Shown here: positions 1 to 64,000 of the stretch, in pieces
Layout of the letters: every line of letters starts with the position of its first letter
How positions within the stretch are numbered: the stretch's first letter is position 1
NCBI RefSeq assembly: GCF_005771495.1
Contig: NZ_VAUW01000001.1
Location: 1-64,000, forward strand
Direction: 5' to 3'
Length of the DNA: 64,000 bases
From: Maribacter sp. ACAM166
GTDB lineage: Bacteria; Bacteroidota; Bacteroidia; Flavobacteriales; Flavobacteriaceae
Program-made: the position numbers and the translations under genes
Notes under the pieces: model-generated
Database searches by the model: none
Told to the model about the DNA's origin: nothing
What the model saw: only the letters and a program-made list of their open reading frames with translations

Positions 1-410
1 GCGATACCTTTGAAGACCTTGTGATTGTGTATGCGTTTATTCTTGCAGACCCTCACCGGAGTAGAGTCAATAAAAGATATTCCAGAGCAATCACCCAAAC
101 AGCAGGTCTTTAAAAATAAAGTCATAGCCATTAAGTTCTGTTGCATTAGTTCTGTAAATCTATTATAGGAAACTGTGTCAGGGAAATCATTCTTCATATG
201 ATTTTTTACATAGAAAACATAGAAGTGTTTAAAAGTTCTAAAACCACTTAACTGGAAAATAATCGCTATCGTGATTACTTCACTTTGGGACATTATCGAA
301 GGACGTTTTGCTTTGTTTCCAATAAGAGCCTTATCGACTATTTCAGCATATTCTTTGCAGAACTCATCAACCAAACAGAAAATTTCTGTAACTTTAGAGT
401 AGATTACCAT
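1..410 (-). CDS. IS982-family transposase, 5' part (runs off the left edge)
   Basis: Reading the minus strand from the ATG at 410 gives 136 uninterrupted codons to the window edge. The protein starts MVIYSKVTEIFCLVDEF and contains GISFIDSTPVRVCKNKRIHN at about residues 109-128, the region around the first catalytic aspartate of IS982-family DDE transposases, where IDSTPLxVCKNxRI is characteristic. The N-terminal part (residues 25-65) has the KRPSIMSQSEVITI and FKHFYVFYV segments also usual for this family. The remaining catalytic residues lie outside the window, so it cannot be decided whether the gene is intact. No stop or frameshift is seen in the visible part. It probably supplies the cut-and-paste activity of the element that disrupted the next gene. 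Confidence 0.85.
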   Translation of the reverse strand, partial: MVIYSKVTEIFCLVDEFCKEYAEIVDKALIGNKAKRPSIMSQSEVITIAIIFQLSGFRTFKHFYVFYVKNHMKNDFPDTVSYNRFTELMQQNLMAMTLFLKTCCLGDCSGISFIDSTPVRVCKNKRIHNHKVFKGI

Positions 411-500
411 AGATAGATTTTTAGATTAATGAATTGAATTTCAACACTTTAATTTACTGAAAATCTATCTTTTTTGTTGCATAATAATCAAATATTATTA
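1..500 (-). mobile_element. Right-hand end of an IS982-family-like insertion sequence
   Basis: The left edge of the window holds the 5' part of a transposase gene on the minus strand (1-410), followed outward by about 90 bases of non-coding DNA that ends where the coding frame of a truncated GIN-domain gene begins (open from 502, with an in-frame TAA at 499-501). The non-coding part contains a perfect 10-base inverted pair, 411-420 and 461-470. I cannot fix the outer boundary exactly, because the other end of the element lies outside the window; it should fall near 480-501. The family assignment rests on the transposase. Confidence 0.75.
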
Positions 501-501
501 A

Positions 502-840
502 TCGAACTCAGGTTTATATGGTGAGGCAAAGGTTTATTTTGATTCTGTTTCAATTGATGAGCTTACGGTTGCTATTTATGGAAGCAGCTATTTGGAAATA
601 GCAGAAGGCACTATAAATCGCCAAGTGTTTAGAGCTTATGGTGAAAGTGAAGTGAACACCCTTGGTATGAATGCAGGTGAAACAAAAATAACTGCTTATG
701 GTGAAAGTAATTTTAGGGTCAATGTTTCAGATCGATTGAAAGTAACTTGCTATGGGGAAACCAATGTAAGTTATACGGGAGATCCAGAAGTGGACAAGGG
801 TATTATCATTGGCGAAGCGAGAATTAGAAAAATAGGATAG
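502..840 (+). pseudogene. Truncated GIN-domain (DUF2807) protein gene, 3' remnant
   Basis: From 502 the frame is open for 112 codons to the TAG at 838-840, but there is no plausible ATG; the first in-frame TTG at 592 sits in the middle of a repeat. The product shows repeated short beta-strand units of the form AYGES, CYGET and IYGSS (for example at 640-651, 694-705 and 751-762), which is the pattern of the putative autotransporter adhesin head GIN domain, a secreted or outer-membrane-attached beta-helix fold of Bacteroidota. An in-frame TAA at 499-501 and the IS end lie immediately upstream, so signal peptide and first half of the domain are missing. I infer that the insertion sequence inactivated the gene. 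A hairpin terminator follows at 868-893. Confidence 0.75.
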
Positions 841-867
841 TAATAAAAGATTCTAGAACAAAAGTTA

Positions 868-893
868 AAAACCCGCTATTTAGCGGGTTTTTC
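868..893. terminator. Bidirectional hairpin terminator
   Basis: A perfect 10-bp stem (AAACCCGCTA at 69-78 past 800, TAGCGGGTTT at 881-890) with a 2-base loop is flanked by A-rich and T-rich tracts. It sits between the plus-strand GIN remnant and the minus-strand M16 gene and could end transcription from both sides. Confidence 0.8.
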
Positions 894-912
894 TATAATA
901 CACATGTAAGCT

Positions 913-2985
913 TTATTCAAAATCAACTGCCGAAACACCATCATTTACTTTAATTTCAGAAACAATAAATTCGAAATTTTGTGGTCCTACAGCTTGTGTT
1001 AATTTGAAAGGGAACAAGATGCCTGATACCTCTTTGTATTCTTCAAATGTAAATGTGCTTTGTATATGTTGACCTTGCATCTCGGTAATAGTTACTTCTT
1101 GTAGCTTCAAGCCAGTTTCAGCATCGTAAAAAACGGATTTATTGGCTGTTATTTTTAATTTGTAAGCCTTCTTTTCCCCGACCATTTCGGTGCCTTCTAA
1201 TGTGATGTTGCCAGCGGTCAAATAATTTAATTCAGGAAATGGAGCTGACTCCTCTTTTATCTTATTGATATCTTCATCAGAAAGGTCTTTACGTTGCCCT
1301 TGATTAATCATGTAACCTTTATTACCATCCAACACTTGTTTGCTGATAGAATTCCCCATCATCTTAATGTTTTGCATGAATTGATCATTGGCAGTTTTTT
1401 TTACTTCAAGGTATAATTTCATTCCTTGCATTTCTGCTGCTGCAGTCATGGAATATGAATCAACACTTTCTAATTTTGCTTTTCCACCTATGGCTTCAAT
1501 ATGTTTTTTAATAACATCTTCGGCAGTTAAACCTTCAGGTATAGAGGCTTTGTAATTAGGAGTTTCGGTTCGTTCTGCAGTTTTAGAATAGAATAAAATC
1601 GGCAATTTTTTGCTTTTATAGGTAATTTTTTCAAGGTTCTCTAATACATCACTTCCCTTGCCCGTAACGACCACTCTAGCGTTAGAGGAATTAAAATGTT
1701 TTTGCGCAGCATTCTGGACATCTTCAATGGTGACCTTGTCTAATCTTTCTAAATAAGTTTTATAAAAATCTTTAGGAAGATCTTCTGTTTCAATATTCAA
1801 AGCATAACGGGCAACGGTTTGCGGATCTTCCAAGGCCATAATAAAACGACCAGCATATTTAGCTTTTGTATTCTTTAACTCTTTCTCACTTACTGGTTCT
1901 GTGTTGATACGATCTATTTCCTTCAAAATTTCAACTACAGAACTATCCGTAACTGCATTTCTTACAGAGGCTGTGGCCCTAAACCTTGATGCCGAGTATT
2001 TATTTTCGTTAACGGAAGAATATGAGCCATAGGTGAATCCTTTGTCTTCACGCAAATTAAGAAACAACCTGCCTTCTCCACCGCCACCAAGAATTTGATT
2101 GGCGATTAAAACAGGAATATAATCTATATCTTTCATTTTTAATTCCACAACATTCTGTACCGCTATTTCAGATTGAACTGCGTTGGGCATATCCACGAAG
2201 TTTATTTGTGTATTAGGAACATTTTTAGGGCTAGTGTAACTGAAATTAGGCGGAACTGCTTTTGTCCAAGGTGTAAAATACTTTTCTACCAATACCTTAA
2301 CCTCTTCAAGAGATACATCACCAATAACAATTAAATAGGCGTTGGCAGGCACAAAATAATCCCTGTAGAATGCTTCAACATCCGGAAGGGTGACGTTATT
2401 TACAGTAGTTTCAGTAGTAAACTCACCATAAGGGTGGTCTTTACCATAAGCCAAAGCAAGTTGTACGCGTCCGGAAATTGCTGATACATCCTTCTCTTCC
2501 GACTTAAGTCCGGTAATCAATATATTTTTTTCCTTGTCAAATTCTTCTTTTGAGAAATTAGGGTTAATTGCGGCATCTGCCATTAATTCCATCATCCTAG
2601 GAAAATATTTTGACAATGATTGTGCATACGCACTTTGTGGTCCAAAATTTAATCGGGTACCGAGAAAATCGATTTCCTCGTTAAATTCATCTTTAGGAAT
2701 GCTTTTAGAGCCATTTCCTAAAAGACTTCCGGTTAGGCTGCTAACACCTGCTTTTTCTCCCTCTAAAATTGGGGGGTTGTCTATAGAAAGTTGAATAGAA
2801 ACTCTTGGTAACTTATGGTTTTCAACTACCATTACCTTTAAACCATTGTTTAATCTAAAGCTTTCGGGATCGCTTAAATTGATTTCAGGTGCCGGACCTG
2901 CTTTTGGCATTACTGTACGATCTATTTGTGCCTGTGCGGAAATAATCGTAAAAAATGCTGCTAGAAATATATATGTCTTTTTCAT
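913..2985 (-). CDS. M16 peptidase-family protein, inactive subunit type, with C-terminal LolA-like domain
   Basis: A 690-residue exported protein; the start at 2985 (MKKTYIFLAAFF) gives a clean signal peptide, while the longer frame from 3027 would add residues overlapping the upstream gene. Residues about 40-460 form two M16 (insulinase/pitrilysin) half-domains. The HxxEH zinc motif is absent (SLLGNGSKSIPKDEF occupies that place), whereas the substrate-side segment with GGGGEGRLFLNLREDKGFTYG is kept, as in the non-catalytic partners of two-subunit M16 enzymes. Residues about 485-690 resemble the beta-sheet LolA/LolB lipoprotein-carrier fold. The gene starts 7 bases after the stop of the catalytic M16 gene, so the two are almost certainly co-translated and likely form a periplasmic heterodimer. 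Substrate unknown. Confidence 0.88.
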   Translation of the reverse strand: MKKTYIFLAAFFTIISAQAQIDRTVMPKAGPAPEINLSDPESFRLNNGLKVMVVENHKLPRVSIQLSIDNPPILEGEKAGVSSLTGSLLGNGSKSIPKDEFNEEIDFLGTRLNFGPQSAYAQSLSKYFPRMMELMADAAINPNFSKEEFDKEKNILITGLKSEEKDVSAISGRVQLALAYGKDHPYGEFTTETTVNNVTLPDVEAFYRDYFVPANAYLIVIGDVSLEEVKVLVEKYFTPWTKAVPPNFSYTSPKNVPNTQINFVDMPNAVQSEIAVQNVVELKMKDIDYIPVLIANQILGGGGEGRLFLNLREDKGFTYGSYSSVNENKYSASRFRATASVRNAVTDSSVVEILKEIDRINTEPVSEKELKNTKAKYAGRFIMALEDPQTVARYALNIETEDLPKDFYKTYLERLDKVTIEDVQNAAQKHFNSSNARVVVTGKGSDVLENLEKITYKSKKLPILFYSKTAERTETPNYKASIPEGLTAEDVIKKHIEAIGGKAKLESVDSYSMTAAAEMQGMKLYLEVKKTANDQFMQNIKMMGNSISKQVLDGNKGYMINQGQRKDLSDEDINKIKEESAPFPELNYLTAGNITLEGTEMVGEKKAYKLKITANKSVFYDAETGLKLQEVTITEMQGQHIQSTFTFEEYKEVSGILFPFKLTQAVGPQNFEFIVSEIKVNDGVSAVDFE

Positions 2986-2992
2986 AAATGTT

Positions 2993-4315
2993 TTAGTTTG
3001 CCGTATTTTCTTCTGGTAAATATTCAAGTAAGAGTCTTTGGTTTGGGTTCAAGTATTTACGTGCTACTTCTTTAATATCTTCTCTCGTAATAGACCGATA
3101 GATGTCAATTTCTTTATTAATTAAAGAGGTGTCGCCATACAACAAATAATATTTAGCTAAAGAATTAGCGATGCCTTCAACGTTTGAATTTGAATTAACA
3201 AATTGATTTTCAAATTTGTTTTGTAATTTTTGATAATCCTTTTCAGAAATTAGAGTGGTCCTCACTTTTTCTATTTCTTCCTCCATTTCTATAGTAAGAA
3301 CATCTAACGTAGTTTCACCAACAGGCAGACCAAATACTACATACATTCCATAATCTTCTTGCGAGATATTAAAAGCTCCAACCTGTAAGGCTTGTTTCTG
3401 GTCATCAACCATTTTTTTGTATAGTTTTGAAGATGGGCCATCACTTAAATAGGTGGATATTACATCTAATATATACGCATCCTTTTCTTTAAAGCCTGCT
3501 GTTCTATAAGCAATCATAGAGGCAGGTATTTGAATATTAGAATCGTAGAATTTTGCATTTTTTTGTTGGGTTATTGGGGTTTCTTTTGGGTAATTTCTTG
3601 TAATATCCTTTCCTTTAGGAATGGGTCCAAAATAATCCTTAATCAACTTTTTTGTTTTTTCAAGGTGGATATCACCTGCAACAACAAGTACTGCGTTGTT
3701 TGGAATATAGTATTTTTTATTATAGGCAATAACGTCATCTAGAGTTGCTGCATCCAAATCCTTCATGTAACCAATATTGGGATCTTTGTATGGATGTATG
3801 TCAAATAGGTTTTTTCCTAAAACAGGAAGAAACTGACCATAGGGAGAATTGTCATAGCGTAATCTCTTTTCTTCCTTGACTACTTCTTTTTGGGTATCTA
3901 TACCGCTTTGTTCTATAATAGGGTGAAGCATTCGTTCAGATTCTAACCAAAGCCCTAATTTTAAATTATTTGACGGAAAAACTTCATAATAATAAGTTCG
4001 GTCTTGCGTCGTATTTGCGTTGTTTGTACCGCCATTTGATGCTACTATTTCAAACCATTTGCCTTTTTCGATATTTTCGGTTCCTTCAAATAATAAATGT
4101 TCAAATAGATGAGCAAACCCTGTTCTACCTTCTGTTCGGTCTTTGCCCCCTACATGGTACATGACAGATGTCGTAACAATTGGAGTTGTTTTGTCTTGAT
4201 GTAAAATTACATGAAGGCCATTTTCGAGGGTATACTCTTCAAAATTAACCTCTTGTGCAAAGGCGATAATTCCATAAAAAAGTATAGCGGTAGCTAAGAG
4301 TAAATTCTTTTTCAT
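2993..4315 (-). CDS. M16 family zinc metallopeptidase, catalytic subunit
   Basis: A 440-residue protein with a signal peptide ending near FAQ at residues 19-21. The inverted zinc motif HLFEH is at residues 69-73 (His69, Glu72, His73), and the third ligand is expected about 76 residues later, where Glu148/Glu149 in VKEEKRLR fit. The second M16 half-domain spans about residues 190-380. The length is that of a single M16 subunit, and the following gene encodes a family member without the zinc motif. This fits the alpha/beta type of bacterial M16 peptidase that degrades peptides in the periplasm. The region 4316-4493 between this gene and the divergent DUF4199 gene should hold its promoter. Confidence 0.92.
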   Translation of the reverse strand: MKKNLLLATAILFYGIIAFAQEVNFEEYTLENGLHVILHQDKTTPIVTTSVMYHVGGKDRTEGRTGFAHLFEHLLFEGTENIEKGKWFEIVASNGGTNNANTTQDRTYYYEVFPSNNLKLGLWLESERMLHPIIEQSGIDTQKEVVKEEKRLRYDNSPYGQFLPVLGKNLFDIHPYKDPNIGYMKDLDAATLDDVIAYNKKYYIPNNAVLVVAGDIHLEKTKKLIKDYFGPIPKGKDITRNYPKETPITQQKNAKFYDSNIQIPASMIAYRTAGFKEKDAYILDVISTYLSDGPSSKLYKKMVDDQKQALQVGAFNISQEDYGMYVVFGLPVGETTLDVLTIEMEEEIEKVRTTLISEKDYQKLQNKFENQFVNSNSNVEGIANSLAKYYLLYGDTSLINKEIDIYRSITREDIKEVARKYLNPNQRLLLEYLPEENTAN

Positions 4316-4493
4316 TTAAAAAGTGTTTAGTAAAGTGTTATACAAAATCAGTGTGCAATTTCATGAAAATGTTACAATAAAGATATTTTTTTGTGGGTAA
4401 CCTCTAAATGACGAAAATTCTTTAACAATAGATTTTAAATAATCTATTGTTTATTGATTACCTTGATAAGCTAAACAAACCAACGACAAGAAT

Positions 4494-4949
4494 ATGAATA
4501 GATTTACTTTACCCGTACGATTTGGCATTGCAGCAAGTGGATCCCTTATTGCCTACTTTTTAATTTTATCCCTTTTAGGGTTACATACTAATGTGTTTTA
4601 CAGTATTTTCAACGGGGTTATAACGGGGTTTGCTATTTATGAAGCAATCAAATATCATAAACTACAACAAGGGGATAAATTCACCTACACGGAAGGTTTT
4701 AAGACTGGGTTAATTACCGGAGGTATTGCTACTATAATATTTACCATATTTTTCGCAATTTATTCTGAAGATTTACAGCCTGGTTTTTTAGAGCAACTTT
4801 CCACCAAATGGGCCAATACCTATCAAGGTTTTGAGGCTATAGTTTTCTTTGTTGTAGCCATAATGGGTTTCTCTACAACTATAGTTTTGACTTTGACGTT
4901 TATGCAGCTTTTTAAAAGCACAAATACGCCAAAAAAGAATAAGGTTTAA
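4494..4949 (+). CDS. DUF4199 domain membrane protein
   Basis: A 151-residue protein with four hydrophobic segments (about residues 10-27, 34-50, 72-92 and 114-138). It has the DUF4199 layout found across Bacteroidota: a short glycine-containing loop with TEGFKTGLITGGIATI between helices 2 and 3 and an amphipathic stretch with LSTKWANT before the last helix. The function of the family is unknown. The gene is divergent from the M16 pair and lies 87 bases upstream of rplU, whose own promoter starts after it, so it appears to be monocistronic. Confidence 0.8.
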   Translation: MNRFTLPVRFGIAASGSLIAYFLILSLLGLHTNVFYSIFNGVITGFAIYEAIKYHKLQQGDKFTYTEGFKTGLITGGIATIIFTIFFAIYSEDLQPGFLEQLSTKWANTYQGFEAIVFFVVAIMGFSTTIVLTLTFMQLFKSTNTPKKNKV

Positions 4950-4956
4950 AAAAAGC

Positions 4957-4986
4957 TTGTAAATTCATCAGTAAGAATTATATTTG
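4957..4986 (+). promoter_or_regulatory. Bacteroidota-type promoter of rplU-rpmA
   Basis: TTG at 4957-4959 and TATATTTG at 4979-4986 are 19 bases apart, matching the -33 TTTG / -7 TAnnTTTG pattern of the primary sigma factor in Bacteroidota. Transcription would begin near 4992, leaving a leader of about 45 bases before the rplU ATG at 5037. Confidence 0.7.
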
Positions 4987-5036
4987 CACCCGCCTATGGA
5001 AAAAATCCATCAGGTTTAATTATTACATTTAACAAT

Positions 5037-5699
5037 ATGTACGCAATTGTAGAGATGGCAGGGCAGCAATTTAAAGTTGCAAAAGACCAAAAAGTGTACG
5101 TTCACCGCTTACAGGTAGAAGAAGGTAAAAAAGTCACTTTTGACAATGTACTTCTTTTGGCTGATGGGTCGAACGTTACTATTGGCGCCCCGGCTATAGA
5201 CGGAGCCGCAGTAGAGGCTAAAGTCGTTAAACACCTTAGAGGTGACAAAGTAATCGTTTTTCATAAGAAAAGACGTAAAGGTTACAGAAAGAAAAATGGA
5301 CATCGTCAATCTCTAACAGAGATTGTAATTGAGTCTATTATTTCAAAAGGAGCAAATAAAGCAGAACCTAAAGCTAACAAAGTAGATGGTAAGGCAGCCC
5401 CTGTTGAAGTCTCAGTAGCATCTAAGCCAAAAGCGAAAAAAGCTACAGCAAAAGGTGACGATTTGAAAAAGATTGAAGGTATCGGACCAAAAATAGCCGA
5501 AACATTAATCGCTGCAGGAATTTCATCTTTCGCAGAGTTAGCAAAAACTGATTCAGCTAAGATTTCTGAAATCATTGCTGACGTTCGTGGAAATCATGTA
5601 ACAGAAACTTGGCCGAAGCAAGCGCAATTAGCTGCAGATGGTAAATGGGACGAGTTACAGAAATGGCAAGATGAATTAGATGGTGGTGTAGCTAAATAA
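5037..5699 (+). CDS. rplU: 50S ribosomal protein L21 with C-terminal helix-hairpin-helix extension
   Basis: Residues 1-103 are ribosomal protein L21, which binds 23S rRNA in the large subunit; the family signature KKRRKGYRKKNGHRQ is at residues 77-91. The protein is 220 residues long, about twice the usual 100-105. After a Lys/Ala-rich linker (about 104-140) comes a domain with the helix-hairpin-helix motif KKIEGIGPKIAETLIAAGI at residues 144-162, then a helix with WPKQAQLAADGKWDELQKW. This kind of HhH segment binds nucleic acid without sequence specificity. Such extensions are known for L21 in several Bacteroidota; the role here is not known. rpmA follows after 36 bases, the standard L21-L27 order. 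Confidence 0.97.
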   Translation: MYAIVEMAGQQFKVAKDQKVYVHRLQVEEGKKVTFDNVLLLADGSNVTIGAPAIDGAAVEAKVVKHLRGDKVIVFHKKRRKGYRKKNGHRQSLTEIVIESIISKGANKAEPKANKVDGKAAPVEVSVASKPKAKKATAKGDDLKKIEGIGPKIAETLIAAGISSFAELAKTDSAKISEIIADVRGNHVTETWPKQAQLAADGKWDELQKWQDELDGGVAK

Positions 5700-5735
5700 G
5701 CTGACCATTAAGTATAATATATAAAACCTTAGACA

Positions 5736-5996
5736 ATGGCACATAAGAAAGGTGTAGGTAGTTCGAAAAACGGAAGAGAGTCAGAATCGAAACGATTAGG
5801 AGTTAAGATTTTTGGTGGTCAAGCTGCAATTGCTGGTAACATTATTGTTAGACAGCGTGGAACAAGACACAATCCTGGTGAAAACGTTTACGCAGGAAAA
5901 GATCATACGCTACATGCACGAATAGATGGTATGGTTAAGTTTAAAAAGAAAGCTGGTGGAAAATCATTTGTTTCCATTGAGCCTTTCGAAGCTTAA
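5736..5996 (+). CDS. rpmA: 50S ribosomal protein L27
   Basis: An 86-residue protein with the canonical N-terminus [20 protein letters not shown] and the core segment [21 protein letters not shown]27 sits near the peptidyl transferase centre, where its N-terminal tail reaches toward the A- and P-site tRNA ends. There is no N-terminal extension before MAHKK, so unlike Firmicutes L27 it needs no processing. It is co-transcribed with rplU and followed by a strong terminator at 6012-6050. Confidence 0.98.
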
Positions 5997-6011
5997 ACTG
6001 AATAATGCATA

Positions 6012-6050
6012 ACTAAAAAACCTCTTCAGAAATGAAGAGGTTTTTTAGTT
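6012..6050. terminator. Terminator after rplU-rpmA
   Basis: A hairpin with arms ACTAAAAAACCTCTTC and GAAGAGGTTTTTTAGT and the short loop AGAAAT. The T-run on the plus strand ends the ribosomal operon; the A-run on the 5' side makes it usable also for the convergent minus-strand nucleotidase gene. Confidence 0.85.
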
Positions 6051-6099
6051 ATATTTAACTTGGGCAATGTTGGTTAAAGACGATGATAAGCAATGTGCG

Positions 6100-6621
6100 T
6101 TAAAATAGTTTTTCGCCTATCTCAAACCAAGAATTTACGCGCTCAAAACCAGTTGTATTTTCATTGTGTGGTGATGTAAATTGAAGACCTCGACCTTCAA
6201 AACTCTCTAAGTTATAGCTTCTATCATCAATTAAAATATCACCTTTTAAGATGTGTTTGTGTCCGCAAAGAATGCGGTTTTGCCATGGTATAAATGGAAA
6301 GTGTTCATCTAACCATTCACTTTTTTCTTCTAATGAATTTGGGAATTGCATGGCTGCAGATGCTATATAGACCTCGTGAACGCTTGAAAGTTTTTCTAAA
6401 ACTTCTTGACTACCAGCTATGGGTTTTAGATTTCTAAAGAAACCTTGTCTAGTGGCGTGTTTTCTAACACTATCTTGATGCGCTTCAGGAACCATTCGCC
6501 ATACTTCTGAGCCAGAACATGAATTCGTGGTCAGTTCACCTTTGAATTCCATATTATAAAGCGCTATATGGGCGCCATAAGTATCAGCAATTACTTCATC
6601 CATATCCACAAATAGTATCAT
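6100..6621 (-). CDS. 5'(3')-deoxyribonucleotidase-like HAD hydrolase
   Basis: A 173-residue cytosolic HAD phosphatase. The nucleophile motif is DMDEV at residues 6-10 (Asp6 nucleophile, Asp8 acid/base), with Val in the place typical of the NT5C family of pyrimidine 5'(3')-deoxynucleotidases. The second motif corresponds to IASAAM near residue 86, the lysine motif to GHKHILKGD, and the acidic motif to LIDDRSYN near residue 131. The length matches small bacterial NT5C proteins. It should remove phosphate from deoxynucleoside monophosphates and so help balance dNTP pools. It has no operon partner: rpmA is convergent and a long gap lies upstream. Confidence 0.85.
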   Translation of the reverse strand: MILFVDMDEVIADTYGAHIALYNMEFKGELTTNSCSGSEVWRMVPEAHQDSVRKHATRQGFFRNLKPIAGSQEVLEKLSSVHEVYIASAAMQFPNSLEEKSEWLDEHFPFIPWQNRILCGHKHILKGDILIDDRSYNLESFEGRGLQFTSPHNENTTGFERVNSWFEIGEKLF

Positions 6622-7357
6622 AGTAATTATTTTTAACGAAGTACGCTAAAACACTTTACATAGAAAAGGGATTCTATTAAATTTGGCGATCAATAGTATT
6701 TCACGGCTTGAAAATCGCGATATCAAAAACCAAGTTTTGAACTTTCCAATTCATTTTTCAAACACCTTAATAAATAAGTCAAACCTATCATGGAGCCTAA
6801 GAAATTGCTCAATACTTGGTTCATTTATATAGTATCGATTTTAAGCTGAATAGGTATTTTGCCTTACATTATTTCTTATTCGTTAACTTCAAATTCTGCA
6901 AAAATTTATAAAACTAATCTTGAAGGTTATGATAATTTCAGTACACTAAGGAAATGCAAGATAAGTGTTGTTATTGGGATTGTTTTTAATGAAGTCATCA
7001 CTGGTTTTACTATATGAACGTAGGTTGGGACGCGCCTGGTTGTATGAGTTTATAAGAGGATAGTATGAAGGTTTAGAACATAGAGGAAGCGGCTAGCTTA
7101 ATGAGGACAATATAAATTTCAGTGTCACAATGTTAATATGACACTACTTATCATCGCAATTATTTCATTTTATTGATATTTTTATAGCAGTGGATGAACC
7201 AATTCTACTGAATATGCTAAGGCTTTAATATTTTTGGTCAGTTCACATTTAAGTTATCAGTTTGTAACTTGAATAAGGTTAATAATATTAGTATAACAGC
7301 ATAGGTTTATTTTATAATTTTAGCTACTTTAAACTATAATTTTAAATAATCTTAATC
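6622..7357. other. 736-base gene-poor region, possibly containing decayed coding sequence
   Basis: No convincing gene is present on either strand. On the minus strand one frame from about 6835 down to 6647 reads as plausible peptide (for example NEPSIEQFLRLHDRFDLF, then a stop near 6755, then KFKTWFLISRF) but has no start and no recognisable family. The plus strand shows only short frames. The last 150 bases must contain the promoter of the DUF3332 lipoprotein gene at 7358. I could not identify an RNA gene or a repeat. Confidence 0.4.
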
Positions 7358-7942
7358 ATGAAAAAATCAATCATTTGCGTTGCAATGGCTAGTACTTTAT
7401 TATTTTCTAGCTGTTTGGGTTCTTTTAGTGCTTTTAATAATCTAAAAGATTGGAACCAAGGACTATCTGATAGTAAATTTGTAAATAACCTTGTTTTTTG
7501 GGGATTAAACATTATCCCTGTTTATGGTCTTTTCTTTTTAGGAGATACCATTATTTTTAATGTTATCGAATTCTGGAGTGGGTCTAATCCTATAGCAATG
7601 GAAGAAGGTGACCAAGAAACTCAAATGGTAGAAAGAGATGGAAACACCTTTGAAATGGTCGCAACTAAAAATAGAATGCAGGTAACGGTAGTGGAAGGTC
7701 AGAAAAAAGGCAATAAAATTGATTTGATATATAAGCCCAGTGAAAAGTCATGGAACGCTGTACGCCCAAATGGTGAAATCATAAAACTTTCATCTTTTGA
7801 AGAAGGATTCTACATTGTTTATATACCAAATGGAAAAGAAATTAAGATTAATCCATTAAGTTCTAAAGAAGAAGGATTGGCCCAGATTAAAGAGCAAACA
7901 GATTGCTATTATCTAGAAGGTATGTTGGCTGAAAACAACTGA
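7358..7942 (+). CDS. DUF3332 family lipoprotein
   Basis: A 194-residue protein with a lipoprotein signal peptide (STLLFSSCLG, lipid-modified Cys19), so it is anchored in the cell envelope. The following region has the DUF3332 pattern: an N-terminal block FNNLKDWNQGLSDSKFVNNL, a hydrophobic segment with IIPVYGLFFLGDTIIFNVIEFW at about residues 52-73, and the SGSNPI turn. The C-terminal half is a soluble beta-rich part. The function of the family is unknown. The gene stands alone and is followed by a strong hairpin shared with convergent ahcY. Confidence 0.82.
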   Translation: MKKSIICVAMASTLLFSSCLGSFSAFNNLKDWNQGLSDSKFVNNLVFWGLNIIPVYGLFFLGDTIIFNVIEFWSGSNPIAMEEGDQETQMVERDGNTFEMVATKNRMQVTVVEGQKKGNKIDLIYKPSEKSWNAVRPNGEIIKLSSFEEGFYIVYIPNGKEIKINPLSSKEEGLAQIKEQTDCYYLEGMLAENN

Positions 7943-7956
7943 TACTTAAAAGCTTA

Positions 7957-7997
7957 AAAAAAAATGGTCCTGATTTTTTGTCAGGACCATTTTTTTT
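7957..7997. terminator. Bidirectional terminator between DUF3332 gene and ahcY
   Basis: Stem AAAAATGGTCCTGA / TCAGGACCATTTTT with loop TTTTTTG, followed by a T-run on the plus strand and preceded by an A-run that gives a T-run on the minus strand. It lies 13 bases beyond the ahcY stop. Confidence 0.88.
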
Positions 7998-8009
7998 ACA
8001 AACCTATAT

Positions 8010-9326
8010 TTAATACCTGTAATACTCTGGCTTAAAAGGCCCTTCAACAGTAACTCCGATATAATCGGCTTGTTCCTTCTTTAATTCGGTGAGTTCTGCC
8101 CCTAAACGAGACAAGTGTAGTTTCGCTACTTTCTCATCTAAATGCTTTGGCAACATATAGACATCATTATCATAATTATCACTATTCTTCCAAAGCTCAA
8201 TCTGAGCAAGTGTTTGGTTCGTGAATGAGTTGCTCATCACAAAACTTGGGTGGCCAGTCGCACAACCTAGATTGACCAATCTACCTTCTGCCAAAAGGAT
8301 AAGGTCTTTACCGTTAATGGTATATTTATCGACTTGTGGTTTTATTTCATCCTTGGTATGACCATGGTTTTTATTCAACCAAGCCATATCAATTTCATTA
8401 TCAAAATGACCAATATTACACACGATGGCTTTATCCTTAAGCGCCTCGAAGTGCTCAGCTCTAATAATATCTTTGTTTCCTGTAGTAGTAATCACAATAT
8501 CGGCATTACCAATAACGGTTTCTAACTTTTTAACTTCAAAACCATCCATACAAGCTTGCAGTGCGCAAATTGGGTCGATTTCAGTAACAGTAACAATTGA
8601 ACCAGCTCCTTTAAACGAAGCAGCTGTTCCTTTGCCCACATCACCGTAACCGGCAACTACAACGCGCTTACCAGCAAGCATGGTATCGGTAGCTCTTCGA
8701 ATTGCATCAACAGCACTTTCGCGACAACCATATTTATTATCAAATTTCGATTTGGTTACAGAATCATTAACATTGATAGCAGGCATAGGAAGTGTTCCTT
8801 TCTTTACGCGCTCGTATAAACGGTGTACACCAGTTGTAGTTTCTTCTGAAAGACCTTTTATTCCAGCTGCCATTTCTGGATATTTGTCTAGTACCATGTT
8901 AGTAAGGTCACCACCATCATCTAAAATCATATTTAATGGTTTTCTGTCCTCACCAAAAAATAGCGTTTGTTCGATACACCAATCAAATTCTTCTTCGTTC
9001 ATACCTTTCCAAGCATAAACAGGTACGCCTGTTGTCGCAATTGCTGCAGCTGCTTGATCTTGTGTTGAGAATATATTACAAGAGCTCCAAGTAACTTCTG
9101 CACCTAACGTTGTTAATGTTTCAATTAACACAGCTGTTTGTATGGTCATATGAAGGCATCCGGCAATACGAGCATCTTTTAAAGGCTGTTCATCCTTATA
9201 CTCTTCACGTAATGCCATTAGACCTGGCATTTCAGCTTCAGCCAATTCAATTTCTTTTCTTCCCCAGGCAGCAAGGGAAATATCCTTAACCTTATAAGGC
9301 ACATATGGAATAGTTTTGGTGCTCAT
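8010..9326 (-). CDS. ahcY: Adenosylhomocysteinase (SAH hydrolase)
   Basis: A 438-residue NAD-dependent enzyme that splits S-adenosylhomocysteine into adenosine and homocysteine, clearing the product of SAM-dependent methylation. SAHH signature 1, [15 protein letters not shown], is at residues 81-95; the NAD-binding glycine motif GYGDVGKG is at 226-233; the C-terminus ends PEYYRY, which completes the neighbouring subunit's NAD site. The catalytic block [20 protein letters not shown] is at 185-204. Length and motifs are complete. The gene is divergent from the phosphopantetheinyl transferase gene, with a TACCTTTG -7 box at 9388-9381 on its strand. Confidence 0.98.
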
Positions 9327-9380
9327 ATCTTTAATATTTTATACTTTCGTTAATCTGTGTAAAACTAAAATTAATTCGTG

Positions 9381-9388
9381 CAAAGGTA
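9381..9388 (-). promoter_or_regulatory. -7 promoter element of ahcY
   Basis: On the minus strand 9388-9381 reads TACCTTTG, followed by CAC, an exact TAnnTTTG match for the Bacteroidota -7 box. It lies about 55 bases upstream of the ahcY start at 9326. I saw no clear TTG at the expected -33 distance. Confidence 0.6.
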
Positions 9389-9408
9389 CGAATAACCCTA
9401 ATAATCCC

Positions 9409-10047
9409 ATGGCGGTTTACAAAACTATAACAGTTAACGAGGATACTTCCCTAGCCATTTGGAAGGTAGATGAAGCCGAAGATAAGTTATGGAAAGACGT
9501 AGAATTGACACCCCATTGTCAAGCGCGATTTGATGGAATGAAATCTGAACTTCATCGCAGGGCATTTTTAAGTATAAGACACTTATTGGCCGAATATGGG
9601 TATACCGATTCTGATTTAGTTTATGACCTGAACGGCAAACCCCACCTTCGTGATGGTAAATTTATCTCCATTACCCACTCTCATAATTTCACAGGTATAA
9701 TTATCAGCAAATCTGAGGAAGTAGGTATTGATATAGAAATGCAGCGGGATAAAATTCTGCGCATAGCACACAAGTTCACACCTTTCGAAGAATATAGAAC
9801 GTTAGCCAATACTGCTGCTATTATTAGAAAACTGACTATTGTTTGGGGGGCAAAAGAATCACTCTATAAAATTTATGGACATAGGGGATTAAGTTTTTTA
9901 CATCACATAAATGTGCAAGATTTCATGTTTGATAATAAAAATACAACAGCACAAATAATTTTTATGGGAGATTTATCTAACTATGATATACGCTTTCTAG
10001 AATTCGAGGAATTTACATGTGTTTATGCTACAAGAGATAAGAGTTAA
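9409..10047 (+). CDS. 4'-phosphopantetheinyl transferase superfamily protein
   Basis: A 212-residue enzyme when started at the ATG at 9409 (MAVYKTITVN); the frame continues upstream to 9316 but that part overlaps the ahcY start and promoter. The magnesium-binding motif VGIDIE is at residues 105-110 and WGAKESLYK at 146-154, the two hallmarks of Sfp/AcpS-type transferases; GKPHL (76-80) and SITHSHNF (87-94) give the other two conserved blocks. It transfers the phosphopantetheine arm of CoA to a conserved serine of acyl or peptidyl carrier proteins. The carrier cannot be told from this window. It heads a run of plus-strand genes; the next gene starts 28 bases downstream. Confidence 0.9.
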   Translation: MAVYKTITVNEDTSLAIWKVDEAEDKLWKDVELTPHCQARFDGMKSELHRRAFLSIRHLLAEYGYTDSDLVYDLNGKPHLRDGKFISITHSHNFTGIIISKSEEVGIDIEMQRDKILRIAHKFTPFEEYRTLANTAAIIRKLTIVWGAKESLYKIYGHRGLSFLHHINVQDFMFDNKNTTAQIIFMGDLSNYDIRFLEFEEFTCVYATRDKS

Positions 10048-10075
10048 AAATCAATAAAGACCAAAACAAGCATCT

Positions 10076-10336
10076 ATGGATATATCAGTAGAATTAACAT
10101 TTTCACCATTACAGGATGATTTTGAACAACATATTATAGACTTCATCAAAAAGATTAGGGCTTCTGGGTTAACTATTATTGAAAACCCACTAAGTACCCA
10201 AGTTTTCGGTTCTTATGAGGATGTAATGAAAATGTTGAACAAGGAAATCAAAATAGCTTTTGAACTAATGGATAGGGGGCTTTTGTTTATGAAAATCGTT
10301 AAATCTGATAGAAGCGCCTATGAGCCCCATTTTTGA
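10076..10336 (+). CDS. Thiamine-binding-like (YkoF/MTH1187 superfamily) protein
   Basis: An 86-residue single-domain protein of the ferredoxin-like MTH1187/YkoF fold, with the family blocks VELTFSPLQDDFEQHIIDFI at the N-terminus and STQVFGSYEDVMKML in the middle. The related YkoF binds thiamine or its HMP precursor. The last 17 bases overlap the start of the pnuC-type gene, so the two are translationally coupled. This is a hint that the transporter handles a vitamin, possibly thiamine. Ligand specificity is inferred from family and context only. Confidence 0.75.
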   Translation: MDISVELTFSPLQDDFEQHIIDFIKKIRASGLTIIENPLSTQVFGSYEDVMKMLNKEIKIAFELMDRGLLFMKIVKSDRSAYEPHF

Positions 10337-10952
10337 TTATTTCTTTGGGCAATACGCTGAGTATGAAACTTTAGATATTGTACTTGAAGTCGTAGCGGTG
10401 ATTTTTGGGTTACTATCTGTTTGGTTTTCCAAGCAGAATAATATTTGGGTGTACCCGACAGGGTTGATTAGTACTTCAATTTTTGTATATCTACTTTTAA
10501 AATGGGGTTTGCTTGGTGATATGCTTATCAATATATACTATTTTATTATGAGTATATATGGGTGGTATATTTGGACAAGAAAAATAGACGCCGAACATTT
10601 TACACCAATTACCAGAGTCACTAAAAAGGAGAACATAATATCTATATTTATTTTTTTTGGGACGATTGTTTTTGTGTTTACAGTTTATCAGGTTTTTGAT
10701 AAATGGAATAGCTGGACAGCATATGTTGATACCATAACAACAGCTATATTTTTTGTGGGTATGTGGCTTATGGCCAAACGAAAAGTAGAAAATTGGATAT
10801 ATTGGATAGTGGGTGATATTATATCAATTCCGCTATATTTTTATAAAGGATTTACATTTACTAGTTTTCAATACCTAATTTTTACAATATTGGCCATTTA
10901 TGGATATAATGCATGGAAAAAAAATATAGACAGGAACCTTCAAACATCTTAA
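10320..10952 (+). CDS. pnuC: PnuC-family nicotinamide riboside (or thiamine) transporter
   Basis: A 210-residue inner-membrane protein with seven or eight hydrophobic segments. PnuC features are visible: an early helix with EVVAVIFGLLSVWFSKQNN at about residues 23-41, the segment YYFIMSIYGWYIW at 76-88, and near the C-terminus VGDIISIPLYFYKG followed by FTSFQYLIFTILAIYGYNAW. PnuC carriers move nicotinamide riboside; Bacteroidota also have PnuT members for thiamine. The downstream gene is a ribosylnicotinamide kinase, which favours nicotinamide riboside; the upstream thiamine-binding-like gene points the other way. It overlaps both neighbours (17 bases upstream, 40 bases downstream). Confidence 0.88.
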   Translation: MSPIFDYFFGQYAEYETLDIVLEVVAVIFGLLSVWFSKQNNIWVYPTGLISTSIFVYLLLKWGLLGDMLINIYYFIMSIYGWYIWTRKIDAEHFTPITRVTKKENIISIFIFFGTIVFVFTVYQVFDKWNSWTAYVDTITTAIFFVGMWLMAKRKVENWIYWIVGDIISIPLYFYKGFTFTSFQYLIFTILAIYGYNAWKKNIDRNLQTS

Positions 10953-11476
10953 AAGTGGTTCTTTTTGGGCCAGAATCAACTGGTAAGACGACACTTTCAG
11001 AACAACTGGCGAGATACTATAATACAGTTTGGGTACCTGAATATGCTAGAGAATATTTGCAGGATAAATGGAATAATGAACGTAAAACCTGTGAACCTGA
11101 TGATTTGCTCCCTATTGCTGAGGGACAAATGTGCTTAGAGAATGAATTATCTAAAAAAGCAACTAAAATTCTGATATGCGATACCGATCTATTAGAAACC
11201 AAGGTGTATTCTGAAGCTTATTATATAGGTGATTGTGACCCGATTCTAGAGAAATATGCATTACAGAATTGTTATGACCTTTATCTGTTAACGTACATCG
11301 ATATTCCATGGGAAGCTGATGATTTAAGGGATAAGCCAGGAGAAAGAGAAGAAATGTTTTCCTATTTTCAAGGAACCTTAGAAAAATACGGTAAAAATTT
11401 TATTATCTTGAAGGGGGACAAGAAAACGCGTTTAGAAAAGGCTATTAACCATATAGATCAGTTATTAAATAAATGA
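10913..11476 (+). CDS. NadR-type ribosylnicotinamide kinase-like ATPase
   Basis: A 187-residue P-loop kinase corresponding to the C-terminal domain of NadR, without the HTH and NMN adenylyltransferase domains. The Walker A motif GPESTGKTT is at residues 19-27; VPEYAREYL follows at about 42-50, and TYIDIPWEADDLRDKPGER at about 125-143 is the lid region characteristic of the family. It should phosphorylate nicotinamide riboside to NMN on entry, trapping the substrate brought in by the PnuC protein. It starts inside the pnuC 3' end and ends in a 4-base ATGA overlap with the DUF4301 gene, so the operon is tightly coupled. Confidence 0.85.
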   Translation: MEKKYRQEPSNILKVVLFGPESTGKTTLSEQLARYYNTVWVPEYAREYLQDKWNNERKTCEPDDLLPIAEGQMCLENELSKKATKILICDTDLLETKVYSEAYYIGDCDPILEKYALQNCYDLYLLTYIDIPWEADDLRDKPGEREEMFSYFQGTLEKYGKNFIILKGDKKTRLEKAINHIDQLLNK

Positions 11477-13011
11477 TACAACTTACAGAGAACGACGAAA
11501 AGCAATTAAAGGATAAGGGTATTACGAAAGAAAAGGTGATGGACCATGTCAGCACTTTTAGAGAAGGTATTCCTTTTGTAAAGTTAAAAAACGCAGCGAT
11601 TATAGGAAACGGAATACTTAAATTTTCTGAATCTGAAGAAAAGGAGCTTATTCAATTGTATGATTCGAAATTAAAAGATTTAGATATTTTGAAATTTGTA
11701 CCTGCTTCTGGAGCAGCTTCTCGTATGTTCAAAGCTTTATTTAATTTTTTGGAGGTGTATAAACCAGAAGAGGAATTACTTGATGCCTATTTAAAAAGGA
11801 CGAATGATAAAGATATTAAGGTGCTATCCGGTGGTTTAGAACGTTTACCATTTTACGATATAGTAATGGACAGATTACCTAAAAACATTGATTCACAGGG
11901 TAAAAAGGTATTTCTTTTTGTTTCAGAGCTACTTGGTGAGAATACACTTAATTATGGTTTTTATCCTAAGGGATTATTACCATTTCACAATTATAAAGAT
12001 ATAGCAGCGACACCATTTGAAGAGCATCTTAAAGAAGGTTCGTTATATGCAGGTTCTAATGGTAAAGCAAAAATTCATTTTACCGTTTCTGAGCAACATG
12101 AGGAAATGTTCAAAAATGAATTTAAAGAGGCTGGACCTAGAGTTTCTGATTCTACAGGAATGAAATATGAAATAGACTATTCATTTCAGAAATCATCTAC
12201 CGATACGTTGGCAGTTGATATGGATAATAAGCCATTTAGAAATGATGATGGTACAGTATTATTCAGACCAGGAGGCCATGGCGCTTTAATTCAAAACTTA
12301 AATGAGCAGGATGCAGATGTGATTTTTATAAAAAATATCGATAACGTAGCGGTTATGAATGATGCTAAGGCCGTAGCTGACAGCAAAAAGGTATTAGCCG
12401 GGATACTTCTGAAAGAACAGGTAAAGGCATTTAAATATGCTGAGCAGTTAGAAAACGGAGAAGTGGCAGATGCTGACCTATTGGAAATAAAATCATTTTT
12501 GAAGGAACGGCTAAATATTAGATTTCGTGACGACTTCGATTTAAAATCAACGTTGGAGCAGCAAGAAGTTTTGAAAAATAAAATCAATAGACCAATTCGC
12601 GTTTGTGGAATGGTGAAAAATGAAGGGGAGCCAGGTGGCGGTCCGTTTTGGGTTGCCAATACCAAAGGCGAAGTTTCATTACAGATTATTGAGTCTGCTC
12701 AAATAGATATGGATAGCAATCAACAGGCAGTTATTATGAAGAATTCCACCCATTTTAATCCGGTAGATTTGGTATGTGGAGTACGAAATTATAAAGGTGA
12801 GAAATATGACTTGCTCAAGTTTGTAGATCACAAACAAGGGTTTATTACAGGTAAAACAAAAGATGGTAAAGAATTAAAGGCACTGGAGCTTCCAGGTCTT
12901 TGGAACGGAGCCATGGCATTTTGGAATACAATCTTCGTAGAAGTACCATTGGTGACCTTCAATCCGGTGAAAAGTGTAATTGACCTTTTAAAAGATTCAC
13001 ATCAGGTTTAA
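11473..13011 (+). CDS. DUF4301 family protein
   Basis: A 512-residue soluble protein without signal peptide or membrane segment. It matches the DUF4301 family of Bacteroidota: an N-terminal block with KFVPASGAASRMFKALFNFL at about residues 75-94, the glycine-rich RPGGHGALIQNLNE near 264-277, and RVCGMVKNEGEPGGGPFWV near 376-394. The PASGAASRM and PGGHGAL blocks look like nucleotide or sugar-phosphate binding loops (nucleotidyltransferase-like), but no function is established. Its start codon overlaps the stop of the NadR-type kinase gene, which suggests a role linked to nucleotide or cofactor salvage; that is inference. Confidence 0.85.
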   Translation: MIQLTENDEKQLKDKGITKEKVMDHVSTFREGIPFVKLKNAAIIGNGILKFSESEEKELIQLYDSKLKDLDILKFVPASGAASRMFKALFNFLEVYKPEEELLDAYLKRTNDKDIKVLSGGLERLPFYDIVMDRLPKNIDSQGKKVFLFVSELLGENTLNYGFYPKGLLPFHNYKDIAATPFEEHLKEGSLYAGSNGKAKIHFTVSEQHEEMFKNEFKEAGPRVSDSTGMKYEIDYSFQKSSTDTLAVDMDNKPFRNDDGTVLFRPGGHGALIQNLNEQDADVIFIKNIDNVAVMNDAKAVADSKKVLAGILLKEQVKAFKYAEQLENGEVADADLLEIKSFLKERLNIRFRDDFDLKSTLEQQEVLKNKINRPIRVCGMVKNEGEPGGGPFWVANTKGEVSLQIIESAQIDMDSNQQAVIMKNSTHFNPVDLVCGVRNYKGEKYDLLKFVDHKQGFITGKTKDGKELKALELPGLWNGAMAFWNTIFVEVPLVTFNPVKSVIDLLKDSHQV

Positions 13012-13028
13012 TCAATAGTTGAAAAGAA

Positions 13029-13060
13029 TAAAAAAATGTGTAGTTTCTACACATTTTTTT
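13029..13060 (+). terminator. Terminator after the DUF4301 gene
   Basis: Stem AAAAATGTGTAG / CTACACATTTTT with a 3-4-base loop followed by a T-run; it ends the 9409-13011 operon. Confidence 0.85.
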
Positions 13061-13208
13061 GTTTACACAATTTTACCCACATCGTAGAAAAATACAAGAC
13101 ATTTAAACCGCTGTTATTTAGTATGTTAATTGGTTTTTTTATTTGATTGAATTGTTCTGATATAATGTTCTGTTAGAAGTATCAAGAATGTTTAATCTAA
13201 AAAACTTA

Positions 13209-13522
13209 ATGATTAAAAAAATTAGTTTTCCCGACAGTACTGGCAATAAGAAGCTTGATACTAGGTACTGCGGCTACTGCGATTATGTTCTATGGAAGAC
13301 ATTTTTTACATGATTACAAAAAAGTAGCAACTTCTGATGTTCCCACACCCCAGTTATAGAATCTTTAGAGGTAGGCTAGTAGAAGCGACATTAATTAAAG
13401 TCTATGTGGATTAGCAGGATGATTAAAAGCTACAAGTTTCAGTGGAAGATGGCACATTAATGGAACGTTTTGCAGATGCCTAAGGTAGCTAGGTTAGAAA
13501 TGTAATATTCCCTTTAATTTAG
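13209..13522 (+). pseudogene. Decayed gene for a small secreted protein (unidentified)
   Basis: Starting with the ATG at 13210 and shifting frame once in the A-run near 13217-13221, the sequence reads as a signal-peptide-like stretch (LVFPTVLAIRSLILGTAATA) followed by HDYKKVATSDVPTP. A second frame from about 13352 continues with RLVEATLIKVYVD, two in-frame stops separated by QDD, then KLQVSVEDGTLMERFADA and more stops. The peptide character of these pieces, in spite of stops and frameshifts, indicates a gene in decay. I cannot name its family. It precedes, in the same orientation, a small intact secreted-protein gene at 13625 and may have been related to it. Confidence 0.4.
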
Positions 13523-13624
13523 GAATCAAAAAAGCTATAATATTTAGTTAACCTATAGTCCATATGCAGGTTTGCACCGTAAATAGAAAAGATACAAGTA
13601 GTATTAACGATTAAAATTTTCAGA

Positions 13625-13930
13625 ATGAAAAAGAACATATTACTTATTTTATTGGCTGTAGGAGTGATGTTTAATGTAACAGGAATGTCAATCTCAAAAA
13701 CAGTAGAGACCAATGCTGAAATTATTATAGCTGATGAATTTGTGAAAATAAAATCTAGTGAGCTAACATCTCCTGTAGTAGAACAAATATTAAAACAATA
13801 TCCTACTTCAAAGCTAGGTGCTGCCTATAAAAATGATAGAGGAGAATTTAAATTGATTATGGTTCTTAAAAGCGGAACAAGAAGAACCGTATTTATAGAT
13901 CAGCATGGTAATTGGATAACTAAAAAATAA
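13625..13930 (+). CDS. Small secreted protein, PepSY-like
   Basis: A 101-residue protein with a signal peptide (MKKNILLILLAVGVMFNVTG) and a mature domain of about 75 residues. The mature part, VVEQILKQYPTSKLGAAYKN followed by a beta-strand segment FKLIMVLKSGTRRTVFIDQHGNWI, has the helix-then-sheet pattern of PepSY-like domains seen in small periplasmic proteins of Bacteroidota. The function is unknown. It is flanked on both sides by decayed coding sequence on the same strand. The downstream decayed frame is, by position, in the same reading frame after the TAA at 13928-13930, but composition and spacing suggest two separate genes. Confidence 0.6.
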   Translation: MKKNILLILLAVGVMFNVTGMSISKTVETNAEIIIADEFVKIKSSELTSPVVEQILKQYPTSKLGAAYKNDRGEFKLIMVLKSGTRRTVFIDQHGNWITKK

Positions 13931-14359
13931 AATTTGGGGCTAGTACTCTTAAAAAAACTACAAATACCGGTTTTTTATTTTAACAGTGACCAGGCACAAA
14001 AAGTGGTATTTAAATAAGTGGAGCAAGTTGATAAACAAATGGTCACTATAAGTTTAATTACTACAATTTCAATTTTTGAGGATAGCAGTAGTTTTAAAAA
14101 TATGTTGGGAAGAATAAAAATTAATCGAATAACTTTTACGTAGACACTAATCGTTAACAATGAGGCTGCCATTAAGCATTATTTTTTTACAAAATTATTT
14201 ATGAGAGATGAATTTACTGCATTACATTTGCAACATCTCAAAGGGGTGCCGAATGCTGATTTTTTTCAGTATAAAGCTGAGATTATACCCAAAGAACCTG
14301 GGCGGGTAATGCTGCCAAGGGAGGCGATAGTCGCCATTAGGTTACAATTGTTGTGCTAG
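13931..14359 (+). pseudogene. Stop-interrupted coding frame (unidentified decayed gene)
   Basis: One plus-strand frame runs 143 codons from 13931 to the TAG at 14357-14359 with only two internal stops, TAA at 14015-14017 and TAG at 14141-14143. The pieces look like real protein: FYFNSDQAQKVVFK, then VEQVDKQMVTISLITTISIF and FKNMLGRIKINRITF, then NNEAAIKHYFFTKLFMRDEF and FFQYKAEIIPKEPGRVMLP. An intact open frame of 52 codons remains from the ATG at 14201. No family is recognised. I interpret it as a gene inactivated by point mutations that have not yet shifted the frame. Confidence 0.5.
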
Positions 14360-14433
14360 ATAAGTTTTAGTGGCAACTAAAATCAATATAAACTTTAGAA
14401 TAATAGCCCCTTTTATTCGTATAATATTTACGA

Positions 14434-16596
14434 ATGAAACTATCTATTTTCACAATTACGGCGTTTTTTACGCTAATTATGGGCATTCAAGCCCAAGAAC
14501 GCGAGTCAGATTCAACACAAGGTAAAAAGGTAATCCTAGATGAGGTTTTTGTCTCTGCGATACGGGTCACAAAAGAATCACCTGTAACATTTTCTAATCT
14601 TACAAAAGAGGATATTAAATCAAGAAATTTAGGTCAAGATATTCCGGTTTTGATGAACTTTTTGCCGTCTGTTGTGACGACTTCAGATGCTGGCGCAGGT
14701 GTTGGTTATACTGGTATACGAGTAAGGGGTAGTGATGCAACTCGAGTTAATGTGACAATTAATGGAGTACCTTATAACGATGCGGAGTCACAAGGAACGT
14801 TTTGGGTCAACATGCCAGATTTTGCCTCCTCTACAGAAAGTTTGCAATTGCAACGTGGTGTGGGTACTTCTACAAATGGTGCTGGTGCTTTTGGTGCTAG
14901 TCTAAATGTATTGACAGATGGGTTTTCCCAAGATGCCTATGGCCAAATTTCAACTTCACTTGGAAGCTTTAATACATTAAGAAACAATTTGAAATTTAGC
15001 ACCGGACTTTTATCTAATCAGGTAGAAATTTCTGGAAGACTATCTAAAATTAATTCTGATGGTTATGTTGATAGAGCTAGGTCAGATTTAGATTCTTATT
15101 TTTTACAAGGGGCGTATAAAGACGACAATACCTTAATAAAGGCCTTGCTTTTCGGTGGCCATGAAATCACCTATCAAGCCTGGTACGGTATAGACTCCCA
15201 AACCTTAAAAGATGATAGAACTTTTAATCCTTCAGGAATATATACTGATGAAAATGGAAATGCCCAGTTTTATGATAATGAGGTAGATGATTACAAGCAG
15301 GATCACGCTCAACTCTTATGGAACGAACAGGTTTCAGAGTATTGGAGTACTAATATAGCATTACACTATACAAGAGGTAGAGGTTTCTTTGAGCAGTATA
15401 AAGAAGATGATGATTTTGATACCTATGGTTTTGAGCCAATAAATGTGGATGGAGAAGTTGTAAATACAACAGATGTTATTAGACGACGCTGGTTAGCTAA
15501 TGACTTTTATGGAGCCGTATTTTCTGCTAATTATAAAAAAGAACAACTAAGTCTAATTATAGGTGGTGGATTAAATAAGTATGAAGGCGATCATTTCGGG
15601 GAAATTATCTGGGCTAGGTATGCAAGTAATAGTAATTATCAAGACCTTTATTACGATGATAACTCAACTAAAATAGATTTTAATTTATATGCGAAAGCGA
15701 ATTATCAATTGAATGAACAGTGGTCTTTATATGGTGACCTTCAATATAGAACTGTTAGGTATAAGGCAAATGGAGAGGATACAGGGAAAGTTGATGATAC
15801 GTTTAATTTTTTCAATCCGAAAGCAGGTGTTACTTATGATTTGAATGCCAACAATAATTTCTATTTTTCATATGCGGTAGCGAATAGAGAGCCGAATAGA
15901 AATGATTATGAAGGTGGAAATCCGAAACCTGAACGATTGAATGATTTTGAATTAGGATGGAGGTATGTTTCGCCCGATGTTCAGGTGAATACAAATGTAT
16001 ATTACATGAACTACAAGGATCAGTTAGTGTTGACTGGCGGCCTTAATGATGTTGGAGCACCTTTGCGTGCCAATGTAGGGGATAGCTATAGATTAGGACT
16101 CGAAATAGATGCTAACATTAAATTAAACGATAAGTTTAATATTCGCCCGAATGTAGCTATAAGCGATAATAGGAATATTGATTATTTTATTAATAGGGAT
16201 GGCGCATTACAAGATTTAGGTAATACAACGATTGCATTTTCACCATCTTTAATAGCAGGTAATATTCTTAGCTATACACCATTTCATGCGTTAAACCTGT
16301 CATTGTTTTCAAAGTATGTAGGTGAGCAATATCTAAGTAATACAGATACAGAAGCATCTAAACTCGAGGCCTATTTCACTACTGATTTCAATATCACCTA
16401 TGAGATAAAAATGAATAGAATTTTAAAATCTATAGTATTTTCAGGATTGGTTAATAACATTCTAAATGAGAAATATGTATCTAACGGATATACGTATTTA
16501 GATGATTTTTCTACACCAGGAAGTTCTTTTGAAGTTCAAGGGTATTATCCGCAGGCAGGAACAAATTTCTTACTAGGGGCTACTGTTAATTTTTAA
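14434..16596 (+). CDS. TonB-dependent outer-membrane receptor
   Basis: A 720-residue outer-membrane protein with a signal peptide ending at IQAQ (residues 17-20). Residues about 30-160 are the plug domain: DEVFVSAIRVTKESPVTFSN is the TonB-box-like N-terminal region, then VLMNFLPSVVTTSDAGAG, GIRVRGSDATRVNVTINGVP and LQLQRGVGTSTNGAGAFGAS. The rest is a beta-barrel with many aromatic-ended strands, closing with the C-terminal strand FLLGATVNF. No carboxypeptidase-like N-terminal domain and no SusD partner are present, so it is not a typical glycan-utilisation SusC; the architecture is closer to siderophore, vitamin or metal receptors. The substrate cannot be read from the neighbours. Confidence 0.93.
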   Translation: MKLSIFTITAFFTLIMGIQAQERESDSTQGKKVILDEVFVSAIRVTKESPVTFSNLTKEDIKSRNLGQDIPVLMNFLPSVVTTSDAGAGVGYTGIRVRGSDATRVNVTINGVPYNDAESQGTFWVNMPDFASSTESLQLQRGVGTSTNGAGAFGASLNVLTDGFSQDAYGQISTSLGSFNTLRNNLKFSTGLLSNQVEISGRLSKINSDGYVDRARSDLDSYFLQGAYKDDNTLIKALLFGGHEITYQAWYGIDSQTLKDDRTFNPSGIYTDENGNAQFYDNEVDDYKQDHAQLLWNEQVSEYWSTNIALHYTRGRGFFEQYKEDDDFDTYGFEPINVDGEVVNTTDVIRRRWLANDFYGAVFSANYKKEQLSLIIGGGLNKYEGDHFGEIIWARYASNSNYQDLYYDDNSTKIDFNLYAKANYQLNEQWSLYGDLQYRTVRYKANGEDTGKVDDTFNFFNPKAGVTYDLNANNNFYFSYAVANREPNRNDYEGGNPKPERLNDFELGWRYVSPDVQVNTNVYYMNYKDQLVLTGGLNDVGAPLRANVGDSYRLGLEIDANIKLNDKFNIRPNVAISDNRNIDYFINRDGALQDLGNTTIAFSPSLIAGNILSYTPFHALNLSLFSKYVGEQYLSNTDTEASKLEAYFTTDFNITYEIKMNRILKSIVFSGLVNNILNEKYVSNGYTYLDDFSTPGSSFEVQGYYPQAGTNFLLGATVNF

Positions 16597-16620
16597 TACA
16601 AAGAAGCTTAATAAGTGAAT

Positions 16621-16661
16621 TGAGCAGAACCATAAAACAGGAGCTTTTATGGTTCTGCTCA
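16621..16661. repeat. Long perfect inverted repeat (hairpin) after the TonB receptor gene
   Basis: TGAGCAGAACCATAAAA at 16621-16637 and its exact reverse complement at 16645-16661 form a 17-bp stem with a 7-base loop. There is no T-run directly after the stem. It could act as a transcription end or RNA-stabilising structure for the receptor mRNA. Confidence 0.7.
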
Positions 16662-16822
16662 TCATTAGTACTTTGTTCTGGGGTTAACTTAAGAGTTGAC
16701 TATGAAGTTATACCAGTGTACATATGATATTTTTTTTGTAAAAAGTAAGGGGTAATATTAAGGCATGTTTAACTTTTACGTAAAAAAGAATATTCTAATT
16801 TAGGGCTTTAAATTCTTGGGTT

Positions 16823-17488
16823 ATGAATCGTACCATTCCAGTTTTCGGCAGTAGGTTAAGAAATAATATTGTGACGGTTCCAGAAGTGATATCCGAATGT
16901 TCTGGTATACGGGTGTTTGGTCAATCTATTAAATCCTTCATTTTCAGTACAGATGTTGCTATACTTAGAAATACCAATGCGAATGCAATCATTGCAGTTT
17001 ATCCTTTTACCCCGCAACCAGTAATTTCAAATGCATTGATATTAGCTGCAGATAAGCCTATTTTCTGCGGAATAGGAGGTGGAATAACTACAGGGCTACG
17101 ATCTTTAGAATTGGCAATTCATGCAGAGTTTCAAGGTGCGTTGGGTGTTGTATTGAATAAGCCTACTCCGAATAGTCTAATTAGACTTTTGAAAGAAAAG
17201 ATAGACATACCGGTAACGATTACCGTAGTTTCTCAAAAAGATGATATTAAGGGCAGATTACAGGCAGGTGTTGATATTTTTAATGTTTCAGGGGCAGGAA
17301 ATACAGCTGATATTATAAAGAAAATAAGAGATTTAGATTCAGATGTTGCAATTATTGCCACAGGTGGTAAAACAGATGAAACCATAATGCTCGCAATAGA
17401 GGCAGGTGCAAATGCAATTTCGTACACCCCACCGAGTACGGGTGAATTGTTTAAAGAGATTATGGAAAAGTACCGATTAGAAGAATAA
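16823..17488 (+). CDS. Conserved TIM-barrel protein of unknown reaction
   Basis: A 221-residue cytosolic protein. It has the glycine-rich segments of a beta/alpha-barrel: IFCGIGGGITTGLRSLELA at about residues 80-98, GVDIFNVSGAGNTADIIKKI at about 149-168, and IIATGGKTDETIMLAIEAGA at 176-195, the last being a phosphate-binding loop pattern like those of ThiG, HisA/F or KDPG aldolases. I recognise it as a conserved family found also in Firmicutes, usually labelled only hydrolase, but I know of no demonstrated activity. The N-terminal block GSRLRNNIVTVPEVISECSG is distinctive. It has no operon partner here. Confidence 0.7.
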   Translation: MNRTIPVFGSRLRNNIVTVPEVISECSGIRVFGQSIKSFIFSTDVAILRNTNANAIIAVYPFTPQPVISNALILAADKPIFCGIGGGITTGLRSLELAIHAEFQGALGVVLNKPTPNSLIRLLKEKIDIPVTITVVSQKDDIKGRLQAGVDIFNVSGAGNTADIIKKIRDLDSDVAIIATGGKTDETIMLAIEAGANAISYTPPSTGELFKEIMEKYRLEE

Positions 17489-17489
17489 T

Positions 17490-17927
17490 CTAATTAGATA
17501 CGATAACAGTATTTCCACTAAAACGAGCACGGTATTCCAACATGTCATAATACCTTTTTCCATCATCTGGTCGGTTTAAAAGCTGTCCCGTGAAAAGGCT
17601 GTATTCATACTCTTCGCAAGAACAAGTCGCAACTTGGCCATTTAAACTCATGGTAGAGCATTCGTTGGGAGCATGATTTGGGCAACTGGCCTCAAAAGCC
17701 CTAAATTGATCAAAACCTGCATTGATAATAAAAACACCCCGTGTACCAACACCATCACTTTTAACAAAAACAGCACTTCCTGTATTGGTAAGTGGGTTAT
17801 AGCTAGGCAGATTTAAATTGGCGTCAAAACGAAAATTTATCTCCTGTAAATACGGATTTCTAATTGTACCATCATTACTACAGGCAGTGATTATCAATAA
17901 AAATAAGATACTTAATTTACGAATCAT
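17490..17927 (-). CDS. Rieske-like lipoprotein with an incomplete cluster motif
   Basis: A 145-residue lipoprotein (signal MIRKLSILFLLIITAC, lipidated Cys16). The domain from about residue 65 to 140 resembles a Rieske [2Fe-2S] fold. The first ligand pair is present in modified form, C82-P-N-H85, but the second pair, normally CxxH, is C104-E-E-Y107, with extra cysteines at 90 and 102. A standard two-Cys/two-His cluster therefore cannot form; the cysteines may instead make disulfides, or the cluster may be lost. Related Rieske-like lipoproteins are common in Flavobacteriaceae. It is convergent with the TIM-barrel gene (1 base apart) and divergent from greA. Confidence 0.7.
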   Translation of the reverse strand: MIRKLSILFLLIITACSNDGTIRNPYLQEINFRFDANLNLPSYNPLTNTGSAVFVKSDGVGTRGVFIINAGFDQFRAFEASCPNHAPNECSTMSLNGQVATCSCEEYEYSLFTGQLLNRPDDGKRYYDMLEYRARFSGNTVIVSN

Positions 17928-17950
17928 GCTATAATTTTGTTTTGGAGAAC

Positions 17951-17984
17951 TTGAGCAAATGTGCGTAAAAATTATGTATATTTG
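17951..17984 (+). promoter_or_regulatory. Promoter of greA
   Basis: TTG at 17951-17953 and TATATTTG at 17977-17984, 23 bases apart, fit the Bacteroidota -33/-7 pattern. The start of transcription would fall at about 17989-17991, the first bases of the inverted repeat described next. Confidence 0.6.
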
Positions 17985-17988
17985 TGTT

Positions 17989-18035
17989 AAATCCTCTCTT
18001 AAAAAGCCTTGTTAAAAGGCTATTGCAGAGGATTT
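17989..18035 (+). promoter_or_regulatory. Nested inverted repeats in the greA leader
   Basis: AAATCCTCT at 17989-17997 pairs perfectly with AGAGGATTT at 18027-18035; inside it AGCCTT (18005-18010) pairs with AAGGCT (18015-18020). The structure covers almost the whole predicted 5' leader and ends 23 bases before the greA ATG at 18059. It has no T-run, so it is not a simple terminator. It could stabilise the 5' end of the mRNA or affect translation. Confidence 0.55.
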
Positions 18036-18058
18036 GTTTATTTGTAAATCGAGATGTT

Positions 18059-18535
18059 ATGAGTAACGTATCATACTATACTGCTGAAGGGTTAAAAAAA
18101 CTCAGAGCAGAACTTAATCACTTTAGGGACATAGAGCGACCTAAGGCTTCTGAAGCAATTGCTGAAGCAAGAGATAAGGGTGATCTTTCCGAAAATGCTG
18201 AATATGACGCTGCAAAAGAGGCGCAGGGTCTTCTTGAGATGAAAATTGCAAAATTAGAAAATACCGTTGCCAATGCGCGGTTGATTGACGAATCACAATT
18301 AGATACTTCTAAGGTATTGGTACTCTCAAGTGTGCGGTTAAAAAATAAAAACACTAGTATGGAGATGACCTATAAATTGGTAGCTGAAAGCGAGGCCGAT
18401 TTAAAAACGGGGAAAATCTCGGTCAATTCTCCGATTGGTAAAGGTTTATTGGGTAAAAAAGTGGGCGACACTGCAGAAATCATTGTGCCTAGTGGCGCTA
18501 TTAAATTTGAAATTCTTGAGATTACAAGAGGTTAG
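18059..18535 (+). CDS. greA: Transcription elongation factor GreA
   Basis: A 158-residue cytosolic factor that enters the secondary channel of RNA polymerase and stimulates cleavage of backtracked RNA. The coiled-coil tip signature EARDKGDLSENAEYDAAKE at about residues 37-55 contains the catalytic acidic pair; the C-terminal FKBP-like domain ends with KFEILEITRG, and SPIGKGLLGKKVGD is the usual family block. The frame is open upstream to 17984, but the ATG at 18059 (MSNVSYYTAEGLKKLRAEL) matches the family start and follows the structured leader. The HIT gene lies 75 bases downstream beyond a terminator. Confidence 0.97.
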   Translation: MSNVSYYTAEGLKKLRAELNHFRDIERPKASEAIAEARDKGDLSENAEYDAAKEAQGLLEMKIAKLENTVANARLIDESQLDTSKVLVLSSVRLKNKNTSMEMTYKLVAESEADLKTGKISVNSPIGKGLLGKKVGDTAEIIVPSGAIKFEILEITRG

Positions 18536-18555
18536 ATTTTAAAATAACTATATTT

Positions 18556-18588
18556 AATCCTGTCCTTATATAAGGACAGGATTTTTTA
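18556..18588 (+). terminator. Terminator after greA
   Basis: Stem AATCCTGTCCTTA / TAAGGACAGGATT, 13 bp with a minimal loop (TA), followed by TTTTTA. Confidence 0.85.
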
Positions 18589-18610
18589 TTTATGTTATAA
18601 ACATGAAATT

Positions 18611-19003
18611 ATGTCAACTATTTTTACCAAAATTATAAATGGAGAAATACCTTGCTTTAAGGTAGCCGAAGATGCCAATTTTTTGGCATTTTTAGATATT
18701 AACCCCAACGCTAAAGGGCATACGCTTTGTATTCCAAAAAAGGAAGTGAACAAAATTTTGGACTTAGATGAGGAAACTTATATGGGTCTAATGCTATTTT
18801 CAAGAAAGGTCGGTAAGGCACTTGAGAAAACGGTTGACTGCAAACGTGTAGGTATAACCGTAATAGGTTTAGAGGTACCTCATGTACATGTGCATTTAAT
18901 TCCATTAAACGAAATGAAAGACGCAAGTTTTCAACATAAAGTAAATCTAACCGACGAAGAATTCAACAATTTAGCAACGGCGATTAATGCTAAAATTGAA
19001 TAG
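18611..19003 (+). CDS. HIT family nucleotide hydrolase
   Basis: A 130-residue protein with the histidine triad HVHVHLIP at residues 91-98 (His91, His93, His95) and the N-terminal IFTKIINGEIPCFKVAED block. Proteins of this size belong to the Hint branch, which hydrolyses adenosine 5'-phosphoramidates and related nucleotides. A usual fourth-position histidine of Hint is present only as part of the triad, and the segment before it reads GLEVPHVHVH. The gene follows greA on the same strand and overlaps the last 14 bases of the convergent zinc-ribbon membrane protein gene. Confidence 0.93.
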   Translation: MSTIFTKIINGEIPCFKVAEDANFLAFLDINPNAKGHTLCIPKKEVNKILDLDEETYMGLMLFSRKVGKALEKTVDCKRVGITVIGLEVPHVHVHLIPLNEMKDASFQHKVNLTDEEFNNLATAINAKIE

Positions 19004-19346
19004 CACCAGATAAAAACAAATAAATAGTACCAGTAACTAATGCTAATAAGAACAGCATTAATCCATAAAAAAGTAAGGTTGGTTTAGATGACTTTTCAGC
19101 AGGTACTGCTGTTTTTTGATAGTATGAGACCATACGTTCTAAATCTTCTGTCCAGCTCACTGGGTAAATAGTAGTTTGGCACGTATTGCAAACCAATTTA
19201 TGGCTCAAATCACCAGTAGTTTTGTGAAATAGGCTTCCGAAGGTGTGTTTTTGATAAAAGGTAAGGTTTAAATCTTGGTTGAAACACTCCGGACAGTTGT
19301 TGTTCAGATTTGCTTCCTTAATAACAATTAGTTTTTCCTTTACCAT
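18990..19346 (-). CDS. Zinc-ribbon protein with C-terminal membrane anchor
   Basis: A 118-residue protein. Residues 18-54 hold two Cys pairs, CPEC (18-21) and CNTC (53-56), forming a probable zinc ribbon; a single hydrophobic segment at about residues 91-114 anchors it in the membrane with the ribbon in the cytoplasm. The family is conserved in Flavobacteriaceae without a known role. It starts 3 bases after the stop of the sensor kinase gene on the same strand, so the two are likely co-expressed. Its 3' end overlaps the convergent HIT gene by 14 bases. Confidence 0.7.
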   Translation of the reverse strand: MVKEKLIVIKEANLNNNCPECFNQDLNLTFYQKHTFGSLFHKTTGDLSHKLVCNTCQTTIYPVSWTEDLERMVSYYQKTAVPAEKSSKPTLLFYGLMLFLLALVTGTIYLFLSGAIQF

Positions 19347-19349
19347 AAA

Positions 19350-20498
19350 TCAATGTAACACTTTTAGTGATATTTGCATAATGGTACCTTCTTTGCCAGA
19401 TGATAGCACCTTTATTTTACCATCATGATATTCTTCAACAATACGCTTAACTAAAGAAAGACCAAGACCCCAACCTCTTTTTTTAGAGGTGAAACCCGGT
19501 GTAAAGATACTACTATAGTTGCTTTTAAGAATACCATGTCCTGTATCTGCAATCAAAATGTTCACATATTTACCGTCGGGTACAATTTCAATGGCAATAC
19601 TACCTTTACCACGCATAGCATCTATTCCATTTTTAACTAAATTCTCAATAGTCCAATTGTATAGTGAGCTATTTAACAGTACCGGCAGTTTATCCACCTT
19701 TGTTTGCAGCGAAAAATGAATCAGTTTAGAGCTTCTCCTTTTTAAATAGTCGTAAGCATCTTGGGTTTCTTTGACAATGTCACTTTCTACTAATTTAGGT
19801 AAAGATCCTATTTTAGAAAACCGTTCGGTTATCGTTAGTAGTCGATCAATATCTTTTTCAATCTCTTTGGTAATACTCGGGTTAATCGATTCAGTTTTTA
19901 ATAATTCATTCCAACCCAAAAGAGAAGATAAAGGTGTTCCTATTTGATGGGCTGTTTCTTTGGCCATACCAGCCCAGAGCTTATTTTGTTCAGCAGCTTT
20001 GGTAGTTTTGAAGAGGAAGTAAATAACCGCAGCAAAAAGGAAAATAATGAGCAGTAAAGCAATGGGATAAAACTTTAATTTGTTCAATACATCAGAATTA
20101 CCATAATAAAGTGTTGCCAAATGTTCTCCTTGTTGATCTATAGATATAGGGGTGTTCTCATTTTTGAATTGGTTTAATTGTTTTTGTATAAAAAGAGAGT
20201 CATCTACTTTGGTGGGAGGGAAATTATTGACCCTAATAGACTTGTCCTTATTAATAAGAATCATAGGGGTAGAGGTGTTGTTTTGAAAGACTTTTAAATG
20301 CAGGCTTCCCAAATCTACAGTTTCAGAAGATTGTAAAAACTCTGATTGCGCCGTAGCCCAAATTTCCATTTTTAAGCGTTCTTCTTCCTTAAACTGTTTA
20401 AAAAAACTATTCGTGTTCCATAAGATGAGACTCACTACAGCAAAGGAGCCTATCAATAGAAAAATGTTGGAAATCTTGTTTTTAGGAATAAAGTTCAT
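19350..20498 (-). CDS. Membrane sensor histidine kinase
   Basis: A 382-residue kinase when started at MNFIPKNKIS (20498); the frame extends to 20531. Two transmembrane segments (about residues 11-28 and 145-163) enclose a periplasmic sensor region of about 110 residues. The phospho-acceptor is His184 in KETAHQIGTPLSSLLGW, followed by an N-box (ENLVKNGIDAM), G1 box (ADTGHGI) and G2 box (SKKRGWGLGLSLVKRI), so the HATPase domain is complete. No response regulator is adjacent, only the zinc-ribbon membrane protein, so its partner must be elsewhere. The signal is unknown. Confidence 0.9.
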   Translation of the reverse strand: MNFIPKNKISNIFLLIGSFAVVSLILWNTNSFFKQFKEEERLKMEIWATAQSEFLQSSETVDLGSLHLKVFQNNTSTPMILINKDKSIRVNNFPPTKVDDSLFIQKQLNQFKNENTPISIDQQGEHLATLYYGNSDVLNKLKFYPIALLLIIFLFAAVIYFLFKTTKAAEQNKLWAGMAKETAHQIGTPLSSLLGWNELLKTESINPSITKEIEKDIDRLLTITERFSKIGSLPKLVESDIVKETQDAYDYLKRRSSKLIHFSLQTKVDKLPVLLNSSLYNWTIENLVKNGIDAMRGKGSIAIEIVPDGKYVNILIADTGHGILKSNYSSIFTPGFTSKKRGWGLGLSLVKRIVEEYHDGKIKVLSSGKEGTIMQISLKVLH

Positions 20499-20624
20499 CC
20501 AATTGCTTTCTAATATTAAGGATAACCCCAAATGTAAATAATTGTTGTGTGGTTATCTATCTAGCTAGTTTTATAACCGCATCATTTTATGTATTTTTGA
20601 CCTTTATTGTAAAAAGAGTTCAAC

Positions 20625-20999
20625 ATGGAAATAGAAGGAAAAGTTAAATTGATTGGAGAAGCCCAAACCTTTGGTTCTAATGGGTTTAGAAAAAGAGAAT
20701 TGGTAGTGACTACAGATGAACAATATCCACAACATATTATGGTTGAGTTTGTTCAGGATAAGTGTGATCTATTGAATAGCTATGGTGTAGGACAAGATGT
20801 AAAAGTCAGCATTAACTTAAGGGGTAGGGAATGGACTAATCCTCAAGGACAGGTAAAATATTTTAATTCTATTCAAGGATGGCGTATAGAGAACGTATCT
20901 CAATCGCAACCAGAAGGGATGCCGCCGGTACCACCAATGGAGGCTTTTGAACCAGCTGACAAGTTAAACGAAGAAGATCATGATGATCTTCCTTTTTAA
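20625..20999 (+). CDS. DUF3127 family protein
   Basis: A 124-residue protein with the DUF3127 domain over residues 1-95: KLIGEAQTFGSNGFRKRELV at the start and GREWTNPQGQVKYFNSIQGW in the middle. The fold is expected to be an OB-like beta-barrel, and the protein ends with an acidic tail HDDLPF that is strikingly like the C-terminal acidic tip of single-stranded DNA-binding proteins. No direct function is established. A TATTTTTG -7 box is at 20592-20599. The gene is monocistronic and ended by the hairpin at 21046-21083. Confidence 0.82.
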   Translation: MEIEGKVKLIGEAQTFGSNGFRKRELVVTTDEQYPQHIMVEFVQDKCDLLNSYGVGQDVKVSINLRGREWTNPQGQVKYFNSIQGWRIENVSQSQPEGMPPVPPMEAFEPADKLNEEDHDDLPF

Positions 21000-21045
21000 G
21001 TGGCTTAGAAGATTATAAGAGAGATTAATGCTCTTTTAATAAATA

Positions 21046-21083
21046 AAAACTTGTTTAACTTAAGCGGTTAAACAAGTTTTTTG
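21046..21083 (+). terminator. Terminator after the DUF3127 gene
   Basis: Stem AAAACTTGTTTAAC / GTTAAACAAGTTTT with a short loop TTAAGCG, followed by TTTGTTTTTT. It separates DUF3127 from aat. Confidence 0.85.
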
Positions 21084-21117
21084 TTTTTTGACTTTTTAAT
21101 TAATTTAAAAATAAAGA

Positions 21118-21771
21118 GTGACAAGGCCCCAGCACCGATTATTTTATTTGACGGATGCCATCGTATTCCCTCCAGTAGATACTGCAAATGCAGAGGGTCT
21201 GTTGGCGGTTGGCGGTGATCTTTCATCTGATCGTTTATTGGCAGCGTATCAAAAGGGCATATTCCCATGGTTTAATACTGATTCTCTTATTTTATGGTGG
21301 AGTCCAGATCCGAGAATGGTACTCTATCCTGATCAAATAAAAATCTCGAAAAGTATGAGAAAGGTTCTTCGAAACGAGCAGTTTAGATTAACAAAGAATA
21401 CATCTTTTCAAAAAGTTTTGGAGCATTGTTCTTCTGTAAAAAGAGAAGGGCAAGATGGCACATGGATTACGGAAGATATGAAGAATGCATATATTGAATT
21501 ACACAAAAGAGGTGTCGCCACATCATATGAGGTTTGGGAAGGCAGCAATTTAGTTGGTGGTTTATACGGGGTCGATTTAGGGTATATTTTTTGTGGAGAA
21601 AGTATGTTCAGCCTAACATCAAATGCTTCTAAGTTCGCCTTTATTAAGTTGGCAGAAGAACTGCAGGAAAAAGGGTGTAAGCTTATAGATTGTCAATTAT
21701 ATACAGAACATTTAGCAAGTTTAGGGGCACATGAAATATCCCGAAAAGAATTTATCAAGTATTTAAAGTGA
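21118..21771 (+). CDS. aat: Leucyl/phenylalanyl-tRNA-protein transferase
   Basis: A 217-residue cytosolic enzyme that adds Leu or Phe to N-terminal Arg or Lys of proteins, making them N-degrons for ClpS/ClpAP. The family block GLLAVGGDLSSDRLLAAYQK is at about residues 27-46, followed by GIFPWFNTDSLILWWSPDPR, and later GGLYGVDLGYIFCGESMFS. The chosen start is the GTG at 21118; a TTG at 21148 is the only later alternative before the conserved region, so an unusual start codon is required either way. The stop overlaps by 7 bases the stop of the decayed convergent DUF2490 gene. Confidence 0.93.
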   Translation: MTRPQHRLFYLTDAIVFPPVDTANAEGLLAVGGDLSSDRLLAAYQKGIFPWFNTDSLILWWSPDPRMVLYPDQIKISKSMRKVLRNEQFRLTKNTSFQKVLEHCSSVKREGQDGTWITEDMKNAYIELHKRGVATSYEVWEGSNLVGGLYGVDLGYIFCGESMFSLTSNASKFAFIKLAEELQEKGCKLIDCQLYTEHLASLGAHEISRKEFIKYLK

Positions 21772-22420
21772 AATCACCAAGCTGTTTAAAAAGAAGAAAA
21801 CCTCTTGCGTGTTTTGGGTAAAATTCTCCAATTGGTTCTGAAGTCTGAATTGAAATTTAAAACTCTTCAATAATGACCAAACTATTTGCCAGGTAATGCG
21901 ATGGCTGTACTTTCTCTTATACAAAGTAAAGATTCTGTTGTGGCTTACATATGGGGTTCTCCAATATTTAATACCGAGCCATTAAGGGAAATATCCATGG
22001 CAAAACGGTAACAAAACAGGTGTGCAGTATTTGAGGTAAGATGCGTTGTTCAGTCCTAAGCCTACTATCTAAATGGGCTCCTCTATATTTTTAAGTTACA
22101 TTGTAGTGTTTGATAAATCTCAATTCATTTTCCTTTAAAGTTTCAAAGACTTCTCTAAATAGATATTGAATACCAAATCCTAAACTTTTATTCAGGTCTA
22201 TTTTAAATGAAGTAAAATGGGTAAGTTCTACTTGTCTATCCGTTAGTTGGGTCTTTTGGTCCTAGCACAAATAATTGCGTTTGACCAAAGAAAAACTTTT
22301 GTGTGTATAATGCGAAACCTTATCATTAACAGTAGTTTGGGGTTCCAAATAGGCCGTGCTATTGTCCTGCGATGGAGATTAAAAGATTTAACTAAAAGCC
22401 TTTCTACTAGTATAAAACAT
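21763..22420 (-). pseudogene. DUF2490 family outer-membrane protein gene, inactivated by stops and frameshifts
   Basis: The minus strand from the ATG at 22420 to a TAA at 21765-21763 reads as fragments in different frames: TAYLEPQTTVNDKVSHYTHK and DRQVELTHFTSFKIDLNKSL, then GFGIQYLFREVFETLKENEL and LDSRLRTEQR, further on SVLNIGEP and ESLLCIRES, and finally HRITWQIVWSLLKSFKFQFR and ENFTQNTQEVFFFLNSLVIS. This order is that of a DUF2490 protein of about 220 residues, a predicted outer-membrane beta-barrel family. At least two in-frame stops near the start and several frameshifts are seen, so no full product can be made. The start overlaps the 3' end of the intact upstream gene at 22407 by 14 bases, showing a former two-gene operon. 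Confidence 0.75.
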
Positions 22421-22994
22421 GGTTATAATTTGAAGGAAGCGAGGTTTTAATACTTTTTAAATTTCCTTCAGCATCAAATAGAATTTCATAATCCGAATAA
22501 CCTTTATCCTTTTTTCCTATGACTATAACCTCATAGTTGATTGAGGGTAGAATAAGATTTTGAAATGCATTTTTGAAAGTTTTTTCTAAAGAATCATTGT
22601 TTGAACAATATTGCTGTTTTAGTAATTTAATTCGATATTTCGAGAAAGTATTGTTCAAATAAGATTCTATATTAGTATAGGTATCGTTGGGAATATCTAT
22701 AGGTTGTATCAATATTTCAATACCCTCCAAAACTCCATCACTATTGAATTCTATACTATACCTAAGTTTATCTTTTTTAAATTTGGCTTCAAAACTAACT
22801 CTTGTGCTATCTGTTTCCTGATAAAATTTTAAGCGTTTTAATTCCTGAACGTTGTCTTTTATTAATACAAGCGCATCTGGTGGAAACTGCGATTTTCGAA
22901 TACGAAACTCTCGTTCATACTTATATTGTGCAAGGCCATAGTTACAGCAGAAAAATAAAGAGGCAAATATAACGAGTATAAATTTTTTTTTCAA
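22407..22994 (-). CDS. Secreted protein of unknown function (former partner of DUF2490 gene)
   Basis: A 195-residue protein with a signal peptide ending near GLAQ (residues 19-22). The mature part alternates charged helices and strands and carries repeated PepSY-like features, for example RYSIEFNSDGVLEGIEILIQ and YEILFDAEGNLKSIKTSLPS, the second resembling the DxxGxL turn of PepSY/BLIP-like domains. It is intact, unlike the downstream DUF2490 gene that begins within its last codons. If the pair works together, the loss of the barrel partner may have left this gene without function. Confidence 0.65.
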   Translation of the reverse strand: MKKKFILVIFASLFFCCNYGLAQYKYEREFRIRKSQFPPDALVLIKDNVQELKRLKFYQETDSTRVSFEAKFKKDKLRYSIEFNSDGVLEGIEILIQPIDIPNDTYTNIESYLNNTFSKYRIKLLKQQYCSNNDSLEKTFKNAFQNLILPSINYEVIVIGKKDKGYSDYEILFDAEGNLKSIKTSLPSNYNHVLY

Positions 22995-23012
22995 ATCTTA
23001 CTTTATTGGCAA

Positions 23013-23576
23013 TTAGACTTTGGTATACTTAAAGCAACTGATCTCATGGTCATTGACCATGCCAGTGGCTTGCATAAAGGCATAGACTATGGTGCTGCCT
23101 ACAAATTTAAAACCACGCTTTTTTAAATCTTTGCTTATGGCATCTGATAGTGGTGTATTTGCAGGAGCTTCTTTATAATTTAGAACCTTGTTTTGTATTT
23201 GCGTACCGTTTACGAAACCCCAGATGTATTCGCTGAAACTGTCAAATTCTTTTTGGATTTTTATAAAGGCACTTGCATTGCTTACGGTGGCACGAACTTT
23301 TAATTTGTTTCTGATGATGCCTTCATCCTGCAATAAATCGAGAATTTTTGTTTCAGAGTATTTAGCAATTTTCTTATAATCGAAATTATCAAAAGCTTTC
23401 CTAAAATTTTCACGTTTGCGAAGAATGGTAATCCAACTTAAGCCTGCTTGAAATGTTTCTAAGACTAAAAACTCAAAAAAAAGGTCGTCGTCTTTTATTG
23501 GAACGCCCCATTCCATATCATGATAAGCTTCATAAAGTGTATCGCCCTTACACCAACCACATCGATTTTCTTCCAT
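23013..23576 (-). CDS. tag: DNA-3-methyladenine glycosylase I
   Basis: A 187-residue base-excision repair enzyme that removes 3-methyladenine from alkylated DNA. The N-terminal zinc region CGWCKGDTLYEAYHDMEWGV (residues 6-25) and the HhH-core segments FEFLVLETFQAGLSWITIL and KKRGFKFVGSTIVYAFMQAT are diagnostic; the distal zinc ligands His176 and Cys180 occur in NDHEISCF. Length is that of E. coli Tag. It lies 18 bases downstream of nothing in an operon: the SbtA-type transporter gene upstream ends 35 bases before its start, so weak co-transcription is possible. Confidence 0.96.
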   Translation of the reverse strand: MEENRCGWCKGDTLYEAYHDMEWGVPIKDDDLFFEFLVLETFQAGLSWITILRKRENFRKAFDNFDYKKIAKYSETKILDLLQDEGIIRNKLKVRATVSNASAFIKIQKEFDSFSEYIWGFVNGTQIQNKVLNYKEAPANTPLSDAISKDLKKRGFKFVGSTIVYAFMQATGMVNDHEISCFKYTKV

Positions 23577-23611
23577 GATTTAAAAGTAATATATATTGGT
23601 ATACGGTCAAA

Positions 23612-24574
23612 TTAAAATGCGTTTACGATATACAGATAAAGAGGCATGCCAAGAGTAATATTGAATGGGAACGTAATAGCCAATGCCATGGGTAAATATA
23701 AACTCGGATTCGCCTTTGGTGCGGCTAATTTCATAGCAGCTGGCACAGCAATATAAGAAGCACTAGCAGCTAGAATGGCAAACAAAAATCGATCTCCAAT
23801 ACTATCAGTGAATAATGAACTTATAACAGCCACCAAACTGCCGTTAATTAACGGGATAATTATAGCAAACAAGAACACAAACCAGCCTTTTTTTAGAAAA
23901 TCTGCTAACTTTTTACCACTTGTAATCCCCATATCCAATAAGAAAACAGCTAAGAATCCTTTGAAAATATCTGTCGTAAAAGGTTCTATACCACTTGCAT
24001 GCTGATCACTTGTCAAAAACCCAATAATTAAACTTCCCATAATTAGTAAAACACTACCATTCGTTAATGAATGTTTAACGACACCATATAATGAAATTTT
24101 ATTTTTTTTATTTTTTTGAAAGTATGACATTAATAAAACGCCAATGATAATGGAAGGTGCTTCCATTAGTGCCATAACCGCAACCATATGGCCGCCAAAT
24201 TCTATTTGTTCCATTTCTAAAAAGGAAACAGCCGTTACGAATGTTACAGCGCTAACAGATCCATACGAAGCAGCAATTGCACCAGAGTTTGCCACACTGA
24301 ATTTTCTTCTCAAAATAAAGTAAGTATATATTGGGACTGAAAGTGCTAAAAAAACCCCGAATAAAAGCGACCATAAAATCTCTAAATCTAAATTACTATG
24401 AGAAAGTTCCATTCCACCTTTAAAACCTATTGAAAACATAAGGTAGAGGGAAATAAATTTTGATGAATTAGGAGGAATTTCTAAGTCGCTCTTTAATTGA
24501 ACGGCAATAATACCTAGAAAGAAAAAAAGCAATGCCGGGTTGGTCAAGTTATCTAACAGCAGATGTAAATCCAT
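23612..24574 (-). CDS. SbtA-type sodium-dependent bicarbonate transporter
   Basis: A 320-residue inner-membrane protein with about ten hydrophobic segments in two inverted halves. It matches the SbtA (DUF897) family: LLDNLTNPALLFFFLGIIAV at the N-terminus, YLMFSIGFKGGMEL in the first half, ANSGAIAASYGSVSAVTFVT near the middle and the second-half counterpart SASYIAVPAAMKLAAPKANP. In cyanobacteria SbtA is a high-affinity Na+/HCO3- symporter gated by the PII-like protein SbtB. Here a CutA-like protein (PII-like fold) and a LysR regulator are encoded within 2 kb. In a heterotroph it may supply bicarbonate for anaplerotic carboxylation, which is inference. Confidence 0.88.
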   Translation of the reverse strand: MDLHLLLDNLTNPALLFFFLGIIAVQLKSDLEIPPNSSKFISLYLMFSIGFKGGMELSHSNLDLEILWSLLFGVFLALSVPIYTYFILRRKFSVANSGAIAASYGSVSAVTFVTAVSFLEMEQIEFGGHMVAVMALMEAPSIIIGVLLMSYFQKNKKNKISLYGVVKHSLTNGSVLLIMGSLIIGFLTSDQHASGIEPFTTDIFKGFLAVFLLDMGITSGKKLADFLKKGWFVFLFAIIIPLINGSLVAVISSLFTDSIGDRFLFAILAASASYIAVPAAMKLAAPKANPSLYLPMALAITFPFNITLGMPLYLYIVNAF

Positions 24575-24906
24575 GAAAATGGTCTATAATAAGGAGGATT
24601 GAGTAAAAATCGGAGTGGGTGATTTGAGGACAAAGGTTTCGCTTAATTGGAAATAAAAAGACTCCTTTTTCTGATATGGTCTAAGTTCAAGTTATAAGTG
24701 AAATACGACATCAATTTAGGTTACCTAGTGTTCTTATTAGCAAATTATACCATATACTTAGGCAGGCGAATAATTATTTGTCAAAAATGGTTATTGCATT
24801 TATAAAAAGTTTAGACCTATCATATCACCATAAAAAGCTTAGGACTAGAAAAAATTATATCCTTTGTTCATGAATTGATGTTATACTGAACTAACCCTGT
24901 CAGGTG
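24575..24906. other. 332-base intergenic region upstream of the SbtA-type gene
   Basis: No gene or RNA is recognised. It lies between two minus-strand genes (the 104-residue protein gene at 24907 upstream and the transporter gene downstream) and should hold the transporter promoter. It is long enough for regulator binding by the nearby LysR protein, but I see no clear palindromic T-N11-A box. Confidence 0.5.
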
Positions 24907-25221
24907 TTATTCATTCATTGAAATTTCTAAAACTCCATTTATTTTTATGGTAAATCCTTTCTGCTTAGCTTGTTTGAAGAATTTTTTAGCGACCAATTTT
25001 TCATGTTCTAATCTAATAATATTAGTGTCAGGAAATTTGGTGTTTGCTTTCAACGATCCTTCGCACAAGGATAGCCGCTGTAATTTGTGAAAATTTATTT
25101 TTTCATCAATTAATGATTGGACAACATCATAAGCTTCTGAAACGGTAAACACCCCATCAACTAGTTGAATATTTTGCTTTAATTTTGTGTTGGCGACTTC
25201 ATTTTTAACTGCTACTTTCAT
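24907..25221 (-). CDS. Small conserved protein of unknown function
   Basis: A 104-residue soluble protein without signal peptide. Residues about 20-50 (LVDGVFTVSEAYDVVQSLID then EKINFHKLQRLSLCEG) form a helical segment known to me from many small Flavobacteriaceae proteins without function; the rest is basic and ends in a short strand FTIKINGVLEISMNE. It is divergent from the LysR gene with 97 bases between, the usual arrangement for a LysR-controlled target. It might therefore belong to the same regulon as the SbtA transporter gene downstream. Confidence 0.65.
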   Translation of the reverse strand: MKVAVKNEVANTKLKQNIQLVDGVFTVSEAYDVVQSLIDEKINFHKLQRLSLCEGSLKANTKFPDTNIIRLEHEKLVAKKFFKQAKQKGFTIKINGVLEISMNE

Positions 25222-25318
25222 AATAAAAAATTCTGTTTTAAGATTTCTACTGCAAAGTTTATAATAATTATTTATAAATTTTTATTTATATTTATTATGA
25301 AAAGCATTAAAATAATTT

Positions 25319-26242
25319 ATGAACTATACACTGCATCAATTACATATTTTCCTTAAGATTACGGAGCACCAAAGTATCACTAAGGCCTCTGTGGAGTTGC
25401 ATTTAACCCAGCCGGCCGTATCTATTCAGTTAAAAAATTTTCAAGACCAATTTTCAATTCCATTAACAGAGGTCGTAGGGAGAAAACTTTACGTGACAGA
25501 TTTCGGAAAAGAAATTGCTCAAGCGGCAGAAAAAATATTGTATGAGGTTGATGCTATTAATTACAAAACCCTTGCGTATAAAGGAGAATTAGTTGGGCGA
25601 TTAAAATTTTCGGTAGTTTCCACAGGCAAATATGTACTACCTTATTTACTATCTAATTTCATAACTAAAAATAAAGGCGTAGACCTTATAATAAATGTAA
25701 CTAATAGGGCACAGGTTATAGAAAGTTTAGAATTGAATAAGGTTGATTTTGCTATGGTGTCGGTATTACCTAAAAAATTAAAGGTCGACCGAATAGAACT
25801 TATGGAGAATAAATTGTTTTTAATTGGGGGCAAACAAGGTTCAAATCATATAGCGTTAACCAAAAAAAAATTATTTGAGCAATTGCCATTAATTTATAGG
25901 GAAATGGGTTCTGCAACTAGAATGGCAATGGAAAGTTTTATTAGAAAGAATAAGTTTCAAGTTCATAAAAAAATAGAACTTACTTCTAATGAAGCGGTAA
26001 AGCAAGCTGTAATAGCTGGTTTAGGCTATTCTATAATGCCTTTAATTGGTTTAAAAAATGAGCTAAAGAATAAAGATGTGCAAATCATTTCGGTTAAAGG
26101 TCTTCCTATTAGTACAAAATGGAATTTAATTTGGTTGAAATCAAAAAAATTATCGCCTTCCGCAAAGGCCTTTTTAAATTATTTAAAGGCAGAGAAAGTA
26201 GAGGTTATTCATGCAAATTTTAACTGGATAAATTCATATTGA
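25319..26242 (+). CDS. LysR-family transcriptional regulator
   Basis: A 307-residue regulator. The N-terminal winged HTH (residues 1-62) has the LysR pattern LHQLHIFLKITEHQSITKAS followed by LHLTQPAVSIQLKNFQDQF; residues about 90-295 are a periplasmic-binding-protein-like effector domain. The HTH resembles that of CbbR/CmpR-type regulators, which control carbon fixation and bicarbonate uptake genes and share the TQPAVS recognition helix. It is divergently oriented to the 104-residue protein and transporter genes, so a role in bicarbonate-dependent control is a reasonable guess. Base composition is AT-rich like its neighbours. Confidence 0.92.
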   Translation: MNYTLHQLHIFLKITEHQSITKASVELHLTQPAVSIQLKNFQDQFSIPLTEVVGRKLYVTDFGKEIAQAAEKILYEVDAINYKTLAYKGELVGRLKFSVVSTGKYVLPYLLSNFITKNKGVDLIINVTNRAQVIESLELNKVDFAMVSVLPKKLKVDRIELMENKLFLIGGKQGSNHIALTKKKLFEQLPLIYREMGSATRMAMESFIRKNKFQVHKKIELTSNEAVKQAVIAGLGYSIMPLIGLKNELKNKDVQIISVKGLPISTKWNLIWLKSKKLSPSAKAFLNYLKAEKVEVIHANFNWINSY

Positions 26243-26256
26243 TGTTTACCTAACTT

Positions 26257-26574
26257 TTAAACTTTTGCTGTTTCTGATCGTAAAAGTTCGGTCTGTTTAT
26301 CATCCATATAGATAATAGGTACGGCATAGAACATAGGCATGTTTTTGGGGTATTTTTTTCTTAAAATTTTATTGATGGTATTAAATAATAGTGCCTTTGT
26401 CTTCCCTTCTATTATAGTTTGTTTACGATTTTCAATTACCCCTGAAATCTTATTTTTCTTAAAAACCTTTTTGGTTGAAATATTTGCGGTAAAAATTAAA
26501 TTTTGTTCCAAAAGTAATTTTGTAATTTCTTTAGCCTGTTTCTTATTATTAACAGCGATATATCCTAAAATCAT
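26257..26574 (-). CDS. CutA-like (PII-fold) protein
   Basis: A 105-residue protein with the ferredoxin-like layout of CutA: strand MILGYIAV, helix QAKEITKLLLEQNLIFTANI, central strand with KISGVIENRKQTIIEGKT, helix ALLFNTINKILRKKYPKNMP, and last strand MFYAVPIIYMD. The CutA hallmark KT before the second helix is kept, but the usual Cys/His of the copper site and the tryptophan of the YxWxG segment are not seen, so it is a divergent member. CutA shares its trimeric fold with PII and the SbtA regulator SbtB. It is convergent with the LysR gene, 14 bases apart. Confidence 0.6.
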   Translation of the reverse strand: MILGYIAVNNKKQAKEITKLLLEQNLIFTANISTKKVFKKNKISGVIENRKQTIIEGKTKALLFNTINKILRKKYPKNMPMFYAVPIIYMDDKQTELLRSETAKV

Positions 26575-26715
26575 AACTCAGCTTTTTAGATACTAATCTA
26601 GATTATACAATGATGTTGTATTGCCATTGTGAAACCCTAAGCAGTCCAAATAAAGTACTACGGTTTAGGATTATTTATTTACTTATTTTATTCAATGGTA
26701 GATATAGATTTAAGA

Positions 26716-27105
26716 TTAATACTTGGCCTCATAAGCAAGAGCGAAAGAATTGTGGTTTTTGCTCAGCAGTTTTAATTCGTTACTATTCAATGCCTTTTCT
26801 AGATTGGCATTAACATAGGGAAATTTATTAAAAAACTTCTTTCCGTCTAAAGGGGTAAGCTTAACAATAGAACCATCTAATATTTCTTCAATTTTTACCC
26901 GCATTCCATTCAGTCCTTTGAAGTTCGCAATAGCACCGCGTTTAATAATGAAATTTGGTCTTGGAAAGTTGAGATGATGAAAAGGGGTATTAGAATTTTT
27001 TATGATGTAAAGAACATCACCAGGTTTCAAATTATGAGAGGTGTCTTGGCTGAAATTGCTGATAGAGAATAATAAGAAGGTTAGAATTAATAGTGTGTGT
27101 TTCAT
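26716..27105 (-). CDS. Secreted protein of unknown function
   Basis: A 129-residue protein with a signal peptide (MKHTLLILTFLLFSISNFSQ). The mature region of about 109 residues is beta-rich: KPGDVLYIIKNSNTPFHHLN, then a KRGAIANFKGLNGMRVKIEE segment and KLTPLDGKKFFNKFPYVNAN, suggesting an SH3-like or small barrel domain with a KGLxG turn. No family name is recognised. It stands alone: the next plus-strand gene (TetR) begins 228 bases away across an AT-rich regulatory region. Confidence 0.6.
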   Translation of the reverse strand: MKHTLLILTFLLFSISNFSQDTSHNLKPGDVLYIIKNSNTPFHHLNFPRPNFIIKRGAIANFKGLNGMRVKIEEILDGSIVKLTPLDGKKFFNKFPYVNANLEKALNSNELKLLSKNHNSFALAYEAKY

Positions 27106-27243
27106 AGTACTTGATATAAAGCGTAAACATTGTTCAAAACCGTCCTATTGCTATCTTTAAAATGTATCTATTAATAGTTGAGAATAAAAGATTATTAATA
27201 ATGTATTTTTTACATCACGAAAATAATACTATTCAACAAAAAA

Positions 27244-27308
27244 GAAAGTAATACTTTCGTTAAAAAATGTTAAACTATTACTTAGCGATAGTATTACTAT
27301 TATATTTG
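27244..27308 (+). promoter_or_regulatory. Promoter and probable TetR operators of the efflux operon
   Basis: TATATTTG at 27301-27308 is a -7 box, 25 bases before the TetR start at 27333. Upstream lie a palindrome GAAAGTA-A-TACTTTC (27244-27258), a looser one ACTAT-N9-ATAGT (about 27274-27292) and the long-range pair AGTAATAC (27247-27254) / GTATTACT (27291-27298). Operators overlapping the promoter would give autorepression of the TetR-ABC-HlyD-TolC operon. Confidence 0.6.
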
Positions 27309-27332
27309 CAGCTAATTTAAAATTGATTTGGT

Positions 27333-28019
27333 ATGGACAAATTATTACAAGGTGTAAAAATTAGAATTAACGATAAGCTATTCGTTAAAGATCCAGAATC
27401 CTCTGAACTAGGTAAGAATATAATTAGGATGAGTATTCTTATGATTAATGAAATAGGTTGGGAAAATTTTACATTCAAAAAGTTAGGCAAGCAAATCGGT
27501 TCAAATGAAAGCTCTATATATCGCTATTTTGAAAATAAGCACAAGTTGCTGCTATATTTAACCTCATGGTATTGGGGTTGGATGGAATATCACTTGGTTT
27601 TAGCAACACACAGTATTGGAAATCCAAAAGTAAAATTATTAAAAGCAATAGATATAATAACTAGAGAGGTAATAGAAGATACTGCCTATTTACATATTAA
27701 TGAAGTCCTTTTAAATAAGATTGTCATTAATGAGTATTCCAAATCTTATTTGACTAAAGAGGTTGATGCGGAAAATAAAGAAGGATACTTTATTATTTAT
27801 AAGAGAATGGTGGGTAGACTGCGTGATATGATTAAGGATGTTAATCCAGAATATACTTATCCTTCTAGTTTGGCTAGTACAATTTTGGAAAGTACCTTGC
27901 ATCAACATTTTTTAAAAGATCATTTCACCTCCATTACTGATTGTAACGCAACCGTAACACCCACCCAATATTTAACACATCTAGTTGTTAATACGCTAAA
28001 TCAAAACGTTAATGAGTAA
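27333..28019 (+). CDS. TetR/AcrR-family transcriptional regulator
   Basis: A 228-residue regulator with a TetR HTH over about residues 25-75: RMSILMINEIGWENFTFKKL, then GKQIGSNESSIYRYFENKHK, which is the recognition helix and the start of helix 4 (YRYFENKxxL). The remaining part is all-helical and should bind a ligand and dimerise. The gene overlaps the ABC transporter gene by 8 bases and is the first gene of the operon, so it probably represses its own efflux system. Palindromes in the promoter region are candidate operators. Confidence 0.92.
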   Translation: MDKLLQGVKIRINDKLFVKDPESSELGKNIIRMSILMINEIGWENFTFKKLGKQIGSNESSIYRYFENKHKLLLYLTSWYWGWMEYHLVLATHSIGNPKVKLLKAIDIITREVIEDTAYLHINEVLLNKIVINEYSKSYLTKEVDAENKEGYFIIYKRMVGRLRDMIKDVNPEYTYPSSLASTILESTLHQHFLKDHFTSITDCNATVTPTQYLTHLVVNTLNQNVNE

Positions 28020-29679
28020 AAATTTACTTACGTCTTGGCAGCGTTTTATAGGACTTTTAAAACTTGATAAGAGAGATGTTTTTCAAGTGTTTTACTACGC
28101 CATATTTGCTGGTATTGTCAATCTATCACTCCCTTTAGGTATACAGGCTATAATTAATCTGCTACAAGGTGCTCAAATAAGTACTTCATGGGTCGTTTTA
28201 GTAGTTCTTGTAACCCTGGGTGTTGCTTTTGTGGGTATACTGCAGTTGATGCAAATAAGAATCATTGAGAATGTTCAGCAGAAGATATTTACCCGGTCCT
28301 CGTTTGAATTTGCCTATAGGTTCCCTAAAATAAAGATGAGCGAGCTACATAACTATTATCCGCCAGAATTAGCAAATAGGTTTTTTGATACGTTAACGAT
28401 ACAAAAGTCGCTTTCAAAAGTGCTTATAGATTTTCCTGCAGCGCTATTGCAGATTATTTTTGGGTTGCTGTTGCTTTCTTTTTACCATCCTTTTTTTATT
28501 GTGTATGGTATACTTTTATTGTTGCTGATATATGTTGTGTTCAAATTTACGGCACAAAGAGGGTTGGATACGAGCTTAGACGAATCTAAAAGTAAATATC
28601 AAGTAGCCCATTGGTTACAAGAGGTAGCGCGTTCTATAGTGAGTTTTAAGTTGTCGGGTAAATCATCTCATGCCTTAGACAAAAATGATGTACTGGTAAT
28701 GGGCTATTTAAACGCACGAGAAAGTCATTTTAGGGTTGTGGTTCTCCAATTTATTCAAATGATTGGCTTTAAAGTACTGGTTACAGGAGGTCTCTTATTG
28801 ATTGGCGGACTTTTGGTATTGAATCAAGAAATGAATATTGGCCAGTTCGTTGCCGCCGAAATTATTATTCTATTGGTAATCAATTCCGTAGAAAAATTAA
28901 TTCTAGGCCTAGAGACGTTTTATGATTTATTGACCTCACTGGAAAAAATGGGACAAGTGGTAGATAAAGAATTGGAGCCTCAACACGGTGAAAAACCATT
29001 TACTGACAATCAACCATTTACTGTTGAATTAAATGGAATTTCCTATAGTGTTCCCCAATCGAAAAGAGAGATTATTTCTAACCTAAATTTAACCATAACC
29101 CCTCATTGCACTATTTTATTACGAGGAAATAGTGGGTCTGGTAAAAACACCTTATTAAGAATTGTAGCGGGTATATTAGAACCTGATAGCGGTGGAGTGT
29201 ATGTAAACGGAGTCTCACTAAAAAGCATGAACATAAATTATTATCGTTCACATTTGGGGCAATCCTTACCCGAAGAATCACCATTTGAAGGTACTATTTT
29301 AGATAATATCACCTTTGGTGATAAGGATACTACAAACGAGCAAGTCTACTGGGCTCTAGATAAAGTGGGCTTAACGGAATATGTGAAACAACAGCCAGAG
29401 GGGTTGAATACGATTATTTATCCCGAAGGAAAGCAAATTCCCAATAAGGTCTCTAAAAAAATCGTTCTCGCCAGAAGTATTGTAAGAAAGCCTAAACTAC
29501 TTATTCTTAAGGATCCGCTAGAGCAGTTCAATACGGATGAGGCTGATCGCATATTAAGCTTTTTAAGCGACCCATCTAATGGTTGGGCACTTTTGGTAGT
29601 GAGTGAAAATGATAAGTGGATTAATAAATGCTCACGAGTCATTACGATGGAAAAAGGAAGAATAATAAACGAATTATAG
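28012..29679 (+). CDS. ABC transporter (fused permease and ATPase) with altered nucleotide-binding motifs
   Basis: A 555-residue inner-membrane protein of the peptidase-less type I secretion/multidrug half-transporter form. Residues 20-310 contain about six membrane segments; residues 335-555 are the ATPase domain. Its motifs are unusual: Walker A is GNSGSGKNT (372-380), with Asn for the Ser/Thr that binds magnesium; the signature LSGGQ is replaced around 476-482 by IPNKVSK; Walker B reads LLILKDP (496-502), with Lys for the Asp and Asp for the catalytic Glu; the H-loop histidine is replaced near SEND (531-534). The gene lies between TetR and HlyD genes, so the operon is intact, but ATP hydrolysis by this subunit is doubtful. 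Confidence 0.9.
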   Translation: MSKNLLTSWQRFIGLLKLDKRDVFQVFYYAIFAGIVNLSLPLGIQAIINLLQGAQISTSWVVLVVLVTLGVAFVGILQLMQIRIIENVQQKIFTRSSFEFAYRFPKIKMSELHNYYPPELANRFFDTLTIQKSLSKVLIDFPAALLQIIFGLLLLSFYHPFFIVYGILLLLLIYVVFKFTAQRGLDTSLDESKSKYQVAHWLQEVARSIVSFKLSGKSSHALDKNDVLVMGYLNARESHFRVVVLQFIQMIGFKVLVTGGLLLIGGLLVLNQEMNIGQFVAAEIIILLVINSVEKLILGLETFYDLLTSLEKMGQVVDKELEPQHGEKPFTDNQPFTVELNGISYSVPQSKREIISNLNLTITPHCTILLRGNSGSGKNTLLRIVAGILEPDSGGVYVNGVSLKSMNINYYRSHLGQSLPEESPFEGTILDNITFGDKDTTNEQVYWALDKVGLTEYVKQQPEGLNTIIYPEGKQIPNKVSKKIVLARSIVRKPKLLILKDPLEQFNTDEADRILSFLSDPSNGWALLVVSENDKWINKCSRVITMEKGRIINEL

Positions 29680-29686
29680 GAGAAAG

Positions 29687-31039
29687 ATGCTGAATATATC
29701 CCATAAAAAACTAAATGAAAAGGTTTCTTTAGATCGTTTTAAATCTGTGCAGAAGGTTTTTCATCAAAGACATTATAAGCATTTTAATCGCTTTTTATTT
29801 GCTTTTGCCGTAGTAGGTTTAATTATATTGTTTCTTCCTTGGACGCAAACCATAAACGCACGAGGATTTTTAACCACTTTAGAGCCTGGTCAACGACCAC
29901 AAACCATTCAATCTCAAATACCGGGTAGAATCGAAAAGTGGTATATTAGAGAAGGTGATTATGTTGAGAAAGGTGATACTATTCTGTTTATTTCAGAAAT
30001 AAAATCGGAATATTTTGACCCAGATTTAGTAGAGCGAACTGGGCAGCAGCTTAAGTCGAAAAGTTCATCGGTTACTTCTTATGGCGATAAAGTAAAGGCG
30101 CTAGATAATCAAGTTGCTGCACTTTTCAACGAAAGGAGGTTGAAGCTTGAACAAGCGAAAAACAAATTGCTTCAGGCCAAGTTAAAGGCACAGAGCGACA
30201 GTATTGAATTTGAAGCAGCTAAAACTAATATCAAGATTGCCGAGCGCCAATATAAACGAACTGAGCAATTGGAGAGTGAAGGACTAAAAGCAGTAACAGA
30301 TGTTGAGGAAAAACGATTAAAACTTCAAGAAACTCAATCGAAGTTAATCTCGCAGGAGAATAAATTATTGGCAGCCAAAAATGAAATCATCAATGCTGAG
30401 GTTGAAATAAATAGTGTTTATGCAGCTTACACCGATAAGATTTCTAAAGCGCAGAGCGATAAGTTTACAGCAATGTCTAATCAATTCGATTCTGAGGCAC
30501 AAGTAAGTAAGTTAGAGAACGATTATACCAATTATAAAATGCGTAATGATTTGCGCTATATTCGTGCACCGCAAAATGGCTATGTAAATACAGTTGTTAC
30601 AGCAGGTATTGGTGAAACCTTTAAAGAAGGCACTCCGCTGGTGGGTATTATGCCAGCAGATTACGACATGGCAGTAGAGACCTTTGTTGAGCCTATTGAT
30701 CTTCCATTAATTCATTTGGGTGAAAAAGTAAGAATTCAATTTGATGGTTGGCCGGCTATTATATTTAGTGGTTGGCCTAATGTTTCTTACGGTACTTATG
30801 CCGGTAAGGTGGTGGCTATTGAAACCTTTATAAATCCGAACGGAAAATATAGGGTGCTGTTGTCACCCGATGATGCGGATCAACCATGGCCAAATGCGCT
30901 TCGTGTAGGTTCGGGTGCGAATACCATTGCACTTTTAGAAGATGTATCGATTTGGTATGAATTATGGAGGCAGTTGAACGGTTTTCCACCAAATTATTAT
31001 CAGCCTGAAGGAGCTCAGGTGCAACCTGTAAAGAAATAA
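29687..31039 (+). CDS. HlyD-family periplasmic adaptor
   Basis: A 450-residue adaptor with an N-terminal cytoplasmic tail, one membrane segment (about residues 39-54) and a periplasmic part. The first half of the biotinyl-lipoyl domain is QSQIPGRIEKWYIREGDYVE (about 80-99) and its second half is YIRAPQNGYVNTVV; between them lies a long alpha-helical hairpin (about 115-285) with coiled-coil heptads. It bridges the inner-membrane ABC protein and the TolC-like channel encoded on either side. It starts 7 bases after the ABC gene and ends 2 bases before the TolC gene. A second transmembrane segment is not seen. Confidence 0.92.
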   Translation: MLNISHKKLNEKVSLDRFKSVQKVFHQRHYKHFNRFLFAFAVVGLIILFLPWTQTINARGFLTTLEPGQRPQTIQSQIPGRIEKWYIREGDYVEKGDTILFISEIKSEYFDPDLVERTGQQLKSKSSSVTSYGDKVKALDNQVAALFNERRLKLEQAKNKLLQAKLKAQSDSIEFEAAKTNIKIAERQYKRTEQLESEGLKAVTDVEEKRLKLQETQSKLISQENKLLAAKNEIINAEVEINSVYAAYTDKISKAQSDKFTAMSNQFDSEAQVSKLENDYTNYKMRNDLRYIRAPQNGYVNTVVTAGIGETFKEGTPLVGIMPADYDMAVETFVEPIDLPLIHLGEKVRIQFDGWPAIIFSGWPNVSYGTYAGKVVAIETFINPNGKYRVLLSPDDADQPWPNALRVGSGANTIALLEDVSIWYELWRQLNGFPPNYYQPEGAQVQPVKK

Positions 31040-31041
31040 TA

Positions 31042-32445
31042 ATGAGAAGTATTTTATTTCTGTTTTGTTTAGGTCTTGGTGGTTTTGTAAATGCCCAAAA
31101 TGTAGATTCTCTGCAATTGAATTTCCGAGAATATTTGGGCTATGTGAAGAAATACCATCCTATTGCAAAACAAGCAGCATTGGTATTGGATGTTGGTCAA
31201 GCAAACCTTATGAAGGCCAGAGGTGGATTTGATCCAAAAGTAGAGGTCGATTATTCCGGTAAGGAATTTAAAGGAACTGAATATTACGATTTGCTCAACG
31301 CAACCTTTAAGATACCTACTTGGTACGGAATTGAGCTGAAGGGGAATTTTGAGCAATATACGGGTGAGTATGTAAACCCAGAACGCAATGTGCCCGAAGA
31401 TGGATTATATAGCGCCGGTGTGGCACTTTCATTGGGCAGGGGTTCGTGGATGAATGACCGAATGGCAACTGTAAAAAAAGCTAAATTTTTTAGAGAGCAA
31501 TCTAAAGCCGATAGAGATTTGCTGGTAAACCAAATTCTATTCGATGCATCGTTGGCATATTTCAATTGGTTGCAAGCATATAGGAATAATCAGGTTTTTT
31601 CTAGTTTTTTGGAAAATGCACAAAAGAGATTTAAAGGTATTGTAAGTAGCGCCTCAGCGGGTGAAATAGCAATTATTGATACAGTTGAAGCAAAAATTGC
31701 CGTACAGAATAGAGTTTTGGAACTGGAGCAAGCAAAGGTCGTTTTACGAAATACTAGGTTGGAGCTTTCTAATTATTTGTGGATGGGAGAGAACATACCA
31801 ATGGAGCTGCAGTCCTATGTAATTCCAGATGTTTCTTTAGATACGGAAATAGACCAATCGTTGGAGATTTTAGGAAAACCATTGGATAGTTTTTCTATAG
31901 AGAACCATCCTAAACTTAAATCATTAGGGTATAAAATTGATGGTCTTCGAGTTGATAAACGTTTGAAGACGAATAAATTGCTCCCAAGAATTGATGTGGA
32001 ATATAAGTTCATAACCGAATCACCTGAGTTTATAAGTTCTTTCGAAACTCAAAATTATAAAGGAGGATTGAATTTTGAACTTCCGTTATTTCTTAGAAAA
32101 GAAAGAGGTGATTTGAAATTGGCAAAGTTGAAATTAAGGGACGCTCAATTTGAATTTGATAATGCAGAGGTTCAAATTCAGAATAAAATAGTAGCGATTT
32201 ATAATGAACTCGATTCATTTGAAATTCAGAATATATTGATTGATGATATTGTTGCTAATTATGAAGCTTTGTTGTCTGCTGAAGAGCGAAAATTTAGCTT
32301 TGGTGAGAGTTCACTTTTTTTAATTAATTCGAGGGAGAGTAAATTGATAGATGCGGTCTTAAAGCAAAATCAAGTAGAAAATAAATATTTTACTACCAAG
32401 GCCAAGTTGTTCAATAGTTTGGCGGTGAACCCAGAGAATTTGTAA
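31042..32445 (+). CDS. TolC-family outer-membrane channel
   Basis: A 467-residue outer-membrane efflux protein with a signal peptide ending near VNAQ (residues 16-19). It shows the two-repeat TolC layout with long helical segments (for example residues 140-235 and 335-460) and an intervening beta-part. It should form a trimeric tunnel for the ABC-HlyD system of the same operon. The mature N-terminus has the usual YLGYVKKYHPIAKQAAL block. It is the last gene of the operon; YitT follows after 20 bases on the same strand and may still be read through, as no hairpin is present. Confidence 0.9.
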   Translation: MRSILFLFCLGLGGFVNAQNVDSLQLNFREYLGYVKKYHPIAKQAALVLDVGQANLMKARGGFDPKVEVDYSGKEFKGTEYYDLLNATFKIPTWYGIELKGNFEQYTGEYVNPERNVPEDGLYSAGVALSLGRGSWMNDRMATVKKAKFFREQSKADRDLLVNQILFDASLAYFNWLQAYRNNQVFSSFLENAQKRFKGIVSSASAGEIAIIDTVEAKIAVQNRVLELEQAKVVLRNTRLELSNYLWMGENIPMELQSYVIPDVSLDTEIDQSLEILGKPLDSFSIENHPKLKSLGYKIDGLRVDKRLKTNKLLPRIDVEYKFITESPEFISSFETQNYKGGLNFELPLFLRKERGDLKLAKLKLRDAQFEFDNAEVQIQNKIVAIYNELDSFEIQNILIDDIVANYEALLSAEERKFSFGESSLFLINSRESKLIDAVLKQNQVENKYFTTKAKLFNSLAVNPENL

Positions 32446-32465
32446 ATAACCTTAATTGATACGTA

Positions 32466-33344
32466 ATGCAGCCAAATAGAATAAAAGAGCAAGTAGATTA
32501 TAAGTTACTGGCTAAGGATACTTTTTTTATTGTAACTGGAATTTTTGCTGCTGCGTTTGGTTTGGAAAGTTTTTTACTTCCTAATAGTTTTATTGATGGC
32601 GGTGCTACAGGTATTTCTCTGTTGATTGCAGAAACTGCAGATGTTCCTTTATATATCTTAATAATTTTAGTGAATATTCCATTTGTATTTTTGGGATATA
32701 AGGTGGTAGGAAAACGCTTTGCGTTAAAAACGGGTTTAGCAATTTTAGGACTCGCTTTAGTTCTTGCATTTGTAAAATTCCCAGAGGTAACGCAGGATAA
32801 ACTTTTGGTTTCTGTATTTGGAGGGTTCTTTCTAGGTGCAGGAATAGGATTGTCGATAAGGGGAGGTAGTGTGCTCGATGGTACAGAAGTTTTGGCAATC
32901 TTTCTAAGTCGAAAATTGGGGACCACTATTGGAGATATTATAATACTAGTTAACATTTTGGTATTTTCCGCTGCGGCGTATATGTTGTCCTTAGAAACAG
33001 CTTTGTATTCTATGCTTACCTATTTGTCCGCATCAAAAACCTTAGATTTTGTCGTTGAGGGTATTGAAGAATATACGGGCGTAACCATTATTTCAGACTC
33101 TAGTGAAGAAATTAGACGCATGATCATTGATAAATTGGGCCGCGGATTAACCATTTATAAAGCAAAAGGAGGATATGGAAAACAAGGTGCGCATACAGAA
33201 TATGATGTCATTTATACGGTGATTACACGGCTAGAAATACGTCGTCTAAATATTGAAATAACAAAAATAGACCCAAAAGCTTTTGTGGTGATGGGTAAAA
33301 TAAATGATACACGGGGTGGTATGATAAAAAAACGTTCTTTGTAA
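32466..33344 (+). CDS. YitT family membrane protein with DUF2179 domain
   Basis: A 292-residue protein with five or six membrane segments in residues 15-200: ATFFLGLES-like helix FAAAFGLESFLLPNSFIDGG, the family turn GGATGISLLIAE, and the second-repeat GLSIRGGSVLDGTEVLAIFL. The C-terminal DUF2179 domain (about 205-290) is a small soluble domain; GLTIYKAKGGYGKQGAHTEY and DPKAFVVMGKINDTRGG are its typical blocks. Function is unknown; the family is often proposed to be a transporter. It lies 20 bases after TolC and 31 bases before the thioredoxin-like gene. Confidence 0.9.
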   Translation: MQPNRIKEQVDYKLLAKDTFFIVTGIFAAAFGLESFLLPNSFIDGGATGISLLIAETADVPLYILIILVNIPFVFLGYKVVGKRFALKTGLAILGLALVLAFVKFPEVTQDKLLVSVFGGFFLGAGIGLSIRGGSVLDGTEVLAIFLSRKLGTTIGDIIILVNILVFSAAAYMLSLETALYSMLTYLSASKTLDFVVEGIEEYTGVTIISDSSEEIRRMIIDKLGRGLTIYKAKGGYGKQGAHTEYDVIYTVITRLEIRRLNIEITKIDPKAFVVMGKINDTRGGMIKKRSL

Positions 33345-33375
33345 GGAATTAGCACTAAACACTACTAAGTTTTTT

Positions 33376-34011
33376 ATGAGTACAGAAGATAAAGTGGTGA
33401 AAGCTAAATCAAATGTTCAGCTCGTCAAAGATAGTTTGCCAAGCTCCATGAGTTATGCTCAATATCGAGATTTAGTAGCAAAATTGGCTCTAGAAAAAAA
33501 GACTACGGGCATACTTCAAACAGAAGATCTGGTTGATTATACGCAGCTAAATGACCGCCGTATGAAACGCTGGGATAAAACACTCAAATTTAGCGATGAG
33601 GCCACGACGAAAATTAAATCGGTCGATCAAAAAATTACATGGTTAGTACTAACCGAAAGTTGGTGTGGAGATGCTTCTCCGGCCATACCTGTGATGCATA
33701 AAATCACAGAATTGAATCCTAATATATCTTTATCGATTATTATACGTGATGAGCATTTAGATATCATGAATCAGTTTTTGACAAACGGCGCCATGTCCAT
33801 TCCCAAACTCATTTCAATGAACGCTTCAGAAAATCGTATAATCGCAATGTGGGGGCCAAGGTCAACTAGGGCCATACTAATGGTTGAAGCATATAAGCAA
33901 GAACATGGTCAACTAACGCCAGAATTTAAACAAGATTTACAAGTGTTTTATAACAAAGACAAAGGCCAGAGTATAGTAGAAGATTTACTTCGGTTACTTC
34001 CCTTGAAATAG
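33376..34011 (+). CDS. Thioredoxin-family protein with a WCGDA active site
   Basis: A 211-residue cytosolic protein. The thioredoxin-like domain is at about residues 80-200, with VLTESWCGDASPAIPVMHKI where thioredoxins have WCGPC; here only the first cysteine is present (WCGDA), as in the family of thioredoxin-fold proteins common in Flavobacteriaceae. A cis-proline-like MSIPKLISM follows. Dithiol chemistry by a CxxC pair is therefore not possible; it may be a monothiol or non-redox protein. It overlaps the convergent TonB-like gene by 18 bases. Confidence 0.85.
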   Translation: MSTEDKVVKAKSNVQLVKDSLPSSMSYAQYRDLVAKLALEKKTTGILQTEDLVDYTQLNDRRMKRWDKTLKFSDEATTKIKSVDQKITWLVLTESWCGDASPAIPVMHKITELNPNISLSIIIRDEHLDIMNQFLTNGAMSIPKLISMNASENRIIAMWGPRSTRAILMVEAYKQEHGQLTPEFKQDLQVFYNKDKGQSIVEDLLRLLPLK

Positions 34012-34722
34012 GTATGTAATTGTACCTTTTTGAGTTTCTTTGTTAGATGAATTGAACCTCGCTTTAAGAGCATAAGCAATGGCATTTTCTACAAGGCATC
34101 CGTTAGAAGTGCCAGAACTCTTTTCGTTGAAATCAGCTTCGGTGACATAGCCTAAAGCATTCACCTCAATGTTGATTACGACTTTGCCTCCTTCTATACA
34201 GATGTATATGGGTGGTGGTAATTTATAATTGTTTCTGTCTAGTAAAGAGTAAGAAACAGAAGTTTTTCTTGCGGCAAGGTTGTTTGTAAACTCCTTTTTT
34301 TGAGCTTCCTTTTCACCTAGCAACTGTTTTTTTTCTTCTCGTTTCTTGGTCAAGGCTTTTACTCTTTCGGCATACCCTGAATCTGAAATCAAATCATCAG
34401 TAGTTTCACCTTCGATCATTTCACTACGTTCCTCAATTAACTCTTCTAAGGTTTTTAAAGGCTCAGGATTGCCGTAGCTTGGTTTGGCAGTTTCATTGAA
34501 GGCCAAATGACTTTTAATAGGGTCAGCATTATTTTGTTCTTTTGCTTTTTCTTCCTCCAATATATCTTCCAAGACTTCTGGGTCCAACAGCATTTCAACA
34601 ACGTAATCTTCTGCTTCTTCTTCTTCTTTACTACCTAACTGAATACTGAACAACACCACTACCACAATAGCCATGCTAAAGAAAGTAATGAGCAATGATA
34701 GTTGTTGTCTGTTCGGATTCAT
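33994..34722 (-). CDS. TonB-like membrane-anchored periplasmic protein
   Basis: A 242-residue protein with an N-terminal membrane segment (residues 9-28, LLITFFSMAIVVVVLFSIQL), a charged linker rich in Glu and Lys (30-150) and a C-terminal domain of about 80 residues with GKVVINIEVNALGYVTEADF followed by AIAYALKARFNSS and GTITYLF. The last part has the form of the TonB C-terminal fold (VxFxVxxxGxV ... A ... A). The proline-rich linker of classical TonB is missing, replaced by an acidic coiled-coil region. It may energise or link outer-membrane proteins, but this is inferred. It follows truB in the ftsX-truB run with a 64-base gap. Confidence 0.7.
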   Translation of the reverse strand: MNPNRQQLSLLITFFSMAIVVVVLFSIQLGSKEEEEAEDYVVEMLLDPEVLEDILEEEKAKEQNNADPIKSHLAFNETAKPSYGNPEPLKTLEELIEERSEMIEGETTDDLISDSGYAERVKALTKKREEKKQLLGEKEAQKKEFTNNLAARKTSVSYSLLDRNNYKLPPPIYICIEGGKVVINIEVNALGYVTEADFNEKSSGTSNGCLVENAIAYALKARFNSSNKETQKGTITYLFQGK

Positions 34723-34786
34723 GGTTATATAACCTTAATACTGCTAAAATATTTTAGGGCATCGAAATATGGAATACAATCGTTTA

Positions 34787-35500
34787 TTATTCGTTGACCT
34801 CAGGCCCCAATAAAGTATCTGCAAAGATCAATGGGTCTTGAGCTATATCTACGTTGAAATCACCTATTTTGGTTCTTCTCAAGGCCGATAAATGTGCGCC
34901 AGAGCCAAGTGCTTTGCCAAAATCATTAGCAATAGAGCGAATATAGGTGCCTTTGCTACATGTAATTCTAAAATGAACATTAAGGTTGTCAACTTTGATA
35001 ACTTCAAAAGCACTAACGGTTACTTTACGTTTAGGGATATCTACAGTTATACCTTCCCTTGCCAATTCATATAAGCGCTTCCCATCTTTTTTCAATGCTG
35101 AGAAAACTGGTGGTGTCTGTTCTATTTCACCCGTAAATTGAGTGGTAGCAGTGTGAATTAATTCTGGAGTTATGTGTTCGGTGGGGTAGGTTTCGTCTAT
35201 TTCTGTTTCAAGGTCAAAAGAAGGGGTTGTACTACCTAGAGAAATAATACCTGTGTATTCTTTTTCTTGACCTTGGTACTCGTTGATTTTCTTTGTGAAT
35301 TTACCGGTACAGATAATTAGTAGTCCCGTTGCCAAAGGATCCAACGTACCCGCATGTCCTATTTTAAATTTCTTTAAACTGAATTTTTTTCTGATTGCCC
35401 ATTTCAATTTGTTTACCGCTTGAAACGAAGACCAGCCCAAAGGTTTATCTATTAATAGTACTTGCCCGTTAAGGAAATCATCTTCGGTCAAATTTTCCAT
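34787..35500 (-). CDS. truB: tRNA pseudouridine(55) synthase
   Basis: A 237-residue enzyme that makes pseudouridine 55 in the T-loop of tRNAs. The catalytic aspartate is Asp54 in KIGHAGTLDPLATGLL (47-62); the N-terminal block LLIDKPLGWSSFQAV and the RNA-binding YELAREGI and CSKGTYIRSIANDFGKAL segments are all present. It lies 26 bases after uppP on the same strand, an arrangement usual in Bacteroidota. The C-terminal PUA-like part is short, as in the family's smaller members. Confidence 0.97.
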   Translation of the reverse strand: MENLTEDDFLNGQVLLIDKPLGWSSFQAVNKLKWAIRKKFSLKKFKIGHAGTLDPLATGLLIICTGKFTKKINEYQGQEKEYTGIISLGSTTPSFDLETEIDETYPTEHITPELIHTATTQFTGEIEQTPPVFSALKKDGKRLYELAREGITVDIPKRKVTVSAFEVIKVDNLNVHFRITCSKGTYIRSIANDFGKALGSGAHLSALRRTKIGDFNVDIAQDPLIFADTLLGPEVNE

Positions 35501-35526
35501 GATAAATGGGTCAGGTTTAGGATGAA

Positions 35527-36324
35527 CTATGGATTAGTAAATCCGTAAATGATTGCTATTAGTCCTACGATAAGACAGTAGAAGGCAAAATAAGAAAGTT
35601 TGCTTTTTCGCACCAATTGAATCATCCAAGTGCAGGCGCCTAAGCCAGCAATAAAGGCAGCTATAAAACCTGCTCCCATAGCAAGATTATTTTCTCCATT
35701 GAAATTCAATTCACCGCTCATAAGATCCTTTGCGATTTTACCAAAAATCAAAGGAACTACCATTAAGAAAGAGAATCGGGCAGCTTTAGATTTATCAACG
35801 CCCAAAAGCACAGAGGTGGAAATGGTAGCTCCACTACGAGAAATACCTGGTAGCATAGCGATTGCCTGTGAAATACCAACAATAAAAGCATTTCCGAAAC
35901 TTACTTTTCTATCTGTATCCTTTGCTTTATCTGCAAAATAAAGCAGTATAGCTGTTATGATTAACATAAACCCAACGAACCTAACATTGCCTCCAAAGAA
36001 AGCTTCTAATTGATGCTCGAAAAATAGACCTACAACTACGGCAGGTAGCATTGAGATAATAATTTTAACAGAAAACTGACTTTCCTCGTTCCATTTAAAT
36101 TGTAAGAGGCCACTGATAATTTCCCAAATGTCTTTTCTAAAAACTACAATGGTACTTAGAGCTGTAGCAAAATGTAAAACCACAGTAAATAATAAACTAT
36201 CTTCCTGAACGGAATCATCTCCTAAAATGGCTTTTCCCAATTCTAAATGCCCACTGGAAGAAACTGGAAGAAACTCGGTTAATCCTTGAATAATTCCAAG
36301 TATAATAGCATCTAACGTATCCAA
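35527..36324 (-). CDS. uppP: Undecaprenyl-diphosphatase
   Basis: A 265-residue membrane phosphatase that recycles undecaprenyl pyrophosphate for peptidoglycan and O-antigen export. The active-site block GIIQGLTEFLPVSSSGHLEL is at about residues 11-30 and the second one, LPGISRSGATISTSVLLG, at about 158-175; both are complete, with eight hydrophobic segments. The gene begins 0-1 base after the DUF3098 stop, so the two are translationally coupled. It belongs to the ftsX-DUF3098-uppP-truB run of envelope and translation genes. Confidence 0.97.
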   Translation of the reverse strand: MDTLDAIILGIIQGLTEFLPVSSSGHLELGKAILGDDSVQEDSLLFTVVLHFATALSTIVVFRKDIWEIISGLLQFKWNEESQFSVKIIISMLPAVVVGLFFEHQLEAFFGGNVRFVGFMLIITAILLYFADKAKDTDRKVSFGNAFIVGISQAIAMLPGISRSGATISTSVLLGVDKSKAARFSFLMVVPLIFGKIAKDLMSGELNFNGENNLAMGAGFIAAFIAGLGACTWMIQLVRKSKLSYFAFYCLIVGLIAIIYGFTNP

Positions 36325-36588
36325 TTAAACTTTCTTTTTGTGTGGGTTCAATAAAATGGCGTAAATCTCTATTCCTAGTCCAATAAGTACTAATGTTGGC
36401 GCTAATCGTATCCTTCTAAAGTTATAGATTTCGGGGTTAAAAACATTAGGGTCATCGCTACCGCCACCGCTCATTAATATGAAACCTAAGGTAATACAAG
36501 CAATACCAATAAACATAAATGTGTAATTTTTCTTCTGAAAAATAAATTCTTGCTTAGGTTGTTGTTCTACTTTATTCTTTTTACTCAT
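36325..36588 (-). CDS. DUF3098 family membrane protein
   Basis: An 87-residue protein with two hydrophobic segments (about 25-41 and 63-79) joined by SGGGSDDPNVFNPEIYNFRR, the DUF3098 signature found between ftsX and uppP in Bacteroidota. Its function is unknown; the constant position next to ftsX suggests a role with the division/envelope apparatus. It begins 9 bases after ftsX and is followed directly by uppP. Confidence 0.9.
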   Translation of the reverse strand: MSKKNKVEQQPKQEFIFQKKNYTFMFIGIACITLGFILMSGGGSDDPNVFNPEIYNFRRIRLAPTLVLIGLGIEIYAILLNPHKKKV

Positions 36589-36597
36589 GCGTCAAAT

Positions 36598-37476
36598 TTA
36601 ATAATATAATTCGTCGGTTCTAAGATTTAGGAAGCGTTGGGTCGCGAAATAGGTGCTAATGAACGAAATAAGAATACCCAAAAGAAAAACACTAACAAAT
36701 AAAATAACTAAAATATAGGGCTCATCAAATAAGCCCAAGTCTTGAAAATTAGTATCTACGTAGTAAACCACTGCGCCAATGGCCACTAAAGCCAAAGCTG
36801 CCCCGATCATTCCTAATTTAATGTTTTGCCAAATAAATGGTTTTCTTATAAAAGTTTTGGTCGCCCCAACCATTTGCATGGTTTTGATAATAAATCGTTT
36901 GGAGTAGATTGAAAGACGAATAGAACTATTAATCAATAATACGGCGATAAAGGTAAATATGGCACTTGCTACCAGAATCCAAAAACCTATTTGTTCAACG
37001 CTTTTGGCAACCATGCTCACTAATACCTTATCATAACTTACTTCGTCAACAAAACTCTTCTCAGAAAGTGTCCCTGCAATCTCTTCTGCCTTTTCAGCGG
37101 TAACAAAATCTGCGTTCAATTTTACATCGATAGAGTTCTTGAGCGGGTTATAGCCTAAATAATCTACAAAATCCTCACCTATATCTGCACTATGTTGTTT
37201 AGCTGCCTCTTCTTTAGACACATAGGTAGATGATTTGGTGTAGTCAGACATAGCTAGGGTCTTTTGCAACTGTTCCACCTCAATTTCTTTCGTGTTTTCC
37301 TTTAAAAAAACAGAAATGGTGATTTGCTCCTTAGATCGATCTGCCATTTTTTTGGTATTCAACACCAAGAGGCCTAAAATTCCTAACAGGAACAAGACCA
37401 AAGCAATACTTAGCACCACAGAAAAATACGAGGAGATGAGTTTGCGTCTTTGATAATTTTCGAAAGAGTTCGCCAT
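36598..37476 (-). CDS. ftsX: Cell-division ABC transporter permease FtsX
   Basis: A 292-residue protein with the FtsX layout: an N-terminal cytoplasmic stretch with YQRRKLISSYFSVVLSIALV, a first membrane segment (about 15-40), a periplasmic domain of about 120 residues with ITISVFLKENTKEIEVEQLQ, and three C-terminal membrane segments with the cytoplasmic MQMVGATKTFIRKPF loop. FtsX pairs with the ATPase FtsE to activate cell-wall hydrolases during division. FtsE is not in this window. It heads the minus-strand run to truB. Confidence 0.95.
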   Translation of the reverse strand: MANSFENYQRRKLISSYFSVVLSIALVLFLLGILGLLVLNTKKMADRSKEQITISVFLKENTKEIEVEQLQKTLAMSDYTKSSTYVSKEEAAKQHSADIGEDFVDYLGYNPLKNSIDVKLNADFVTAEKAEEIAGTLSEKSFVDEVSYDKVLVSMVAKSVEQIGFWILVASAIFTFIAVLLINSSIRLSIYSKRFIIKTMQMVGATKTFIRKPFIWQNIKLGMIGAALALVAIGAVVYYVDTNFQDLGLFDEPYILVILFVSVFLLGILISFISTYFATQRFLNLRTDELYY

Positions 37477-37539
37477 AGCACTTAAAAGTGTAGTAAAAAT
37501 AGGAAAGTATTGTTAGATGGAACTTAAAAATTCATTCAG

Positions 37540-39423
37540 TTATCGTTTCAAGCTAAAGTGACCTTTAAATTGTGTGGTATCTGCCTCTATGTTGTACCAA
37601 TAATCATCTTCTGGCATATCCTTTCCTTGAAAAGAACCATCCCAAGAAGAAGAGTTTGTATTTCCGAATTTCAGTAGTTTCCCATATCGGTCAAAAATTG
37701 AAAAGGATACATTCGTGAAAATATCCAATCCATCAAGTTCGAAAAGGTCGTTTATAGTATCTCCATTCGGAGTAAAAAACTTGGGTATTACCAAATGAAA
37801 AAAAGTTTGCGTAACTGTACCGCAATCCGTTTTATCTTGAACATATACAGTGTAGAAACCTCCTTCAACAGCTTCAAATATTGGGCTATCTTGGAAATAA
37901 AATCCATCCAAAGAAAATTCAAAATCACCAGTATTTGATGTCGAGACGATTATAGATGGCCCATCGGATACGATGCTTTCTAGCTTGGGCAAATCTATTT
38001 GCTCTATGAAAAAGGTATAGCTGTTAGCGCAACCGTTGTTATTTGTGACTATAATGATGTATTCGCCGGGCTCTGACACCTCTACACGTCTCGTAATTTC
38101 ACCAGTATTCCATAAATAGGTTACATCATCTAGTGCTGCATCTATGGTGATGGTTGTGTTTTCGCAAAAATAAGTATAGGTGTCATCTGGTACTGCAGGT
38201 AGTGGATTAACAGTTAGTGTAATAGCTGTTCTAGAAAGGGAAGCACATTCTATTTCTGGGGAATTGGCTTCTGCGTAATACGTGCCTGCAGTGGCGATTT
38301 CAAAATTATTATTTCCTTCTAAAAGCAAATTACCGTCGGTTGGGGCATCGTACCAGTTTATGGTATATGAACTATCCGTTGAAGCCGATAGTATTCCAAC
38401 TTCACCTTCGCAAATAGCAACATCACCCGTACTGGTAGGTACATTCGGAATAGGGAGAACGGTGATTTCAAAAACATCGGATACTACATTACATAAATCA
38501 TTGTTCACATTAATAGGATCTTCTGCAATTTTGACCCTAAAATAGGTGGTTGAGATTATGGGTGGGGTAGCAAGGGTATTGCTGGTTTCATTAGCGATGT
38601 TAATCCATGCTACTTGGTCTGTACTTTGCTGCCATTGATAGGCATGGGTGCTGAATATAGAATTGTCGGGCGTTGCGGTTATGGTTCTGGAAACGGCTCC
38701 TTGATCTTCACAAACGGTTAAATTACTTTCGTCGGTATTCGTAGAAACAGTTACATTATCGCCACAAGATTTAAAAACGATATCGTCAATGGCAAGGTCA
38801 TTTCCACAACCACCACCTCTATTATTTATCATTTTTAAGATAACCGAATTTTGCCCAGGTTTTGTTTTAAATACTAATGCATATTGTTGCCAATTGGTAT
38901 TTTCGCTTGCAAAAATATCACCTGTATCCCCTTTGCCAAGTAAGTTGGTGTCTGTTTTGTCCCAAATTTGAAAACGTACATTTACAGGTATTTCAGGGTC
39001 TAATGGACAATTAATAGTGGGAAGTAAATTTATGAGCCATGACGAAAATTCATAAGTGGTATTTTCACAAAGTCCTGTTACCTGTCTTTGATAAAATTCT
39101 CCAGCGGTAAAGCTTGCATTGACTATAAGGGACTTACCATTTGTATCGCCAGGAGTATGGTCTTGAATATTAATCCAGTCTAAATAGTTAGTTGTACTAG
39201 AAATGGTATAATCACCATCATTAGGAGTGCTAGTAGTGAAATTATAGGTGGTTGTCCCAGCAGGCAACGCAGGGCCATCGGTATTTCCCGACCCAAAGTT
39301 TTCAGTAAAAATAGGGTAACCAGAATTACCACCGCAAAAGCCAAGTTGTGCTGTAACTTCGATAGAAACAAAACTGAACAGAATAAGGTAAATGAAGAAT
39401 GGTTTGGGATTCAAAATTTTCAC
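37540..39423 (-). CDS. Secreted protein with T9SS type B (gliding motility-associated) C-terminal domain
   Basis: A 627-residue protein with a signal peptide ending near VTAQ (residues 23-26). The N-terminal 200 residues form a cargo domain of the kind that binds ligands in a jelly-roll (GKSLIVNASFTAGEFYQRQV, VILKMINNRGGGCGNDLAID). It is followed by Ig-like repeats (about 230-480) with recurrent TxTVNPLPxxP boundaries. The last 80 residues, from KFFTPNGDTINDLFELDGLD to DDYWYNIEADTTQFKGHFSL, are the CHU_C/type B sorting domain used by the type IX secretion system, so the protein is exported to the cell surface. It is divergent from leuS with 138 bases between. Confidence 0.9.
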   Translation of the reverse strand: MKILNPKPFFIYLILFSFVSIEVTAQLGFCGGNSGYPIFTENFGSGNTDGPALPAGTTTYNFTTSTPNDGDYTISSTTNYLDWINIQDHTPGDTNGKSLIVNASFTAGEFYQRQVTGLCENTTYEFSSWLINLLPTINCPLDPEIPVNVRFQIWDKTDTNLLGKGDTGDIFASENTNWQQYALVFKTKPGQNSVILKMINNRGGGCGNDLAIDDIVFKSCGDNVTVSTNTDESNLTVCEDQGAVSRTITATPDNSIFSTHAYQWQQSTDQVAWINIANETSNTLATPPIISTTYFRVKIAEDPINVNNDLCNVVSDVFEITVLPIPNVPTSTGDVAICEGEVGILSASTDSSYTINWYDAPTDGNLLLEGNNNFEIATAGTYYAEANSPEIECASLSRTAITLTVNPLPAVPDDTYTYFCENTTITIDAALDDVTYLWNTGEITRRVEVSEPGEYIIIVTNNNGCANSYTFFIEQIDLPKLESIVSDGPSIIVSTSNTGDFEFSLDGFYFQDSPIFEAVEGGFYTVYVQDKTDCGTVTQTFFHLVIPKFFTPNGDTINDLFELDGLDIFTNVSFSIFDRYGKLLKFGNTNSSSWDGSFQGKDMPEDDYWYNIEADTTQFKGHFSLKR

Positions 39424-39526
39424 GATCCGAAGGTAGCAATTTTAGATAAAAGGACATGATTTTGAGTGTTTTCAATACCAAAACCTGTTAATCATCAATA
39501 TCTTTTTAACTTTCATCGATTCGACC

Positions 39527-39546
39527 TATTTTTGCGGCTTACCGCA
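39527..39546 (+). promoter_or_regulatory. -7 box and start-site hairpin of leuS
   Basis: TATTTTTG at 39527-39534 is a TAnnTTTG match. TGCGG (39533-39537) and CCGCA (39542-39546) with loop CTTA form a small hairpin at about the predicted transcription start, 15 bases before the leuS ATG. Confidence 0.45.
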
Positions 39547-39560
39547 AAGAAGCAACTATC

Positions 39561-42500
39561 ATGCAATACAATTTCAACGAAATTGAGGCCAAATGGCAAA
39601 AATATTGGGCAGAACATCAAACGTTCAAGGCAGAAAATGACTCTGATAAAGAGAAGTTTTATGTATTGGATATGTTTCCTTACCCTTCTGGGGCAGGGCT
39701 GCATGTTGGGCATCCGTTAGGATATATTGCAAGTGATATTTATGCGCGGTATAAAAGACATAAAGGGTTTAATGTGTTGCATCCGCAAGGGTATGATTCA
39801 TTCGGACTACCAGCCGAACAATATGCGATACAGACCGGACAGCATCCCTCAGTTACTACGGCGGCGAATATTAAGACCTACAGAAGACAACTAGATCAAT
39901 TAGGGTTTTCGTTCGATTGGAGTAGAGAGGTACGTACTTCTAGTCCCGAATATTACAAATGGACCCAATGGATTTTTATCCAAATTTTTAATTCTTGGTA
40001 TAATACCGATGTTGATAAAGCGGAAGATATTAAAACGTTAACTGCTATTTTTAATACGGATGGAAATACAAATGTAAACGCTGTATGTGATGATGATATT
40101 GAATCTTTTTCTGCGGATGAGTGGAACGCTTTTTCAGAGGTTAAGAAACAAGAAATTTTATTACAATATAGATTGACGTATTTGGCAGATACCGAAGTAA
40201 ACTGGTGCGCTGCATTGGGTACGGTTTTGGCAAATGATGAAATAGTCAACGGAGTTTCAGAGCGTGGTGGTCACCCTGTTGTTCGTAAAAAAATGACCCA
40301 ATGGAGCATGCGTATATCTGCTTATGCGCAGCGTTTGTTAGATGGTTTGAATACAATTGACTGGCCACAACCCTTAAAAGATTCACAGACTAATTGGATC
40401 GGCAGAAGTGAAGGTGCTTCTGCAGTATTTAATGTACATGGGCATGATGCCGTTATCGACGTTTTTACCACTCGCCCCGATACTATTTTCGGAGTTTCTT
40501 TCATGACCTTGGCACCAGAGCATGAATTGGTTTCTAAAATCACAACGGCTGGTCAAAAGGCAGAAATTGAAGCCTATATTGAAGCTACTGCAAAACGTTC
40601 TGAGCGTGATCGTATGGCAGATGTGAAAACGATAACAGGGGCTTTTACAGGTGCTTATGCAGTGCATCCGTTTACGAAAGAACCAGTTCCCATTTGGGTT
40701 GGGGATTATGTGTTGGCCGGCTACGGCACAGGTGCAGTGATGTCCGTTCCATGTGGGGATCAGCGCGATTATGATTTTGCAAAGCATTTTAATATTGTTA
40801 TTCCTAATATTTTTGAAGGAGTTGATATTTCTGAAGAAGCTTATGCCGATAAGGACAAAACGGTTATAACGAACTCAGATTTTCTAAATGGTTTACCCTA
40901 TAAGAAAGCAGTAAAACGAGCCATTTTTGAATTGGAAAAATTAAACCAAGGAAAAGGGAAAATCAATTACCGTTTACGCGATGCCGTATTTAGTCGTCAG
41001 CGGTATTGGGGTGAACCGTTCCCGGTATATTATGTGGATGGAATGCCTCAAATGATAGAAGCGGAGCATTTACCTATAAAACTTCCTGAAGTTGAAAAGT
41101 ATTTGCCGACTGAAACCGGAGAGCCACCATTGGGAAATGCTGAGGTTTGGGCATGGGATACAGTTGCTAATAAAATTGTACACAACAGTGCGATAAATAA
41201 TGCCACAGTGTGGCCGTTAGAGTTAAATACGATGCCAGGTTGGGCAGGAAGTTCCCAGTACTTTAATCGCTATATGGATCCGCAAAATAGCGAAGAGCTG
41301 TTTTCACAAAAAGCCATTAACTATTGGCAAGATGTAGATTTATATATTGGCGGTAGCGAGCATGCCACAGGGCATTTGTTGTATGCTCGTTTCTGGCAAA
41401 AATTTATGTTTGATAAAGGCTTGGTGCCTAAAGAGGAGTTTGCTAAAAAGCTGATTAATCAAGGGATGATTACTGGTGAAAGTGCTTTTGTAAATATAAT
41501 AGAGGGAAGGTTAAGAACGAGTAATGATGATGTTAGTGGTTATTGTCAGATTATAATTAGTAAACAGTTTTATGATAGTCTGGAATTAAAGGAGGGTTTA
41601 CTTGAAAAATTACCAAAACTTCTTTCTGAATTTGTGAATGAGAGATTAGAACAACATCAGGATTTTAATCTTGATTTAGAAGAGTATAGTAAATATTTTA
41701 AAGCATTTAAATCGACCCAGATTAATGCTGATTACGTCAATATTCGAAATGAATTTAAAATATTAGATTTAAAGGATGACCCAAGATTAAAAGAGATTGG
41801 AAGTGCTCACTTCTTTGATGGAGAAATTATTATTTCCAATGAAAATATGACTCAAGAATCTTTGGTAAAGGTTTATCGCGAAGTCGAAAAAATGTCCAAG
41901 TCGAAATACAATGTCGTTAATCCAGATGATATTGTAAAAGAATATGGTGCGGACAGTTTACGCTTGTATGAAATGTTTTTAGGGCCTTTGGAGCAATCTA
42001 AACCATGGAACACGGCTGGTATTACAGGAACACATTCATTCTTAAAGAAATTATGGAGACAGTATCATACAGCTGAAAATGCTTCCTTTATGGTTAATGA
42101 AGAAGAGCCTTCTACAGAATCTTGGAAAACCCTGCATAAAACAATTAAGAAAGTTGAGGAGGATATTGAGAATTTCAGTTTCAACACATCAGTATCTACA
42201 TTTATGATTTGTGTTAATGAACTTGCTACACAGAAATGTATAAGCAGACAGATTTTGGAGCCCTTGGCTATTTTGGTTTCGCCATACGCTCCGCATATCG
42301 CCGAAGAACTTTGGAGTAAGCTAGGTCATTCAGAATCTATTTCTAGGGTAGCTTTTCCGAAATTTGAAGGCAAGTATTTGGTGGAAAGTAGTAAGGAATA
42401 TCCTATTTCCTTTAATGGTAAAATGAAGTTCACCATAGAGATTTCGTTGGATTTGTCCAAAGATGAAATCGAAGCCGTTGTCATGGCAAATGAAAAGACC

Positions 42501-42575
42501 CAACAACAATTGCAGGGTAGAACGCCTAAAAAGGTAATCGTAGTGCCTGGTAAAATTGTAAACATCGTAGGCTAG
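39561..42575 (+). CDS. leuS: Leucyl-tRNA synthetase
   Basis: A 1004-residue class I synthetase that charges tRNA-Leu. The HIGH motif is H48-V-G-H51 in the usual GLHVGHPLGY context; the KMSKS motif is at residues 777-781; the editing domain lies at about 230-430 with its TRPDTIFGVSF block; the anticodon-binding and C-terminal domains follow. The protein is some 50-60 residues longer than most LeuRS of this phylum. The excess is between MITGESAFV (636) and the KMSKS loop, where about 140 residues rich in Lys, Glu and Leu replace the shorter leucine-specific insertion. The insert is AT-rich compared with the core. The enzyme should still be functional, since the key motifs are intact. Confidence 0.97.
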   Translation: MQYNFNEIEAKWQKYWAEHQTFKAENDSDKEKFYVLDMFPYPSGAGLHVGHPLGYIASDIYARYKRHKGFNVLHPQGYDSFGLPAEQYAIQTGQHPSVTTAANIKTYRRQLDQLGFSFDWSREVRTSSPEYYKWTQWIFIQIFNSWYNTDVDKAEDIKTLTAIFNTDGNTNVNAVCDDDIESFSADEWNAFSEVKKQEILLQYRLTYLADTEVNWCAALGTVLANDEIVNGVSERGGHPVVRKKMTQWSMRISAYAQRLLDGLNTIDWPQPLKDSQTNWIGRSEGASAVFNVHGHDAVIDVFTTRPDTIFGVSFMTLAPEHELVSKITTAGQKAEIEAYIEATAKRSERDRMADVKTITGAFTGAYAVHPFTKEPVPIWVGDYVLAGYGTGAVMSVPCGDQRDYDFAKHFNIVIPNIFEGVDISEEAYADKDKTVITNSDFLNGLPYKKAVKRAIFELEKLNQGKGKINYRLRDAVFSRQRYWGEPFPVYYVDGMPQMIEAEHLPIKLPEVEKYLPTETGEPPLGNAEVWAWDTVANKIVHNSAINNATVWPLELNTMPGWAGSSQYFNRYMDPQNSEELFSQKAINYWQDVDLYIGGSEHATGHLLYARFWQKFMFDKGLVPKEEFAKKLINQGMITGESAFVNIIEGRLRTSNDDVSGYCQIIISKQFYDSLELKEGLLEKLPKLLSEFVNERLEQHQDFNLDLEEYSKYFKAFKSTQINADYVNIRNEFKILDLKDDPRLKEIGSAHFFDGEIIISNENMTQESLVKVYREVEKMSKSKYNVVNPDDIVKEYGADSLRLYEMFLGPLEQSKPWNTAGITGTHSFLKKLWRQYHTAENASFMVNEEEPSTESWKTLHKTIKKVEEDIENFSFNTSVSTFMICVNELATQKCISRQILEPLAILVSPYAPHIAEELWSKLGHSESISRVAFPKFEGKYLVESSKEYPISFNGKMKFTIEISLDLSKDEIEAVVMANEKTQQQLQGRTPKKVIVVPGKIVNIVG

Positions 42576-42690
42576 CCGTCTTCACTAGACGGCACGACGA
42601 AGTAATCTGCAGGTTCGGTACACGAGTTTTACAGATTGCTATGCACACTCGCAATGCCGTCTTAATGAGGAAGCATGACGAAGTAATTGA
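42575..42690. repeat. REP-like palindromic intergenic element (degenerate)
   Basis: Immediately after leuS, GCCGTCT (42575-42581) pairs with AGACGGC (42587-42593). Then GCACGACGAAGTAATCTG (42592-42609) recurs as GCATGACGAAGTAATTGA (42673-42690), 15 of 18 identical and 81 bases apart. AGTAATCTG also pairs with CAGATTGCT (42632-42640). The pieces resemble the widespread CGTCATTGCGAGG...ACGAAGCAATCT family of bacterial palindromic repeats. A short open frame (42641-42832) here is unlikely to be a gene. Confidence 0.6.
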
Positions 42691-42719
42691 CGAAACGTAC
42701 ATTTTGTCAGTAAGGCATA

Positions 42720-42757
42720 CCCCGCAAGGTTCGAAAGGAATTTGGCGGGGTTTTTGC
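42720..42757 (+). terminator. Terminator downstream of leuS
   Basis: CCCCGC (42720-42725) pairs with GCGGGG (42745-42750), followed by TTTTT at 42751-42755. The 19-base loop is long, containing CAAGGTTCGAAAGGAATTT. Confidence 0.7.
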
Positions 42758-42828
42758 TTTAATGAAAATAGATTTTCTAGTAAGAGCGAATCTTTAGTAT
42801 ATTTAATCGATTTAAAAATTGAAATGGT

Positions 42829-43524
42829 ATGATAGGATATTATATATTGATTGGAGCTATCGCTTTGGTCAGCTGGTTGGTAAGTAGAAAGTTAAAAAGT
42901 AAGTTTAAGTTTTATTCCAATGTGCATTTGGAAAATGGAATGAGCGGAGCTGAAATTGCTGAAAAAATGTTAGCAGATCACGGTATACGTGATGTAAAAG
43001 TTGTTTCTACGCCAGGGAAGCTTACGGATCATTACAACCCGAAGGACAAAACGGTAAATTTAAGTGAAAGCGTATATAACCAAAGAAATGCTTCATCAGC
43101 TGCTGTTGCTGCGCATGAGTGTGGCCATGCAGTACAGCATGCCCAAGCGTATGAATGGTTGGGGTTGCGTTCACAATTGGTGCCTGTAGTTAGTGTAACT
43201 TCTGGTATGTCTATGTGGGTAGTTTTTGGAGGCTTGGTCTTAGGTGGAGCAGCTGGTATAGGTTTAGGGTATTGGGTCGCTGTAGCTGGTCTAGTAATGA
43301 TGGGCATGGCTACGTTATTCAGTTTCGTAACCTTACCTGTAGAATATGATGCAAGTAACCGTGCATTGGCATGGTTAAAGAATAAAAACATAGTTACGCC
43401 AAAAGAATATGCAGGTTCAGAAGATGCATTAAAATGGGCTGCACGGACTTATTTGGTTGCGGCAATTGGTTCATTGGCTACATTGGTATACTGGGGGCTT
43501 CAAGTATTTGGTGGAAGAGATTAA
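42829..43524 (+). CDS. Membrane-bound zinc metallopeptidase (YugP family)
   Basis: A 231-residue membrane protein of the neutral zinc metallopeptidase 2 family. The zinc motif HECGH is at residues 96-100 in VAAHECGHAVQHAQAYE; flanking hydrophobic segments occur at about 2-19, 120-170 and 200-226. The third ligand is probably Glu184 or an Asp in LPVEYDASNRALAWL, the conserved block of the family. The substrate is unknown. Although the leuS terminator lies upstream, the gene has its own start region in the 80 bases before 42829. Confidence 0.9.
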   Translation: MIGYYILIGAIALVSWLVSRKLKSKFKFYSNVHLENGMSGAEIAEKMLADHGIRDVKVVSTPGKLTDHYNPKDKTVNLSESVYNQRNASSAAVAAHECGHAVQHAQAYEWLGLRSQLVPVVSVTSGMSMWVVFGGLVLGGAAGIGLGYWVAVAGLVMMGMATLFSFVTLPVEYDASNRALAWLKNKNIVTPKEYAGSEDALKWAARTYLVAAIGSLATLVYWGLQVFGGRD

Positions 43525-43547
43525 AAGTTCATAACCATTAACGATGT

Positions 43548-43577
43548 AAAACCTTCCTATTTCAGGGAGGTTTTTTT
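43548..43577. terminator. Terminator shared by the zinc peptidase and Lrp genes
   Basis: Stem AAAACCTTCCT / AGGGAGGTTTT with one G-U pair and loop ATTTC, followed by a T-run. The T-run overlaps the stop codon of the convergent Lrp gene. Confidence 0.75.
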
Positions 43578-44055
43578 ATATACTGATTTGTCTATCAATT
43601 TGCTGAGCAAGAGATATGAATGTTTCTGTTCGAGAAACTCCTTCAATCTGTTGAATTTCTTTATTCAAAACCTGCATTAGGTGTTCATTGTCCTTGCATA
43701 ATACTTTTATAAGGATAGACCAATTACCGGTGGTATAATGGCATTCTAAGATTTCAGGTATTTTTTCCAGTTGTTTTACCGCCACAGGATTGCTCATGGC
43801 CTTGTCAAGATATATGCCAATATAGGCCATGGTGGTATATCCTAATGATTTCGGGTTAATAACGAATTTAGAACCTGCTAATACTCCCGAAGCTTCCAGT
43901 TTTCTTAATCGTTGGTGTATTGCAGCCCCAGATATACCTATACTTCGAGCAATTTCTAGAACTGGTTTTCTAGCATCGTTCATTAAGAACCGTAAAATCT
44001 TCTTATCGATTCCATCAATCTTTGCCAAGGCAGTAGGTATTTTCATATTTATCAT
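43576..44055 (-). CDS. Lrp/AsnC-family transcriptional regulator
   Basis: A 159-residue regulator with an N-terminal HTH (about residues 12-60; IDGIDKKILRFLMNDARKPV, then LEIARSIGISGAAIHQRLRK) and a C-terminal RAM/ligand-binding domain (GYTTMAYIGIYLDKAMSNPV). The start could be 44055 or the second ATG at 44046. Lrp/AsnC proteins sense amino acids. It lies 54 bases downstream of the saccharopine dehydrogenase gene on the same strand, so a lysine or other amino-acid signal is plausible. Confidence 0.93.
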   Translation of the reverse strand: MINMKIPTALAKIDGIDKKILRFLMNDARKPVLEIARSIGISGAAIHQRLRKLEASGVLAGSKFVINPKSLGYTTMAYIGIYLDKAMSNPVAVKQLEKIPEILECHYTTGNWSILIKVLCKDNEHLMQVLNKEIQQIEGVSRTETFISLAQQIDRQISI

Positions 44056-44109
44056 ATCAGATTAAATATAAAAATACCTATTTGGTTTCAATTTGATTTA
44101 AAAATGGGG

Positions 44110-45483
44110 TTAACTAATTACAGAATGTTGGTTGTAACCTAAATAAGGAACCTCGTATTCTTTAAAATTGATACCGTATGATTTCAGTTCTTCAAGAATG
44201 GGTTCGTAAACCTCTTTCAAAATAGGAATTTGAACACCAGGAGTGGTGATTTTCCCATTTAGAATTTTTAAAGCTGCCATTGCCACAGGTAATCCTACTG
44301 TTTTGGACATCGCTGTATAGGTCTGGTTTTCGCCAGTAACCACCAATTTAGAATCTATTTGTTTCTTTTCTCCGTTCAATTCATAACCAAACTTATGGTA
44401 CATGACAATCATGTCCTTTTCGTCTGCTTTAAGGGTCCAGCTATCTTCAAGTATTCTCTGCAGCGCTTGAGCCGGAGTAGCATTTGGGATGTTTATATAT
44501 TTGGTATCATCAAAAATGTTAAGTTCTAGCAATTTGTCCCAGCGGATATCATCTTGGTCTAATTTTAAATTGTGCCTAAGCTTCAATTCCACTGAATCTG
44601 TCGGAGAATAGGGTAAATATAGATTTATAAACTCCCTATAACTCATCTTTTCAGAATTCTCAATCGTATAGGTGTCATCGGTCACCCCTAATTGAATAAA
44701 CATATTCCATGCCTTTGAGAAACCAACACGGCGCATCGTTCCTCTATATATAGTTAAGGCATCTTGCAGGCCATAGGCTTCCCTATACCCTAAAGAATCA
44801 CGATTAGCATAGCCTTCAAATCGGCCATAACCTTCAATCTTAAAAAATTCGGTACGTCTAAAAAGTCGGTGATAGGGTATATATTTGTAAGTGCCTTCTT
44901 GTAAAAACTGAGCGGTGCCTCCTTGCCCGGCAAGAACAACATTTCTTGGGTTCCAGGTAAATTTATAATTCCAAAGGTTATTGTCATTTTCCGGAGCCAC
45001 CAATCCACCGCAAAATGATTCAAATAAAATAACTTTGCCGCCTTTATCGCGAATACGATCGATTACCTGCATGGCACTCATGTGGTCGACACCGGGATCA
45101 AGGCCAATTTCATTCATGAAAACCAACCCGTTTTCCTTAACTTTTTTGTCAAGGGCAAGTAACTCTGGGCTTACGTACGATGCGGTTACGAGGTGCTTTT
45201 TGAGCACAACACAATCTTCAGCTACCTTGATGTGAAATCGTGCCGGAAGCATTGAGATAACGACATCAGAATTAGCAATAGCTTTTTTTCTTTCGGCGTC
45301 GTTAAAAATATCAAGGGCGATTACAGAACAGTGCTTATGGCTCGCTATCTGTTCAGGTATAGCCTGCGGATTGATGTCGCCAATGGTTATTTCTAACTTT
45401 TCAACTTCAGCTTTTCCTAAAAGATAATCTAATAAATAAGAAGTGGACTTGCCTGCTCCTATAACAAGAATTTTTCGCATCAT
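44110..45483 (-). CDS. Saccharopine dehydrogenase family protein
   Basis: A 457-residue NAD(P)-dependent enzyme. The Rossmann motif is GAGKSTSYLLDYLLG at residues 8-22; GLDPGVDHMSAMQVIDRIRD (about 128-147) and the C-terminal part, with MSKTVGLPVAMAALKILNGK, follow the lysine-9-like saccharopine dehydrogenase pattern (glutamate-forming). It would cleave saccharopine to glutamate and alpha-aminoadipate semialdehyde in lysine catabolism, or act in a related polyamine/amino-acid step. No lysine-ketoglutarate reductase is next to it. An Lrp-type regulator follows. Confidence 0.9.
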   Translation of the reverse strand: MMRKILVIGAGKSTSYLLDYLLGKAEVEKLEITIGDINPQAIPEQIASHKHCSVIALDIFNDAERKKAIANSDVVISMLPARFHIKVAEDCVVLKKHLVTASYVSPELLALDKKVKENGLVFMNEIGLDPGVDHMSAMQVIDRIRDKGGKVILFESFCGGLVAPENDNNLWNYKFTWNPRNVVLAGQGGTAQFLQEGTYKYIPYHRLFRRTEFFKIEGYGRFEGYANRDSLGYREAYGLQDALTIYRGTMRRVGFSKAWNMFIQLGVTDDTYTIENSEKMSYREFINLYLPYSPTDSVELKLRHNLKLDQDDIRWDKLLELNIFDDTKYINIPNATPAQALQRILEDSWTLKADEKDMIVMYHKFGYELNGEKKQIDSKLVVTGENQTYTAMSKTVGLPVAMAALKILNGKITTPGVQIPILKEVYEPILEELKSYGINFKEYEVPYLGYNQHSVIS

Positions 45484-45564
45484 ACGATTTGAGTATTTTT
45501 GATTGGTAATGAAATACTAAGGTATCAAATTGTTACATTTATAAAGAAAGTTATAGAAAAAGTT

Positions 45565-45957
45565 ATGAAAAAAACAGTTTTTATCACGGCATGCGTGTTT
45601 GGAATGCTTGCAGTAGTGTTTGGTGCTTTTGGTGCGCACGGGTTGAAAAATTTGGTCGATGCCGATGCTGTGACGACCTTTGAAACAGGAGTTCGGTATC
45701 AAATGTTTCATGCATTTTTCCTATTTATTCTTGGGTTGATGCCCGATAACTACATCAAATCGAGAAAACCAATCTACATCTGTACAGTAATTGGTGTTAT
45801 CCTATTCTCTTTTTCCATCTATATTTTAGCACTGAATGACCTTGTACACTTTGATTTTAAGATTTTTGGAATTATTACGCCAATTGGTGGATTATTTTTA
45901 ATAGCCGCTTGGGCACTTTTGGGATTTGGAATTTTGAAGTCAAAAATTTTGAAATAG
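45565..45957 (+). CDS. DUF423 family membrane protein
   Basis: A 130-residue protein (start at MKKTVFITAC, 45565; the frame extends upstream to 45499 through a non-conserved lysine-rich stretch) with four hydrophobic segments. The family block GMLAVVFGAFGAHGLKNLVD is at residues 14-33 and VRYQMFHAFFLFILG at 45-59; the end GIITPIGGLFLIAAWALLGF is typical. The function is unknown. It is divergent from the saccharopine dehydrogenase gene and followed by the SLC13 gene after 62 bases. Confidence 0.88.
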   Translation: MKKTVFITACVFGMLAVVFGAFGAHGLKNLVDADAVTTFETGVRYQMFHAFFLFILGLMPDNYIKSRKPIYICTVIGVILFSFSIYILALNDLVHFDFKIFGIITPIGGLFLIAAWALLGFGILKSKILK

Positions 45958-46019
45958 AAGAGGTCTGAAGGTATGTTACCAATTATAAATCTGTATTTTC
46001 AACCTACAATGATATTTAT

Positions 46020-47489
46020 ATGAGTAAAACAAAATTGCTGGGACTTGTTTTAGGGCCTGTTTCCTTTATGTTGATTCTGTTATTTTTACACCCTGAAGGT
46101 CTTTCTAAAGAAGCCAATGCGGTACTTGCATCAACAATATGGATAGCGATTTGGTGGATAACCGAAGCAATACCGATTGCGGTTACGGCTTTACTGCCAC
46201 TGGTATTATTTCCACTTTCTGGCGGATTGGATTTATCATCCACCTCTGCGTCATTTGGGCATAAGTATGTGTTTTTATATATGGGTGGTTTTATTATTGC
46301 CATAGCCATTGAAAAATGGAATCTACACCGTAGAATCGCACTGAACATCATCAATTTGATAGGCTCTGATGTGCGGAAAATCATCCTCGGATTTATGATT
46401 GCGACCGCTTTTTTATCGATGTGGATATCGAATACCGCAACTTCTGTAATGATGCTTCCTATCGGTTTGGCGATTATTAAACAGTTGCATGATAATCCTG
46501 ATACCATAGAAGATGAAAATCAGACTTTTGGTAAGGCCTTAATGTTGGCAATTGCATATAGTGCATCTATTGGCGGATTGGCTACCTTAATTGGTACACC
46601 ACCAAACTTGGTGTTGGCAGGGGTGGTTTTTGACACCTATGGTTATGAAATAACATTCATGCAATGGTTCGCTTTTGGACTCCCGATTTCCATTATTCTA
46701 ATTTTTATCTCTTGGAAATATTTAACTAAATATGCATTTACGTTTAAGCAAAAATCCTTTCCAGGAGGAAAGGAGGAGATAAAACGATTATTAACAAAAC
46801 TAGGTAAGATTAGTTATGAAGAGAAAATAGTCTCATTTGTCTTCGCCTTGACCGCTTTTTGTTGGATTACCCGATCGTTTCTGTTACAAAAGATTTTACC
46901 TGGCCTAGATGATACAATAATTGCTATATTTTTTGCTATCCTATTATTTTTGATTCCTTCAAAGAAAAAGGGAGAGCAACTAATTAATTGGGAAGAGGCC
47001 GTAAAAATGCCGTGGGGTATTATTTTATTGTTCGGTGGCGGTATGGCTTTGGCTAAAGGATTTGAAGTAAGTGGTTTAGCTGTTTACATCGGTAGCCAGA
47101 TGAATTCTCTAGAAGGTCTGCCAATTTTGCTGTTAGTTTTAGTTTTGATTACCGCAGTTAACTTCTTGACTGAGATAACTTCAAATCTTGCAACCACCGC
47201 GATGTTGCTGCCAGTATTGGCACCCATGGCGTTAACGATAGATGTACATCCATTTGTATTAATGGTGGGTGCTGCCGTAGCTGCATCCTGTGCTTTTATG
47301 TTGCCGGTAGCTACGCCGCCGAACGCGGTGGTCTTTGGGTCTGGTTATTTGAGAATTCCTGATATGGTGAGGAAGGGCTTCTTTATGAACGTAATATCTA
47401 TAATTATATTAACCTTTTTCGTCTATTTTGTGCTGCCAGAATTATGGGATATTACTATTGATGGATTCCCGCAAAATCTCAAGAAATGA
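46020..47489 (+). CDS. SLC13/DASS family sodium-coupled anion transporter
   Basis: A 489-residue membrane protein with about 11 hydrophobic segments. The two SNT-type clamshell motifs characteristic of DASS carriers are WISNTATSVMMLPIGLAIIK and TEITSNLATTAMLLPVLAPM; the two TP loops are LIGTPPNLVLAG and ATPPNAVVFGSG. It should import dicarboxylates, citrate or a similar anion with Na+. The glycerate kinase gene overlaps its last 4 bases, so glycerate is a possible substrate by context; family members are not known to me for that substrate. Confidence 0.92.
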   Translation: MSKTKLLGLVLGPVSFMLILLFLHPEGLSKEANAVLASTIWIAIWWITEAIPIAVTALLPLVLFPLSGGLDLSSTSASFGHKYVFLYMGGFIIAIAIEKWNLHRRIALNIINLIGSDVRKIILGFMIATAFLSMWISNTATSVMMLPIGLAIIKQLHDNPDTIEDENQTFGKALMLAIAYSASIGGLATLIGTPPNLVLAGVVFDTYGYEITFMQWFAFGLPISIILIFISWKYLTKYAFTFKQKSFPGGKEEIKRLLTKLGKISYEEKIVSFVFALTAFCWITRSFLLQKILPGLDDTIIAIFFAILLFLIPSKKKGEQLINWEEAVKMPWGIILLFGGGMALAKGFEVSGLAVYIGSQMNSLEGLPILLLVLVLITAVNFLTEITSNLATTAMLLPVLAPMALTIDVHPFVLMVGAAVAASCAFMLPVATPPNAVVFGSGYLRIPDMVRKGFFMNVISIIILTFFVYFVLPELWDITIDGFPQNLKK

Positions 47490-48640
47490 AACTACTGCTA
47501 ATTCCGGATAAATTTAAAGGCTCCTTAACAAGTGAGGAAGTTTCAAAGGCTTTTATGGCCGGGGTAGAAAAAGCAGGGATAAAGTGTACCTCTCGCTACA
47601 TTAGGGCTTCTGATGGAGGCGAGGGTTTTATGGATGCTGTAGCCAATTATAGGGCTTGTGTTTCGGTGCAGCTTATTAGTAAAAACCCCTTGGGTAAACC
47701 TATTCAATCATATTATTTATATAATAACAAGACCAATTCGGCATATATAGAATTAGCCAATGCTTCTGGAATGGAGTTGCTTACCGTAACAGAACGAAAC
47801 CCTATGAACACTAGTACGTTCGGTACTGGTCTGCAAATTATGGATGCCGTTAAAAAAGGCATAAAAAACATTTTTATAGGGTTGGGTGGTAGTGCTACCA
47901 ATGATGGTGGAATTGGCATAGCTCAAGCCTTGGGCTATTCATTTTTGGATAATGAGGGTAAAAAATTACCCCCAACTGGAGCAAGCTTGAACCACATAAA
48001 AACCGTTGATGACACAGGGGTTGCTGTTAACTTGAAAAAGGTAAATTTTTATGCCGTTAATGATGTTACTAACCCCTTGTTTGGTATGTATGGGGCGGCA
48101 TATGTATACGCAGCACAAAAGGGCGCTACAAAGGCTATGATTAAAGAATTAAATCTGGGTCTGGAAAATTTAAATAAAGTAGTCTCTGAAAAGTATACTG
48201 TTCAATATGCTCAATTACCAGGTTCTGGTGCTGCGGGTGGTGTTGCTTACGGGCTCAAAAGTTTTCTTGGTGCAAATTACACCAGTGGGATAGATTTTAT
48301 TTTGGAACTTTCGGGTGTTGAGAAACTTTTAACCAAAGGAAATTTTGACTATTTAATTACTGGTGAAGGTAAAATTGATGAGCAGACATTAAATGGTAAA
48401 CTGATACAGGGTTTGCTTAAATTAGGTAAGAAGTATAATATACGAGTAATTGCTATTTGTGGAAAGCTAGACATTTCTAAAAATGAATTGATAGAAAGAG
48501 GTGTTTTCGATGTTTTTGAGATACAAAACCCAATGAAAAGTCTTGACTATAATATGCAAAATGCTGGACAATTATTGGTCAAAAAAACCACTGAATACTT
48601 CCGTCTAAGGCAGAAAGATATACATATTAAACATCATTAA
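47486..48640 (+). CDS. Glycerate 2-kinase
   Basis: A 384-residue kinase of the GckA/GarK family. The N-terminal block LLLIPDKFKGSLTSEEVSKA, the nucleotide-binding GGSATNDGGIGIAQALG at about residues 133-149, and ITGEGKIDEQTLNGKLIQGL near 292-311 are all typical. It phosphorylates D-glycerate to 2-phosphoglycerate (or 3-phosphoglycerate in other subtypes) and thus feeds lower glycolysis. It is translationally coupled to the SLC13 transporter gene (ATGA overlap). pckA follows on the same strand after 230 bases, in keeping with a gluconeogenic neighbourhood. Confidence 0.93.
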   Translation: MKLLLIPDKFKGSLTSEEVSKAFMAGVEKAGIKCTSRYIRASDGGEGFMDAVANYRACVSVQLISKNPLGKPIQSYYLYNNKTNSAYIELANASGMELLTVTERNPMNTSTFGTGLQIMDAVKKGIKNIFIGLGGSATNDGGIGIAQALGYSFLDNEGKKLPPTGASLNHIKTVDDTGVAVNLKKVNFYAVNDVTNPLFGMYGAAYVYAAQKGATKAMIKELNLGLENLNKVVSEKYTVQYAQLPGSGAAGGVAYGLKSFLGANYTSGIDFILELSGVEKLLTKGNFDYLITGEGKIDEQTLNGKLIQGLLKLGKKYNIRVIAICGKLDISKNELIERGVFDVFEIQNPMKSLDYNMQNAGQLLVKKTTEYFRLRQKDIHIKHH

Positions 48641-48870
48641 ATTTTATTTATTTCTTAAAATTTTAAGTCAAAATCAATAATAATGTATTCCAAACAAGGT
48701 ATTTATTGATATAATTCAATAAAACAAATAAACTAGCTACGAATATTTTCCATATTTCGCATTTCTTTAGTTGAATTCGTATTTCGACGGGTATAAGGGC
48801 TAAATAAACTCTGAACACAAAGGGTTCGTGGTATATTTTTTTAGTTTTACAGAAACAAATTTTCTAAAGC

Positions 48871-50487
48871 ATGAAAAGCTCAGCAACGAATGCGAACACC
48901 ATATCTCTAAAACAATACGGGATAACACACGCTAATTTTCATTATCAGGAAGAGCCTGAACAACTTCAGAAGGCCACACTAGAAATGGATATGGGAGTTG
49001 AAACAAGTAATGGTACACTTGCTGTTAACACGGGTGAATTTACAGGTAGATCACCCATGGATCGGTTTATCGTTAAAGATGATATAACGAAAGATAAAGT
49101 ATGGTGGGGGACTACTAATATTCCTTTTGAAAAAGAAAAATTCGATTCATTATATACAAAGGTAATTGACTACCTCAACGGGAAGGAACTTTTCGTTAGG
49201 GATAGTTATGCTTGTGCTGATCCAGAATATCAATTAAATATTAGGGTGATAAACGAATATCCATGGTCTAACATGTTTGCTTATAATATGTTTTTACGAC
49301 CTACTGAGGCTGAGCTAGAGGGTTTTACTCCAGAGTGGACTGTTATTAATGCTCCTGGATTTATGGCCGATGCAGATAAGGACGGAACAAGACAACACAA
49401 TTTTGCAATTCTAAACTTTGTTGATAAAATTGCCCTTATTGGTGGAACTGGGTATACAGGTGAAATCAAGAAAGGAATTTTCTCTGTTTTGAACTTTATT
49501 TTACCAGTTTATAAAGAAACCTTACCAATGCATTGTTCAGCTAATGTAGGTGAAGATGGAGATACTGCAATCTTTTTTGGACTGTCGGGTACAGGTAAAA
49601 CTACCTTGTCTACAGACCCTAACAGAAAATTGATTGGAGATGATGAACATGGGTGGACGAGTAGAAATACGGTATTCAATTTTGAAGGTGGTTGCTATGC
49701 CAAGGTAATCAATCTATCTGAAGAGCAAGAGCCAGAAATTTTTGGAGCTATAAAGCCAGGTGCTATTTTAGAAAATGTGGTGTTGGATAATCAAAGTAAT
49801 GTAGATTTTGCCGATACTTCGATAACCCAGAATACAAGGGTTAGTTATCCTATTCATCATATCGATAATATACAGCAACCATCAATTGGTAAAAATGTCA
49901 AGAATATTTTCTTCTTAACAGCGGATGCCTTCGGAGTGTTGCCTCCGATATCAAAACTTACCCCTAGCCAAGCTGCATATCATTTTATATCGGGTTATAC
50001 AGCCAAGGTTGCTGGTACAGAAACTGGCGTAGTAGAGCCACAACCTTCTTTTTCAGCTTGTTTTGGTGCGCCGTTTATGCCTTTACATCCAACCAAATAT
50101 GCTGAAATGCTGAGTAAGAAGATGAAGGAGTCTGGTGTAGATGTTTGGTTAGTAAACACGGGTTGGACAGGTGGACCATATGGTATAGGAACGCGAATGA
50201 AGTTAAAGTATACAAGAGCGATGATAACTGCTGCTCTTAACGGGGATTTAGGCTTGTATTCATATGATAAGTACCATATTCATTCTGTTTTCGGAGTAGC
50301 ACAACCTAGGGAATGCCCTGGTGTACCTTCCTCTGTTTTGAGTCCGAGGTCAACTTGGAACAATGATGACAAATATTACACCACAGCTTTTAAATTAACA
50401 AATGCCTTTAGGGAAAACTTTAAAAAGTATGAAAGTTATGCTAGTGAAGAAATACGAAGGGGCGGACCACAACGGTACGCGTTTTAA
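48871..50487 (+). CDS. pckA: Phosphoenolpyruvate carboxykinase (ATP)
   Basis: A 538-residue enzyme converting oxaloacetate and ATP to phosphoenolpyruvate, CO2 and ADP, the committing step of gluconeogenesis. The P-loop GLSGTGKTTLS is near residues 236-246; the metal site LIGDDEHGW follows about 18 residues later; TGRSPMDRF near the N-terminus and RVSYPIHHIDNI downstream are typical substrate-side blocks. It is monocistronic, with a terminator at 50493-50524. Its upstream 230 bases hold the promoter, within which I see no exact TAnnTTTG. Confidence 0.98.
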   Translation: MKSSATNANTISLKQYGITHANFHYQEEPEQLQKATLEMDMGVETSNGTLAVNTGEFTGRSPMDRFIVKDDITKDKVWWGTTNIPFEKEKFDSLYTKVIDYLNGKELFVRDSYACADPEYQLNIRVINEYPWSNMFAYNMFLRPTEAELEGFTPEWTVINAPGFMADADKDGTRQHNFAILNFVDKIALIGGTGYTGEIKKGIFSVLNFILPVYKETLPMHCSANVGEDGDTAIFFGLSGTGKTTLSTDPNRKLIGDDEHGWTSRNTVFNFEGGCYAKVINLSEEQEPEIFGAIKPGAILENVVLDNQSNVDFADTSITQNTRVSYPIHHIDNIQQPSIGKNVKNIFFLTADAFGVLPPISKLTPSQAAYHFISGYTAKVAGTETGVVEPQPSFSACFGAPFMPLHPTKYAEMLSKKMKESGVDVWLVNTGWTGGPYGIGTRMKLKYTRAMITAALNGDLGLYSYDKYHIHSVFGVAQPRECPGVPSSVLSPRSTWNNDDKYYTTAFKLTNAFRENFKKYESYASEEIRRGGPQRYAF

Positions 50488-50492
50488 GTCAT

Positions 50493-50524
50493 AAAAAAAG
50501 CCTTGCATTGCAAGGCTTTTTTTA
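50493..50524. terminator. Terminator between pckA and hemD
   Basis: Stem AAAAAAAGCCTTGCA / TGCAAGGCTTTTTTT with a tiny loop; usable in both directions, as pckA and hemD converge here. Confidence 0.88.
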
Positions 50525-50542
50525 TGGTATTTTATGAGTGTG

Positions 50543-51286
50543 TTATTTGTTCACACTTGTAATATATTTTTGAAGCGCCATAGTCATTGATGGTGTTTCT
50601 GGAGTAGGCGCTTTAATATCAATTCTTAGGCCTGCACCATTCGCAGCATCTACCGTAGAATTACCGAAAACGGCAATTCTGGTTTCGTTTTGTTCAAAAT
50701 CTGGAAAATTCTGAAAAAGAGATTCAATCCCAGACGGACTAAAGAAAACTAGTATATCATAAGAAACATCTCTCAAATCGGAAAGGTCGCTGATTACAGT
50801 TTTATAAAAAATAGCCCTTTTCCAATTAATACCCAAAGATTCTAAAGTTTCGGGTACATCTGATTTAAGAGCATCAGATGAAGGAAGTAGGAATTTTTCG
50901 TCCTTATATTTTTTAATCAACGGGACTAAATCCGTAAATAACCTTTTGCCTACATAAATTTTGCGTTTTCTATAGACAACGTATTTTTGTAAGTAATAGG
51001 CAACGGCTTCAGATTGACAAAAGTATTTCATTGAATCTGGAACTTTGAAGCGCATTTCTTCTGCGATTCTAAAAAAATGATCCACTGCATTTCTACTAGT
51101 TAAAATAATTGCAGTAAAATCATTCAAATCTATCTTCTGCTGACGCACATTTTTTGCATCAACCGCTTCTACATGAATGAAAGGTCTAAAATCAACCTTT
51201 ACTTTCTCTTTATCAATAAGTTTGGAATAGGGGGAATTGTCCATTTTTGGCTCTGGTTGAGAGACCAGAATTGTTTTTACTTTCAT
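50543..51286 (-). CDS. hemD: Uroporphyrinogen-III synthase
   Basis: A 247-residue protein when started at MKVKTILVSQ (51286); the ORF reaches 51295. HemD proteins are divergent, but the two-domain alternation, the block LTSRNAVDHFFRIA near residues 63-76, the hinge, and the segment DILVFFSPSGIESLFQNFP near 180-198 match the family. It closes hydroxymethylbilane into uroporphyrinogen III for haem synthesis. It lies directly after the DUF4271 gene on the same strand, an arrangement common in Flavobacteriaceae. Confidence 0.85.
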   Translation of the reverse strand: MKVKTILVSQPEPKMDNSPYSKLIDKEKVKVDFRPFIHVEAVDAKNVRQQKIDLNDFTAIILTSRNAVDHFFRIAEEMRFKVPDSMKYFCQSEAVAYYLQKYVVYRKRKIYVGKRLFTDLVPLIKKYKDEKFLLPSSDALKSDVPETLESLGINWKRAIFYKTVISDLSDLRDVSYDILVFFSPSGIESLFQNFPDFEQNETRIAVFGNSTVDAANGAGLRIDIKAPTPETPSMTMALQKYITSVNK

Positions 51287-51294
51287 ACGCTGCA

Positions 51295-51948
51295 CTATTT
51301 AAGAAAGCTTCCCATTATAACTAATGGTGAAATTTCGAGAGCGCAAAGGTACAAAATAAAATAGAAAAAATAAGAGCTTATAAAATTTCGGTAATTCCTG
51401 AGCACTGTCACCCAGCCTATTATATTTATGGCCAAGAAGAAAATTAGTGCAATTAGAATAACGGTTTTTGAATCAATGTAAACATAGGTCAAAAGTACAT
51501 TGCCTATGAATAAAACAATTCCAGAATAATTTAGGTATGTCAATTTTCTGAAAATCAAATCACTCAACGTTTTATAGGAATTAAAGACAAATGCATTGAC
51601 TAGTTGTACTATAGTTTTGATAGAAAGGAAAAAGAAAACTCCGGCGAGAAGTGTGGGGAAAATGAAAGGGTTTTTTATTTCCGATGGCAGTAAATCACGA
51701 CGCCAAATAAAAAATATAAATAAGCTAGTATTTATTATTTGAAAAATACTCCATAGGATATGGAACCCATTGAATAATTTTTCCTTCTTTCTGTACATGG
51801 TAACGTACTTGTCATTAAAAGGAAGAATTATAAAGCTAAAAAAGCGGGAATAATAAAAACTTTTTGCGATTAACGGAAATAGAAGACTAAACACTAATGT
51901 TAATGTAATCCAATCCGTTTGTGCAAATGTTCTGGTGATAGGTTCCAT
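51295..51948 (-). CDS. DUF4271 family membrane protein
   Basis: A 217-residue membrane protein with six hydrophobic segments. The N-terminal WITLTLVFSLLFPLIAKSFY and the segment FSFIILPFNDKYVTMYRKKE match DUF4271, which commonly sits next to hemD in Bacteroidota. The function is unknown. Its start overlaps the stop of the upstream GT39-like gene by one base and its stop is 8 bases before hemD, so the three genes are probably one operon. Confidence 0.85.
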   Translation of the reverse strand: MEPITRTFAQTDWITLTLVFSLLFPLIAKSFYYSRFFSFIILPFNDKYVTMYRKKEKLFNGFHILWSIFQIINTSLFIFFIWRRDLLPSEIKNPFIFPTLLAGVFFFLSIKTIVQLVNAFVFNSYKTLSDLIFRKLTYLNYSGIVLFIGNVLLTYVYIDSKTVILIALIFFLAINIIGWVTVLRNYRNFISSYFFYFILYLCALEISPLVIMGSFLK

Positions 51949-53627
51949 TAATTAACTGGTATAGGTTTCCCGTTTAATCCGTATAACAGATTGTTCTCAG
52001 AAATGACGAGCCTAAAGTAACCAATGTTTTCTTTTTTTGTCTTTGGTAACCGAAATATAAAATTTGTTGTGTCTTGTGATTGTAAGGTCAATGTGTTTGG
52101 TTCAAACGCTTCTAGCACTATTCCTATAGTTTGCTGAGGTATTTTATAACCATCCATATAGGTAACCGCAAATTTCAATTTATTCAAATCGATAGGCTTT
52201 TTATACGGATTGAAAATTTTTAAATCTAAATTTTTATCAGAATTTAAAGAAACTTCTTGATCATCTAGTATACATTCCACTTTACGGAAAGATTCAAAAC
52301 TTGAGATGTATTTGCCTTTGTAAAGTCCACCATCGGCTCTTTCATATGAGAATGAATTATCATTAATGTATTTTGAGATATAGGCTATATCCTTACCTCG
52401 TACCTTTTCTTCAGAATCATCAATTGAATACTGATTTTTACGATACATAAAATTATTCAATGAAAAAGTAGGCGTTCCATTCGTGTAGAAGGAATACATA
52501 GGGGCATTTCTATATGAATTTTCAAATACAACAGGAAGGTCACCTACCTCATCCTTTATAGCTTGGGCCCATTCTTTATTACCATGGCTTTCGTAATAAA
52601 AGTCGAATAAAAGGGGTTGGTACGCAAGGCCCATTCTTAAATAAATAATCAATACGGTATTGATAAGGCCTAAGCGAAAGATCCAGGTTAATGCTTGTTT
52701 GTTGCTGAGCATATAATTAAATGCAATGACCACCAAGGGAATGCAAATAAGGATAATCCATTGGGTTTGTACCCTTCTATTAAAACTAGAAATGAAAAAG
52801 AAGGCGATTACTCCATAAGTGAGGTAAATGAGAGCCTTGTTAAACAAATCGCTGCCTTTGGTTTTTAAGAGTGCTTTATAGATAAAAGGAAAAGTAAGGC
52901 CAAATATGGCTACTAAATTCACGAAAAAACCTAGGGTGTATTTTTCAAAGCTATACGCGCCATTGGGTCTTTCGTATAGATGGTATTTAATGGAAACGAA
53001 ATCATTATCATAGAGCCAATAAAAATGTGGAGCGTAACAGCATAGAGCAACTAGTACGGCAAACCATGCATGTTTATTGCGAACCAATTTAAGATTAGAC
53101 AGCAAAACAAAGAATATAACTAAAACGGCATGGTACTTACTATACATTAACGCGGCCATACATATACCTAGTAAAAACGCTAGACTAAGGGATTGATTTT
53201 TTATAAAGTGCTTATAGGTTAATAGGAAACAACTTGTAAAAAAGAGCAATGGAGTGTCTGGTAATGTGAAGAAGCCATAGGCATTTAGTAATGTCATGGA
53301 AAAAACTAATACAAAAAAATGGGTGATGTAGTCATTCTTTTTTGAACTGTCTATCATTAACCATAGCAGCAAAATATTAATCGTAGAAAGCAAGCAGCTA
53401 ATAAAGCGCACGCCGAGTTCGCCATCAAAAAAATAGCTACTTATTTTGACCATTAATGCCACCATAGGTGGGTGGTCAAAATAGCCCCAAGCCATTTGCT
53501 GGCTGTAGTACCAATAATAGGCCTCATCAAATATGAGCTGCGTAAAATTGGATTGAATAAGGTTAAGAATAAAAATTGCAGCAAGAAAAAAGTAGAACTG
53601 CTTGGGAATTTTAGTCAACATTCGCAT
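51948..53627 (-). CDS. GT39/ArnT-like membrane glycosyltransferase
   Basis: A 559-residue membrane protein with about 10-11 hydrophobic segments in residues 10-365 and a soluble C-terminal part. The first extracytoplasmic loop has FDEAYYWYYSQQMAWGYFDH followed by PPMVALM, the acidic active-site pattern of the PMT/ArnT (GT-C) superfamily, which transfers sugars from polyprenyl-phosphate donors to proteins or lipid A. A polyprenyl-phosphate-mannose-synthase-like gene starts 130 bases away on the other strand and could provide the donor. A start two codons later (53621) is possible. The acceptor is unknown. Confidence 0.87.
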   Translation of the reverse strand: MRMLTKIPKQFYFFLAAIFILNLIQSNFTQLIFDEAYYWYYSQQMAWGYFDHPPMVALMVKISSYFFDGELGVRFISCLLSTINILLLWLMIDSSKKNDYITHFFVLVFSMTLLNAYGFFTLPDTPLLFFTSCFLLTYKHFIKNQSLSLAFLLGICMAALMYSKYHAVLVIFFVLLSNLKLVRNKHAWFAVLVALCCYAPHFYWLYDNDFVSIKYHLYERPNGAYSFEKYTLGFFVNLVAIFGLTFPFIYKALLKTKGSDLFNKALIYLTYGVIAFFFISSFNRRVQTQWIILICIPLVVIAFNYMLSNKQALTWIFRLGLINTVLIIYLRMGLAYQPLLFDFYYESHGNKEWAQAIKDEVGDLPVVFENSYRNAPMYSFYTNGTPTFSLNNFMYRKNQYSIDDSEEKVRGKDIAYISKYINDNSFSYERADGGLYKGKYISSFESFRKVECILDDQEVSLNSDKNLDLKIFNPYKKPIDLNKLKFAVTYMDGYKIPQQTIGIVLEAFEPNTLTLQSQDTTNFIFRLPKTKKENIGYFRLVISENNLLYGLNGKPIPVN

Positions 53628-53726
53628 AGGATACTTGTAAGCAAAATTACAAATTTAAGGTTATGTACCTAGTTTAAAAATATCATAAAGGTATTGTCGC
53701 TCGTTTTAAGACGATTATTAAAACCT

Positions 53727-53734
53727 TACTTTTG
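53727..53734 (+). promoter_or_regulatory. -7 promoter element upstream of the polyprenol-phosphate glycosyltransferase gene
   Basis: TACTTTTG at 53727-53734 matches TAnnTTTG and lies 23 bases before the ATG at 53757. No TTG is found at the usual spacing upstream. Confidence 0.5.
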
Positions 53735-53756
53735 TATAAATACCTTCTAATAACAT

Positions 53757-54485
53757 ATGGCAAGTAGTCTTGTAATCATACCCACCTATAATGAGATTGA
53801 AAATATTGAGGCCATAATAAGGGCAGTATTTGATTTGCAAAAAGATTTTCATGTGCTTATTGTAGATGATAATTCACCCGATAAAACGGGCGATTGCGTA
53901 AGAGGTCTTCAAGAAGAATTTAAAGAGGTACTTTTTTTAGAAACCAGGACTGAAAAATCTGGTTTGGGTACAGCATATATACATGGTTTCAAATGGGCGA
54001 TTCATAGAGCTTATGATTATATTTTTGAAATGGATGCCGATTTTTCGCATACCCCTTCAGATTTGATTAGGTTGCAAAGAGCCTGTATCAATGGGGCAGA
54101 TGTAGTGGTAGGTTCGCGGTATAAAAAAGGGGTGAATGTAGTTGACTGGCCATTGTACAGAGTATTACTTTCTTACGGTGCTTCTTTCTATGTAAAGATT
54201 ATAACCGGTATGCGAGTGCATGATCCAACAGCTGGATTTGTATGCTACAAAAGGGAAGTTTTGGAAGCTATTGATTTGGATTCTGTTCGTTTTGTAGGGT
54301 ATGCATTTCAAATAGAAATGAAGTTTAGGGCCTATTTGAAAAAATTCAAGATTGAGGAAGTATCCATTATTTTTAGAGACCGTGTACTAGGGAAATCAAA
54401 AATGAGTTCCTCTATCATTAGTGAAGCAATTTGGGGCGTATTGGTGATGAAAATGAGAAGCCTATTTCTAAAAAATAAATTTTAA
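53757..54485 (+). CDS. Polyprenol-phosphate mannose synthase-like glycosyltransferase (GT2)
   Basis: A 242-residue GT2 enzyme of the DPM1 type. The N-terminal VIIPTYNEIENIEAIIRAVF, the first aspartate VDDNSPDKT and the catalytic metal motif EMDADFSHTP near residue 96 are complete, as is the QIEMKFRAYLKKFKIEEV segment. There is no membrane-spanning C-terminal extension, so it is a peripheral enzyme on the cytoplasmic side. It should make a polyprenyl-phosphate sugar, a donor for GT-C enzymes such as the GT39-like protein encoded divergently. It is followed 2 bases later by pyrC. Confidence 0.93.
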   Translation: MASSLVIIPTYNEIENIEAIIRAVFDLQKDFHVLIVDDNSPDKTGDCVRGLQEEFKEVLFLETRTEKSGLGTAYIHGFKWAIHRAYDYIFEMDADFSHTPSDLIRLQRACINGADVVVGSRYKKGVNVVDWPLYRVLLSYGASFYVKIITGMRVHDPTAGFVCYKREVLEAIDLDSVRFVGYAFQIEMKFRAYLKKFKIEEVSIIFRDRVLGKSKMSSSIISEAIWGVLVMKMRSLFLKNKF

Positions 54486-54487
54486 AT

Positions 54488-55825
54488 ATGGGTAAAATTC
54501 TATTAAAAAACGGCACAATGGTCAATGAGGGAGTCATTCAAGAGAATGATATTCTTATCGTAGATGACTTAATTGTGAAAATAGCCAAAGATATCACTGA
54601 TGCCGATGCATTGGTTATAGATGTAAAAGGCATGCATATATTACCGGGTATAATAGATGACCAAGTGCATTTTAGAGAACCAGGTCTAACGCATAAAGGA
54701 ACTATAGCGACAGAGAGTAGGGCAGCGCTTGCCGGTGGCATAACCACCTATATGGAGCAGCCCAATACAACACCGCAAACAACAACGATAGAGAAACTAG
54801 AGGAAAAATTTAGTGTCGGTGCACGTTCATCGTTTGCAAATTATTCTTTTCTTTTTGGTGGTACTAATGATAATCTCGAGGAGCTAAAACGATTGGATAA
54901 AAATGCCTGTTCTGGTATCAAATTATTTTTAGGATCATCTACAGGTAATATGTTGGTTGATGATGAAAAGGTCATAGAGAGTATATTCAGAAATACAGAA
55001 ATGGTTATATCTGCCCATTGTGAAGATGAAACTACGGTTCGTAAAAATTTGGTTGCCTATAAAGCTGAATTTGGAGAGGATATTCCATTAAAATATCATC
55101 CCATTATTCGAAGTGAAGAGGCTTGTTATTTGTCATCTTCAAGAGCGATTACTTTAGCTGAGAAAACGGGTGCTCGGTTACATGTATTCCATGTGTCTAC
55201 AGGTAAGGAAACGGATTTGTTTCGAAACGACATTCCGTTACAAGAAAAGAAAATAACGGCTGAAGTGTGTATTCATCACCTTTGGTTTTCTGATGCCGAC
55301 TATGCCGAAAAGGGAACATTGATTAAATGGAATCCTGCAGTTAAAACAGCCAATGATCGAGATTTATTATGGAAAGCGTTATTGGATGATAGAATCGATG
55401 TGATTGCTACCGACCATGCTCCGCATTTATTAGAAGAAAAGGATAACATCTATACCAAGGCACCTTCTGGTGGCCCGTTGGTACAGCATGCACTTCCTGC
55501 GATGTTAGAAAAGGTTAAGGATGGAACGATTAAGTTGGAAAAAATGGTACAGAAAATGTGTCACAATCCGGCAATTTTATTCCAAATTGAAAAACGTGGA
55601 TATATACGGGAAGGATATTACGCCGATTTGGTAATAACGGACTTAAATAGTCCATGGACTGTTACTAAAGAAAATATAGCCTATAAGTGTAAATGGTCTC
55701 CTTTCGAAGAGGTTACTTTTTCTGCGAAAGTTGTGCACACGATAATTAATGGGCATTTAGGGTATAGTAATGGCAAATTCTCAGAAACACGGAATGCCAA
55801 AAGATTAACGTATAATAGGCCATGA
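54488..55825 (+). CDS. pyrC: Dihydroorotase
   Basis: A 445-residue amidohydrolase that closes N-carbamoyl-aspartate to dihydroorotate in pyrimidine synthesis. The substrate and metal block is IDDQVHFREPGLTHKGTIAT near residues 57-76; the first histidine of the usual HxH pair is replaced by Gln59 or so (QVH), a change I recall from other Bacteroidota members. The remaining ligands are present: SGIKLFLGSSTG with the carbamylated-lysine position, SAHCEDE, LHVFHVSTG and IATDHAPH. Activity is expected on family grounds, though the altered ligand should be kept in mind. It is co-transcribed with the upstream GT2 gene and overlaps the DUF4296 gene by 4 bases. Confidence 0.93.
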   Translation: MGKILLKNGTMVNEGVIQENDILIVDDLIVKIAKDITDADALVIDVKGMHILPGIIDDQVHFREPGLTHKGTIATESRAALAGGITTYMEQPNTTPQTTTIEKLEEKFSVGARSSFANYSFLFGGTNDNLEELKRLDKNACSGIKLFLGSSTGNMLVDDEKVIESIFRNTEMVISAHCEDETTVRKNLVAYKAEFGEDIPLKYHPIIRSEEACYLSSSRAITLAEKTGARLHVFHVSTGKETDLFRNDIPLQEKKITAEVCIHHLWFSDADYAEKGTLIKWNPAVKTANDRDLLWKALLDDRIDVIATDHAPHLLEEKDNIYTKAPSGGPLVQHALPAMLEKVKDGTIKLEKMVQKMCHNPAILFQIEKRGYIREGYYADLVITDLNSPWTVTKENIAYKCKWSPFEEVTFSAKVVHTIINGHLGYSNGKFSETRNAKRLTYNRP

Positions 55826-56259
55826 AAAATAGCATAATAATTATCATAGTGATGCTACTACTTTTTTCATGTGCTGAACATTTGATAGAAAAGCCAGAAA
55901 AATTAATAACAGAAGACAAAATGGTTTTAATTCTTAAAGAGATGGCCATTGTCCATGCAGCAAAAGGAACCAACCTTGGGAAGTTGAAGGATAATGGTAT
56001 AGAGCCAACCAGGTTTGTATTTAAAAAATATGAAATTGATAGTGCTCAATTTGTAGATAGTGACCGCTATTATGCCTCATTACCATTGGTATATGAAACG
56101 TTGTATAAGAAGGTTGAATCTGGTTTAGAAAATGATAGGGTACAATTAGAGGCAGCGAAAAAATCAAAGGATAGTCTCAACGCGGTAAAGAATACTCCAA
56201 AAAAGGATATAGATGTAAAGGCTAAGGATTCTGTGCTGTCTAAGAATGTTCCGCAATAA
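55822..56259 (+). CDS. DUF4296 family lipoprotein
   Basis: A 145-residue lipoprotein (signal with LLLFSCAEH, lipidated Cys17). The DUF4296 domain spans about residues 23-105, with KPEKLITEDKMVLILKEMAI and FVDSDRYYASLPLVYETLYK. The C-terminal 35 residues are lysine-rich and probably disordered. The family's position after pyrC is common in Flavobacteriaceae, but no function is known. The 3' end overlaps the convergent epimerase gene by 20 bases. Confidence 0.88.
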   Translation: MKNSIIIIIVMLLLFSCAEHLIEKPEKLITEDKMVLILKEMAIVHAAKGTNLGKLKDNGIEPTRFVFKKYEIDSAQFVDSDRYYASLPLVYETLYKKVESGLENDRVQLEAAKKSKDSLNAVKNTPKKDIDVKAKDSVLSKNVPQ

Positions 56260-57247
56260 ATAGCTTAGCAGATAATTCTATTATTGCGTCTAACGGCTCA
56301 AATTCAAATTCTAAAGCACGTTTTATTTTAGTGCTATCGAATGTGGTAGGATGTATAAGTCCATAAATAGTGTTGTTGGTTATAGTTCTAGGTTTTACTG
56401 TTACTACATGTCTTATCTGATCAGCAAACTTTCCTAATTGAAGTTGCCATAGCTTTAATCTCTTTTGTGGAGGTTTTTTTCCCATTGAACGTGATATTCT
56501 ATCCAATATTTGTTTATAGGAAATGTTTTTTGCAACGGTAATAAATCGCTCACCGTTAATATCCGAATCCATAAGGTTGACCATTATAGTGATAACATCA
56601 GCAACAGAAACAAACCCAGAACCACCAGGTGGGTAATACGAATAACCTTTATGAGCAGTTTTAAAAAAAGTGCCACTTCCGTTTTCCCAATACCCAGGTC
56701 CTAAAATAACACCAGGATTCACGATTACTACTTGCAACTGTTCTTGGGCACCGCGCCAAACCTCCATTTCTGCTAAATATTTTGTTATTGCATATGGGTT
56801 GGTATGTTGTCTGCTCCATTCTGTTTCTTCATCGGCTTCTTCATCGGTAACAGTTCTACCAATTGTACCAATCGTACTCACATAGCATATTTTTTTAACA
56901 CCTTCCGCAATACACATGTTTACAATATTGGCGGTACCTTCTCTATTTACGCGCTCTAATTTTTTAAAATCCGAAGGACTAAAAGATATATAAGCGGCGC
57001 AATGATACACATGAGTGACTTGTTGAAATGCCGATTTTAAGGAAGGAATATCTAAAATATCACCCTTTACCCAATCTATTTTGTTAAAAAGCGAATGAGC
57101 ATCTGAGGTGTAGTAGGAGAATGTTCTTTTAACTTGCGCTAGTTTTTCGGGAGTTCTATAGAGCGCACGAACTTTACTATTGTCCATGGCTAATTTCAGT
57201 AACAAATGTGACCCTACTAAACCTGTGCCTCCCGTAACTAATACCAT
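56240..57247 (-). CDS. NAD-dependent epimerase/dehydratase (extended SDR)
   Basis: A 335-residue extended short-chain dehydrogenase/reductase. The dinucleotide-binding motif is [13 protein letters not shown] at residues 4-16, and the active-site pair is YAITKYLAE near residue 153 (Tyr and Lys, three apart), with Ser in YVSTIGTIG upstream. The set resembles dihydroflavonol 4-reductase-like or nucleotide-sugar epimerases; the substrate cannot be told. It is divergent from tyrS. Confidence 0.92.
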
Positions 57248-57318
57248 GTTTCAAAGTTAGGAAATACAGGTGGATAAATTCCTGCTTTGATCTACTGGGT
57301 ACTGGTAAGAATTCCATT

Positions 57319-57326
57319 TATATTTG
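57319..57326 (+). promoter_or_regulatory. -7 promoter element of tyrS
   Basis: TATATTTG at 57319-57326, followed by CAAC, is an exact -7 match, 26 bases before the tyrS ATG at 57352. Confidence 0.6.
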
Positions 57327-57351
57327 CAACTCAAATAAAATTCAGAATACG

Positions 57352-58647
57352 ATGACAACAAATTTTGTCAAGGAGTTAGAATGGCGCGGAATGTTACATG
57401 ATGCCATGCCAGGAACAGAGGAACATTTAATGGAGGGAATGCAGGCTGCTTATGTAGGTATAGACCCTACGGCAGACTCGTTACATATTGGTCACTTGGT
57501 AGGGGTTATGATGCTTCGTCACTTTCAGTTGGCTGGTCATAAGCCATATGCACTTATTGGCGGTGCTACAGGTATGATAGGAGATCCATCTGGTAAATCT
57601 TCTGAGCGTAATTTGCTTGATGAGAAGACCTTACGGCATAATGAGAATGCCTTAAAGGAGCAATTGTCGCGTTTTTTAGATTTTAATGTTGATGGCGATA
57701 ATACGGCAGTTTTGGTCAATAATTATGACTGGATGAAGAATTTCTCCTTTTTGGAATTCATTAGGGACGTAGGGAAGCACATAACCGTTAATTACATGAT
57801 GTCAAAAGACTCGGTGAAGAAACGTCTTTCTGCAGAAGCAAAGGAAGGAATGTCTTTTACTGAATTCACCTATCAGCTGGTGCAAGGCTATGACTTTTTA
57901 CATTTGTACAGAGCGCATAATTGTAGCCTTCAAATGGGCGGTAGCGATCAGTGGGGGAACATTACCACCGGCACCGAATTGATTCGAAGAATTGCTGGTG
58001 GTAAAGGCTATGCACTTACGTGTCCCTTAATTACAAAGGCCGATGGTACCAAATTTGGTAAAACAGAAGGGGGTAATATTTGGTTAGATGCAGAGCGAAC
58101 ATCGCCTTATAAATTTTACCAATATTGGTTGAATACCTCTGATGAAGATGCGGAAAAATATATTAAGATATTTACATTTTTAGGTCAGGAAGAAATAGAA
58201 GAATTAACCAAACAACATCAAGACGCACCACATGTAAGATTGTTGCAGAAAAGGTTGGCAGATGAGGTTACCGTAATGGTGCACTCAAAAGATGATTTGG
58301 ATAATGCTGTACGTGCAAGTGAAATTTTATTTGGTAAGTCCACTGCAACAGATTTGAAGGGATTAAATGAAAAAACATTTTTAGAGATTTTTGAAGGTGT
58401 GCCACAAGCGGAACTTTCAAAATCTGAACTGAATGATGGTTTGGATATGATTGGGGCCCTTGCAGCCAAAACCAACTTTTTAGGTTCCAATGGCGAAGCT
58501 AGAAGAGAATTAAAACAAAATTCCATTTCGGTAAATAAAGAGAAAGTAAAGGAAGACTTTTTGATTACTGCAGATGATTTGATCAACGATAAATTTGTGT
58601 TGTTGCAACGTGGTAAGAAAAATTATTTTGTACTCGTATTGAAGTAA
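57352..58647 (+). CDS. tyrS: Tyrosyl-tRNA synthetase
   Basis: A 431-residue class I synthetase that charges tRNA-Tyr. The HIGH motif is at residues 45-48 ([11 protein letters not shown]), the KMSKS equivalent is K234-F-G-K-T238 in [12 protein letters not shown], and the tyrosine-binding segment [15 protein letters not shown]-type block is seen as [20 protein letters not shown]. The C-terminal S4-like RNA-binding region (about 355-430; [20 protein letters not shown]) is complete. Length and layout are typical of the bacterial enzyme. Confidence 0.97.
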
Positions 58648-58696
58648 GCAAAGCAACCATTGGCGTGTTGAATCATCTTATAGAAAATGTAGTGCT

Positions 58697-59083
58697 ATGA
58701 AGGTTAAACTTTTAGTTGTATTGACTATGTTGCTATCTGCTTGTAATCAAGACGATGAACCTGCCATTGTAGATACTGCTTTAGAGGGTGATTGGGTGTT
58801 GTCACAAGTTTTATGTTATTGCGGATTTGACCCGGATACCGATTTTGCCCTCACCCAGATTAATTTTGATACGGAAAGAGATTTGGTAACCGTTACACAG
58901 AATGGGGAGTATACTTTTTTCAGAGAAGCCGGCGAATATTTTTATGGTGGACAAGTTGACCGTATAGGGTTTTCAGACGATTCGGTATACCGCTTTGAAG
59001 TTGATGAATCAAGGCTTACACTAACCTTTCAAGACAACCCTCAAATAGCCGATGATGAAGTAACCTATGTTTTTAAAAGGTAG
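58697..59083 (+). CDS. Small lipoprotein of unknown function
   Basis: A 128-residue lipoprotein (MKVKLLVVLTMLLSACNQDD, lipidated Cys16, followed by acidic residues as in surface-exported Bacteroidota lipoproteins). The mature domain is beta-rich with an LEGDWVLSQVLCYCGFDPDT start and a YRFEVDESRLTLTFQ end, resembling a lipocalin-like barrel. No family name is certain. It is the first of three small lipoprotein genes in a row on the same strand. Confidence 0.7.
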   Translation: MKVKLLVVLTMLLSACNQDDEPAIVDTALEGDWVLSQVLCYCGFDPDTDFALTQINFDTERDLVTVTQNGEYTFFREAGEYFYGGQVDRIGFSDDSVYRFEVDESRLTLTFQDNPQIADDEVTYVFKR

Positions 59084-59166
59084 AATTAATTTCCACACCA
59101 TTACATTGACTTTTATTTGAAATAATACAGCGAATTAATCGTTAGCACAGCATAAACCCCCATATT

Positions 59167-59700
59167 ATGTATAAGAAGTATGCTTTTATTTTAACTGTCT
59201 TTACACTATTTGTTAGTTGTGATAAATTAGACGAGCTCACCAAATTTGATATTGAATATAGCCAACAGGCCACTATTCCTTCATCCACAGGTATAAATTT
59301 ACCTTTTGATGTTTTTACCCCCGAGATGGAAACGAATTCAGAATCTAAATTTTCGGTAAACGATACAAGAAAAGATCTAATAGAAGAAATAACCTTAACA
59401 GAGCTAGAACTGGTTATTATTTCGCCAGACAACGCTGATTTTAGCTTTTTGAATTCAATAGAAGTGTATATTTCTGCGGATGATTTAGAAGAAATTAAGA
59501 TAGCATTTTTGGATGATGTGCCCGAAAATTCAGGAAATAAAATTACGTTGAATACATCCGATATAGATTTGAAAGAATATATTAAAAAAGATGAGTTTAT
59601 TCTTCGCTTAAATACGGTGACTGACGAACTGATTAGTACAGACCATGAATTGGAGGTGAACTCTACCTTTTTTGTTGATGCTAAGATATTAGGACTTTAA
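59167..59700 (+). CDS. Lipoprotein of unknown function
   Basis: A 177-residue lipoprotein (signal ending FTLFVSC, lipidated Cys18, then DKLDEL). The mature protein is acidic and beta-rich, with SSTGINLPFDVFTPEMETNS near residues 38-57 and IEVYISADDLEEIKIAFLDD near 98-117. I do not recognise a family. It lies 83 bases after the first lipoprotein gene and 16 bases before the interrupted third one. Confidence 0.7.
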   Translation: MYKKYAFILTVFTLFVSCDKLDELTKFDIEYSQQATIPSSTGINLPFDVFTPEMETNSESKFSVNDTRKDLIEEITLTELELVIISPDNADFSFLNSIEVYISADDLEEIKIAFLDDVPENSGNKITLNTSDIDLKEYIKKDEFILRLNTVTDELISTDHELEVNSTFFVDAKILGL

Positions 59701-59716
59701 ACTTCGAAACCATTAC

Positions 59717-60208
59717 ATGCAACGTTTTTTGTTGGATTACATCTTCTCATTACGTATTGACGTTGTGAGAAAAATTGCTGCTTTTGCCTTATTAATAGTT
59801 ACCATACTTTCATGTTCTTATCCTGATGATTTCGGATTGGAATCTACCGAGTTTGTCTATGCTGAGCAAAAATGGGGATTGATAAAAATGACAGGTAGTT
59901 TTGTAGGTTCTGAAAGTACAGGTGACGAGATGGACTGTCAAGAATCCTATCTATTTACACCAAATGGCACGTTCATTAAATCAAGAATTAGGGATGAAGT
60001 TGTTACAGAGTGCAACGGCACTTTTGAGGTAATAGAATATGATACCGAGCATTAATTGGAACTAACCTATGAAACCGGTAAAGAGTTAGTAGGGAATTGT
60101 ACAGGTGATAACAATGAACTTATAATATACAGGACTTCAAATAGAATTACTAATATGTGGATGGCTTGTGATGGGCCAGGGTTAGATTATGCACGTAATA
60201 AAAACTAA
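59717..60208 (+). pseudogene. Lipocalin-like lipoprotein gene interrupted by an in-frame stop
   Basis: The frame from the ATG at 59717 gives a lipoprotein (signal ending in VTILSCSYPDD) with a beta-rich domain, MTGSFVGSESTGDEMDCQES then YLFTPNGTFIKSRIRDEVVT, up to a TAA at 60053-60055. The same frame continues without another stop to TAA at 60206-60208, reading LELTYETGKELVGNCTGDNN, then ELIIYRTSNRITNMWMACDG and PGLDYARNKN. The join EYDTEH-stop-LELTYE looks like a single point change, for example CAA to TAA. The truncated 112-residue product would lack the last strands. The overlap of the true end with the stop of the convergent gene at 60205 is only 4 bases. Confidence 0.75.
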
Positions 60209-61182
60209 AGCAGCATTAAATTACATCCTCTAATATCAGAATTGTCAAATCTGCCAATAACTTCAAACGAACCATCTTTATGTACCTTGCCTAGATCTTG
60301 TGTTGCAATGAAGGAGCAGGAATTGACATTGGCAAGGTCAATGACATTTATACCACCTGTTTTACCTATTTTCTGATAGGTTAAAGGGTCTTCTGTATCC
60401 CGGACTAACACCTTCATCCAAGGTGGGCAATTAAACACACCATGACCTTTAGAATATGCTTGTGATAATAATTCTGTCATTCCGTATTCAGAATGAATTT
60501 CATTCACTCCAAAGCCTTTTGAGAGTAGTTGATGCAATTCTTGCCGTACGAGTTCCTTGCGGCGGCCTTTCATGCCTCCAGTTTCCATTATTATGGTATT
60601 TGGTAGTAATAGCTGATAGTTTTCAGTAAACTCTAATAGCGCAAAGGAAACTCCTATAATTAATAGTTTAGTATTCGTTTTTTGAAGTTCTAGTATATGC
60701 TGGTATAACTGGTCATATTCATTTAAAAAGAAACCACTTTTAGGATGCTTGGATTTGGCTATCAAATCTTCAACCATATAAATAAGGGAAGATCCTGTAC
60801 GTTCCAAATAGGAGGGCAGTAGTGCTAAAATGCAATAGTCTTCTACAGTACCATAAAATGCTTTGAAAGCTTTCAAATAACTCTCGTGATACAGTTCGAG
60901 TGCTGTGACGGAGTGCTTGCTGGTTTCACTTCCTGTGGTGCCACTGCTAGTGAAAATTATTTCTGCAGGATTGTTAGAACTTACAACACTTTTTGACTTA
61001 AAAAATTCGATGGGTAAAAATGGAATTTGATCTACTGATGTAACTATACCAGGGTGCACGTTTAAATGAGAGCAAAATGAATGATATACTGGGTTGTTTC
61101 TGTATTGAAACTGAAAAGTATGCAGTGCCTGGGTTAAAAACTCCTCTTCGGTGCGTATATTGAAAATAGCATTTTGCTTCAT
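60205..61182 (-). CDS. LuxE/PaaK-like acyl-activating protein
   Basis: A 325-residue protein of the LuxE acyl-protein synthetase/adenylate-forming group. The nucleotide-binding P-loop-like motif TSSGTTGSETSKHSV is at about residues 93-107, and NEIHSEYGMTELLSQAYSKG at about 225-244 is the conserved A5-like block; GRRKELVRQELHQLL lies between. In Flavobacteriaceae this gene is a common stand-alone member. It may activate a fatty or aryl acid as an adenylate, without a reductase partner here. The C-terminal domain is short compared with full AMP-ligases. Confidence 0.85.
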   Translation of the reverse strand: MKQNAIFNIRTEEEFLTQALHTFQFQYRNNPVYHSFCSHLNVHPGIVTSVDQIPFLPIEFFKSKSVVSSNNPAEIIFTSSGTTGSETSKHSVTALELYHESYLKAFKAFYGTVEDYCILALLPSYLERTGSSLIYMVEDLIAKSKHPKSGFFLNEYDQLYQHILELQKTNTKLLIIGVSFALLEFTENYQLLLPNTIIMETGGMKGRRKELVRQELHQLLSKGFGVNEIHSEYGMTELLSQAYSKGHGVFNCPPWMKVLVRDTEDPLTYQKIGKTGGINVIDLANVNSCSFIATQDLGKVHKDGSFEVIGRFDNSDIRGCNLMLL

Positions 61183-61258
61183 GAATTATTTCCCGTTGAA
61201 ACAAAGATACTGAACCAAAGTATTTTAATGGTTTTGTTGTCAAATTAAGTAAGCGGTA

Positions 61259-61582
61259 TTATTTAACCACCAGTTTACGGGTAATTGATTTTTTATTCTC
61301 AGTGACCTGAATCACATAAACCCCAGGGGATAGTCGTGAAATATTCATTGCTTTGGTGGATAACCTGTCGGTTAGCACTAATTCTCCAAAAACATCGTAA
61401 ACTCTAACATCCTTTAGATTGTTCTTTTCTGTAGAAACATAGACTACATCTGCAAGAACAGGGTTTGGATAGAGTTTAAAACCGGCGATTTCATCATTTC
61501 GTAGGTTATTGAAATCTATGGTATCCTGAGCATAAACACCAACGTGAACTACCATAAATAGTAGAAAGTAGATTTTCTTCAT
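61259..61582 (-). CDS. Minimal T9SS type A sorting-domain protein (1)
   Basis: A 107-residue protein starting at MKKIYFLLFM (61582; the frame extends to 61603). It consists of a signal peptide (to VYAQ), a spacer of about 12 residues, and a C-terminal T9SS type A sorting domain over about residues 33-107: GFKLYPNPV at its start, VRVYDVFGELVL in the middle and SPGVYVIQVTENKKSITRKL at the end. There is no room for a cargo domain. The next gene upstream, at 61762, encodes a near-identical arrangement, so the two are tandem paralogues. Why a cell would export only the sorting domain is unknown. Confidence 0.85.
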   Translation of the reverse strand: MKKIYFLLFMVVHVGVYAQDTIDFNNLRNDEIAGFKLYPNPVLADVVYVSTEKNNLKDVRVYDVFGELVLTDRLSTKAMNISRLSPGVYVIQVTENKKSITRKLVVK

Positions 61583-61761
61583 GTTTAATTGATTTGGGGT
61601 CAACGGTATAAAGGTACTTATAAGCTATACTAGGGGATTAAAAATGTTGTGAAAGCTAAGATTTTGTAGGTCAACAATATACGTGATGTAATTCGTCGGA
61701 AATATATGCATTTTGCCGATAAGCATTAAGAAGTTACTTGATAACGTTAAAGGGAAATATA

Positions 61762-62070
61762 CTACTTTACAATTAATTTTCGAGTAGCTAGCTTATTTTT
61801 TTCAAAGACACGTAAAACGTACACACCTGCATCTAAATCTGAAAGATTTAATTCTTTACCTAGTATTGTTGTTTTTAGCAATAAGGTGCCAAAGACATCG
61901 TAAATAAAGATTTCTTTAGGTGCATTGAGGTTTGTGGAAATATAAACTTTGCCAGTAGTAACCGGATTCGGGTACATACTAAAACCATCGATATCTCCAT
62001 CGCTTCTGGTGCTTTGTCCATAGCTGAAGGAGATAAAAAGAAAAAAGATGATTAAGTAAAGGTGCTTCAT
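61762..62070 (-). CDS. Minimal T9SS type A sorting-domain protein (2)
   Basis: A 102-residue protein with a signal peptide (MKHLYLIIFFLFISFSYGQ) followed by only about 10 residues and then the sorting domain GFSMYPNPV ... IFIYDVFGTLLLKTTILGKE ... LDAGVYVLRVFEKNKLATRK. It matches the protein encoded at 61259 in every conserved position and lacks any cargo. It lies 158 bases upstream of that gene and 149 bases downstream of the tandem-repeat protein, all on the minus strand. Confidence 0.85.
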   Translation of the reverse strand: MKHLYLIIFFLFISFSYGQSTRSDGDIDGFSMYPNPVTTGKVYISTNLNAPKEIFIYDVFGTLLLKTTILGKELNLSDLDAGVYVLRVFEKNKLATRKLIVK

Positions 62071-62167
62071 ACGCTACTACCATACAAATTGTATACCACA
62101 AATATATGAATATTGATTACTGAAAGTCAAGGTGGTAGACCTATTATTTTGCATTTTTTCGATGAAA

Positions 62168-62195
62168 CGCAAAAAAGCCCACAATTTGCGGGCTC
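62168..62195 (-). terminator. Terminator after the tandem-repeat protein gene
   Basis: On the minus strand GCCCGCA and TGTGGGC form a 7-bp stem with one G-U pair and loop AAT, followed by TTTTTT. It ends about 25 bases beyond the stop of the repeat-protein gene. Confidence 0.7.
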
Positions 62196-62219
62196 TTTCT
62201 TAAACTTAGGTGCTTATTA

Positions 62220-64000
62220 TTAGTTAATTCCAGTTGTCCAACCAGCTGCCCATGTTGGTTCGCTAGCGCCTGCGCCTGCTCCAGTGTTATCACCAGTAGT
62301 GATAAATGTAGTATTAGCACCTGTATAATCAGTTTGAATAAATTCAGGTGCAGGAGTATCAAATTGAATCGGATTAATTGTTAGAGCATCGGCTTCAATA
62401 CGAACGCCTGCTTCTGTATCAGTATCTTTTACCTTAACACCTAGATCAACACCTGAAGTGTAGAAATTAGTAATGGTAAAAGAACCACCACCTTCTTTGA
62501 AATAAAGTGCACCCTCAGATACAGGACCTACTACAGTTATGTTAGTTAAAGTAGTTGTTGTTACTGGAGAGGCATCGCCATCATCACCATTGTTTGAACC
62601 TTCTATTCCAGCTTTAGCACCGCCTTTTATGTACCAGTTAGTACCATTACCTGTCCATCCATCAGCAAAGTCAATTGAATCGTCACCACTTCCTATTGAT
62701 ACTAGATTAACTCCATCAACAGCTCCACCGAAGAATTCGATTCCGTCATCACCTCCCATATAAGATTGTACGTTTTCGAATTTTGTGCCTGAACCAACTC
62801 CAAATAAAGAGACACCGTTAAACTCTTTGTCATTAGAAAAAGTAGCACCAGTATACTCAACTCTTAAATAGGTGATATCACCAGAATCGTCATCATTTTC
62901 GGTTCCGCCGTAAGTTAAATCACCAACCTCGGTAGTAACGTCAACACCTTTGTTAGTAGCTGCATTACCAGCAATTACCAAACCGCCCCAATCGCCAGCT
63001 GCTGGTGTATCTGAACCAGATGTCATTATAACAGGAGCAGTAGCTGTGCCGTTTATAAAAATCTGAGCTCCTCTTTCAACACCTACGAAAGCGGCTGTGC
63101 CACCTGTCGCCTTAATTAGAGTACCAGCAGGGATAGTTAATGATCCACCAGTTTTTACTACAAAACCATTTGTAAGAATGTATTCAATACTAGCATCTAA
63201 AGAAACATCACCTGTAACTTCACCCGCTAAATTTTGTTGGGTTGAAGCAGCACTATTGCTTAATCCAGTTGTCCAGCCAGCTGCCCAGTCAGGAGCGGCC
63301 GCACCGTTACCAGCGCCAGTTGCTAAACCTTCAACAAAGAAGTCTAAATTGGTGCCGATATAATCAGTTGCAGTAAATTCAGCAGGAGTATCAGCAAATT
63401 GAATATTTGAAATTGCTAGATTATCAGCATCTATTCTAGCGTTTGCTTCGATGTCAGTATCCTTAACTTTAATACCTAAATCTGCACCACTTATATAGAA
63501 ATTTTCAATTGTAAAGTTTCCACCACCTTCTTTGAAGTATAACGCTCCTTCGCTTACAGGACCTACTACGGTAATGTTACTTAGCGTTGTTGTTGTTACA
63601 GGAGTAGCGTTTCCATCATCTCCGTTATTTGAACCTTCGATTCCAGCTTTAGCACCACCAGCAATATACCAGTTAGAGCCACTACCTATCCATCCATCGG
63701 CAAAGTCAATTGAATCGTCACCACTTCCTATGGAAACTAAGTTGTTTCCTGTTACAGAACCACCGAAGAATTCAATTCCGTCATCACCTCCATTAAAAGA
63801 TTGAACATACTCGAATGTAGTACCTGAACCTACACCAAATAAAGAAACTCCGTTAAATTCTTTATCATTAGAAAATGTAGCGCCTGTATATTCTACTCTT
63901 AAGTAAGTAATTTCTCCTGAATTATCTGAAGAGTTTGAACCTCCGTAGGTTAGGTCACCCACTTCTGTGGTTACATCTACACCTTTATTCGTTGGTGCAT
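62220..64000 (-). CDS. Large surface protein with about 345-residue tandem repeats (5' part outside window)
   Basis: The frame is open from the right edge to a TAA at 62220-62222, at least 592 residues; an apparent Met at 63962 is really a valine codon (GTG) inside the repeat. Two repeat copies are visible, with the VGDLTYGG block at 63962 and again at 62927, exactly 1035 bases (345 codons) apart. Each contains YLRVEYTGATFSNDKEFNGV, GGDDGIEFFGG, GSGDDSIDFADGW, KAGIEGSNNGDDG and WAAGWTTG. The many Gly-Asp-Asn turns suggest a beta-helix or calcium-binding surface fold. The visible C-terminus ends WTTGIN, without a T9SS sorting domain; the export signal must be at the unseen N-terminus, probably as a lipoprotein. 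Confidence 0.8.
   Translation of the reverse strand, partial: APTNKGVDVTTEVGDLTYGGSNSSDNSGEITYLRVEYTGATFSNDKEFNGVSLFGVGSGTTFEYVQSFNGGDDGIEFFGGSVTGNNLVSIGSGDDSIDFADGWIGSGSNWYIAGGAKAGIEGSNNGDDGNATPVTTTTLSNITVVGPVSEGALYFKEGGGNFTIENFYISGADLGIKVKDTDIEANARIDADNLAISNIQFADTPAEFTATDYIGTNLDFFVEGLATGAGNGAAAPDWAAGWTTGLSNSAASTQQNLAGEVTGDVSLDASIEYILTNGFVVKTGGSLTIPAGTLIKATGGTAAFVGVERGAQIFINGTATAPVIMTSGSDTPAAGDWGGLVIAGNAATNKGVDVTTEVGDLTYGGTENDDDSGDITYLRVEYTGATFSNDKEFNGVSLFGVGSGTKFENVQSYMGGDDGIEFFGGAVDGVNLVSIGSGDDSIDFADGWTGNGTNWYIKGGAKAGIEGSNNGDDGDASPVTTTTLTNITVVGPVSEGALYFKEGGGSFTITNFYTSGVDLGVKVKDTDTEAGVRIEADALTINPIQFDTPAPEFIQTDYTGANTTFITTGDNTGAGAGASEPTWAAGWTTGIN
62220..64000 (-). repeat. Tandem DNA repeat, period 1035 bases
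   Basis: The two copies of the repeat are highly alike at the DNA level over long blocks, for example the stretches coding for GDDSIDFADGW and for EGALYFKEGG. The number of further copies beyond the window edge is unknown. Repeats of this size are substrates for recombination and assembly error. Confidence 0.8.

Follow-up and report, generated by a model that had tools for sequence, protein, structure and literature searches.

Judging from sequence, a group of tripartite exporters in Bacteroidota has an ABC-type inner-membrane subunit that probably works as part of an HlyD–TolC exporter without needing ATP hydrolysis of its own. On a wider reading, for which the case strikes us as evenly poised, this branch turned from ATP-driven pumps to secondary (ion-gradient-driven) or gated conduits, independently of SbmA, by losing in turn its catalytic motifs, its P-loop and its nucleotide-binding domain (NBD) and at last fusing to HlyD, with living members representing the stages in between. 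It is the ATPase by which ABC exporters are defined. This family today includes members that are canonical, hydrolysis-dead, P-loop-dead, NBD-less, or HlyD-fused, with HlyD and TolC kept, and they make testable both a route from primary to secondary transporter and the feeding of an HlyD–TolC duct without ATP. If the wider reading is true, a primary transporter would here have been converted naturally into a secondary one, separately from SbmA.

The window analysed here is a stretch of 64,000 nucleotides from Maribacter sp. ACAM166 (positions 1 to 64,000 of contig NZ_VAUW01000001.1). Its exporter gene is a single frame with no internal stops, and the TetR, HlyD, and TolC frames of the operon are likewise intact (Table 1). 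The exporter starts inside the end of the TetR gene, the HlyD gene follows after 7 bases, and the TolC gene comes next, so that an ABC protein, an HlyD-type adaptor, and a TolC-type factor are encoded in one operon. The TetR regulator suggests small-molecule efflux.

Table 1. Features of the exporter operon and catalytic positions of the exporter (window coordinates).
Feature	Position	Strand	Evidence
TetR-type regulator, overlaps exporter start	27333..28019	+	PF00440, 29.7 bits
Degenerate ABC half-exporter (TMD + NBD), 555 aa	28012..29679	+	Open reading frame, Pfam, orthologues
Transmembrane domain (TMD), ~residues 1–325, conserved part	28012..28986	+	PF00664 at 27–292; 86% mean identity; long helices in model
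Degenerate NBD, ~residues 326–555, fold kept, catalytic motifs lost	28987..29676	+	PF00005; model; 68% mean identity
Walker A GNSGSGKN, G372–N379, Asn for Ser/Thr	29125..29148	+	Alignment
Signature position IPNKVSK, I476–K482, in place of LSGGQRQ	29437..29457	+	Alignment
Walker B LLILKDP, L496–P502; K500 and D501 for D and E	29497..29517	+	Alignment
H-loop position, Glu532 for His	29605..29607	+	Alignment
HlyD-type periplasmic adaptor	29687..31039	+	PF13437, PF13533
TolC-type outer-membrane factor	31042..32445	+	PF02321, 127 bits

Pfam placed ABC_membrane (PF00664) on the N-terminal half of the window protein (32.9 bits, cut-off 28) and ABC_tran (PF00005) on residues 356–503 (56.5 bits, cut-off 25). 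The altered motifs therefore lie in a genuine NBD; misplacement was ruled out, as Pfam and profile alignments agree on the positions. Canonical NBDs carry an LSGGQRQ signature, Asp-Glu in Walker B, a His in the H-loop, a Gln in the Q-loop, and a Tyr in the A-loop. The window protein has neither the Walker B pair nor the H-loop His nor an LSGGQ-type signature, and in our own alignment the Q-loop position is Pro420 (with a Gln at 417) and the A-loop position is Val347. The original prediction had described the changes in Walker A, Walker B, signature, and H-loop together with an intact fold, operon, and reading frame, and on each of these points the alignments, frames, and Pfam matches agree with it.

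The protein has the TMD and NBD fold of an ABC exporter by model matches as well as by Pfam. An AlphaFold model of mediocre quality (mean pLDDT 67.8, pTM 0.44), which served only for fold confirmation, resembles MsbA, TAP, and PglK at Z 26–28, and its predicted NBD part matches the NBDs of TAP1 and ComA with an rmsd of 2.1. Searches of solved structures and folds returned ordinary ABC exporters, HlyB/D and PrtD among them. The top NCBIfam models were NHLM ABC1 (TIGR03796, 170.1 bits; cut-off 853.3) and LssB (TIGR03375, 169.5 bits; cut-off 693.1), and among the best 25 of 154 matched models, type I secretion permease/ATPase included, none reached its cut-off. Type I secretion exporters (HlyB, PrtD, LssB) are thus the likeness by best NCBIfam models, structural matches, and HlyD- and TolC-type partners, but the window protein scores far below the curated cut-offs, and this family has lost either the hydrolysis motifs or the whole NBD. 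In the classic HlyB system, chimeras with a swapped TMD or NBD secreted less (PMC11026475).

We aligned the window protein with 110 matching loci (some genomes are represented twice), which left 84 rows once rows at 97 per cent identity or more were removed; one row is truncated before the H-loop, so that position is counted over 83. The nearest named orthologues are from Maribacter, with that of M. arcticus 92 per cent identical. Lys-Asp occupies Walker B in 80 of the 84 rows, a residue other than His fills the H-loop position in 82/83, and no row (0/84) has the second signature Gly. At the P-loop, G-K-[ST] is intact in fifty-seven rows and Arg replaces the Lys in eleven; the Walker A Asn occurs in thirteen, all Maribacter-type at 88 per cent identity or more. 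By this alignment, three of the changes first noticed (Walker B, signature, and H-loop) are family-wide, and the fourth, the Walker A Asn, is a local detail outside that pattern. One close orthologue, from Flavobacteriaceae bacterium D16 (L101), has the H-loop His despite a degenerate Walker B and signature.

These orthologues bear on one of three explanations first offered, that the gene is newly inactive. A recent pseudogene would account for the missing catalytic motifs of the window protein, but so widely shared a Walker B change means that inactivation is not recent. Moreover, the best-matching segment has no stop codon at any of the 110 loci (110/110), the TMD is 86 per cent identical across fifteen genomes, and the operon is conserved. 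We regard recent pseudogenisation as refuted, with hardly any probability left to it. At eighty loci of named genomes, a TetR match lies within 400 bases upstream in seventy-eight, HlyD within 200 bases downstream in seventy-seven, and TolC within 2500 bases downstream in seventy-six. At seventy-one further loci the same distances hold for TetR in thirty-two, HlyD in sixty-five, and TolC in sixty-seven; TetR is often missing away from close relatives. Within the genus of the window genome, the exporter gene was not found in two genomes (G022 and G023). An apparently split copy in another (L122 in G005) was considered as a case of decay and rejected, as a run of Ns with duplicated flanks marks an assembly gap.

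We compared the two domains across fifteen genomes with those of a control, another exporter of the same genomes that is 27 per cent identical to the window exporter and carries LSGGQ, DEA, and AHR (105 pairs each). Mean identity of the degenerate exporter was 0.859 in the TMD and 0.677 in the NBD, and in 104 of 105 pairs the NBD was the less conserved domain. For the control the means were 0.838 in the TMD and 0.888 in the NBD, with the NBD lower in 15/105 pairs. The pN/pS ratios were 0.114 (TMD) and 0.270 (NBD) for the degenerate exporter and 0.141 and 0.095 for the control, values to be read only in relation to one another, as many pairs have saturated synonymous sites. The TMD is under normal constraint, and the NBD is relaxed, though not free. 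Since an NBD with a pN/pS of 0.27 is still constrained, it has some role, and what is left of it in the window protein may be a structural or nucleotide-sensing brace.

To cover the wider family we used a profile of fifteen orthologues on three overlapping samples. It matched 76 of 296 genomes in a phylum sample and 98 of 296 in an order sample (both at E 1e-60), and 197 of 395 in a class sample (E 1e-50). The TMD tree holds ninety-seven rows of less than 88 per cent TMD identity, drawn from 196 distinct sequences, with short TMDs excluded. This and our other trees were built by a quick method without an outgroup root; other ABC exporters are canonical, and the TMD tree was rooted by parsimony on that basis. 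A single clade of eighty-three rows splits off (SH-aLRT 100), of which seventy-seven retain an NBD. Outside it, Walker B is Asp-Glu in 14/14 rows, eleven of which also carry both the H-loop His and the signature's second Gly; the signature (LSTGQ, LPxG, and similar) and the Q-loop position are only loosely conserved there already.

Inside the clade, the set of Asp-Glu, His, and signature Gly occurs in 0/77 NBD-bearing rows. Taken singly, the His and the second signature Gly are each found in 1/77, and G-K-[ST] in 69/77. By these counts the hydrolysis motifs were lost early, most simply once at the base of the clade, and the P-loop was mostly kept and later lost in places. The commonest Walker B pair is Glu-Asp (35/77), with Lys-Asp, the form around the window protein, in 17/77; an Asp stands at the catalytic position in 64/77. 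The retained P-loops mean that ATP may still bind and matter, and the Walker B residues leave room for weak hydrolysis. Seven rows with an NBD-sized region (L173 and L281–L286) lack the pattern GxxxxG[KR]; all but L173 fall outside the seventy-seven. HlyD and TolC lie beside each of the seven. L101 and L218 retain a His at the H-loop position or close to it, and by eye so does L283.

The NBD is entirely absent, with HlyD and TolC present, in at least twenty-one genomes, a lower bound from searches with full-length profiles among the matches listed. Nine of these, in three families, have TMD-only frames of 334–361 aa followed at once by HlyD and TolC (G305, G928, G896, G223, G317, G906, G833, G138, G889). 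The other twelve, in seven families, have frames of 749–784 aa that fuse the TMD to HlyD, with TolC next (G437, G441, G457, G573, G626, G716, G743, G817, G821, G923, G682, G736). No NBD lies between TMD and HlyD in any fusion row (L175, L176, L208, and L271, from G437, G441, G573, and G457 respectively; L272; L274–L280), and the in-frame fusions are consistent with deletion of the NBD from an ABC–HlyD gene order. Pfam scans of five fusions and five TMD-only proteins found no ABC_tran, with HlyD domains seen in the former and ABC_membrane in the latter. We left out a TMD-only frame in G804, which ends 5 bases from a contig end, and other partial matches likewise. In the wider family, a single in-frame stop interrupts the matched range in six genomes (G558, G641, G803, G882, G896, G914); only G896 was counted as NBD-less, since there the stop closes a TMD frame of 336 aa with HlyD and TolC behind it. 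The pN/pS ratios of 0.14–0.33 in seven TMD-only pairs and 0.10–0.22 in five fusion pairs identify these as conserved coding genes that are not decaying.

An extended tree of ninety-three rows included twenty NBD-less ones (eleven fusions and nine TMD-only; the near-copy L176 was excluded). All twenty (20/20) fall inside the degenerate clade (SH-aLRT 100), where the nine TMD-only rows group together (99). That all twenty share an origin is only mildly rejected (p-AU 0.034); that the eleven fusions do is not rejected (p-AU 0.587) and scores slightly above the free tree. The fusions have long branches. Together these tests give at least two losses of the NBD but do not call for three. Two full-length degenerate forms (L249 in G870 and L250 in G852) come from the same genera as TMD-only ones (g44 and g46) and sit elsewhere in the tree, which suggests gene transfer or old paralogy.

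Where the NBD is gone, parts of the TMD have diverged. The largest fall is in segment 211–225, from an identity of 0.39 among thirty-two degenerate rows to 0.14 between those rows and four TMD-only proteins; general ABC architecture would put coupling helix 2 in this segment. Segments 241–255 (0.43 to 0.22) and 166–180 (0.35 to 0.21) also diverge in the four TMD-only rows, and segment 121–135 stays at 67 per cent identity.

The NBD-less forms weigh on two further alternatives. In the first, ATP binding without hydrolysis would open, close, or stabilise the dimer of a nucleotide-gated conduit, for which CFTR and SUR are parallels. The P-loop kept in most degenerate rows, the NBD fold kept in the model, and the constraint on the NBD all speak for it, and ATP binding without hydrolysis may matter where a P-loop persists (PMC7756269). 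We consider it unlikely, as the window protein itself reads GKN, the P-loop Lys is replaced by Arg in eleven of the 84 close orthologues, and other relatives have dispensed with the P-loop or the whole NBD. In the second, the protein would be an unorthodox but real ATPase with Glu-Asp or Lys-Asp acting for Asp-Glu. The Asp so often found at the catalytic position fits this, but the second signature Gly and the His are lost as well and the family members of twenty-one genomes have no NBD at all, which leaves this alternative very improbable.

It had also been suggested that the protein pairs with another ATPase. A separate ABC ATPase encoded elsewhere, possibly a housekeeping exporter, could form a heterodimer with it or supply the energy, and full-length other half-exporters are indeed present in 10/10 genomes searched; partly similar degenerate subunits occur in known heterodimers (PMC7756269). 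Genome G000 has five other ABC exporters above the Pfam cut-off. Four of these have best matches of 75–98 per cent identity in G014, a genome with the gene, and also in two genomes where the gene was not found, G022 and G023 (75–90 per cent there); for the fifth (747 aa), G014 offers no close match. No dedicated partner therefore tracks the gene in the four genomes compared, and no second ATPase was seen in the window operon. The pairing itself gains no support. A canonical partner would also leave both composite sites uncured, as the chain that lost the other motifs has lost its signature too, and NBD-less and HlyD-fused forms would be odd as half-ATPases. We judge the pairing improbable. Heterodimeric exporters such as TmrAB, TM287/288, and BmrCD have likewise lost catalytic residues in one site, but those pairs keep one canonical site, whereas no pair was found here and a single chain has lost both halves of the site.

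Our preferred reading is the remaining explanation of the three first offered, that the transporter works in an unusual way: the changes are old and shared, the gene is under purifying selection, and some relatives have no NBD. A Bacteroidota family of TetR-linked HlyD–TolC tripartite exporters would have given up ATP hydrolysis. The sequences show the motifs lost throughout the clade, most simply once at its base, the TMD and the HlyD–TolC genes staying constrained, and the NBD removed in at least two later lineages, which leaves the TMD either on its own or joined directly to HlyD. The TMD dimer may still move or gate substrate into the HlyD–TolC duct without an ATPase of its own. By analogy with SbmA and artificially NBD-less MsbA, the likeliest drive would be the proton gradient, a proposal that we make tentatively and rate a little below even chances; the alternative would be a substrate-gated passive conduit. 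We found no clean candidate for a proton-coupling residue in the TMD alignment, where Glu283 of TM6 is also present in 11/12 rows outside the clade. Some columns change from outside to inside the clade and are kept in NBD-less forms (e.g. G43, Q81, Q90, Q147), and these may reflect only the long stem branch.

SbmA is described as proton-driven and as descended from an ABC exporter whose NBDs were lost, a peptide importer with a TM0 and a glutamate ladder and without coupling helices (PMC13316013). As in SbmA/BacA (SLiPT), an ABC-exporter-derived membrane domain is found here with the NBD lost (in relatives), and segments of the loops that face the NBD diverge here too. The window protein keeps a degenerate NBD and so differs from a TMD without NBD; its relatives in the genomes counted above have that form. 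Unlike SbmA/BacA, the present exporter family stands in an HlyD–TolC operon and has intermediates from a canonical to an absent NBD, and convergence with SbmA/BacA is the best reading. Escherichia coli MsbA stripped of its NBD (MsbA-MD) reportedly effluxes ethidium with the pH gradient (PMC4979069) and fails to rescue an E. coli MsbA mutant (PMC8660845). MsbA-MD is likewise an exporter membrane domain without an NBD, but it is artificial, whereas the present cases are natural and conserved. In EmrAB–TolC, an HlyD-type adaptor and TolC are fed by a proton-driven inner-membrane protein, EmrB, which belongs to the MFS and is not ABC-derived; here, in contrast, the inner-membrane part is an ABC-derived membrane domain.

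Among the best-ranked matches in open-licence literature, we found no published account of a tripartite HlyD–TolC exporter family that sheds its NBD. Two kinds of natural NBD-less ABC descendant did turn up there, the SbmA/BacA importers and, in small number, YddA genes (PMC13316013). Parts and precedent are thus already known, and an HlyD–TolC exporter family that shed its ATPase stepwise is undescribed in the literature found. Many genes of the degenerate family are probably annotated as ATP-driven transporters.

Close to the operon (window 33376–35500) lie a thioredoxin-like gene, a minus-strand gene (33994–34722), and a TruB-like gene. They recur at 43–50 of 62 Flavobacteriaceae loci and at no more than two of fifty-seven distant loci, and so represent local synteny with no clue to function. 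Some relatives of 697–839 aa (L184–L187, L190–L194, L196–L201) have an N-terminal extension of ~150–260 aa ahead of the TMD, which had no Pfam match in the six scanned (L184, L187, L192, L193, L198, L200). One genome (G107) carries two diverged copies of the family (L185 and L186), each with its own HlyD and TolC.
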